Assembly (NCBI GenBank): GCA_013373595.1
Contig: JABXHO010000079.1
Location: 1 to 34,446 of the forward strand
Reading direction: 5' to 3'
Length of the DNA stretch: 34,446 bases
Source of the DNA: Flavobacteriales bacterium
GTDB lineage: Bacteria; Bacteroidota; Bacteroidia; Flavobacteriales_D; Crocinitomicaceae
Part shown: piece by piece, positions 1-34,446 of the stretch
Position numbering within the stretch: the stretch's first letter is position 1
How the letters are laid out: the number at the start of each line of letters is the position of its first letter
The notes under the pieces: model-generated
Database searches by the model: none
Told to the model about the DNA's origin: nothing
What the model saw: the letters and a program-made list of their open reading frames with translations, nothing else
Translations under genes and position numbers: made by a program

Positions 1-286
1 TACTTCCGCTGGCACCAGTAAATGCACCTTTTTCGTGACCGAATAATTCGGAATCAATTGTTCCTTCTGGAATTGCTCCACAGTTTACGGCAATGTATTC
101 ACCGTGCTTGCGCGAACTCAATTGATGAATGACTTGTGGAATGATTTCCTTTCCTGTTCCACTTTCACCAGTAACAAGCACGGAAATATCGGTAGGAGCT
201 ACTTGAATAGCCACCTCAAGTGCACGATTCAGTAGAACGGCATTTCCGATGATTCCAAAACGTTGTTTAACTTGTTGAATTGTCAT
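1..286 (-). CDS. Sigma-54-type AAA+ transcriptional regulator, truncated by the window edge
   Basis: Translating from the ATG at 286 gives 95 residues that form the start of a sigma-54-interacting AAA+ ATPase domain. The Walker A motif GESGTGKE is at about residues 41-48, followed by VNCGAIPEG and the sigma-54 contact loop GAFTGA near the window edge. No receiver or GAF domain precedes the ATPase core, so the protein probably senses its signal through partners or expression level. Proteins of this family hydrolyse ATP to open promoters held by RNA polymerase with sigma-54. The gene begins 10 bases after the miaB stop on the same strand, which indicates one operon. From memory, this miaB-regulator order is common in Flavobacteriales. 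The C-terminal part, where a Fis-type helix-turn-helix would lie, is outside the window. Confidence 0.9.
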   Translation of the reverse strand, partial: MTIQQVKQRFGIIGNAVLLNRALEVAIQVAPTDISVLVTGESGTGKEIIPQVIHQLSSRKHGEYIAVNCGAIPEGTIDSELFGHEKGAFTGASGS

Positions 287-296
287 ATTTCTAATC

Positions 297-1754
297 TCAT
301 TTTGCAGGTGGAAGTACTTCAATAACTTCACCCAATAATGTTGCGGTTGTGCAATCGTTGATTTTCACCATTACGTAGGTTCCTTTTTCGAAATCTCCCT
401 TCGGGAAAACCGTCATGGAATTGTTTCCAGCACGCCCCGACATGAATTTCTCTGGCTCTCGTTTCGAAGGACCTTCAACCAATACTTTTTGAACCGTTCC
501 AACTAACTTTTCGTGACTCATTTTTGAGTGCTTTTGCTGCAATTCGATGATTTCCGTCAAACGAGCGCTTTTTACGTCTTCTGGAACATTGTCTTCGAAT
601 CGTCTTTCAGCAAGCGTTTTTGGACGTTCAGAATATTTATACATGTACGCAAAATCCCATTTCACAATTTCCATCATGGAAATAGTATCTGCGTGTTCTT
701 CATCTGTTTCATCACAAAATCCTGTGATTAAATCTGTAGAGATGGCACATCCTGGAATGATTCTTCGGATGGCGTCAATGCGCTCCAAATACCATTCGCG
801 CGAGTATCCGCGGTTCATACGCTTCAACATCTCTGTATTTCCTGATTGAACGGGAAGGTGGATGTAGTTACAAACGTTTTCATGTTTCGCAATAACTTCC
901 AATACGTCATCTCCCATGTCTTTCGGGTGTGATGTAGAGAATCGAACGCGTAAATCAGGAGAAACTTGCGCTACCATGTCCATCAATTCCGCAAAATTCG
1001 TCGTAGGTTTATCTGGATCTTTGATTTCACCTTTCGATGTCATGTTCCAACGATACGAGTCAACGTTTTGTCCGAGCAACGTTACTTCGCGATATCCTGC
1101 TTCGAACAAATCGCGGCATTCTTGAACAATTGTCTCAGGATCACGTGATCGCTCGCGTCCTCTTGTGAATGGAACCACGCAGAATGAACACATGTTATCG
1201 CAACCTCTGGTAATCGATACAAAACTGGAAACACCACCTTGGTCAAGTTTCACAGGTGAGATGTCGGCGTATGTTTCTTCTCTCGAAAGTAATACGTTCA
1301 CGGCTTTCTGTCCTGTTCCTACCTCTTCAATCAAATTGGGTAAGTCACGGTACGCATCAGGTCCTGCAACAAGGTCAACCAGTTTTTCTTCTTCAAGTAA
1401 ATCCTTCTTCAAGCGTTCCGCCATGCACCCCAAAATTCCCACAACCAGTTCCGGTTGACGTTGTTTACGCTTTTTGAAATTTGTTAGGCGATTACGTACA
1501 CGCTGTTCTGCATTTTCGCGGATGGAACACGTATTAATCAAAACAACGTCTGCTTCCTCAACATCTCGAGTCGTACTGTAACCATCTTTCGATAAAATCG
1601 AGGCAACTACCTCACTATCGGCAAAGTTCATGGCACAACCGTAACTTTCCACATAAAGCTTTTTTCCATGGCCAGCGTTTTCTGCCGCTACCATCGTTGC
1701 TTCTCCTTGACGTGATTCGTCAATTTCCTTATCCATTTTAAGAGTCTTGTCCAT
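297..1754 (-). CDS. miaB: tRNA-2-methylthio-N6-dimethylallyladenosine synthase MiaB
   Basis: A radical-SAM methylthiotransferase that adds the 2-methylthio group to N6-isopentenyladenosine-37 of tRNAs reading UNN codons. The N-terminal domain has the three cysteines of the auxiliary 4Fe-4S cluster in ESYGC, INTCS and LGCMAE (about residues 40, 76 and 110). The radical SAM motif CDNMCSFC is at about residues 185-192, and a C-terminal TRAM-like RNA-binding region follows. The length of 485 aa is slightly more than bacterial MiaB of about 440-475 aa because of an N-terminal extension. I chose the ATG at 1754; a further upstream in-frame start would be TTG at 1772, and ATG 1736 fits homologues equally well. 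A clear promoter lies upstream at 1819-1850. The AAA+ regulator gene follows by 10 bases. Confidence 0.95.
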
Positions 1755-1818
1755 ACGTTTAAATCTCACCAAATCGGTCTGTTGTTCTTTAGAATTCCTT
1801 CAATTTCGACCGAGCGTA

Positions 1819-1850
1819 CAAAATTAGGTAAAATGCCGAGTGTGTCAAAA
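1819..1850 (-). promoter_or_regulatory. Promoter of miaB, Bacteroidota sigma-A type
   Basis: Read on the minus strand, TTTTG (1850-1846) is followed after 19 bases by TAATTTTG (1826-1819). This matches the Bacteroidota consensus TTTG ... TAnnTTTG exactly in the -7 box. Transcription would start near 1812, giving a leader of about 58 bases before ATG 1754. Confidence 0.7.
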
Positions 1851-1962
1851 TGTCAGTTCGTTATTTATCGTTAATAATCCGAACTTTTTGAAATCAGCTC
1901 CGTAGTTTGTACGAAGCAGGGAATGAAAAGTGAAAGCGATTTTTGTGAGCAATCCTAATATA

Positions 1963-1977
1963 TTAACCATAGGTTAA
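1963..1977. promoter_or_regulatory. 15-base perfect palindrome, possible operator
   Basis: TTAACC-ATA-GGTTAA is a perfect inverted repeat with a three-base centre, lying between the divergent miaB and topA promoters and followed by a second partial GGTTA. It could be a binding site for a dimeric regulator. No regulator is known to me for this site. Confidence 0.3.
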
Positions 1978-2023
1978 AGGTTAGTTCTCCCAAAAATGAC
2001 TTTGATTTTGTTATTCCTTTTTA

Positions 2024-2054
2024 TTGCTTATTGATTTTAAAACCTCTTATTTTG
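2024..2054 (+). promoter_or_regulatory. Possible topA promoter
   Basis: TTG at 2024-2026 is followed after 20 bases by TTATTTTG at 2047-2054, one mismatch from the Bacteroidota -7 consensus TAnnTTTG. The leader would be about 50 bases. The assignment is weak because the region is generally T-rich. Confidence 0.35.
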
Positions 2055-2113
2055 CAGGCGCTTGAAACCCTCAACGGAGGATTTAGCAACTTTTTGTAAA
2101 GAACACGATACAT

Positions 2114-4609
2114 ATGGCAAAGAACTTAGTGATAGTTGAGTCACCCGCAAAAGCGAAGACGATTGAAGGATATTTAGGAAAAGACTTTGTTGTAAAATCG
2201 AGCTTTGGACACGTTCGCGATTTAGCGAAAAAAGGTGTTTCGGTGGATGTTGAAAACAACTTTGAACCGAAATATGAGATCTCTCCAGATAAGACGAAAC
2301 TCGTTTCAGAATTGAAGCAGTTGGTGAAGAAATCTGAAGTGGTTTGGCTCGCAACGGATGAGGACCGCGAAGGAGAAGCGATTTCGTGGCACTTATATGA
2401 AACACTTGGGCTTGACAAGAAAGAAACCAAGCGAATTACCTTTAACGAGATTACCAAAACAGCGATTCTAAAATCAATCGAGTCTCCACGAGAGATTAAT
2501 CTGGATTTAGTTGATGCCCAACAGGCACGACGAATCTTGGATCGATTGGTTGGTTTTGAACTTTCTCCGGTATTGTGGAGAAAAGTACGTCCGAGCTTAT
2601 CTGCAGGACGTGTTCAGTCTGTTGCTGTGCGCTTGATTGTTGAGCGTGAGCGTCAAATTCAAGCATTTGATTCACAATCTTACTATAAAGTTGTTGGAAC
2701 GTTTAAGTCGGACAAAGGAACAATCAAATCGGAAGTTTCGCGAAAGCTTGAAACCGAAGAAGAGGTGAAGGAATTGCTCGAATCGTGTAAGACAGCAGAT
2801 TTCTCTATTCAAGATGTAACGCAAAAACCAGCAACGAAAAAGCCAACGGCACCATTTACAACATCGACGCTTCAACAAGAGGCGAGTTTGAAGTTGGGCT
2901 TCACGGTATCGCGTACCATGCAAGTTGCACAACGTTTGTACGAATCTGGAAAGATCACGTACATGAGAACGGACTCGGTGAACCTTTCGGATACAGCATT
3001 GAACGCAGCGAAAGCTGAAATTGAAAAAGCATACGGAGCGAATTATTCGCAAACTCGAAAATACACCACGAAATCATCGGGTGCTCAAGAGGCGCACGAG
3101 GCGATTCGTCCAACGGATTTTTCTGTTCACTCTTTCTCAGGAGATAGAGATCAAGAGAAATTGTATGATCTAATTTGGAAACGCGCGATTTCTTCTCAGA
3201 TGTCAGATGCGAAATTGGAGCGTACAAACATTAAGATGTCTGCACCAACGGTAAGTGAAACATTTACAGCGAAAGGTGAGGTGATCAAGTTTGACGGATT
3301 TTTGAAGGTGTACCTTGAAAGTTCAATGGACGATGATGAAGATGATTTGGCTCCAGAAGGATTGCTTCCTGCAGTGAAAGTAGGAGAGAAGGTTGATCCG
3401 GAAGAGGTAATGGCAACACAGCGTTTTACCCGCCCGCCTTCACGATATGCTGAAGCTTCTTTGGTAAAAGAAATGGAAGGGTTGGGTATTGGTCGTCCAT
3501 CAACTTATGCACCAACAATTTCTACAATTCAGAAGCGTGGATACGTTGAGAAGCCAGATAATGAGGGTCGTGAGCGAAATTACGACCAGTGGCGCATGAA
3601 AGGTGGAGAAATCAACAAGAAAACACTGACCGAAATTACAGGTCGAGAAAAAAATAAACTGGCTCCAACCGATATTGGAATGTTGGTAACCGATTTTCTA
3701 GTAGAGCATTTCGGAAGAATTTTGGATTACAATTTCACGGCGAAAGTAGAGCAAGAGTTTGATGAGATCGCAAAAGGACTCGTAGAGTGGACAGCGATGA
3801 TCAAAGAGTTTTATGCTCCGTTTCATGATCGCGTAGAAGACACACTCGAAAATTCGGAGCGTGTTACGGGAGAACGTGAATTGGGAATGCATCCAGAAAA
3901 CGGTCGACGAATTATTGCGCGTATCGGGAAGTTTGGACCTATGGTTCAGATGGGAGACGAGCAAGTAGATGGTGAAAAGCCTGAGTTTGCTTCGTTGAGA
4001 AAAGACCAGTCGATTAACTCTGTTACACTTGAGGAGGCATTGGAGCTATTCCAATTCCCTAAAACAGTGGGAGAATACGAAGGGGAAGAAGTTGTGGTGG
4101 CTGAAGGACGCTACGGACCTTACGTTAAGTTTGAAGGGAAATACATCTCTATTCCAAAAAATGAAGCGATTACATCGGTTGATTTAGACAGAGCCATCGA
4201 ATTGATCGAGGAGAAGCGAAAAGCGGATGCTCCAATTGCAACATACGAAGGTTTGCCCGTTCAAAAGGGAACAGGTCGGTTCGGTCCATTCATCAAATGG
4301 GATGGTATGTTCATTAATGTGAACAAGAAGTACGACTTTGATAATCTTTCAAATGCTGACATCGAGGAATTGATTGAAGCGAAGAAGAAAAAGGAAATCG
4401 AAAAGTACATCCACAACTGGGAGGAAGAAGGAATTTCTGTTCAAAAGGCACGTTGGGGACGATTCAATATTGTGAAAGGGAAAATCAAGATTGAAATGCC
4501 GAAAACAACAGATGCTGAAGCGTTGACTTTGGAAGAAGTGAAGGCGATTATTGAAGAAAAGGCTCCGAAAAAGAAAACGAAAGCTAAGCCTAAGGCGAAG
4601 AAAAAATAA
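2114..4609 (+). CDS. topA: DNA topoisomerase I (type IA)
   Basis: Relaxes negatively supercoiled DNA by cutting and passing one strand. The N-terminal Toprim domain opens with VIVESPAKAKTIE and has the metal-binding acidic motif ATDEDREGEA (D82, D84, E86). The active-site tyrosine is Y283 in ITYMRTDSVN, and GIGRPSTYA lies further on in the core. At 831 aa it has the usual length, but there are no C-terminal zinc-ribbon cysteines as in the E. coli enzyme. Instead the C-terminus carries repeats of the RYGPYVK / GRFGPFIK type (about residues 660-800) and ends in a lysine-rich tail that probably binds DNA. The downstream arginase-like gene starts 96 bases later, possibly from its own promoter. 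Confidence 0.97.
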   Translation: MAKNLVIVESPAKAKTIEGYLGKDFVVKSSFGHVRDLAKKGVSVDVENNFEPKYEISPDKTKLVSELKQLVKKSEVVWLATDEDREGEAISWHLYETLGLDKKETKRITFNEITKTAILKSIESPREINLDLVDAQQARRILDRLVGFELSPVLWRKVRPSLSAGRVQSVAVRLIVERERQIQAFDSQSYYKVVGTFKSDKGTIKSEVSRKLETEEEVKELLESCKTADFSIQDVTQKPATKKPTAPFTTSTLQQEASLKLGFTVSRTMQVAQRLYESGKITYMRTDSVNLSDTALNAAKAEIEKAYGANYSQTRKYTTKSSGAQEAHEAIRPTDFSVHSFSGDRDQEKLYDLIWKRAISSQMSDAKLERTNIKMSAPTVSETFTAKGEVIKFDGFLKVYLESSMDDDEDDLAPEGLLPAVKVGEKVDPEEVMATQRFTRPPSRYAEASLVKEMEGLGIGRPSTYAPTISTIQKRGYVEKPDNEGRERNYDQWRMKGGEINKKTLTEITGREKNKLAPTDIGMLVTDFLVEHFGRILDYNFTAKVEQEFDEIAKGLVEWTAMIKEFYAPFHDRVEDTLENSERVTGERELGMHPENGRRIIARIGKFGPMVQMGDEQVDGEKPEFASLRKDQSINSVTLEEALELFQFPKTVGEYEGEEVVVAEGRYGPYVKFEGKYISIPKNEAITSVDLDRAIELIEEKRKADAPIATYEGLPVQKGTGRFGPFIKWDGMFINVNKKYDFDNLSNADIEELIEAKKKKEIEKYIHNWEEEGISVQKARWGRFNIVKGKIKIEMPKTTDAEALTLEEVKAIIEEKAPKKKTKAKPKAKKK

Positions 4610-4682
4610 GACTTAACAAGTTTTCAACGTTCGAACTTTCAAAGTTTTGATCGTACTCAGGTAAATGCTTCGTGATCTGACC

Positions 4683-4690
4683 TATTTTTG
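4683..4690 (+). promoter_or_regulatory. -7 box upstream of the arginase-like gene
   Basis: TATTTTTG matches the Bacteroidota -7 consensus TAnnTTTG exactly. No TTG lies at the expected distance upstream, and the leader before ATG 4706 would be only about 10 bases, so the promoter is tentative. Confidence 0.35.
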
Positions 4691-4705
4691 TGGAAACACC
4701 AGATC

Positions 4706-5857
4706 ATGAAGGATATTTCTATCTATTTCTCACCAGTTGATGCTGCTATCTCTATTCAAGAGGAAAGAATAGGGGCGGACATGAAAATTTATCGAAATGA
4801 TGATTTTCCAGAGATCGATGAGCCTGGGATAGCTATTATCTACGTTCCGGAGTTTAGAAGTGCAGAAATCAAGCATGTTAAATCCAACGAATCTTTCCGA
4901 CAGTTTTTGTACAGTTTCCATAGAGGAGATGCCTGGGGGATGACTCTTTACGATCTTGGGAATGTTCTACCGGGAAATACCATTGAAGATACGCGATTTG
5001 CACTCGGACAGGTCGTTTCAGAATTGGTAAAGAAGGACGTGATTCCTGTGGTGATTGGTGGTGGACAAGATTTGACGGTAGCATGCTACAAAGGATTTGA
5101 AAACCTCGAACGACTCATCAATGTGTGCGCAATCGATAGCGCGTTAGATATCGGAGAACCAAATGATCCGATTCATTCCAATGGTTATGTGAGTCATTTA
5201 CTGATGCAGCGCCCATGCTACCTTTTTAATTTTGCGAATATTGGATTGCAGCGATTGATGGCGTCTCAGCGAGAGGTGGATTTGTTCGAAAACCTTTATT
5301 TCGATATTTGTCGATTGGGTGAATTCAATCAAAATTTCAAAAAAGCGGAGCCCTACCTGAGAAATTCCGACTTGATTTCTGTGGATTTCGAAAGTTTGAG
5401 AAGTAGTGAAGTCGACGGTGCGTGTTATACCAGTCCCAATGGTTTTTATGCTGAACAATTGTGTCAACTGGCCAAATACAGTGGTTTGAGTGATAAGTTG
5501 AGTTGTTTCGGTGTATTCAATGTAAATCCAAATCAAAATGAAGTTGCTTCAAATCTTTTGGCTCAATTAATTTGGTATTTTATTGATGGTGTGGCGAATC
5601 GCTATGGCGACTTTCCAATTGGAAATAAAGTGAATTACACGAAGTTTCATGTTCATTTGGAAGATTTCGATGATGACTTGGTTTTCTACAAGAGCGATAA
5701 ATCGAGCCGTTGGTGGATGGAAGTGAAATATCCTGCTGGTCAAGGAAGCAAATACGAACGCCATCAAATGGTGCCCTGCGATAGGGATGACTACGATGGA
5801 GCCATGAATAATATCATCCCCAACTTGTGGTGGAAAACCCTTCAAAAGCTTTCTTAA
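4706..5857 (+). CDS. Degenerate arginase/formimidoylglutamase-fold protein
   Basis: The 383-aa protein follows the order of the ureohydrolase (arginase, agmatinase, formimidoylglutamase) fold, but several manganese ligands are altered. The first motif GG-x-H-D appears as GGGQD (residues 118-122, His replaced by Gln). The second, DAHxD, is DSALD (144-148, His lost). The third, SxDxD, is SVDFE (225-229, second Asp changed to Glu). A binuclear manganese centre of the normal kind therefore seems unlikely, and the protein may be a pseudo-enzyme or have another activity. The N-terminal 70 residues resemble no motif I know. I chose ATG 4706 over TTG 4688 because the latter lies inside a -7 promoter box. 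It sits between topA and the T9SS genes, an order I recall from other Flavobacteriales. Confidence 0.75.
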   Translation: MKDISIYFSPVDAAISIQEERIGADMKIYRNDDFPEIDEPGIAIIYVPEFRSAEIKHVKSNESFRQFLYSFHRGDAWGMTLYDLGNVLPGNTIEDTRFALGQVVSELVKKDVIPVVIGGGQDLTVACYKGFENLERLINVCAIDSALDIGEPNDPIHSNGYVSHLLMQRPCYLFNFANIGLQRLMASQREVDLFENLYFDICRLGEFNQNFKKAEPYLRNSDLISVDFESLRSSEVDGACYTSPNGFYAEQLCQLAKYSGLSDKLSCFGVFNVNPNQNEVASNLLAQLIWYFIDGVANRYGDFPIGNKVNYTKFHVHLEDFDDDLVFYKSDKSSRWWMEVKYPAGQGSKYERHQMVPCDRDDYDGAMNNIIPNLWWKTLQKLS

Positions 5858-5982
5858 TCTCTTGGATTCTTTATTTTGTGATTTTTTTAACATTGATCAA
5901 AAAAAATGGTCATAATCAAGAAAATTTCTTAACTTGCAGGCTTATTAGGTTGGTCTTAATAGTGTTCAACCCTCGACTAACT

Positions 5983-6001
5983 CTAGGAAAACTATTTTTT
6001 T
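5983..6001 (+). promoter_or_regulatory. Leader motif before the porP-like gene, shared with gldM
   Basis: CTAGGAAAA at 5983-5991 is followed by CTATTT and a T-run, with 10 bases between the motif and the ATG. The same motif with the same spacing precedes gldM (9600-9618). The AGGA is too far from the start codon for a normal Shine-Dalgarno contact, so another role in translation or transcript stability is possible. Confidence 0.4.
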
Positions 6002-7000
6002 ATGAAAAGAAGACTTTTAGTTTTTTCGACACTTTTTACGCTTGCATCGGGTGCTTTGTATGCCCAGCAAGACAAAGTGATTACTCATTTTATTTTCGAT
6101 AAGATGAGTTTCAACCCTGCTGCTACAGGAATTAATCAAGGTATTTGTGGTACTACTGTTTACAGAAATCAGTGGGACAGAGTTAACGGAGCTCCAAATT
6201 CTGCTTTACTCAATGTGGAAGCGAATTTGTTGCCTGTAATCAAGCAAGACCTTGGTGTTGGTATTTCATTCTACCATGACGCAATTGGCTTTACACGTAT
6301 GAATCATGTAAAACTAAATGCTTCATACCGATTTAATATTGCTGGAGCGGGTAGACTAGGTGTAGGTGTCGGACTTGGATTGTTTAACATTGGGATGAGC
6401 CCTGTGTGGGTGCCGCCAGTTACACAGATTGACCCATCACTCCCTCAAGGTTTTTCTGATAATAAGTTTGATTTAAATGGTGGGTTGTACTGGGTAGGTC
6501 TTCAAGATTACTACGTAGGTATTTCTTCTACGCACCTTACAGCGCCTAGATTATCTGACGAAACTGGTTTGCCAGTTGGTGGTTCAACTACTCCGTCAAC
6601 GGTAACATATGATGCTGCTCGTCATTACTACTTGATGGGAGGTAAGAAATTCGTTGATCTTATTGGAGATGGCGTTCACCTTGATGCGAATGCATTGTTG
6701 AGAACTGACTTAGTGAAGTACTCTGCAGACATCAACGCACGTGTGATGTATAAAGATCTTGCGTATGGAGGGTTAACTTACCGTACTTCAGATGCGATTG
6801 CAATTATGGTTGGAGCAAGACCGTTCAAATTGAGCAGTTTTGGTCCTCCTATGGATAACTTGTTAGTAGGTTACTCTTACGATATTACAATTAATAAATT
6901 GGCGGGTATATCACGCGGTACTCATGAAGTAATGCTGAAGTACTGTTATTACCTTCCACCTGTTCCGATTCAAAAGTCGAAACACCCAAGATGGTTGTAA
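6002..7000 (+). CDS. PorP/SprF-family type IX secretion outer-membrane protein
   Basis: A 332-aa protein with a signal peptide (MKRRLLVFSTLFTLASGALYAQ, cleavage after about residue 21), followed by the family signature DKMSFNPAATG and YRNQWDRVNGAP. Alternating beta-strand segments fit an outer-membrane beta-barrel. Members of this family act at the outer membrane in the type IX secretion system: PorP in Porphyromonas is needed for secretion, and SprF in Flavobacterium for secretion of SprB. Its place directly upstream of gldK copies the porPKLMN arrangement of P. gingivalis and argues for a core PorP role, though paralogues elsewhere in the genome are likely. The leader before the ATG carries the motif it shares with gldM. 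Confidence 0.9.
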   Translation: MKRRLLVFSTLFTLASGALYAQQDKVITHFIFDKMSFNPAATGINQGICGTTVYRNQWDRVNGAPNSALLNVEANLLPVIKQDLGVGISFYHDAIGFTRMNHVKLNASYRFNIAGAGRLGVGVGLGLFNIGMSPVWVPPVTQIDPSLPQGFSDNKFDLNGGLYWVGLQDYYVGISSTHLTAPRLSDETGLPVGGSTTPSTVTYDAARHYYLMGGKKFVDLIGDGVHLDANALLRTDLVKYSADINARVMYKDLAYGGLTYRTSDAIAIMVGARPFKLSSFGPPMDNLLVGYSYDITINKLAGISRGTHEVMLKYCYYLPPVPIQKSKHPRWL

Positions 7001-7117
7001 TATTGAAGAATTTTTAAAATATTTGTAACCATTTCTAGGAAGATTCCGTTATATCCAAGAATACATTGATCCTGTAAGTTGTTAATTGAGATATCCGGAA
7101 GATAAAAAAGAGGTAGA

Positions 7118-8665
7118 ATGAAGAAACTTTTGTTATTTGCTTTAGTTGGTGTGGTGTTGGCGTCATGTACGTCAAGAACCGGTCACTTAACGGGTTCTCT
7201 TGGTAGACGTGTCTACCAACCACAAATCCCACTTGGGATGGTGTATATTCCGTCAGGAGCGTACCAGATGGGAGAGAACGATGGAGATGTGCCATTCTTG
7301 CATCAAACGCGTCCAAGAACTGTGTCAGTTCAAGCGTTTTACATGGATCAAACTGAGATCTCAAACAATGAGTACCGTCAGTTTGTGGAGTGGGTGAGAG
7401 ATTCAATCGCACGTGAAAAAATCTATGAAGGACTCAGCGAAGATGAAGATGCTGAGCGTTACATCAATTACCGCGATCGCTACTTCGATGAAGGAGCACT
7501 CGAGTATGTAGATTACGACGCATCGGATCGAGCTTTGAACCGTGAGGTATTTAGCTTGAATTGGGATCGTAGAATTGATTATAACGATGAGGAAATTGTT
7601 CCGTTGTTAGCTGATATGTACTACCCGCAGCCACAGCGTTACTACAAAAGAAGAGAAATCGACACCCGTCGTTTAATGTTCCGTTACTACTGGATTGATT
7701 ATGTCGAAGCTGCGAGACGAGGTCGAATTAACATTTCTCCAAATGGTTACGATAATCAAGGAAATAAAATCATTGATGATCACCGTGAGCTAGAAACTCC
7801 TCCGCATCCATTTACGGAAGAGCCACAAGGTCAAGACTTGGATTTGAGTAACGGTATCAACAAGATTGGTCAAAACAACGCGATTCGTGGACATGCAAAC
7901 CGTCAACGTTTCATTATCGACGAAATCATTAACGTATATCCTGATACACTTTGTTGGGTTCGTGACTTCACGTATTCATTCCACGATCCAATGACAAACA
8001 TGTATTTCTGGCATCCAGCTTACGACAACTACCCTGTTGTTGGTATTACTTGGGTTCAGGCAAAAGCATTCTCTGTTTGGAGAACTCAATTGTTGAACTC
8101 GTGGCTAGTATCAATGGGAGATTTGTTTGTAAACGATTTCCGTTTGCCAACTGAGGCTGAATGGGAAAGAGCTTCTCGTGGAGATTTGAATATGTCACAG
8201 TACCCATGGGGTGGACCTTACATTCGTAACGAGTCTGGATGTTTCCTTGGAAACTTCAAGCCTATGAGAGGAAGATACTTCGAAGACGGAGGATTCCATA
8301 CGGTGAAGGTATTCTCATACAATCCAAACGGATGGGGACTTTACTGTATGGCTGGAAACGTTGCTGAGTGGTGTGAAACTGCTTACGATGAGTCGATGTA
8401 TGAATTCTCTCACGATTTGAACACGGAATACCGATACAATGCAATGGACTGGGATCCGCCATCAATGAAGCGTAAAGTAATTCGCGGTGGTTCTTGGAAA
8501 GATATCGGATATTACCTAAGAAATGCGACAAGAACGTATGAATACCAGGATACTGCAAAGTCGTATGTAGGATTTAGAGACGTAATGACTCACCTTGGTC
8601 GTGGAGGTAAGGACTTCACAAAAGAAGGTGGTGAGGAAATTCGTAGCGATATTCAACTTCGCTAG
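7118..8665 (+). CDS. gldK: T9SS / gliding lipoprotein GldK (PorK)
   Basis: A 515-aa lipoprotein with the lipobox VVLASC (lipidated Cys17). The body has the formylglycine-generating-enzyme (FGE-sulfatase) fold, recognisable in GMVYIPSGAYQMG near residue 40, RLPTEAEWERASRG and YPWGG in the middle, and GNVAEWCE, VIRGGSWKD and VGFRDV toward the C-terminus. GldK is a structural, non-catalytic member of that fold; with GldN it forms the ring under the outer membrane that guides T9SS cargo and drives gliding adhesins. GldJ has the same fold, but the position directly before gldL, gldM and gldN identifies GldK. It starts 117 bases after the porP-like gene, without an obvious terminator between them. 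Confidence 0.95.
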   Translation: MKKLLLFALVGVVLASCTSRTGHLTGSLGRRVYQPQIPLGMVYIPSGAYQMGENDGDVPFLHQTRPRTVSVQAFYMDQTEISNNEYRQFVEWVRDSIAREKIYEGLSEDEDAERYINYRDRYFDEGALEYVDYDASDRALNREVFSLNWDRRIDYNDEEIVPLLADMYYPQPQRYYKRREIDTRRLMFRYYWIDYVEAARRGRINISPNGYDNQGNKIIDDHRELETPPHPFTEEPQGQDLDLSNGINKIGQNNAIRGHANRQRFIIDEIINVYPDTLCWVRDFTYSFHDPMTNMYFWHPAYDNYPVVGITWVQAKAFSVWRTQLLNSWLVSMGDLFVNDFRLPTEAEWERASRGDLNMSQYPWGGPYIRNESGCFLGNFKPMRGRYFEDGGFHTVKVFSYNPNGWGLYCMAGNVAEWCETAYDESMYEFSHDLNTEYRYNAMDWDPPSMKRKVIRGGSWKDIGYYLRNATRTYEYQDTAKSYVGFRDVMTHLGRGGKDFTKEGGEEIRSDIQLR

Positions 8666-8716
8666 AATATATAACAACAACAATCAAATAAATTAAACCT
8701 AAAACAAGGAAAAACT

Positions 8717-9541
8717 ATGAAACCAGGAAGTAAAGGATGGAAAAAGTTCATGGCTAAGCTCTACGGATTTGGAGCGGCTGTTGTAATCGTTGGGGCGTTA
8801 TTTAAGATTCAGCACTGGCCAGGTGCCTCGTACATGCTTATCGCAGGACTAGGAACGGAGGCGTTGATCTTTATTTTCTCTGCATTTGAACCAATTCACG
8901 AAGACCCAAATTGGGAGTTGGTTTACCCAGAATTAGCATTAGGACATGCTGATGATCTCGATCACGAAGCTTTGCCTGCAGCAGGAGGACGTAGAGGTGC
9001 TGTTGGAGGAGGTAGCGGTGTTACTGATCAACTCGACAAAATGTTAGAAGAAGCAAAAATCGATGGAGAATTGCTAGAACGTCTTGGTGACGGAATGCGT
9101 GCTCTTGGTGATAATGCAGCTCAATTGAAAGGTGTTACTTCTGCAGCAGCAGCAACAGGTTCTTACGTAGATAGCCTTCAAGCAGCTTCTGATAAAGTAT
9201 CTAAGCTTTCTGAAGCTTACGAAAGAGCGTCTGTATCTATCTCAGGTATGACTTCTTCTCAAGCTGAAGGTGAGTCATTCGGTGAGCAAATGCAAAAAGT
9301 ATCTAAGAATTTGTCTGCATTGAACAATGTATACGAATTGCAATTGAAAGGTTCTTCAGCGCACTTAGAAGCTACTGAGAAGTTCCAAGGACAAGTAACT
9401 GAAATGATGAAGAATCTTTCTGAATCAGCTGAAGATACGCGTCTATACAAAGAAAACATGGCAATGTTGTCCAAGAATTTGACTGATTTGAATTCGGTTT
9501 ATGGTAACATGTTGAAAGCGATGACAATTAACCGAGGATAA
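8717..9541 (+). CDS. gldL: T9SS inner-membrane motor protein GldL (PorL)
   Basis: A 274-aa inner-membrane protein with two transmembrane helices (about residues 14-30 and 38-57) and a long cytoplasmic coiled-coil-like tail rich in Ala, Ser, Glu and Lys. The conserved membrane glutamate, thought to take part in proton passage, is seen as E48 in GLGTEAL; FKIQHWPGA lies between the helices. GldL forms a pentamer around the GldM dimer and converts proton-motive force into movement that powers secretion and gliding. It starts 51 bases after gldK, with an AAGGAAAAACT ribosome-binding region. A hairpin with a T-run lies between it and gldM. Confidence 0.96.
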   Translation: MKPGSKGWKKFMAKLYGFGAAVVIVGALFKIQHWPGASYMLIAGLGTEALIFIFSAFEPIHEDPNWELVYPELALGHADDLDHEALPAAGGRRGAVGGGSGVTDQLDKMLEEAKIDGELLERLGDGMRALGDNAAQLKGVTSAAAATGSYVDSLQAASDKVSKLSEAYERASVSISGMTSSQAEGESFGEQMQKVSKNLSALNNVYELQLKGSSAHLEATEKFQGQVTEMMKNLSESAEDTRLYKENMAMLSKNLTDLNSVYGNMLKAMTINRG

Positions 9542-9551
9542 TTTTTTCTCG

Positions 9552-9575
9552 GATAAGTGTTACTTATCGCTTTTT
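9552..9575 (+). terminator. Weak terminator or attenuator between gldL and gldM
   Basis: GATAAGT-GTT-ACTTATC (9552-9568) is a perfect 7-base stem with a three-base loop, followed by GC and five T. The stem is AT-rich, so readthrough is expected. It may lower gldM expression relative to gldL. Confidence 0.45.
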
Positions 9576-9599
9576 ATGAATTAACATGTAGTATTAACC

Positions 9600-9618
9600 C
9601 TAGGAAAATTATTTAAAC
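9600..9618 (+). promoter_or_regulatory. Leader motif before gldM, shared with the porP-like gene
   Basis: CTAGGAAAATTATTT followed by AAAC and the ATG. It matches the leader of the porP-like gene at 14 of the first 15 positions and has the same 10-base distance between AAAA and the start codon. Confidence 0.4.
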
Positions 9619-11358
9619 ATGGCAGGAGGAAAAGAAACCCCCAGACAGAAAATGATCGGTATGATGTACTTGGTACTCACCGCTCTGCTTGCCCTAAATG
9701 TATCTAAATCGATCCTTGATGCCTTCGTAGCAATCGAGGAAAATATTCAGGTAGCGAACATCGTTCAGGTGGATCGTGGAGATGGATTCTACAGTGATGT
9801 TAAATCGGAACTCGCTGGTTCAAAAGATTCATCACAAGTGGCTAAAAGAGAAAAACTCCAATATGTAATTAAGCAAATGGAGAAAATCGATGAAGAAACA
9901 TCCAAAATGATTGGATTCATCGATCAATTGAAAATTGATGTATTGAAAGAAGCTGGAGAATCAGTTGACACGTACAAAGATGAGAACGAGGAAACTATCC
10001 TTTGGAAAAAAGGTGACGGTCCACGTCCAATTCGTATGAATCTGAAAGCTGTACAAGCACAGGATAAATACGATGAACCAATGCGTGTTCTTGGAATTGA
10101 TGAAAGCATCCAAAAACCAAAAGGTAAAGGTCTTGAGTTGTGGAACAAATACAATGAATTCCGTAAGGACATTGTTGCATTAACTGGAACTTACACTTGG
10201 GGTGAAGGAAATAAATTCTCAATTACACCAAAAGACATCAACACATTCAAGAATAACCAAGAGTTAACAGCTCAAGTTACGAAGATGGTTGAGGGAAGTA
10301 AAGCAAACCTAAAGGAAGACAAGCAAGTATTGATTGACCTTTACATGATGCTTACGAAACAAGAAAAGAACGAAGTGCACGATATGAAGGATGTACACTG
10401 GATCGGAAAGACTTTCGACCACTCTCCTTTGGTAGCGGCAATCGCTTCTTTATCGTCATTGGAACAAGATGTCTTGGGAGCACGTGCTTTAGCATTGGCT
10501 CACTGGAAAGGAAAAGTTTCAACTGGAGAATACAGCTTCAACAAAATTATGCCTTTGGCTTACGCTCCTGCGGTAGCGAACCAAGGAGAAGATGTTGAAA
10601 TTAAAGTAATGATGGCAGCATTCGATTCTGATAACCAGCCAACAGTTACAACTTCTCAAGGTACAGTTGACTACCCTGGAAACGGACAAGGTATCGTTAA
10701 GATGAAAGCTGGAAGTTCAACTATGACTGTTTCAGGTACAGTATCGATTAGAAACAAATCAGGTGTGGCTAAAACTGAAAAGTGGGAGTCAGAAATCGTG
10801 GTTATGAAACCTTCTGGTTCTATTGAGCTTCCTGAATTGAACGTGTTGTACCGTGGTTATCCAAACAAAGTTGATCCAACGGCGTCTGGTTACCCAACAA
10901 CTGTTTTGACAGGATCTAACTGTACAGTTTCTAAATCTGGAAACCTTTACATCGCGAAGCCAGGAAGTGGTAAAACTGCTTACCTAACGGTGTCAGGTAA
11001 AACAGCTGATGGAAAAACAGTTCAGTTGAAGAAAGTAGAATACAGAGTTAGTGCATTGCCAGATCCAGAATTATACTGGGGTGGTGTGAAAAACGGAGGT
11101 AAGGCGTCTAAATCGCAAACGAAATTGTTCGCGAAATACCCGCCAGAAATTCCATTGAGCGCTCAGTTTAATATCATTAAATGGGAATGTCAAGTTCCTG
11201 GAGCACAAGGAAAGCCACCAGGAGGACCTGGGTCTAACATCTCTGCAGCAACGAACTTGTTGCGTGCGGCGAAACCAGGTAGCCAAGTAAGTTTTATTTG
11301 TACAGTAGTCGGTCCGGACGGTATCCAGCGTAAGAAAGCTGGAGCATTTAAAATTTAA
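9619..11358 (+). CDS. gldM: T9SS / gliding motor protein GldM (PorM)
   Basis: A 579-aa protein opening with MAGGKETPRQKMIGMMYLVL, typical of GldM: a short cytoplasmic stretch with Arg9, then one transmembrane helix (about residues 12-30). The rest is periplasmic: a helical first domain (about 35-225) followed by three beta-rich domains (about 225-345, 345-450, 450-579) that span the periplasm and contact GldK/GldN. The family is a dimer whose helices sit inside the GldL pentamer and turn as protons pass. A glycine/proline-rich loop (about residues 533-545) in the last domain matches the tip region. gldN follows after 18 bases. Confidence 0.96.
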   Translation: MAGGKETPRQKMIGMMYLVLTALLALNVSKSILDAFVAIEENIQVANIVQVDRGDGFYSDVKSELAGSKDSSQVAKREKLQYVIKQMEKIDEETSKMIGFIDQLKIDVLKEAGESVDTYKDENEETILWKKGDGPRPIRMNLKAVQAQDKYDEPMRVLGIDESIQKPKGKGLELWNKYNEFRKDIVALTGTYTWGEGNKFSITPKDINTFKNNQELTAQVTKMVEGSKANLKEDKQVLIDLYMMLTKQEKNEVHDMKDVHWIGKTFDHSPLVAAIASLSSLEQDVLGARALALAHWKGKVSTGEYSFNKIMPLAYAPAVANQGEDVEIKVMMAAFDSDNQPTVTTSQGTVDYPGNGQGIVKMKAGSSTMTVSGTVSIRNKSGVAKTEKWESEIVVMKPSGSIELPELNVLYRGYPNKVDPTASGYPTTVLTGSNCTVSKSGNLYIAKPGSGKTAYLTVSGKTADGKTVQLKKVEYRVSALPDPELYWGGVKNGGKASKSQTKLFAKYPPEIPLSAQFNIIKWECQVPGAQGKPPGGPGSNISAATNLLRAAKPGSQVSFICTVVGPDGIQRKKAGAFKI

Positions 11359-11376
11359 ATTTAAAACAAGAGGATT

Positions 11377-12399
11377 ATGAAAAGTCTATTCATGAGTGTA
11401 GTTGGGGTTGTCCTGTTCGCAGGAACAACGTTGGGACAGATTGAAGAAATCAATGGTGGACCAGTAAATGTACCAACAGAAGGAATTATTGATGGTGTGT
11501 TTATTCAAGAACATATCCCAACAAAACGAATGGTTCCTTACACAAACGTTCGAGAAGCAGATGCGATCTGGAGCCGTCGTGTATGGGAATACATAGACTT
11601 GCGCGAGAAAATTAACCAACCATTGTACTACCCAATGGACGAAATTACCCCATATGCTTGGGTACGTAATTCGTCACGTTGGAGTCTTTGGACGATCATC
11701 AGACAACATGTTATGAATGGTGATTTACGTGTGTTCTCGCCATACAATCCACTTAGTTATGGTCTTGGTGTGTGGGATGGTGATCAATTGAAATACCCTA
11801 TCGACCCACAAGATGGGATGAACTTCTACACAGACTCTGCATTTAGAGATGAGATGACGTTCTACCTTGGAGAGCTTGGACCAGTTAGTGATGTTCCACT
11901 TGTAGATGACTACGGTGAAAATATCATTATTGAATTACCTGATGGAACTCAGTCTTTCCAGTACGAAGATCCGGATACAATCTGGTACCAATCAAAAGAT
12001 ATCGTTCAGTATAGATTGAAAGAAGATTGGTTCTTGGATAAACAGCGTTCGGTACTTGACGTGAGAATTATCGCCATGGCGCCAGTTCGTTACAAAATGG
12101 ACGTAGATGCAAACGGAAACAAAACAATTGCTGGATTGCAAGAGATGTTCTGGTTGTATTTCCCACACTGTCGTTTCGTATTCAATAACTACTTTGTATA
12201 CAACGAAAAGAACGACGCGCAATGGATGAGTTTTGACGACTTATTCTGGAAACGTAAGTTCAATGCGGTTATTTACAAGGAAAGTAATGTACACGATCGC
12301 GAGATCGAATCGTACAGAGCTGGAATTGACGCATTGTACGAGTCTGACAACATCAAAAATGAAATTAGAAACATCGAGCACGACATTTGGTCGTTCTAA
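11377..12399 (+). CDS. gldN: T9SS / gliding protein GldN (PorN)
   Basis: A 340-aa periplasmic protein with a signal peptide (cleavage after about residue 20, TTLGQ). It has the GldN signatures HIPTKRMVPY, WSRRVWEYIDLREKINQP, SRWSLWTII, WDGDQLKYP, LKEDWFLDKQR and FPHCRFVFNNYF. GldN partners GldK in the periplasmic ring of the type IX secretion system and is required for secretion in species lacking a functional paralogue. It is the last gene before a strong terminator, so porP-gldN can be one transcript. The paralogue at 12583-13578 resembles it over nearly the whole length. Confidence 0.96.
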   Translation: MKSLFMSVVGVVLFAGTTLGQIEEINGGPVNVPTEGIIDGVFIQEHIPTKRMVPYTNVREADAIWSRRVWEYIDLREKINQPLYYPMDEITPYAWVRNSSRWSLWTIIRQHVMNGDLRVFSPYNPLSYGLGVWDGDQLKYPIDPQDGMNFYTDSAFRDEMTFYLGELGPVSDVPLVDDYGENIIIELPDGTQSFQYEDPDTIWYQSKDIVQYRLKEDWFLDKQRSVLDVRIIAMAPVRYKMDVDANGNKTIAGLQEMFWLYFPHCRFVFNNYFVYNEKNDAQWMSFDDLFWKRKFNAVIYKESNVHDREIESYRAGIDALYESDNIKNEIRNIEHDIWSF

Positions 12400-12416
12400 T
12401 GGACACAATATTTCTG

Positions 12417-12450
12417 AAATCCCTCTAGCAATTTGTTAGAGGGATTTTTT
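12417..12450 (+). terminator. Intrinsic terminator after gldN
   Basis: AATCCCTCTA and TAGAGGGATT form a perfect 10-base stem (12418-12427 with 12437-12446) with a nine-base loop, running into a T-run and then GTTTTT. It lies 18 bases after the gldN stop and separates gldN from its paralogue. Confidence 0.9.
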
Positions 12451-12582
12451 GTTTTTATCGATATGGTTTAAGAGATTTCAAATTTGTCTCGCAAAGCATC
12501 CTCCGAGTTCCATCCAAATAACTCCCCGTAACATTTCATCCGAATAGGGTTATATAGTCAATAACAACTAAAACCTGGAGTA

Positions 12583-13578
12583 ATGAAATGTCTTCTACCC
12601 ATTCTTATTTTTTTTGCAAGTTATAGCAACGCACAAGTACCGCTTAAAGATCTCCCTGGAGTCGTGAATGGCTCACCGTGGATGAATACCCATATTCCGA
12701 CCAAACAAGTCATTCCATACCCATATATTGCCGAGCGTGATGTACTATGGAGTAAACGAATCTGGCGGGCAATCGATATGAGAGAGAAAATCAATCAACC
12801 GATTTATTACCCACTGGACGAAGTAACGTCGCTTGAATGGATTACCAATGCATCTCGATGGAGTCTCTGGACCATTATTCGAAAGCATGTCATGGAGGGT
12901 GATTTACGTGTTTTTTCACCGTACAACCCTGTGAGCTACGGCTTGGGAGCTTGGGATGGTGATCAACTGAAATATCCTGTTGATCCCGAACCGGGTGAAA
13001 ATTATTATACGGATGCGAATTTTCGTTCGGACTTATTGTATTACCTCGGACGCCTCGGACCTCAAAGTGATATCCAATTAGTAGGGGATGATGGACAACC
13101 GTTGGTGGAAATCGATGAGAATGGAATGGAGAGCTTTGTGTATGAATCACCTGATACGTTTTGGTACGAGTCGAAAGACATTGTGGAATACCGTTTGAAA
13201 GAAGATTGGTTCTTTGATAAACAACGGGGAGAGCTAGACGTACGCATCATCGCAATTGCACCAGTTGTATACGACAAAACTTACGATAGTCAGGGCAATG
13301 AAGAGATTGTTGGTAAGAAGGAATTGTTTTGGCTGTATTTCCCGCACTGCCGTTTTATCTTCAATAACTATTTCACCTACAATGAGAAAAACGACGCACA
13401 GTGGATGAGTTTCGATGATTTATTCTGGAAGCGGAAATTCAGCAGCTACATTTACAAAGAAAGCAACGTGGCAGATCGTTCCATTAACAGTTATGCACAC
13501 GGTGTGGACGCGCTTTATGAATCAGAACAAATTACCCAAGAAATACGAAACTTTGAACACGATATTTGGTCGTATTAA
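12583..13578 (+). CDS. gldO: GldN paralogue (GldO-like)
   Basis: A 331-aa protein with a signal peptide (cleavage after about residue 17, SNAQV) and the same domain as GldN. It shares exact blocks with the gldN product such as REKINQP, SRWSLWTII, GDLRVFSPYNP, WDGDQLKYP and FPHCRF, and both end in EHDIWS plus an aromatic residue. Differences cluster in the N-terminal 30 residues, the middle (about 130-165) and a loop near residue 230. F. johnsoniae also has gldN and gldO side by side with partly redundant function; whether this is the same ancient duplication or a new one cannot be told here. A terminator precedes it, so it needs its own promoter, which I could not identify. GGAG lies 6 bases before the ATG. 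Confidence 0.9.
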   Translation: MKCLLPILIFFASYSNAQVPLKDLPGVVNGSPWMNTHIPTKQVIPYPYIAERDVLWSKRIWRAIDMREKINQPIYYPLDEVTSLEWITNASRWSLWTIIRKHVMEGDLRVFSPYNPVSYGLGAWDGDQLKYPVDPEPGENYYTDANFRSDLLYYLGRLGPQSDIQLVGDDGQPLVEIDENGMESFVYESPDTFWYESKDIVEYRLKEDWFFDKQRGELDVRIIAIAPVVYDKTYDSQGNEEIVGKKELFWLYFPHCRFIFNNYFTYNEKNDAQWMSFDDLFWKRKFSSYIYKESNVADRSINSYAHGVDALYESEQITQEIRNFEHDIWSY

Positions 13579-13599
13579 GAACAACGTTCAATAGTCTTT

Positions 13600-13682
13600 C
13601 CCTTCAACAAGTGGATGAAATATTTCCACAAGAAGGGAGAGCTTAGGACGTTCAACGTCAGTCAACGCAATTCGCGCGTTGA
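13600..13682. terminator. Cluster of hairpins between convergent genes
   Basis: Three inverted repeats lie in a row between the convergent gldO-like and DUF547 genes. The first is CCCTTC / GAAGGG enclosing GTGGA / TCCAC (13600-13637), the second GACGTT-C-AACGTC (13647-13659), the third TCAACGC / GCGTTGA (13662-13682). None has a T-run, so classical intrinsic termination is unproven. They may stabilise 3' ends or stop transcription from both sides. Confidence 0.4.
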
Positions 13683-13727
13683 TCATTTGTGTATGACGAA
13701 AAGACGAGATAAGTGTACAGCCTCAGA

Positions 13728-14756
13728 TTAATCGTTTAGATCCCAAGAGTACTCTTTGTAAGTGATTTTTTGCTTGTCCAACTGATCTGTTCGGTACTTG
13801 TTAATGAAATCAAACACGGTTTTTCCACCTTTGGTGAAGTCCTCTTCGTACCATTGGAAGATTTGCGAAATCTGTACTTCTTTCTTTCCATAGGTATTCT
13901 TGGATGTATCGTTCAAGAAACGCTTTGTTTGTGTTGTCATTTGTCCATAAACAGAACCAGGTGTGTAGGCTCTGTTAAGAAGTATTGGACAGGATTCACT
14001 CGCACAATTGAGTGCAAAGTGGATACGTGGCTCATTGAAACGCTTACGGATTACGTCATTCTCAATTTGATTTAGAGAATACGTTTGTCCACCCAGCTGA
14101 ATGAATTTTTTATGCCAAGGTTTCGCAGTAATCTTCGTGATAGAAGACGTTGGGAAATTATCCACAATCAATTTGATGGTGTAAATGTTATAGGCATTGA
14201 TCCAATACGTTAGTTTTTGTGCCGATGACCAACCCGAACCAGGATAATTCGATTCGAACTCTTTCAAGATTTCGTCCAGTTTCGATTTATTGGCTTTGAT
14301 TCCAGCATAGTTTACATTTCCGCTTGAAGAAACATACGTTGAGAGCAATGAATTCAAGTTTTTGTACTCATGGAAATTGTAGTTGTCTTCAGCCTCAACC
14401 ACTTTTTCTTCAGGAATTTCAATTTCTACAGGTGGAATTGTTTCATCCTTCAATAAAACGCCTTCCTCAGCAATTTCTCTCAATTCTTCAGCAGTAGCTG
14501 GTACTGTTCGCTCAACCTTGGTTCCATCTTCTTTGGTTTCCACACGCGTGATTACCTGATTACCATCCTCATCAAGTGAAATGATCGCCTTGTCCTTATT
14601 TTCTGTTTCAGTTTCTGAATTCGATTCAGTCTTTTGCTCTGTTTTCGTCTCGTTGTCATTTTCGTCAGAAGGTGTTTCCGTTGAAGAATCGTTGCACGAA
14701 GAAAATACAAGTGCAAAGGCAAATGGTGCTAGAAGGTAAAATGTACGTGTTTTCAT
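13728..14756 (-). CDS. DUF547 domain lipoprotein
   Basis: A 342-aa lipoprotein: the start at ATG 14756 gives MKTRTFYLLAPFAFALVFSSC with a lipobox ending at Cys. A low-complexity acidic linker rich in Glu, Thr, Asn and Asp follows to about residue 125. The C-terminal DUF547 domain (about 130-335) has LTYWINAYNIYTI, RIHFALNCAS and FQWYEEDF. DUF547 proteins are widespread in Bacteroidota and other bacteria; their function is unknown, and some lie near proteins of thiol and redox metabolism. The linker probably lets the domain reach away from the membrane. The upstream unknown gene ends 38 bases before this start, suggesting co-transcription. An alternative start further upstream at 14792 would add 12 residues and spoil the signal peptide. 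Confidence 0.88.
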   Translation of the reverse strand: MKTRTFYLLAPFAFALVFSSCNDSSTETPSDENDNETKTEQKTESNSETETENKDKAIISLDEDGNQVITRVETKEDGTKVERTVPATAEELREIAEEGVLLKDETIPPVEIEIPEEKVVEAEDNYNFHEYKNLNSLLSTYVSSSGNVNYAGIKANKSKLDEILKEFESNYPGSGWSSAQKLTYWINAYNIYTIKLIVDNFPTSSITKITAKPWHKKFIQLGGQTYSLNQIENDVIRKRFNEPRIHFALNCASESCPILLNRAYTPGSVYGQMTTQTKRFLNDTSKNTYGKKEVQISQIFQWYEEDFTKGGKTVFDFINKYRTDQLDKQKITYKEYSWDLND

Positions 14757-14794
14757 AATGGTGTGACGGATAAGTAATCGTTTACTTACCAAAG

Positions 14795-15361
14795 TTACTC
14801 TAATGATTTATAATTCGCAATCCAATTCGGGTCGGTTACGTCATTTAACAATAACCAAAAGCTCGAATCCAAGAAAAAATCCCCGTCGATGTGGTTAATT
14901 CCGTAACGCTCACCAAGATAAATTTCCTGCTTTGGAGAAGGTTTGTGGTACTTATTGCTCCAACCTAGATCGTTTCTAGTCCGAAAAGGATACACCGAGA
15001 ATCGAATTTTCCAAAGTGAATCAAACGGAACACAAGAAGGAATGTCTTCGTAGGTAATACTGTCCTTGAATACGTCGCACGACAAACCATGCTTCTCGAA
15101 TAAATTTTCGCGCTTTGGGTTGTAAATGCTTGGCCAATGCCCCGATATAATTTTAATGAAGGTATTCTTGTCGCATATTTTCTTGTGCGACAGCGTGCGA
15201 CCGTTGTTAATAAAACAGACATAGGTGGTCAACATAGAATTCGCTCCAATGGAAACACGTACTCCGAAAACGGGGCGGGGCTCAGGTGAGCTAGCAGGGG
15301 TAATCGATGTACAGATACCCCAAATTACTAGTAGTGCTACGATTGGGAGTGGGAGTCGCAT
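14795..15361 (-). CDS. Exported protein of unknown function
   Basis: A 188-aa protein that I do not recognise. The first 22 residues (MRLPLPIVALLVIWGICTSIT) look like a signal peptide or anchor. The rest is rich in aromatic residues and has four cysteines, in YVCF, KICDK, LSCDV and PSCVP, which could pair as disulfides in the periplasm. It precedes the DUF547 lipoprotein gene by 38 bases on the same strand and probably shares its transcript. A possible promoter (CAA at 15391-15393 and CTAAGTTA at 15365-15372 on the plus strand) ends only 4 bases from the ATG, which would give a nearly leaderless message; this is weak. A GC-rich repeat-like element lies further upstream. Confidence 0.6.
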   Translation of the reverse strand: MRLPLPIVALLVIWGICTSITPASSPEPRPVFGVRVSIGANSMLTTYVCFINNGRTLSHKKICDKNTFIKIISGHWPSIYNPKRENLFEKHGLSCDVFKDSITYEDIPSCVPFDSLWKIRFSVYPFRTRNDLGWSNKYHKPSPKQEIYLGERYGINHIDGDFFLDSSFWLLLNDVTDPNWIANYKSLE

Positions 15362-15412
15362 GGTCTAAGTTAATGAAAATCATTTGATTTCAATAAATCG
15401 GGCGTGTTTTCA

Positions 15413-15516
15413 GGGCGTTCGAGCGGGCTATTCGCTATATCTCCAACACCCCCGATGGGTTGTCGGAGGATGCCGCTGCTATCCCTAACGCTTTCGAACT
15501 TCCCGTTCGGCGTTAG
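15413..15516. repeat. GC-rich palindromic element, probable dispersed intergenic repeat
   Basis: The segment begins with GGGCGTT and its first part ends with CCCTAACGC; the centre has CTCC ... GGAG around CCCGATGGG. It contains GGGCTATTCGCTATATC and GATGCCGCTGCTATCCC, wording that I recall from repeated intergenic elements in many Flavobacteriia genomes. A second strong hairpin follows: CTAACGC and CGAAC pair with GTTCG and GCGTTAG (15485-15516). It is clearly richer in G+C than its surroundings and has no open reading frame. The whole non-coding stretch runs from 15362 to 15604. Confidence 0.55.
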
Positions 15517-15604
15517 TCTTTGGAAGGAGTTCAACTTCTGCGCACGCGCACGTTAGCGTAGTCGTATTAGAAATACAATAGGGTATTGATAAATGCGGAT
15601 AGTA

Positions 15605-16171
15605 TTAAAAGCGATAGATCTTATTCGGAGTGATGCACGTATTCAACTTGATGTCATGAAATTCAATGCCTTCAATGTCATCTTCCAACTCATCAAAATG
15701 ATTCAAACCAATAAAGGTGCAGCGCGGAGAGCATTTTTTGAGGAAACGGTCATAAAATCCCTTTCCATAGCCAACACGATTTCCATGTTTGTCAACAGCC
15801 AATAGTGGAACAAACACATAATCAAAATGTTCGGCAGCTACAACACGACCTCGTTTCGGTTCAGGAATGCCGTAGTCGGAGATTTCCAGTTGGTCTTCAG
15901 AATCGAAAATCACCTGCTTCATCTCATTGGTCTTGAAATTAGCTTTTGGAATGGCAACTTGAGCGCCAAACGATTTCGCTTTCTCCCAAATCTTATAGGT
16001 GTTGATTTCTTTGTTCCGTTCAATCGGAAGAAAAATACTGATCTTTTTTCCTTCTAATTGATACTTGCTAAAAACCATGTGACAAATCGCATCTGAAATA
16101 TCTTCCAGCTGTCGTGGCGAAAGTGCCTTGCGTTTAGCAATATATTTATCGCGAACCTCTTGTTTCGTCAT
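15605..16171 (-). CDS. 5-formyltetrahydrofolate cyclo-ligase
   Basis: A 188-aa cytosolic enzyme that uses ATP to turn 5-formyl-THF into 5,10-methenyl-THF, returning a stored folate to the one-carbon pool. The family signature is seen near the C-terminal third: PLLAVDKHG followed by VGYGKGFYDR (about residues 133-142), which binds ATP and phosphate. An N-terminal helix with basic residues (RDKYIAKRKALS) also fits. It begins 3 bases after the stop of the ebfC gene on the same strand, so the two are co-transcribed. The length is normal for the family (about 180-200 aa). Confidence 0.92.
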   Translation of the reverse strand: MTKQEVRDKYIAKRKALSPRQLEDISDAICHMVFSKYQLEGKKISIFLPIERNKEINTYKIWEKAKSFGAQVAIPKANFKTNEMKQVIFDSEDQLEISDYGIPEPKRGRVVAAEHFDYVFVPLLAVDKHGNRVGYGKGFYDRFLKKCSPRCTFIGLNHFDELEDDIEGIEFHDIKLNTCITPNKIYRF

Positions 16172-16174
16172 AAC

Positions 16175-16474
16175 CTACATGCCTGAAAATAGCGATTGAG
16201 CAGAAGACATAACTTCTTTTTCGTTCAAATCATTCACGCGCCCTAAAGCACGATTGAACGCCACACAAATCAAATCCTCCAAATCTTCTTTTTCAAATTG
16301 ACTCAAATCAGCGTTAATTTCCAACGAGGTTAACTCACGGTTTCCATTCATCGAGAGACGGATCAGACCATTTCCTGCATCTTCCGTAATCTCCATATCT
16401 GCAAGCCGTGTTTTACTTTCTTCCGACTGACGCTTTAAGTCTTGTAACTTGTTGATTAGATCGTTATTCAGCAT
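16175..16474 (-). CDS. YbaB/EbfC-family nucleoid-associated protein
   Basis: A 99-aa protein with the YbaB/EbfC pattern: an N-terminal helix (NDLINKLQDLKRQSEESK), a central beta-sheet with GLIRLSMNGNRELTSLEIN, and a C-terminal helix (EDLICVAFNRALGRVNDL). Members are dimers that bind DNA without strong sequence preference and influence nucleoid structure and expression. In many bacteria ybaB lies next to dnaX and recR; here it is paired with 5-formyl-THF cyclo-ligase, 3 bases downstream. On the minus strand TATATTTA, one mismatch from the -7 consensus, lies about 19 bases upstream of the ATG, but no -33 box fits. Confidence 0.88.
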   Translation of the reverse strand: MLNNDLINKLQDLKRQSEESKTRLADMEITEDAGNGLIRLSMNGNRELTSLEINADLSQFEKEDLEDLICVAFNRALGRVNDLNEKEVMSSAQSLFSGM

Positions 16475-16615
16475 GTTATTTGTTTATCGAAGATAAATAT
16501 ACTAAATTCGGTGAATTGTGGAGGGAAGTTCCTTCTATTTGTATGACTTAACACCGTACAAAACTGCACTACTGATGGATTAACGACACAATAACTTAGA
16601 TTAACAACTAGTACT

Positions 16616-17644
16616 TTGAATAAACTTTTTTTACTCGGATTTTCCGCATTTGCACTTCTCGTATTTATTGGATCGGGATTTAGTTCTGGCAAAATCGACC
16701 AAATTGACCCGAATGCATATTCGGTAGAGCAGGTTCTCAATCAGTTGGGAGACACGCCACTCAATCACTCCATTAGTCAAGTAGACTTGGCAAAAGCCAA
16801 AATGGGAGAAGAGCTCATCTTCAACGGATATACAATGCGCGACGGCAAAAAGTCAAAACGCATTTCAACGTATTTCGTTTGTACAGACTGCCACAATACC
16901 ACGAAAGAATTTAGCGATATCAGTAGTCAATCAACAGATGACCGATTGAAATATGCTCAAGAAAATGGTCTTCCGTTTTTGCCGGGATCAACCTTGTGGG
17001 GAATCTACAATCGAACGTCGTTCTACAACGATGACTACGTGAAAAAGTATGGAGACTTGGTAGATGATGCAAGACATTCGCTTCCGAACTCGGTGCAATT
17101 GTGCTCGAAATACTGTTCATCGGGTCGCTACATTGAAGATTGGGAACTCGATGCAATCATGCACTATTTCAAAAAGAACGAGTTAAAAATTGGTGATCTC
17201 GATTTATCCGATAAAGACCTTTACGCAATCGTAAAAGGAGGGTTGTCTTCAGCAGAAAAAAGTGAGCTGATCAAATCCATTAAAGGTTCGTACAGACAGT
17301 CGTATTCTGCTACATTCATGGAAACAATGGATCGAAGCGAACGCAAATATGGTAAAGGAGGAAATGTGGAAAATGGTAAATACATCTACGAGAATGCATG
17401 TATGTACTGTCACGAAAACAAACGTGTGACCTACCTTCACCTAGACAATGGAAAACTTTCTGGACGCTTTCTATGGAAAAATCGTAAAAATTGGTCCGAT
17501 CAGTCAGTTTATCAAATTGTACGACACGGAACCTATTCGAAAATTGGTAGACAGCAATACATGCCGCACTACACCAAGGAAAAAATGAGCGATGAACAAT
17601 TAAACGACCTCGTTGCTTATATCAAACAAATTGCGAAAAAATGA
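16616..17644 (+). CDS. Diheme cytochrome c
   Basis: A 342-aa exported protein with two CXXCH haem-binding motifs, CTDCH (residues 89-93) and CMYCH (262-266). The second is followed at the right distance by YMPHYTKEKMSDEQLNDLVAYI, whose Met is a likely distal ligand of a class I cytochrome c. The first 20 residues are a hydrophobic signal or anchor. The start is TTG at 16616: a stop lies 22 bases upstream in frame, and the first internal ATG (residue 63) would remove the export signal. It is the first of four genes with overlaps or short gaps; the next begins at its ATGA stop. A periplasmic electron carrier is the likely role. The middle (residues 100-245) carries a further Cys pair, LCSKYC, outside any haem motif. 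Confidence 0.85.
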   Translation: MNKLFLLGFSAFALLVFIGSGFSSGKIDQIDPNAYSVEQVLNQLGDTPLNHSISQVDLAKAKMGEELIFNGYTMRDGKKSKRISTYFVCTDCHNTTKEFSDISSQSTDDRLKYAQENGLPFLPGSTLWGIYNRTSFYNDDYVKKYGDLVDDARHSLPNSVQLCSKYCSSGRYIEDWELDAIMHYFKKNELKIGDLDLSDKDLYAIVKGGLSSAEKSELIKSIKGSYRQSYSATFMETMDRSERKYGKGGNVENGKYIYENACMYCHENKRVTYLHLDNGKLSGRFLWKNRKNWSDQSVYQIVRHGTYSKIGRQQYMPHYTKEKMSDEQLNDLVAYIKQIAKK

Positions 17645-18495
17645 TAAAACAACTACTCGTGCTGTCTTGCCTTGCTTTGGCATCAGCTTCACACGCACAA
17701 AACGTAGAAGAAACGTTTACTGGAACACGCGTGATTAATGGTCACTCTGTTGAGACCCTCAAGGGTCGAATTCTCGAGTTTCGAATTGAACACCGTTTTG
17801 GTGATATCGCTGGAACAAATGGTGGAGTGCAGCAGTTCTTTGGATTCGATCAAGCGGCGGATATTCGCTTTGCCTTCGAATATGGTTTAACAGATAAATG
17901 GATGATTGGTCTCGGAAGATCAAAGGGAACAGGAAGCCCATATCGCTCGCTTGTCGACGGATTTACGAAGTACAGAATCTTGACGCAGGAAAAAGATGGT
18001 ACGCCATTAAGTTTAGCTGCGATGGGTTCTGCTGTAATTTCCTATCAACAAGCATCGGATGATCTTACTCAGGTAATTAGCTATCCAAAATTTTCACACA
18101 GAATGGCATACAGCGCACAAATAATTGCTGCTCGAAAGTTCGGTGAGAAGTTGAGCCTGCAAATCATGCCAACATATGTACATCGAAACCTGGTAACGAA
18201 TGACGATTCGAATGGCTTGTTCTCATTAGGAGGAGCCATCAACTATAAATTCAATAAAACCTACGGGCTTATCGTTGAATATTACCAGAATTTCAATCCT
18301 GCGGGACTTCGTGAAAACATGAAAAATAGTCTGGGTGTGGCATTTGAGTGGACAACCAACGGACACAATTTCAAAATGAACTTTACCAACTCGCGTGGTT
18401 TCGGAGAAACACAATTCATTCCGTACACAACATCAGATTGGTTAGCGGGTGAGTTCCGATTTGGATTCAGTATTTCTAGAAAATTTAAGCTATGA
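17641..18495 (+). CDS. DUF5777-family outer-membrane beta-barrel protein
   Basis: A 284-aa protein with a signal peptide (MIKQLLVLSCLALASASHAQ, cleavage after about residue 20). The mature part has amphipathic beta-strands throughout and aromatic-rich motifs such as EFRIEHRFGDI and IRFAFEYGLTDKWMIGLG, and it ends in SISRKFKL, as expected for a barrel of about 12-14 strands. I place it in DUF5777 from memory of these motifs. The function of the family is not known. Its start overlaps the stop of the diheme cytochrome gene by 4 bases (ATGA), and its own stop overlaps the next gene in the same way, so the three products are translationally coupled. This suggests a joint role, perhaps as a pore or scaffold for the cytochromes. 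Confidence 0.8.
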   Translation: MIKQLLVLSCLALASASHAQNVEETFTGTRVINGHSVETLKGRILEFRIEHRFGDIAGTNGGVQQFFGFDQAADIRFAFEYGLTDKWMIGLGRSKGTGSPYRSLVDGFTKYRILTQEKDGTPLSLAAMGSAVISYQQASDDLTQVISYPKFSHRMAYSAQIIAARKFGEKLSLQIMPTYVHRNLVTNDDSNGLFSLGGAINYKFNKTYGLIVEYYQNFNPAGLRENMKNSLGVAFEWTTNGHNFKMNFTNSRGFGETQFIPYTTSDWLAGEFRFGFSISRKFKL

Positions 18496-18875
18496 GAAAA
18501 ACATCGTACATAATACTTGGATTGGTGACGTTTGTATTAATGGCTGTCTCTGTCGCTTCGTGTAACAAAGATAAAACGCTCATTGAACCCGTTGTAGATA
18601 ATTCAGCGTGTCCAGATACCATTTCTTTTGCCGCAACTGTGGAGCCGCTCATTCAAGCAAATTGCTCTACAAGTGGTTGTCACGACGCTGCAACTGCAAC
18701 AAGTGGATACAATTTAGAAGGCTACGTAAATATTTCTACCAACGCTAACATCATTTCTGACGTTATTAACCACAATAGCGGTCCTACTCCAATGCCTTTT
18801 GGACAGCCAAAGTTGAATGATACACTTATCCAACAATTCGATTGCTGGGTGGCTCAAGGTACGCTGGACAACTAA
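18492..18875 (+). CDS. Lipoprotein with a CX4CH haem-binding motif
   Basis: A 127-aa lipoprotein: the signal ends at VASC (Cys24). The motif CSTSGCH (residues 58-64) is a CX4CH variant of the cytochrome c haem site, a spacing known from cytochromes c3 of Desulfovibrio. The context EPLIQANC ... GCHDAATATSGYNLEGY and the closing FDCWVAQGTLDN resemble Bacteroidota planctomycete-type cytochrome lipoproteins. A Met in TPMPFGQPKL could be the second ligand. It is translationally coupled to the beta-barrel gene (4-base overlap). If the lipoprotein faces outward, it could receive electrons passed through the barrel; this is inference. Haem attachment itself is not proven by the motif. Confidence 0.75.
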   Translation: MRKTSYIILGLVTFVLMAVSVASCNKDKTLIEPVVDNSACPDTISFAATVEPLIQANCSTSGCHDAATATSGYNLEGYVNISTNANIISDVINHNSGPTPMPFGQPKLNDTLIQQFDCWVAQGTLDN

Positions 18876-18904
18876 ATTTTATAACTTAAACACAAACAAA
18901 AACT

Positions 18905-19777
18905 ATGAAAAAAGGCTACATCTTAACTTCGTTGGCATTAGCATCAATCGGATTCTTCGCTTTTCAGAATGCTGGTGAATCTAGCGTTATTGGAGAGTTC
19001 AACAAAGAACACTTCCAATCAGGCGGAGGACAATCTGGCTTAACAGGAGCTCCTGGAGAACAAAACTGTACACAATGTCACACAGGATCAGTTTTAGATG
19101 GTTCTTCTGAGAATTCATTTGCCTTGTTAGACGGAACAACACCTGTTACAGCTTACGTTCCAGGAACAACATACACAGCAACACTTCAGCAAACATCATC
19201 TCCATCAAAATCTGGCTTCTCTTCAACAACTTTGGACGGAACAGATGCAATGGCCGGATCGTTAATTGGAGCTGGAATTGGAGGAACACAAAACTTTTCA
19301 TCAGGTTCACGTGATTATGTTTCACATACATCTGCAAGTAATACTTCTGGACAATTTGCTTGGTCGTGGGTAGCACCAGCAACGGATGTTGGACCTGTTA
19401 CATTCTACATCGCTTCGAACATTGCGAACGACAATGGTAACACTACAGGCGATATGATTTACTTATCGACGCACACCATCGGTTCTACAGCAAGTGTTGA
19501 TGAGCAAGATGTAATCGATTCTAAATTCACAGCAGGATACAACGCAACTTCGAATAAATTGGTTGTTGATTTCACTTCTCTTGCAATGGGAGAAATGAAC
19601 TTGAACTTGGTTGACTTGAACGGAAAATCTGTATTCACGTACAACTTGGGTCAATCTGAAGTAGGAGAGAACCACGAAACAATTGCACTTCCTTCTAGTT
19701 TGGATGATGGAATTTACATTGTTCACTTCTTCGTAGGAAACAAAGCAATGTCTGCAAATATCATGGTGAAGAAATAA
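18905..19777 (+). CDS. Secreted CXXCH protein with a T9SS sorting domain
   Basis: A 290-aa protein with a signal peptide (about residues 1-24), then GAPGEQNCTQCHTG with a cytochrome-type CXXCH (Cys55, Cys58, His59), and a beta-sandwich of about 130 residues of the kind called choice-of-anchor V or reeler-like. The last 85 residues form a type A C-terminal sorting domain of the type IX secretion system (VDLNGKSVF, DDGIYIVHFFV, ending IMVKK). It should therefore be exported across the outer membrane by the machinery encoded at 6002-13578 and be released or anchored outside. It follows the CX4CH lipoprotein by 29 bases and is the last gene before a terminator. Whether the CXXCH carries haem is unknown. 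Confidence 0.82.
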   Translation: MKKGYILTSLALASIGFFAFQNAGESSVIGEFNKEHFQSGGGQSGLTGAPGEQNCTQCHTGSVLDGSSENSFALLDGTTPVTAYVPGTTYTATLQQTSSPSKSGFSSTTLDGTDAMAGSLIGAGIGGTQNFSSGSRDYVSHTSASNTSGQFAWSWVAPATDVGPVTFYIASNIANDNGNTTGDMIYLSTHTIGSTASVDEQDVIDSKFTAGYNATSNKLVVDFTSLAMGEMNLNLVDLNGKSVFTYNLGQSEVGENHETIALPSSLDDGIYIVHFFVGNKAMSANIMVKK

Positions 19778-19797
19778 GACTTCAACAAAATAGATTG

Positions 19798-19827
19798 AAA
19801 TCCCACTTGAAAGAGTGGGATTTTTTT
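19798..19827 (+). terminator. Intrinsic terminator of the cytochrome operon
   Basis: AAATCCCACT and AGTGGGATTT form a perfect 10-base stem (19798-19807 with 19814-19823) with a six-base loop, running into a T-run to 19827. It lies 20 bases after the stop of the last operon gene and may also serve the convergent SRPBCC gene. Confidence 0.92.
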
Positions 19828-19840
19828 GTTTCTATCGGGG

Positions 19841-20263
19841 CTAACGTTGCTCAGCGATTTCCTTCAGTTTCTGGTTCATTGCTTCAAAACCTTCTTTTGT
19901 TTCACCATCCAATTTCTTCTTAAGAAAGGGAACCAAGATTCCTGAAAATGATTCTTTCTGGGTAAAGGTCGTAGTTCCATCTTTCTGTGGAATGCATTCG
20001 AAGGTATGTCTCCCGTCAAAAAGCCCAGGAAAGATAAGCCGTCCGAGCCAGGTTAATTGTTTTCCTTTTTCAAACACTTTAACGGTCGGTTTGAATTGAA
20101 AAGAGCCAATGTCCGCCTTCAGCTTTTCGCTAACTTCAAGTGTTCCTTCTACAGATGTAATAAATGGATTCCAATCTGGATAGGAACCAAAATCGGTGAG
20201 AATATTCCACACCGTTTCGCTATCTGCATGGATGTTAATCGTTGTATGAATGTGATGTTTCAT
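19841..20263 (-). CDS. SRPBCC (START-like) family protein
   Basis: A 140-aa cytosolic protein with the SRPBCC ligand-binding fold: the start INIHADSETVWNILTDFGSYPDWNPFI is typical (first strand, then the helix with V-W-x-x-L-T-D and Y-P-x-W-N-P), followed by beta-strands and a long C-terminal helix (KEGFEAMNQKLKEIAEQ). Such proteins bind hydrophobic ligands, but the substrate cannot be inferred. It lies 60 bases after the Crp/Fnr-type regulator gene on the same strand. An FNR-like inverted repeat at 20313-20328 sits just upstream of it, so its expression may respond to that regulator. Confidence 0.85.
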   Translation of the reverse strand: MKHHIHTTINIHADSETVWNILTDFGSYPDWNPFITSVEGTLEVSEKLKADIGSFQFKPTVKVFEKGKQLTWLGRLIFPGLFDGRHTFECIPQKDGTTTFTQKESFSGILVPFLKKKLDGETKEGFEAMNQKLKEIAEQR

Positions 20264-20312
20264 GTCTTGATGTTTTGTTTTTACAAAGGTTCATCAAAAC
20301 AGAAAGTTGACT

Positions 20313-20328
20313 CTTGACAAATATCAAG
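20313..20328. promoter_or_regulatory. FNR-like inverted repeat, possible Crp/Fnr-type operator
   Basis: CTTGAC-AAAT-ATCAAG: the core TTGAC-N4-ATCAA differs at one position from the FNR-type consensus TTGAT-N4-ATCAA. It overlaps the stop codon of the Crp/Fnr-type gene and lies about 50 bases upstream of the SRPBCC start. Confidence 0.45.
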
Positions 20329-20893
20329 AAATGATTTTTTTACGAATGCGACTGAGTGTTTCGGGCGTCATACCAAGCATGGACGCGATGTACTGAAGCG
20401 GAATATGTTGCAATAGTTCGGGTTTTACTTCGCGCAAAAAATCATAGCGCTCCTCAGCTGTCATCGAGATAAAACTGAAGACGCGATCTTCGATCGTCAT
20501 GAAACATTTTGCAATGAACAATTTCTCAATCTCTCCCCAATTTGGAGCTTGTTGCAAGGCATTTTTATACGTTGAGTGATCCATCGTATAGAGTTCACAG
20601 TCCGTCAAGGCTTCAATATTCCATCGTGCCGTTTGGTCAAACATCAATGCATTCAAATCTGTTACGAATTCGTCAGGAGAGGAAATCCACTGCGTTACTT
20701 CTTTCTTATCTGCTTGACGATAAATACGGATATAGCCCGATTTGATAAAACTCAAACGTCCGTGACGTGTTCCAATTTCCGTATGAAAATCACCACGATT
20801 CAGCCGTTCTTCCACGAATAATTTGGCGATGTCTTCAGAGTGATCAACATCGGTATCAAAATACGCTTGGATAGAAGTAACCAACTGATTCAT
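20324..20893 (-). CDS. Crp/Fnr-family transcriptional regulator
   Basis: A 189-aa protein with an N-terminal cyclic-nucleotide-binding-like beta-barrel (about residues 20-120, including GRLSFIKSGYIRIYRQ) and a C-terminal helix-turn-helix (PLQYIASMLGMTPETLSRIRKK, about residues 163-185). The length is typical of short Bacteroidota Crp-like regulators. There is no cysteine cluster for an FNR-type iron-sulfur centre, and the phosphate-binding motif of a true cAMP receptor is not obvious, so the ligand is unknown. Its ATG overlaps the stop of the upstream unknown gene by 4 bases. The box at 20313-20328 at its 3' end suggests autoregulation of the operon tail. Confidence 0.9.
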   Translation of the reverse strand: MNQLVTSIQAYFDTDVDHSEDIAKLFVEERLNRGDFHTEIGTRHGRLSFIKSGYIRIYRQADKKEVTQWISSPDEFVTDLNALMFDQTARWNIEALTDCELYTMDHSTYKNALQQAPNWGEIEKLFIAKCFMTIEDRVFSFISMTAEERYDFLREVKPELLQHIPLQYIASMLGMTPETLSRIRKKIIS

Positions 20894-21456
20894 TCAAGTC
20901 GTTTTTGTACGATAGAATGAATGCGCTTAAAGACTTGTTCAGGTCGGTAAGTTCGCCAATCAATTTCTTCCATTTGACCGCCCATTACTACGTAATGATC
21001 AATTCCTGTTTGGCGCATTTCTTCCAAAACGTGCTCATGAAAGTTAATGAAGGCAATCCATCCATCTTCCACATCTTCGAACCATTCTTCATAATAGCAA
21101 TCGTCTGAAGCATGGAAATTCAGTACGTTTTCACCGATGATCAAGAATTTGTCAATTCCTTGTGGAATCAATTCGTCAATCAAATCGCGCTTCAAGGTCA
21201 TGATGTCATTCTCAATCGCGTCGTTCCATTCTCCAATAAGTTCAATGATGCAATAGCCATAATTGTGATCAACGAATAGGATCTTCAAATAGAGCGTTGG
21301 AGAGTCAATCGTATCCCATTGTGGATGGATGTAGTAATTGTAAATCTTATCTTGAAACTCAAATTCACTGTACTCACGTCCATAGAACGGCGAATTCGGA
21401 TCTTCCGAAGCTACGTAATAATTACGCCAAAGGTAATGCGGCTCAATTGTGTGCAT
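20890..21456 (-). CDS. Conserved Bacteroidota protein of unknown function
   Basis: A 188-aa, acidic, probably cytosolic protein. It starts MHTIEPHYLWRNYYVASEDPN at ATG 21456; an alternative TTG at 21462 would add two residues. Motifs include FYGREYSEFEF, YYIHPQWD, LIGEWNDAIENDIM, DKFLIIGENVLNFH and YYEEWFEDVEDGW. I recall close relatives in many Flavobacteriales but no function. The many Tyr, Trp and acidic residues are notable. It is coupled to the Crp/Fnr-type gene by a 4-base overlap. On the minus strand TACCTTTG, an exact -7 box, lies at 21467-21460, only 3 bases before the ATG, so the message may be leaderless. Confidence 0.75.
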   Translation of the reverse strand: MHTIEPHYLWRNYYVASEDPNSPFYGREYSEFEFQDKIYNYYIHPQWDTIDSPTLYLKILFVDHNYGYCIIELIGEWNDAIENDIMTLKRDLIDELIPQGIDKFLIIGENVLNFHASDDCYYEEWFEDVEDGWIAFINFHEHVLEEMRQTGIDHYVVMGGQMEEIDWRTYRPEQVFKRIHSIVQKRLE

Positions 21457-21459
21457 ATG

Positions 21460-21467
21460 CAAAGGTA
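21460..21467 (-). promoter_or_regulatory. -7 box directly before the start of the 20890-21456 gene
   Basis: TACCTTTG on the minus strand matches TAnnTTTG exactly, but no TTG is found at the usual distance upstream. If active, transcription would start at or within a few bases of the ATG. Confidence 0.3.
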
Positions 21468-21525
21468 CAATTTGGAAACGATTTGATTGGCATAGTATAT
21501 GCTGAGATAGATGGACAATTAATCG

Positions 21526-21533
21526 TAAATTTG
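21526..21533 (+). promoter_or_regulatory. -7 box of the 21560 lipoprotein gene
   Basis: TAAATTTG matches the Bacteroidota -7 consensus exactly and lies 26 bases before the ATG, giving a leader of about 20 bases. A -33 TTG at the right distance is not seen. Confidence 0.45.
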
Positions 21534-21559
21534 AAAAAAATTAACCAAGGAAAATCATC

Positions 21560-23032
21560 ATGAATTTCAAAAATATCACAATAGCACTGTTCGCATTATT
21601 CTTTTTGGCTGCCTGTTCCAAAAATGAAGTGAAACGAGAAATGGACGAATACCTGTCCGCTTACCTTAATGATAACAAAGAAGTTATTGCTTTTGGTAAG
21701 GCACATATCAACACCATTTTGGAGAAAGCAGATTACGCAAGTGTGGATATGCTCAATGTTGTGTTAGGCTCTGAAATTGAAAAGTATGAGGCGTTTATCG
21801 ATGCGAAAGGTCCGATTTATTACGCCGCTCATGGTCCATTGAATCACGATGGAAGCCCTGAAAAAGTGGTATTGTTTGTTCAGGTGAAAAACAAGGAGGA
21901 GCTCAAAAAACACTTGCAGTCGCAAATGAGCTTTGATTTGAATGAAGCGAACGGTTTCGAATATACGTCATCAGGCGATATGGCGCTTGGATTCAAGCAG
22001 CACTTGGCGATTATCGTATTACAAGGAAATAATCCAGACGAAGTACAATCATTAACCGATGCATTCAAACGTGCAGAAGGTAAGTTGAGTACTGGCAAAG
22101 TGGCCGAGTTGATTGAATCGGGAAGTGGTGATATCCAAATGGGAGTGAGCCTTGCGAACCTATACGGAACGGCATCAGGTGATTTGAAAGATGCTCCAAA
22201 AGCTCAACAACAAGAGTTGGAAAAAATGCTGGAGGATGGATATGTGAAGTCATCGGTACGTTTCGAGAATGGAAAGGCAATCATCGAAATGAAAAACTTG
22301 TTTAGCAAAGAGCTTGAGTCAAAGATGTTCTTGGCAGGGAACGATAATGCACCGATCTTAAAAGAATTGGGAGCAGGAACACCGCGCATGGGATTGAGCA
22401 TCAATATGGATGTGAAGAAAATGGAAGATTTGGCAAACGAACTTTCCCCAAATGCGATCAACAAAGGACTCGGAAATCAATACCTCTTGGTAAAATTAGC
22501 AACTGGAGCGAGAGATTTGCATGAATTATGGGACGGAAAAGTCGGATTTTTGATGTTTGGAGAACCAGATGCATCGGGAGCGTTTACTCCAGAAATTAAT
22601 GCCTTTTTAGGTGTAAAAGAGAAGGGAAGAGTAGGACTGAGTAAGTTTGAAGAGTATGGTGGAGCTTCATTGATGCCTGGCGTACCTGAATTCACACTTG
22701 AAGATAATGGCGTTTCGATTCTTTCGAAGCCAGCAGCAGAAGGAAATAAATTGACCCTTCCAAAAGGAGCAGAAAACTTTGGGAAGTCTGGAATCAATTT
22801 CTTCTTGAACCTGGAAGGATTAAATCCAGATGATGTTGCTGAAATGTTCGACAAAGAGGAATTGAAAATCATTTTGAAGGTAGCCAAGTTTGTTTCCTTC
22901 GAATACGATAATTCGGGAGGAAAACTTGTTATCACGGCAAAAGACGGTCAAGAAAACGTGCTTAAACAAGCGTTGGATGAGGCTGTGAAAGAATTGTCAG
23001 GACAAATGGGGAACAATAAATTCGCATTTTAA
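21560..23032 (+). CDS. Large lipoprotein, DUF4836-like
   Basis: A 490-aa lipoprotein with the lipobox FFLAACS (Cys19). The mature protein has repeated alpha/beta segments, among them an early one ([20 protein letters not shown], then [11 protein letters not shown]), a central one ([19 protein letters not shown]), and [18 protein letters not shown]. Together these resemble DUF4836 lipoproteins of Bacteroidota, though my assignment rests on general pattern only. The function is unknown. It is probably attached to the inner or outer membrane facing the periplasm. An AAGGAAAA ribosome-binding region precedes the ATG, and the msrB gene follows by 14 bases, so the two are likely co-transcribed. Confidence 0.7.
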
Positions 23033-23046
23033 TTTCACTTCAAACT

Positions 23047-23424
23047 ATGACTCTACCAAAAGAAAATTGGAACAAACTCAACGAGGAAGAACAGCGCGTC
23101 ATTTTACGTAAAGGAACGGAAATGCCATTTACGGGAGAGTACGATAAACACAAAGGTGACGGAATCTACGTTTGTCGACAGTGTGAAGCACCTTTGTATC
23201 ATTCTCAGGATAAGTTCAATTCAGGTTGCGGCTGGCCTTCTTTTGATGATGAAATTGAAGGAGCTGTGAGAAGAGAAACAGATGCAGACGGAAGAAGAAC
23301 AGAAATTCTGTGCGCCAACTGCGGAGGACATCTTGGACACGTGTTTACGGGTGAACAATTCACTTCGAAAAACACGCGTCATTGCGTCAATTCGATCTCG
23401 CTAAAATTCGTCGAACACGAATAG
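23047..23424 (+). CDS. msrB: Peptide-methionine (R)-S-oxide reductase MsrB
   Basis: A 125-aa enzyme that repairs methionine-R-sulfoxide in proteins, using thioredoxin. Two CXXC pairs, CRQC (43-46) and CANC (89-92), hold the structural zinc. The family motif CGWPSF is at 61-66 and the catalytic cysteine is Cys113 in [11 protein letters not shown]. No signal peptide is seen, so it acts in the cytosol. It follows the DUF4836-like lipoprotein by 14 bases. It is not fused to MsrA, unlike in some bacteria. Confidence 0.97.
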
Positions 23425-23590
23425 TCTAGTTTCTGTAGGATTACGTTACGACCAGTTTCTGCTGCTTCTATCCAAGAATGGTTACGAAGGATAAAAATAA
23501 TTCCAATCGCTCGCGACCTTCTCACAGACAGGTGAAGAAAATGTTCTGGTGTTCGATTGAACAAAAAAAATCGTCTAATTACCGTGAAGT

Positions 23591-23614
23591 TTGATCAGCC
23601 AAAAAGCTAATCAA
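23591..23614. terminator. Hairpin between convergent msrB and the LRR-like gene
   Basis: TTGATCAGC and GCTAATCAA (23591-23599 with 23606-23614) form a 9-base stem with one C-A mismatch on the plus strand, which becomes a G-U pair in minus-strand RNA. The loop is CAAAAA. It lies 22 bases beyond the stop of the minus-strand gene, but the nearest T-run is about 19 bases further, so termination is uncertain. Confidence 0.35.
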
Positions 23615-23635
23615 GCCCGTTGCTAACGGAAATGA

Positions 23636-24097
23636 CTAGACGACCACCATGATTTGTGGATTGCTATTTGCGAATTCTATAAACTTCTCCTTTAGAGCAC
23701 GCGACATATTGTTTTGTTCTAAATTCACGATGCGCAAGCCATGTGCGTCATTCATCCATTCGAGTATAGCACCTCCTCCGAAATCGCCAATTCCGCAATC
23801 AATCAGGTGAATTTCTCCCAATGTTCGAGGAAGATGATTCGACAATGCCAATGCTCCTTCGTCGGAAAGAAGCTCGTTGAAGCTTAAATCAATCGAAGAC
23901 AACATGCGCGAAGTCTCCATATCTAGTTGGCAGATTTCACGGATTAAACGATTGACATCCGTTGCCCACAAGCCCATGTGTCTGAGGTCTAATTTCCCCG
24001 AGAATTCATCTTCATCCTCTTCAATTTTATCGGCTTTTCTCTGGCAGTTTTGAGTAGAAAAGGATCGTAATATTTCGGCAATTTGTTGATTTGTCAT
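23636..24097 (-). CDS. Small leucine-rich-repeat-like protein
   Basis: A 153-aa protein without signal peptide. Residues of about 65-135 show two or three repeats of the ribonuclease-inhibitor LRR kind: SSIDLSFNELLSDEGALALSN, then GEIHLIDCGIGDFGGGAILEW, then LRIVNLEQNNMS. The pattern L-x-x-L/I-D-L-x-x-N/C and the 28-residue spacing fit that class. The N-terminal third is acidic (KIEEDEDEFSGKLDLR) and may be a degenerate repeat. Such folds usually bind proteins; the partner is unknown. It stands alone, with about 220 bases free upstream and 210 downstream. Confidence 0.6.
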   Translation of the reverse strand: MTNQQIAEILRSFSTQNCQRKADKIEEDEDEFSGKLDLRHMGLWATDVNRLIREICQLDMETSRMLSSIDLSFNELLSDEGALALSNHLPRTLGEIHLIDCGIGDFGGGAILEWMNDAHGLRIVNLEQNNMSRALKEKFIEFANSNPQIMVVV

Positions 24098-24320
24098 ACA
24101 GTGTGGTTTACGTACGGTCTGATGTGGTTAAATATAGAAAAAAGGATTGATTTGAATGAAATAGTTCCGAGTGTTTAATCCCAATTAAATCATGCATAGA
24201 GGAGATCTCACCTCACAAAACATGGGTACTCAGGAAGCTATTTTTCCTTTCAGATTATGGCAAGTAATCGTGTTTTATGCTCAACCTGAGAGAAATAAGT
24301 TGAAGAAATAAAAGCTTTAG

Positions 24321-24806
24321 CTATTCTCTGTGTTGAACATCCACCCTTGATGTAACTTCGTTAAGGTACTCTCTGCCGTACGCGTACTCGTGGATTCCAA
24401 TCCATTGCTTTTCGTCGCAGTTGTAATGGAAGATGCGAAATTGATCCGTTTTCGGATGATCGGGGTCGGTATATTCTATCGTCAAAACGCTATCTGAAGT
24501 GGAATAGCGGAAAGGAGCCGGGACTTCGTAAAAAACGGAATCCATGGCATCAGCATATTTTTCAGGATCAAGACCGATGCTCCAAACAAGTTGACCATTT
24601 TCAGAAAATCCTGAGCTATCCGTTTCGAAGGAATAGTAATTGACGTAGTGAAAAAAGGCACTGCTAAACTGTGTCCCGCTCAAGGTTTGCGGAGCACAAA
24701 AGGATTCAGAGTTTGTTTCTACGTTCTTTTCAGAAGAACAACTTGACAAGAGTAAAATCACGATGGCAAGCGACAAAAGAAAGGAAGGGAGCTGTTTAAT
24801 CTTCAA
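24321..24806 (-). CDS. Small lipoprotein of unknown function
   Basis: A protein of about 161 aa that I do not recognise. With a start at TTG 24806 it reads MKIKQLPSFLLSLAIVILLLSSC, a good lipoprotein signal; a GTG at 24830 would add 8 residues. There is no ATG before the signal. The mature part is rich in aromatic and acidic residues (FHYVNYYSFE, FRIFHYNCDEKQWIGIHEYAYG). It overlaps the end of the upstream transglycosylase gene by 11 bases, so the two are translationally coupled and may act together at the cell wall; this is inference. Confidence 0.6.
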   Translation of the reverse strand: MKIKQLPSFLLSLAIVILLLSSCSSEKNVETNSESFCAPQTLSGTQFSSAFFHYVNYYSFETDSSGFSENGQLVWSIGLDPEKYADAMDSVFYEVPAPFRYSTSDSVLTIEYTDPDHPKTDQFRIFHYNCDEKQWIGIHEYAYGREYLNEVTSRVDVQHRE

Positions 24807-25743
24807 TAGAACAACGTAAGATGTAATCACAATCGACGTGAATCATATCGTCCAAAATCAATTGAGAAGCCAAGGCTAATTGTGTATAATTTTGGGAGTT
24901 ATTTCCAAATTGAGCGGCAGTATTTACCCACATGGACTGAATCAAGCTTTGTCCTCCTACTTCTGGATTAATTTTATTGACAACAGCGGCTACGTTCAAT
25001 GAACCAGCATGATAAACATGAAGTACAAAGAGTCGGAACCACAAGTCATTTTCATTATAGCTCAAGTTTCGAGCATCCAAAATACGTTTTGCTTCCGGAA
25101 TACAAATTCTGCTAATCAATCGAGAGGCACCGTATGCGCTGCGTTCGAAGTCACTACGCTCATCCGTATAGCGATTTACCGTTAAACCCTGTGCGCGTGC
25201 AACACGTGGCATCAATTGGAAAGGTCCGTATGCTCCAGCTCTCGATTTCTTCAATTGTCCAGGACTCTCAATTAATAAAATCGCTTGTGCATACCACGGA
25301 TCAACATTGTTGCGCTCAAATGCCTCAACACCGAGTTGTAAGTCGGGATAAACCGTCTCAAACTTGTAAAAATCATTTTTTCCTGTGGTCACAAAAATGC
25401 GGGCATCCTCATCCAAGGAAAGAAGTTGCCGAATGCTATCGCGGTATATGTCTTTTTCGTCGTCGGTTTGCTTATTCCAATCTTTCACACTCATTTTAGC
25501 CACAATCTCACGAGTCGCTGCAACATTGATCAAACATGAATCAGGAGACAATTGCATGATTTGTTTCCAGAAGATCGGTTGCGCCAAATTTGCCCAGCCT
25601 TCTGTGTAAAGTGGCGCTGCGCTCAAAATGGTATTCTGAGTCATCCCTTTCTTGACCTCAATTTTTTCTTCATCCCAAGAATTGAAGGGTTGTGCAAACG
25701 ATAAAATGGGCGAAATGCAAAGGAGAAAAAGGAGAGTACGCAT
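24796..25743 (-). CDS. Lytic murein transglycosylase (SLT domain)
   Basis: A 315-aa exported protein with a signal peptide (MRTLLFLLCISPILSFAQ, cleavage after about residue 18). The catalytic SLT domain is in the middle: AQAILLIESPGQLKKSRAG with the catalytic glutamate E159, then AYGPFQLMP (about 171-179) and LFVLHVYHAGSLNV, a variant of the usual Y-N-x-G segment. These enzymes cut peptidoglycan between MurNAc and GlcNAc with formation of the 1,6-anhydro ring. The N-terminal 130 residues hold no known domain. No LysM repeats are present. Its 3' end overlaps the small lipoprotein gene. On the minus strand the divergent yidD gene starts 112 bases away. Confidence 0.85.
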   Translation of the reverse strand: MRTLLFLLCISPILSFAQPFNSWDEEKIEVKKGMTQNTILSAAPLYTEGWANLAQPIFWKQIMQLSPDSCLINVAATREIVAKMSVKDWNKQTDDEKDIYRDSIRQLLSLDEDARIFVTTGKNDFYKFETVYPDLQLGVEAFERNNVDPWYAQAILLIESPGQLKKSRAGAYGPFQLMPRVARAQGLTVNRYTDERSDFERSAYGASRLISRICIPEAKRILDARNLSYNENDLWFRLFVLHVYHAGSLNVAAVVNKINPEVGGQSLIQSMWVNTAAQFGNNSQNYTQLALASQLILDDMIHVDCDYILRCSIED

Positions 25744-25855
25744 AGAGTAAATTTGAGATTTATGTAAAAATAACGCCTTAAGGTGTGCCTTTGTTACGTT
25801 TTTGCGTTAAGAATTCACAATCCTTCGTGAAAAATGAATTATTTTGTGGTGACAG

Positions 25856-26098
25856 ATGAAAATTTTAAGATCGATTGTTGGCTTTCCGGTCATTTTCTTA
25901 GTGAAAATTTACCAATGGATTATTAGTCCGATTCTACCCCAGTCGTGCCGATATACGCCAACGTGTTCCAATTATATGATTGAAGCAGTGAAGGTGTGGG
26001 GACCATTCAAAGGAACGTGGTTGGGATTAAAACGCATTGCTTCTTGTCACCCTTGGGGTGGACATGGACATGATCCCGTTCCGAAAAGAGAAAAATAA
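25856..26098 (+). CDS. yidD: Membrane protein insertion efficiency factor YidD
   Basis: An 80-aa membrane-associated protein with the full family signature: an N-terminal amphipathic helix ([13 protein letters not shown]), then [15 protein letters not shown] with Cys31 and Cys37, and [10 protein letters not shown]-type end seen as [15 protein letters not shown] (Cys64). YidD helps YidC-dependent insertion of inner-membrane proteins. It is usually next to rnpA and yidC; here it stands instead directly before a secreted glycoside hydrolase gene, 4 bases apart, so both are probably on one transcript. Confidence 0.97.
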
Positions 26099-26102
26099 TC
26101 AG

Positions 26103-28397
26103 ATGAAGCATATTCTACTCCTATTTACGCTTACCTGTTGGTTATCGGTTGGCTTTTCACAATCGCACAGACCTGCTACTCCCATTTTTCTGAATGATTT
26201 TGACGTTCCAGAATTGAATGATAAGGGAACATTGGCCTGGTTTTACCCCGAAAATACCCCACAAACAGTAAAGCAATTCGAAAAAGTGGAGTTGGGAATT
26301 CATCTGCCTAAAGTCATGATGCAGCAAATCAGTTTCTTTTTATCGGCAAGCGGAGAAACAGATTTAGGGCTGAATCCATTTGATCGAAATGACATTGATA
26401 TCGATGCTTTGTTCAAGTTCAATGGTGAGGTCGTAAAGGAGAATGAAGGATTTTATTATCAGGAGTTCCGAAGAGATTTGGGAAATAATCGCTGGGTAAA
26501 GGATACAACGTCTTTTCCATTTCGAATTCGGCATGCACCTGAATTTTCAGGAGATTACACCGTAGAAGTGAAAATCAACATCAAAGGATTGCCACTGATG
26601 TATGTGCGTTCCGAATTTTATGTGGAGCCTTCGGATAATCCTGGTTTTTTGGAGCAGGGAGTGAACTACAAGCACATGCGCTTTTCGAAAACAAAGGAGT
26701 CGTTTGTTGGCGTGGGACAAGTGATTCCATGGGTGCTTTACGACGATTGGTACCATACGGATGAGGCCGCTGGTCCTGTCAATTTTATGGTGATGTACAA
26801 TTCCTTTCGAAAGTTGAGTAGGGCAGGCGGAAATTTCACACGAATGGTTGCCGCGCCCTGGTTTATGCAACTCGAATGGGAAGGATTGGGAAATTATGCA
26901 CCAAAAATGGGACAAGCGTGGGAGTTTGATCGCATGAATGAAAAACTGCAGGAATTGGATGTGTATTTCATCTTCTGCGCCCTACTGCATACGCCCTTGG
27001 AAAGTCGTCCAAATGGTGAGCCAACACTGACCCCCGGAGTTTCTTGGGAGGATTATTGTTACAACGAAGATGACCGTACACGTCTCAAGGTAGCGAGTGA
27101 GGAGCGTGTCTATTGTTCAAAACCGATTGATTTTTACGACAACGAGCGAGCGCTGAATTTCCAGAAAAACTACTTCCGTTACTTTGTAGCGAGATGGGGC
27201 TACAATACATCGCTTGCTGGCTGGCAATTGATGAGTGAAACGGATCAAACATGCGAATATGCGGACGGAATAGCTGCAGATGGAACCATTATCGATCGTT
27301 CTGCGAATCGTGAGAAGGTGAATCGATGGACGGAAAGCATCACGCAATTCATGAAAGAGGAATGTAACGATGATCACTTGAAGAGCATTTCATTTATCAC
27401 TGGGAAGAATTATTCGAGTAACATGTGGGATCCGTCTATATATGAATTAAAGGAAATTGATTTTGTGGGACAGCACGATTATGTGTTTGAAACGAATCCA
27501 CCGATTCAAAATATCCGCAATCGAAATTTGATTAAGCGCTATGAATCCGTTCGGAATTTAAGTGTGGGAATTCAAGATGGAGAATGGAGTCATCCCGAAT
27601 ATCAAAAAAACATGTTTATCTACGATGAGTTTGGTCATGTTCTAGCCATCGAACGGGCATATCCAGAAGATAAAGACGATGATCCAGTCGTTGAATTCAA
27701 TGATTGCGCAGATTTTTCATTCAAGCAAGATTTATGGTTTACCTTTTCGAGTGGTTGTGCCGTAGCAGGATTGGATTGGTGGAATGAACACAGCCGAAAA
27801 CGTCATGCTATGTGGAATCACTATTTCCGTGGCTTGAATACTTTCAAAAAGGACATTGATTTTGAAAAGGTGAATTACACGACGGTGCGCGAAGCAAAAG
27901 GAGAAACATATATTGCGCAGCGATGGCCTTTACGAAAGAAAGATATTGAAAGAAGTAATGGCGATGATTACCGAAAGTCTGATCTACTTGAAGCCTACAT
28001 CCAAATTGATTCGCTGGGCGACCAAGGGTTTGGGTGGATGCTGAATCGTTCGTTTCATTGGGGGAATCTAGTGGATAGTATGCCGTGTTTGTCTGATTTA
28101 GCCAGAGGCGAAGGTAAATTTGCACGACCTTATTTGTACACTCCTGCCGACGATGATGCTGTGTCGGAACCTGTTTCAATTGGCGAAGGAGAAGCGTACA
28201 TACGTATTTATCGACTTAAGCCAAGAACAGATTACACAATTGATTTTTACGACACCGAAACGGGAGAAATCATCCTGAGCCGAGAGGAAAAGTCTTCGTT
28301 CTTCGGAACTCTTAAAATTGACTCGCCCGAGATGAAACCTTCGGTTCGTTATGATGTCGCATTCAAATTTTACGATTCTGAGCTCCGTTGGAGATAG
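26103..28397 (+). CDS. Secreted glycoside hydrolase-like protein, clan GH-A type
   Basis: A 764-aa protein starting at ATG 26103 with a signal peptide (cleavage after about residue 20, GFSQ). Residues 50-175 form an Ig-like beta-domain of the DUF5060 kind (FEKVELGIHLP, SGDYTVEVKI, EFYVEPSDNPGFL). A TIM-barrel follows. The barrel has RWGYNTSLAGWQLMSETDQ, where E379 sits where clan GH-A enzymes keep the acid/base Glu (usually NE), and FIYDEFGHV, where E509 fits the nucleophile. A small beta domain (about 690-760) ends the protein; there is no T9SS sorting domain. The substrate is unknown. Its 3' end overlaps the convergent glycosyltransferase gene by 28 bases. An upstream in-frame ATG at 26037 would bury the signal peptide and overlap yidD. 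Confidence 0.75.
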   Translation: MKHILLLFTLTCWLSVGFSQSHRPATPIFLNDFDVPELNDKGTLAWFYPENTPQTVKQFEKVELGIHLPKVMMQQISFFLSASGETDLGLNPFDRNDIDIDALFKFNGEVVKENEGFYYQEFRRDLGNNRWVKDTTSFPFRIRHAPEFSGDYTVEVKINIKGLPLMYVRSEFYVEPSDNPGFLEQGVNYKHMRFSKTKESFVGVGQVIPWVLYDDWYHTDEAAGPVNFMVMYNSFRKLSRAGGNFTRMVAAPWFMQLEWEGLGNYAPKMGQAWEFDRMNEKLQELDVYFIFCALLHTPLESRPNGEPTLTPGVSWEDYCYNEDDRTRLKVASEERVYCSKPIDFYDNERALNFQKNYFRYFVARWGYNTSLAGWQLMSETDQTCEYADGIAADGTIIDRSANREKVNRWTESITQFMKEECNDDHLKSISFITGKNYSSNMWDPSIYELKEIDFVGQHDYVFETNPPIQNIRNRNLIKRYESVRNLSVGIQDGEWSHPEYQKNMFIYDEFGHVLAIERAYPEDKDDDPVVEFNDCADFSFKQDLWFTFSSGCAVAGLDWWNEHSRKRHAMWNHYFRGLNTFKKDIDFEKVNYTTVREAKGETYIAQRWPLRKKDIERSNGDDYRKSDLLEAYIQIDSLGDQGFGWMLNRSFHWGNLVDSMPCLSDLARGEGKFARPYLYTPADDDAVSEPVSIGEGEAYIRIYRLKPRTDYTIDFYDTETGEIILSREEKSSFFGTLKIDSPEMKPSVRYDVAFKFYDSELRWR

Positions 28398-29731
28398 TGA
28401 TCAACCCGAAGAAATGTGAACGGACTTCCTTTTTTTCGCCATTCGTAAACGACATAGGCAAGGAGAAGAATGTATTCAATGTTCACAATGAGTCGCGTTT
28501 CGAACGAGTGATAGAACCCATTCATGTAAGCGAAGTAGGAGAAGAAAATGAGAAAACTCCACACCATCGCGAAGGCATAATTGGTGAAGGCCGATAAGCC
28601 GAGAAGTGGAATTACGTACCATGGATGAAGTGTTGTTCCCATAATCAAATAGAGGAAGAACGCGAAAAACATGCGCTTCAATAACACTTTCCATGTTTTA
28701 CTCTCAAACTTGAAGGCAACAAACAAAATGGTTCCCATTACAACAAGCGATACGATGGGGCCTGTGAAACCAAGTGGATTGTAGTGCGTGAAGAATTGAA
28801 CCGTTTTGTTGATGTAGTGAAACACAAAGGAGTTGAAACCGAAATTTTGGAAATAGAGTGCTAAACTGTCCAAGAAGTTGGCAATATTCCCTGGATTTAG
28901 TTGAGTTAAACTCAAACCAATAACGGAGCCACCAATTACGAAGTACATCCCAAATGCTTTTTTCCAAGGGAAATACCGAAGGAAAAAGGGAAGCAAGATG
29001 AGTGGAACAAGTTTGATCTGCACGGCAAGGGCAAAAATGAAGGCGCCCAAAATGAAACGAGAAGTGAAGATGAAGTACAGTGAGATGAACAGCAACGACA
29101 ACATTACTCCTTCAAAATGAACATTTCCTGTACATTCAATAATGAGCAAGGGATTTAAATACACCAACCACAAACGTTTCGGATCAACTTTGAAGTGGAG
29201 AAGGAGTTTACGTAGGTAGAAAATACCCGCTAACTCTGTTAAAACGATGAGGAGTTTCATCACCATCATGTTCAGCACAATCGAATTGGAGAAGAGATTG
29301 GGGAGGATGAAATACAATTGGTTCACCGGAGGATAACAGGAATAATGCTGCTTCGAGAGATCGGAAATGCCTGCGTACAGTTCATTGAGATATGTGCGAT
29401 CTACAAGGTATTCTCGCTCCATTAATTCGTTTGGTGTATAATCGAATGGATTGATTCCTTGCAAGGTGATTTTCCCATCCCAAAGAAATCGGAAATAATC
29501 TTCGGAGAGATTGGGAAGATAGATCATTGAGACGACTTGCGCTCCCAATGCAATCAACAACAAATGCCTAAAGGAAAAGCGATTCTCGCGAAGCAATAAA
29601 ACGTAAGAGCCAAAGGCCAACGAATAGAACAGGGCGATGAATCCAAAATTGGTTCGGTCGACTTCCCAGTTAACAAGAAAAATGGAGGTAATAAAGCACA
29701 GGATTAATCCCAAACGCCATATTGCTCCCAT
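28370..29731 (-). CDS. GT-C type membrane glycosyltransferase, mannosyltransferase-like
   Basis: A protein of about 453 aa with roughly 11-12 hydrophobic helices. Between the early helices lies EDYFRFLWDGKITLQGINPFDY, matching the acidic-residue plus R-x-L-W-D-G-x-x-x-x-G-x-N-P-Y pattern of polyprenol-phosphate-sugar-dependent GT-C (DUF2029/MptB-like) enzymes; the acidic pair there is the presumed catalytic site. It would transfer a sugar from a lipid-linked donor on the outer face of the inner membrane. The start at ATG 29731 leaves 12 bases after the upstream glycosyltransferase stop; TTG 29740 is an alternative. It is the last gene of the minus-strand operon, and its end overlaps the convergent hydrolase gene. 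Confidence 0.78.
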   Translation of the reverse strand: MGAIWRLGLILCFITSIFLVNWEVDRTNFGFIALFYSLAFGSYVLLLRENRFSFRHLLLIALGAQVVSMIYLPNLSEDYFRFLWDGKITLQGINPFDYTPNELMEREYLVDRTYLNELYAGISDLSKQHYSCYPPVNQLYFILPNLFSNSIVLNMMVMKLLIVLTELAGIFYLRKLLLHFKVDPKRLWLVYLNPLLIIECTGNVHFEGVMLSLLFISLYFIFTSRFILGAFIFALAVQIKLVPLILLPFFLRYFPWKKAFGMYFVIGGSVIGLSLTQLNPGNIANFLDSLALYFQNFGFNSFVFHYINKTVQFFTHYNPLGFTGPIVSLVVMGTILFVAFKFESKTWKVLLKRMFFAFFLYLIMGTTLHPWYVIPLLGLSAFTNYAFAMVWSFLIFFSYFAYMNGFYHSFETRLIVNIEYILLLAYVVYEWRKKGSPFTFLRVDHYLQRSSES

Positions 29732-29743
29732 ATTTTTCAAGGG

Positions 29744-31603
29744 TTAAGCGCGATTAGATTGACGGATTTCGGCAACCGAATAGAAGAATACCAATCCGTA
29801 TCCGATTGTCAACATCAAGTGGAATGGAACCATTCCGATATCGCCATAAATGGCACGATTAATCGTTGTGTATCCGAAGAGTAAGAATAAGAATCCTTCT
29901 CCGAGGTTAAGAATCGATAAACGCTTCTTGTCGTACTTATTTCCTTTGAATTCACTCTTCTTATTCACGTTGAATTTCGGTGTTCGAACGAAGGAACTTT
30001 TGATTCCCAAGTATCCTTCCAGAACGGCAACAGTGTTGTTGAGAGCCAATCCCATGGAAACAATCAAGAACATGATGAAGCGCCCAATAAATATGAAGAA
30101 TGAAAACTTGCTTTCTTTTTTGTCTCGGTACGAATGCCAATAGTAGTAAGCCAAGAAAAGCGTACTCAACAAGGCAAATGCTCCGTATTGCAACCAAATG
30201 TTTAAATCAGAAAAACTGTCCTTGATGTGCAAAATAGGTAAAGTCAACAAAGACAAGAACAAGATGAAAACGAATACAGAAGAGTTGAACAAGTGCGATA
30301 AACCGTGAATTCGGTCGCTCATTTTCACTCCTTTCGTCGTTGCAATGCGTTTCCACATCTTGATGAAACATTCCGCTCCACCTTTCATCCATCTGTGTTG
30401 CTGTGACTTCAATGCAGACATAGTAATTGGAAGTTCAGCTGGCGCGATCACGTGCTCGAGGTAACGGAATTGCCATCCTTTCAACTGAGCGCGGTAACTC
30501 AAATCCAAATCTTCGGTGAGTGTGTCGTGCTCCCATCCACCTGCATCTTCGATACATGCTTTTCTCCAAACACCACCAGTTCCATTGAAGTTGATGAAGT
30601 GTCCAGAAGCATTACGTCCTCCTTGCTCAATCGCAAAGTGACCGTTCAATCCAAAGGCTTGAAGTTCCGTTAAGATCGAGTAATCTTTGTTGATATGTCC
30701 CCAACGCGTTTGAACCACGCCTACTTTATCATCGTTGAAGTGAGGCATTGTTTTTTGCAAGAAGTCAGGATCAGGAATAAAGTCGGCATCAAATATCGCG
30801 ATGAAATCACCTTCCACTTGATCCATGGCATCATCCAACGCTCCTGCTTTGTATCCTGTTCTGTCTACACGGTGGATATGTTGAATGTTTATGCCTCTTG
30901 CTTTTACTTCGGCAACTTTCTTTGCAATCAAATCTTTGGTTTCATCCGTAGAATCGTCCAAGACTTGAATCTGCAATTTGTCTGCTGGGTACTTAAATTT
31001 TGCAACCGTTTCAATGATACGCTCAGCCACGTACATCTCATTAAACATCGGCAATTGAATCGTCACCTTCGGTGTGTTTTCAGGATCGTATGTCGGTTGA
31101 TTTTCAATGGCCTTCTTTTTCTTCTTACGATTTCTTACATAAGCAATTGCCAATGAAAGTTGTAGAATACTATAGAAAAGAATGAGCACCAAACAAGCGA
31201 AGTACAACACCATGATGATTTTCGCTGTGAAATGCGACCAGTAGTGTTCTTGATTTCCGCGATCTCCCCAGTTCCACATCCATGATACTTTTGGGCTAAT
31301 GGCAAAATCAAGATCGGGTTTGTGTGTTTCGGTAACTTCGAAATTGAAAGTTTTTTCAACGAAATCTTTATCTGTTACGGCAAGTGTATATTTTCCTACA
31401 GGTGTTTTTTTGAAGAGGAATTTACCGTTGTCATCTGTTTCGGTAACGAAGCTTTTTCTAGTTTCGCTATTCGTAATGGTTATTTCAACATCACTCTGCT
31501 CTCGTCCGGTTTTTTCATCAGTAATATGTCCACCAAACGTTTGCGTCTGCGCGAGCAGTTGAAGTGGGAGAAGAAATAATCCAATGATGGCTAATATACG
31601 CAT
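29744..31603 (-). CDS. Cellulose-synthase-like glycosyltransferase with an exported N-terminal domain
   Basis: A 619-aa protein in three parts. A signal peptide (to about residue 19) leads to a carboxypeptidase-regulatory-like beta-domain (about 20-100: GGHITDEKTGREQSDVEITI, DDNGKFLFKKTPVGKYTL), which should be periplasmic. A membrane helix (about 128-155) follows, then a cytosolic GT2 domain (about 175-410) with LDDSTDET, the DxD motif DAD (272-274), TED (363-365) and QQHRW (401-405), all hallmarks of processive GT2 enzymes such as cellulose synthase and CsLA-like mannan synthases. Four or five further helices end the protein. Processive synthesis and extrusion of a beta-linked glycan is likely. 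The stop is 12 bases before the GT-C gene. Confidence 0.85.
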   Translation of the reverse strand: MRILAIIGLFLLPLQLLAQTQTFGGHITDEKTGREQSDVEITITNSETRKSFVTETDDNGKFLFKKTPVGKYTLAVTDKDFVEKTFNFEVTETHKPDLDFAISPKVSWMWNWGDRGNQEHYWSHFTAKIIMVLYFACLVLILFYSILQLSLAIAYVRNRKKKKKAIENQPTYDPENTPKVTIQLPMFNEMYVAERIIETVAKFKYPADKLQIQVLDDSTDETKDLIAKKVAEVKARGINIQHIHRVDRTGYKAGALDDAMDQVEGDFIAIFDADFIPDPDFLQKTMPHFNDDKVGVVQTRWGHINKDYSILTELQAFGLNGHFAIEQGGRNASGHFINFNGTGGVWRKACIEDAGGWEHDTLTEDLDLSYRAQLKGWQFRYLEHVIAPAELPITMSALKSQQHRWMKGGAECFIKMWKRIATTKGVKMSDRIHGLSHLFNSSVFVFILFLSLLTLPILHIKDSFSDLNIWLQYGAFALLSTLFLAYYYWHSYRDKKESKFSFFIFIGRFIMFLIVSMGLALNNTVAVLEGYLGIKSSFVRTPKFNVNKKSEFKGNKYDKKRLSILNLGEGFLFLLFGYTTINRAIYGDIGMVPFHLMLTIGYGLVFFYSVAEIRQSNRA

Positions 31604-31642
31604 GTGTGCTTTGAATTCGTTTTCAGTTTACTTTCAAGCGGG

Positions 31643-32332
31643 TTAAAATCGATACTTGAAAACCGCAAATATAATCTTTATTCCCGCAAGTACAGTTCCT
31701 TTTATGGTGCCACTTACTTTGGAAACACCAATCCGTTTCTTGTAATTCACGGGGACTTCGCAGAATTGCATTTTCTGTTTGGCGGCTTTAATTTGCATCT
31801 CGATTGTCCACCCGTAGGTTTTATCCGCCATTTCCAATTTTTCCAAGGATGTTGCTTTGATCGCTCGAAAAGGTCCCAAGTCGGTGAACCGGGCACGGTA
31901 AAAGATGCGAATGAGGCGAGTTGCCAGCCAGTTTCCAAACACTTGTTGTGGCGTAAGCGATCCTTTTTCGCGCTTTCCTAAAACGCGAGATCCAATCACC
32001 ATGTCCATGTCTTCTTCAAAAATAGGAGCGAGTACATCTGGGATTTCCTGAGGGTAATCGGAGTAGTCGCCATCGAGGAAAACCACAATTTCGGTATTCA
32101 GCCTTTTACTGTAATCAATTCCCTTCAAACATGCCCATCCGTAACCTTTTCTGGGCTCGTCTAACACAATAGCTCCTGCCTTTTTCGCGACTTCTACGGT
32201 GTTGTCCGTCGAGTTGTTGTTGACCACAATTACGTGATCCACAATATTACGTGGAATATCATCAACCACCTTCCCGATGGATTGTTCTTCATTATAGGCC
32301 GGAATGATGACCGAAATAATTGGTTTCGACAT
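31643..32332 (-). CDS. Polyprenol-phosphate-type GT2 glycosyltransferase
   Basis: A 229-aa family 2 glycosyltransferase close to dolichyl-phosphate glucosyl/mannosyl transferases: IISVIIPAYNEEQSIGKVV, NNNSTDNT and the DxD-type motif DGDYSD (D87, D89), then DMVIGSRVLG and DLGPFRAIKA. It has no membrane helix block at the C-terminus. It would load a sugar from a nucleotide donor onto a polyprenyl phosphate, which the GT-C enzyme at 28370-29731 could use as donor. It lies 39 bases upstream of the cellulose-synthase-like gene and 22 bases downstream of the iron-sulfur protein gene, in one operon. Confidence 0.85.
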   Translation of the reverse strand: MSKPIISVIIPAYNEEQSIGKVVDDIPRNIVDHVIVVNNNSTDNTVEVAKKAGAIVLDEPRKGYGWACLKGIDYSKRLNTEIVVFLDGDYSDYPQEIPDVLAPIFEEDMDMVIGSRVLGKREKGSLTPQQVFGNWLATRLIRIFYRARFTDLGPFRAIKATSLEKLEMADKTYGWTIEMQIKAAKQKMQFCEVPVNYKKRIGVSKVSGTIKGTVLAGIKIIFAVFKYRF

Positions 32333-32354
32333 TTGATTTTATTGCGCTGCGAAA

Positions 32355-34190
32355 TTACATATTCAATTTCACTCCTTCTTTGGTAACAATTAATGGGTTT
32401 GAGTCGAAACGTCCTTCTTCAGGTCCATTCTCTAGTTTTAGTACACCACGAGGACAAACAGATGAGCAAATTCCACATCCTACGCAACTTGCGCGAACGA
32501 TATTCTCTCCTTTTTGAGCATAGGCGCGTACGTCAATTCCTTGTTCACAGTAAGTTGAACAGTTTCCACATGAGATACACTGTGCTCCGTTTGTTGTAAT
32601 TCTGAATCGAGACTTAAATCGTTGGAAAATTCCCATGTATCCTGCCATTGGACATCCAAATCGACACCATACACGGTTTCCAAGTAGTGGGTAGAACCCA
32701 ACACCAATTACTCCTGCGAAAGCAGCGCCAATTAAGAATCCGTAGACCTTTTTGATGCTCTTACTACTGATAACAAATATGTCCTTGGCTCCGCCAAAGT
32801 ATCCGTAAGAAAGAGCGGCAGCAATCACAACTAGAATGACTGATCCAACCAAGAGTAGAGGATGCTTGCGCTTTCGGTAAAGTAGGTACCCTCCAACAGC
32901 GGAAATCAACAATAAGAAAGTGACAGAATAGAAATAACCAGACTTTGTAATCGTGAAGAATGATAATTCATACTCTTTTCCAGAAAAATAGGGCCAAAGC
33001 GAAGCGACAGTCATGGCAAGTACGAACACCATTACTGAGTGAATTACCCAGCGCTCAATTTTCCATGAAACGAGTTTTTTTGATGATAATTGTCGGAAGC
33101 TATCTCCTGCAGTTTCTGCCAATCCTCCACATCCACATACCCAGGAACAATACCATCTTTTCCCTACGTAGTAGGTAAGAACAGGCGTCACAACTAAAAA
33201 GAGGATCAAACTCCAAACAAAATAGAAAGTACCAGATACACCTACAATATCGGCGCTGTTATTGGCAGGATTCGCCATGGCATTCAATTGTCCAGGAGAA
33301 GCAGCATAGTAATTCAATGGCCATACGTTTTTCAAATCCTTTCCAAAGTAGCCTTGATAATCGTTAAAAGCTTCCAAAATATAGGGTAAGCTGAAAGCAA
33401 AGACTACTTGGAAGAAAATAACGGAAATCGTACGTATAATTTGATAGCGATTGTGTCTGTGTTTCACAATGAATTTGATCCCTAAAAAGAGAATCAAGAA
33501 GGTATAAACGACACCGTAAACAAACCATTTGGATGATTTTTCCCCAGTGATGAGGTACGCGAGTGGATCGAACAGTCTTACCAATCCTTCCATAGAATCG
33601 GATAACCAATACAACTGTATATAAAAAACAGTAAGTACGATTCCAGCTACCCAACCGAGCAATCCTCTACTAGAAAGTGAGTTGAACCAAACGTAGTTGT
33701 TTTTGATTCCTTTGGTATGTCCACCATACAATCCATAGGTATTCACCAAGATTCCCACGGCCATTAACCCCATTGAAAGCCAAAGGAATAAGGTGTGATT
33801 TGAATTGATGATGTTTAGCCAAGCTAAAACGAAAATGCTGAACCCTGCGGCTCCAATGAACAATCCCAACTTCTGAATCCAGTTCGAATACTTGGAAAAA
33901 ATAGAGGTGATCGAAAAATGATGATGCTCATACGTGAAAATGAAAACGCCGACTAGCTGAAGGGTAAATGAGCTGACAATGAACCATTCGAAAAGCGTCC
34001 ATTCAAAGCTTGTTAACCCAAAGAACGACCATGCGAATACTTCCTCTGTTGCCTTTGAATCATAAATACTCAAGCGCATAAGCTCGGCAAGGGCGAGAAT
34101 ACCAATGATGAAGAAAAAGACACCTATCTTTTTATAGACAGAAAGACTTTGTGCCTCTTTTCCGACAATTGAATAGTTTGTTGATTCCAT
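32355..34190 (-). CDS. Membrane 4Fe-4S protein, NosR/NapH/CcoG-like
   Basis: A 611-aa inner-membrane protein with about ten hydrophobic helices. Two cysteine motifs of the NosR/NapH/CcoG kind sit beside helices: CSWVCGC (348-354) and CRFGCP (509-514). The C-terminal end has two bacterial ferredoxin clusters, CISCGNCSTYC (538-548) and CVGCGICSSVC (569-579), each followed by the expected spacing to a further residue (E, P). Such proteins pass electrons across or along the membrane. The N-terminal 330 residues are longer than usual and hold extra helices without motifs. It stands at the head of the glycosyltransferase genes, 4 bases after the truncated upstream gene; a role in redox supply to the glycan pathway or an unrelated accident of order are both possible. 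Confidence 0.82.
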   Translation of the reverse strand: MESTNYSIVGKEAQSLSVYKKIGVFFFIIGILALAELMRLSIYDSKATEEVFAWSFFGLTSFEWTLFEWFIVSSFTLQLVGVFIFTYEHHHFSITSIFSKYSNWIQKLGLFIGAAGFSIFVLAWLNIINSNHTLFLWLSMGLMAVGILVNTYGLYGGHTKGIKNNYVWFNSLSSRGLLGWVAGIVLTVFYIQLYWLSDSMEGLVRLFDPLAYLITGEKSSKWFVYGVVYTFLILFLGIKFIVKHRHNRYQIIRTISVIFFQVVFAFSLPYILEAFNDYQGYFGKDLKNVWPLNYYAASPGQLNAMANPANNSADIVGVSGTFYFVWSLILFLVVTPVLTYYVGKRWYCSWVCGCGGLAETAGDSFRQLSSKKLVSWKIERWVIHSVMVFVLAMTVASLWPYFSGKEYELSFFTITKSGYFYSVTFLLLISAVGGYLLYRKRKHPLLLVGSVILVVIAAALSYGYFGGAKDIFVISSKSIKKVYGFLIGAAFAGVIGVGFYPLLGNRVWCRFGCPMAGYMGIFQRFKSRFRITTNGAQCISCGNCSTYCEQGIDVRAYAQKGENIVRASCVGCGICSSVCPRGVLKLENGPEEGRFDSNPLIVTKEGVKLNM

Positions 34191-34194
34191 AGTT

Positions 34195-34446
34195 TTATGC
34201 TGAGGTTAGTTTTTGCCACCACTTGCGTTTTGCCACAGTGATAGTAGTTCCAAATTGTTGATTGAATTGATTGACGATTTCCTCTTCGTAAGTCGTGAAG
34301 AACTCAGGGTCGAAATTTGCGGCACGAAGATCCGTCAATACTTCTTCCATGGTTGCTTCTTTGTTGAGCCATTCGTTAAAAACTAAATGTCGTAAGCGGA
34401 TACCAAAATTATTAATACCGATAAAGCGATGTGATTGTGCGTCAAA
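34195..34446 (-). CDS. C-terminal part of an unidentified protein, cut by the window edge
   Basis: On the minus strand an open frame enters from the right edge and ends at 34195 after 83 codons. The end reads FGIRLRHLVFNEWLNKEATMEEVL ... KRKWWQKLTSA; I do not recognise it. It is mostly helical and charged. The stop is 4 bases before the ATG of the iron-sulfur protein, so it is probably the preceding gene of the same operon. Confidence 0.55.
   Translation of the reverse strand, partial: FDAQSHRFIGINNFGIRLRHLVFNEWLNKEATMEEVLTDLRAANFDPEFFTTYEEEIVNQFNQQFGTTITVAKRKWWQKLTSA

Follow-up and report, generated by a model that had tools for sequence, protein, structure and literature searches.

A haem-motif operon around a DUF5777 outer-membrane barrel in a Flavobacteriales bacterium: a possible redox module of aerobic Bacteroidota

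Complexes of the MtrCAB type are built on a barrel of about 26-28 strands that sheathes a cytochrome, with about 10+10 haems, and in Shewanella the periplasmic cytochrome, the outer-membrane barrel and the outer cytochromes are encoded together. A more compact arrangement is that of Cyc2, a fused cytochrome-porin in which a small barrel is joined to a single small cytochrome. The BcnA-LcoA system of Burkholderia cenocepacia pairs a periplasmic quinone-binding YceI lipocalin with a genetically linked cytochrome b561; the portion of the source drawn on here describes a role for the two, together with an aldehyde reductase, in the control of lipid radicals and peroxides, as well as the binding of isoprenoids by YceI lipocalins (PMC9113575). 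A YceI gene is also found among the iron-responsive genes in a table of a second article, and the part of that article that holds the table does not mention an operon of the kind described here (PMC5429918). Among the matches listed in literature searches on the type IX secretion system (T9SS) with electron transfer or cytochromes, on YceI with cytochromes and on Bacteroidetes porin-cytochrome systems, the titles and abstract openings do not describe the module reported below, and our literature search found no paper naming DUF5777.

The stretch of DNA that we analysed (hereafter the window; 34,446 nucleotides) contains four genes in the order A-B-C-D on the + strand at 16616-19777, with the following features:

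16616..17644, + strand: A, dihaem c-type cytochrome, predicted periplasmic (342 aa; profile match and alignment)
16880..16894, + strand: A haem motif 1, CTDCH, residues 89-93 (C89, C92 and H93 invariant, 12/12)
17399..17413, + strand: A haem motif 2, CMYCH, residues 262-266 (C262, C265 and H266 invariant, 12/12)
17641..18495, + strand: B, DUF5777 outer-membrane beta-barrel (284 aa; profile match and 12-strand model)
18492..18875, + strand: C, small haem-motif lipoprotein (127 aa; lipobox Cys24, CX4CH, invariant Met101-Pro102)
18663..18683, + strand: C haem motif, CSTSGCH (CX4CH; sequence and family alignment)
18905..19777, + strand: D, choice-of-anchor V domain, weakly Reeler-like, with CXXCH and a T9SS type A-like sorting domain (290 aa)
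19067..19081, + strand: D haem motif, CTQCH (C55, C58 and H59 invariant, 9/9)
19547..19774, + strand: D C-terminal sorting domain (Pfam and NCBIfam matches below cut-offs)
19797..19824, + strand: intrinsic-terminator-like hairpin, 12 pairs and a T run (terminator scan)

The A/B and B/C junctions are both 4-base overlaps (ATGA), a 29-base intergenic gap separates C from D, and the hairpin lies 3' of D; this layout, together with the haem motifs and the lipobox, had been described in an earlier note on this DNA and is borne out by the coordinates and sequence. The TTG start codon of A is in a register that agrees with the aligned orthologue starts, and a promoter scan found no sigma-70-like site upstream of the gene. 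Over 3.6 kb, a terminator scan gave four terminator-like sites where shuffled sequences gave 2.6 +/- 1.6, a count that is by itself not beyond chance. Among the junctions compared, the window's included, the -4 overlap recurs in 15 of 27 A-B and 15 of 25 B-C junctions, and the aligned A, C and D sequences show no variation in their haem-motif residues; because of these two observations, we consider the arrangement to be more than chance.

As in MtrCAB, a periplasmic cytochrome, an outer-membrane barrel and putative outer cytochromes are encoded together at this locus, but the modelled barrel has 12 strands, the operon holds 2+1+1 haem motifs in A, C and D (a low count, as the earlier note had remarked), homology to MtrB/PioB is absent and the link is with aerobic respiration. 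Cyc2 offers a likeness in its small barrel and single small cytochrome, and was rejected as a model since barrel and cytochrome are here separate polypeptides, the cytochrome being lipid-anchored. In the case of BcnA-LcoA, the shared element is the quinone-lipocalin YceI, linked there to a haem protein and, in the Bacteroidota sampled, the one found most often next to B in A's stead; the differences are that c-type haem-motif proteins are here predicted to sit round a barrel at the outer membrane, and that the window operon has no YceI but the dihaem cytochrome A beside B instead.

B is a full-length member of DUF5777 (PF19089; E 5.4e-86, 288.3 bits against a cut-off of 23.1, positions 1-247 of 247). 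It has no match to another family, and a search of its own genome for an MtrB/PioB homologue (PF11854) gave 0 matches at E <= 0.001. Structure prediction returned a 12-strand barrel with a mean pLDDT of 82.1. By standard barrel geometry the lumen radius of such a barrel is near 5 Å, far below the size of a holocytochrome, and B as modelled is too narrow to sheath a cytochrome.

The surroundings of B were compared in 124 distinct neighbourhoods, with B proteins sharing identical last 200 residues counted once and those shorter than 230 aa left out; the sample is non-random, since near relatives, loci with A and high-scoring B proteins are over-represented in it. Two loci (L076 and L087) lacked B in the single-sequence search, and a profile search recovered it in L076, which was hence counted. 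The A-B-C-D order is present in 16 of the 124, all in the window's family (probably Crocinitomicaceae), so the conservation of the gene set that the earlier note asked for across genomes does exist, but only inside that family. The most frequent companion of B is C: in 100 neighbourhoods it lies no more than 4.5 kb away on B's operon strand (24 being without it), and in 65 it is the immediate neighbour. D is found beside B in 25. Two-component genes are found upstream in four other clusters.

Beside B there is A in 42 of the 124 neighbourhoods and YceI in 58, with both in none and neither in 24. The lack of co-occurrence gives a Fisher value of 2.8e-16, not corrected for relatedness; the A/YceI label changes at least five times on a quick tree of B with 43 of 121 inner branches open, and a phylogeny-aware independent-pairs test, with four pairs on starred branches and seven on all, is not significant. 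Since the Fisher test ignores relatedness and the independent pairs are too few, we regard the alternation as a pattern, short of a proven rule. L058, which counts among the 42 loci with A, has a YceI further off in the same stretch. In two loci from the window's genus (L071 and L073) A is absent before B, YceI and a gene for 131-135 aa lie between B and C, and C, D and the flanking genes are retained; this YceI follows B and so does not occupy the position of A. As six YceI genes lie at other places in the window genome, YceI has not given way to A cell-wide. A itself was located away from B at 11 of 28 sites, which suggests that it can have partners other than B.

A search of 296 sampled Bacteroidia genomes recovered B in 259, comprising 257 of the 281 that are positive for the haem-copper oxidase gene COX1 and 2 of the 15 that are negative (Fisher 1.9e-11). 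The exceptions are thus 24 COX1-positive genomes without B and two COX1-negative genomes with it, and the 13 genomes without either are spread over seven families. This distribution points to B following aerobic respiration, and does not suggest anaerobic metal respiration.

C matches no Pfam family, and its NCBIfam matches are weak (best 0.036). Within a set of 101 family members, from which C proteins longer than 150 aa were left out, the haem motif is found in 97 (51 as CX4CH and 46 as CX2CH) and the Met-Pro pair is likewise kept in 97, and from the kept attachment motif we predict C to be a c-type haem protein with covalent haem. For Capnocytophaga lipoproteins, part of a published account gives the surface-export signal as minimally K-(D/E)2, with an optimum of C-X-K-(D/E)2-X (PMC5080379); from its lipobox Cys the window protein reads C-N-K-D-K-T, in which +3 (K) and +4 (D) agree with that Capnocytophaga signal and +5 (K) does not.

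The best Pfam/NCBIfam match of D is to choice_anch_V (E 6.7e-23), and a single-sequence PDB search gave a weak match only (8ofj_B, E 0.26). Its sorting domain falls just below the curated cut-offs (TIGR04183, 21.7 against 23 bits; Pfam, 21.8 against 27 bits), and each of the nine D proteins scanned reaches E <= 0.01 with TIGR04183, the best at 2.5e-11. Among 30 D-type domains, 20 have CXXCH and nine more have CX3CH or CX4CH. The genome itself encodes SprA (SprA_N, E 1.7e-153), with matches to GldL, GldM and GldN inside the window, and has a partial, over-cut-off match to the c maturation component ResB in a frame of 1118 aa. By its sequence, D is a candidate type IX-exported haem-motif protein.

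The reading that we tentatively favour, with some reserve, is that the operon represents one form of a redox module at the outer membrane of aerobic Bacteroidota, with C and, in some lineages, the exported D served by a periplasmic carrier that can be exchanged. It draws on sequence evidence, namely the linkage of the genes, their haem motifs and export-type signals, the A/YceI alternation and the haem-copper oxidase link; haem binding, an equivalent role of A and YceI, and electron flow to C are inferred. The periplasmic carrier, here A and in many relatives the quinone-binding YceI, would exchange electrons with C, a haem lipoprotein kept next to the small barrel B at the outer membrane, and in the window's family a second haem protein, D, would be sent out via the type IX system. 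B may then be a small channel, an anchor or a lipid-access port, not an insulating sheath. Under oxygen, such a module could maintain lipids or quinones of the outer membrane in the reduced state, and envelope lipid-radical or peroxide control is, as our leading guess, the most likely use; we favour it because of the role described, in the portion of the source noted above, for the Burkholderia YceI lipocalin with its cytochrome b561 and aldehyde reductase (PMC9113575).

It is somewhat unlikely, in our estimation, that B is instead a lipid, isoprenoid or small-molecule port of the FadL or KdgM kind, with YceI or A and C as accessories for substrate binding or oxidation and no electron line. 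A single-sequence search of the PDB with B gave no match at E <= 10, and B aligns best with KdgM, NanC and FapF, also with COG4313, and lower with FadL-type channels, which together with isoprenoid binding by YceI lipocalins is in keeping with a port; a common barrel fold, however, says nothing on function, and A and C, the latter the barrel's foremost companion, have haem motifs, not ligand-binding folds.

An enzyme or sensor operon, with A as a peroxidase- or oxidase-like haem enzyme, C and D as redox sensors or acceptors and B as an unrelated co-transcribed porin, seems improbable. A matches Cytochrome_CBB3 in Pfam (E 2.2e-13), its C-terminal domain being cytochrome c6/CBB3-like with an invariant Met316, and its N-terminal domain also carries CXXCH. 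A single-sequence PDB search gave no match at E <= 0.01; of 29 profile matches at E <= 0.1, 28 cover the C-terminal domain and the other is a weak match of the N-terminal part to 2gtl_N (E 0.065). An AlphaFold model from 12 sequences had a mean pLDDT of 55.5 and was excluded from fold searches. The N-terminal half, with no convincing solved relative by sequence, its weak matches to Cytochrome_C7 (10 of 12 members) and CCP_MauG (1 of 12), C163 and C167, conserved in the 12-sequence alignment, and the two-component genes mentioned above would all suit an enzyme or sensor, but the commoner core is B with C, A being the variable part, and linkage maintained through so many gene orders would be surprising for a porin that is merely co-transcribed.

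A true transmembrane conduit, proposed in the earlier note by analogy with MtrCAB, with A periplasmic, B across the membrane, C and the T9SS-delivered D outside and respiratory electrons passing to or from extracellular partners, is very improbable and was rejected as the main reading: the operon is conserved, haem-motif proteins are predicted to lie on either face of the outer membrane, C-Xn-CH is kept in 29 of 30 D-type domains and the B histidines H51, H181 and H242, invariant in 20 of 20 aligned sequences, could in principle bind haem, but the 12-strand lumen is too narrow, B has no CXXCH, the genome lacks an MtrB/PioB match, haem motifs are few, D accompanies only a fifth of the B copies, YceI commonly stands beside B where A does not, and B tracks haem-copper oxidase. 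The redox-sensing or substrate-oxidising role that the same note held in reserve lies closer to the evidence. Also supported is a conserved, co-transcribed-looking haem-motif set grouped round an outer-membrane barrel, a lipoprotein and a T9SS-type cargo being part of it.

More broadly, O2-respiring Bacteroidia in general might possess a dedicated outer-membrane electron line, in which YceI and dihaem cytochromes interchangeably reduce haem lipoproteins round a DUF5777 barrel so that lipids are protected or repaired, and which the window's family extends to the surface via a type IX-exported cytochrome; we consider this generalization unlikely as it stands. Resistance to lipid peroxidation in Gram-negative bacteria is called virtually unknown in the part of the Burkholderia study cited (PMC9113575), and the module addresses a poorly known topic, the redox supply to, or protection of, the Gram-negative outer membrane. 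If the reading is true, the module's barrel occurs in most of the Bacteroidia genomes sampled, and the occurrence of either a quinone lipocalin or a cytochrome next to the same kind of barrel would give a genetic hint as to YceI function, while a type IX-exported c-type cytochrome would be a useful case of cofactor-loaded cargo.

The four genes of the operon lie exactly where the earlier note had placed them, and a terminator-like site, one of a number in the region not beyond that in shuffles, follows the last:

16616-17644, +, dihaem c-type cytochrome (A)
17641-18495, +, DUF5777 barrel (B)
18492-18875, +, CX4CH lipoprotein (C)
18905-19777, +, CXXCH protein with a T9SS-type tail (D)
19797-19824, hairpin of 12 pairs and a T run

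The A/B and B/C junctions are both ATGA overlaps, and 29 bases separate C from D. The genome is 4.69 Mb in 179 contigs (99.9% complete), and the closest named B records, at 80-85% identity, come from metagenomes and carry the names Crocinitomicaceae and Fluviicola, which makes a host from that family probable.

Conservation of the set was followed in 137 stretches, made up of 19 related loci, 117 stretches from other genomes and part of the window itself. Counting only B genes 230 aa or longer, they yield 124 distinct ones; this sample is enriched for near relatives, A and high-scoring B, so that counts over 124 are not prevalences. C is beside B on the operon strand in 100 of the 124 neighbourhoods and is its immediate neighbour in 65, and a D or D-like gene is found in 25. 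The full A-B-C-D order proposed as a unit does recur, in 16 of the 124, all within the window's own family (assigned from group codes or, for six loci, because a genome of the same genus has an identical B); the common orders outside that family are C-B-A (11), C-(C)-OB-YceI-B (14) and C-(C)-YceI-B (10), where YceI is a lipocalin and OB an OB-fold gene (tRNA_anti-like), both assigned by Pfam on representatives. Several flanking genes may be recorded here. Downstream of D come an MsrB gene (23047-23424; SelR, 3.5e-45) and a lipoprotein-like gene of 490 aa, a flank that relatives also have (19 loci carry the MsrB cluster), and a DUF547 protein with an N-terminal stretch rich in Glu/Asp (13728-14792; 2.5e-27) is encoded on the opposite strand near the operon. 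Upstream of DUF5777 clusters in L051 (2968-6469), L053, L054 and L055 are two genes, one for a histidine kinase that has a regulator propeller and one for a response regulator of LytTR type (Pfam assignment made on L051), possibly a regulator of these clusters.

In these neighbourhoods A and YceI alternate: B has A next to it in 42, YceI in 58, neither in 24 and both in none of the 124 (simple Fisher 2.8e-16, relatedness ignored), and when the tree was taken into account the number of pairs was too small for the pair test to reach significance. At least five changes of label are needed on a quick tree of B proteins, in which A-type rows form two separate regions of 31 and 11 rows; C-B-A occurs in both, A-B-C(-D) and C-A-B in the first only. 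Within the window's genus, L071 and L073 have no A and carry YceI and a 131-135 aa gene between B and C, with C, D and the flanking genes unmoved, while L077 and L078 are B-C-D with neither A nor YceI. A is not tied to B: it was located at 28 sites, spread over 27 of the 296 Bacteroidia genomes, and 17 of these adjoin B while 11 do not (L093, L095, L096, L102-L105, L107, L109-L111, of which L102, L104 and L110 sit on short contigs, none longer than 6-7 kb). Two A genes (G144, G222) each have one in-frame TAG, and the window's genome has six further YceI genes.

The C-terminal half of A is a class I (CBB3/c6-like) cytochrome with an invariant Met316-Pro317; the N-terminal half, with the other of the two CXXCH motifs and conserved C163 and C167, matches Cytochrome_C7 weakly in 10 of 12 family members. 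C is a lipoprotein of 127 aa with CX4CH and an invariant Met101-Pro102. Among 101 C-family proteins of at most 150 aa the motif is CX4CH in 51, CX2CH in 46 and neither in four, and Met-Pro is kept in 97; when 12 C proteins are aligned, the two forms fall on the same columns. Judged from sequence, the haem motifs are features of protein families, beyond the window's copies. C may or may not face outwards: its start reads C-N-K-D-K, which fits only in part the published lipoprotein export signal K-(D/E)2 (PMC5080379).

D is a choice-of-anchor V domain, weakly Reeler-like, with CXXCH; its C-terminal domain scores slightly below curated T9SS cut-offs, and TIGR04183 is matched by all nine D proteins scanned. 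With this domain present in 71 of 99 sampled genomes, proteins like D are widespread, and most of them are encoded elsewhere. Thirty such domains from other Bacteroidia comprise 20 with CXXCH, nine with CX3CH or CX4CH (L175, L181, L182, L185, L186, L188, L190, L194, L197) and only L180 with no haem motif, where the match runs across a TAG. Since these spacings alternate here, and CX2CH and CX4CH alternate among C-family proteins, more than one spacing may be acceptable to the maturation system; for haem attachment, a 1118 aa frame of the window's genome gives a partial ResB match over cut-off. SprA, of type IX export, is present in the same genome. Tandem gldN-like genes (11377-12399 and 12583-13578; PF19841, 2.0e-63 and 7.8e-67) come after the GldL and GldM genes, so that gldN is duplicated not far from the type IX cargo of the operon.

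An MtrCAB-like conduit, with its outermost carrier delivered by the type IX system, had been raised as a possibility in the earlier note. B belongs to DUF5777 (5.4e-86) and is modelled from 20 sequences with 12 strands (mean pLDDT 82.1); in the model an N-terminal segment rich in conserved residues (20-43) may be a plug, and the top structural alignments are to KdgM, NanC, FapF and COG4313. A hand calculation from standard barrel geometry puts the backbone radius of a 12-strand barrel at about 11 Å and its lumen near 5 Å, so B is too small to enclose a cytochrome of about 30 Å. With this narrow lumen and no haem motif in the B sequence, a conduit would need haem bound otherwise inside B, towards which the invariant histidines of B are the only evidence. 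MtrB/PioB was not found in the window's genome. Three defining features of porin-cytochrome complexes were tested and all were absent, and we reject the module as a member of that class.

B is present in 259 and the haem-copper oxidase COX1 (E <= 1e-30) in 281 of 296 Bacteroidia genomes, and comparison of the lists by hand places B in 257 of 281 COX1-positive genomes as against two of 15 COX1-negative ones (G229, G326; Fisher 1.9e-11, relatedness not corrected). The link is not that of a single clade, because the 13 genomes that have neither span seven families. It favours a function in cells that respire oxygen and speaks against a dedicated anaerobic extracellular respiration.

A natural reading of the alternation is that A and YceI are both periplasmic redox carriers serving one outer-membrane partner, the haem lipoprotein C beside barrel B, a reading we hold tentatively and at slightly less than an even chance. 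The sequences show the gene linkage, the motifs, the alternation and the tie to aerobic respiration; haem binding, electron transfer, its direction and its substrate are what we infer for such a module, in which A or YceI would exchange electrons in the periplasm with the putative haem lipoprotein at the outer membrane, next to B. One study describes YceI lipocalins found with ubiquinone-8 or isoprenoids, and a Burkholderia system in which YceI (BcnA), the cytochrome b561 linked to it and an aldehyde reductase shield the envelope from lipid peroxyl radicals; oxygen dependence is reported there too (PMC9113575). The present module is alike in parts, but differs in cell address and cytochrome type. 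B alone is a member of DUF5777, a known family that has no assigned function and that none of the papers searched names; the module as a whole we regard as a new form among the redox systems of the envelope.
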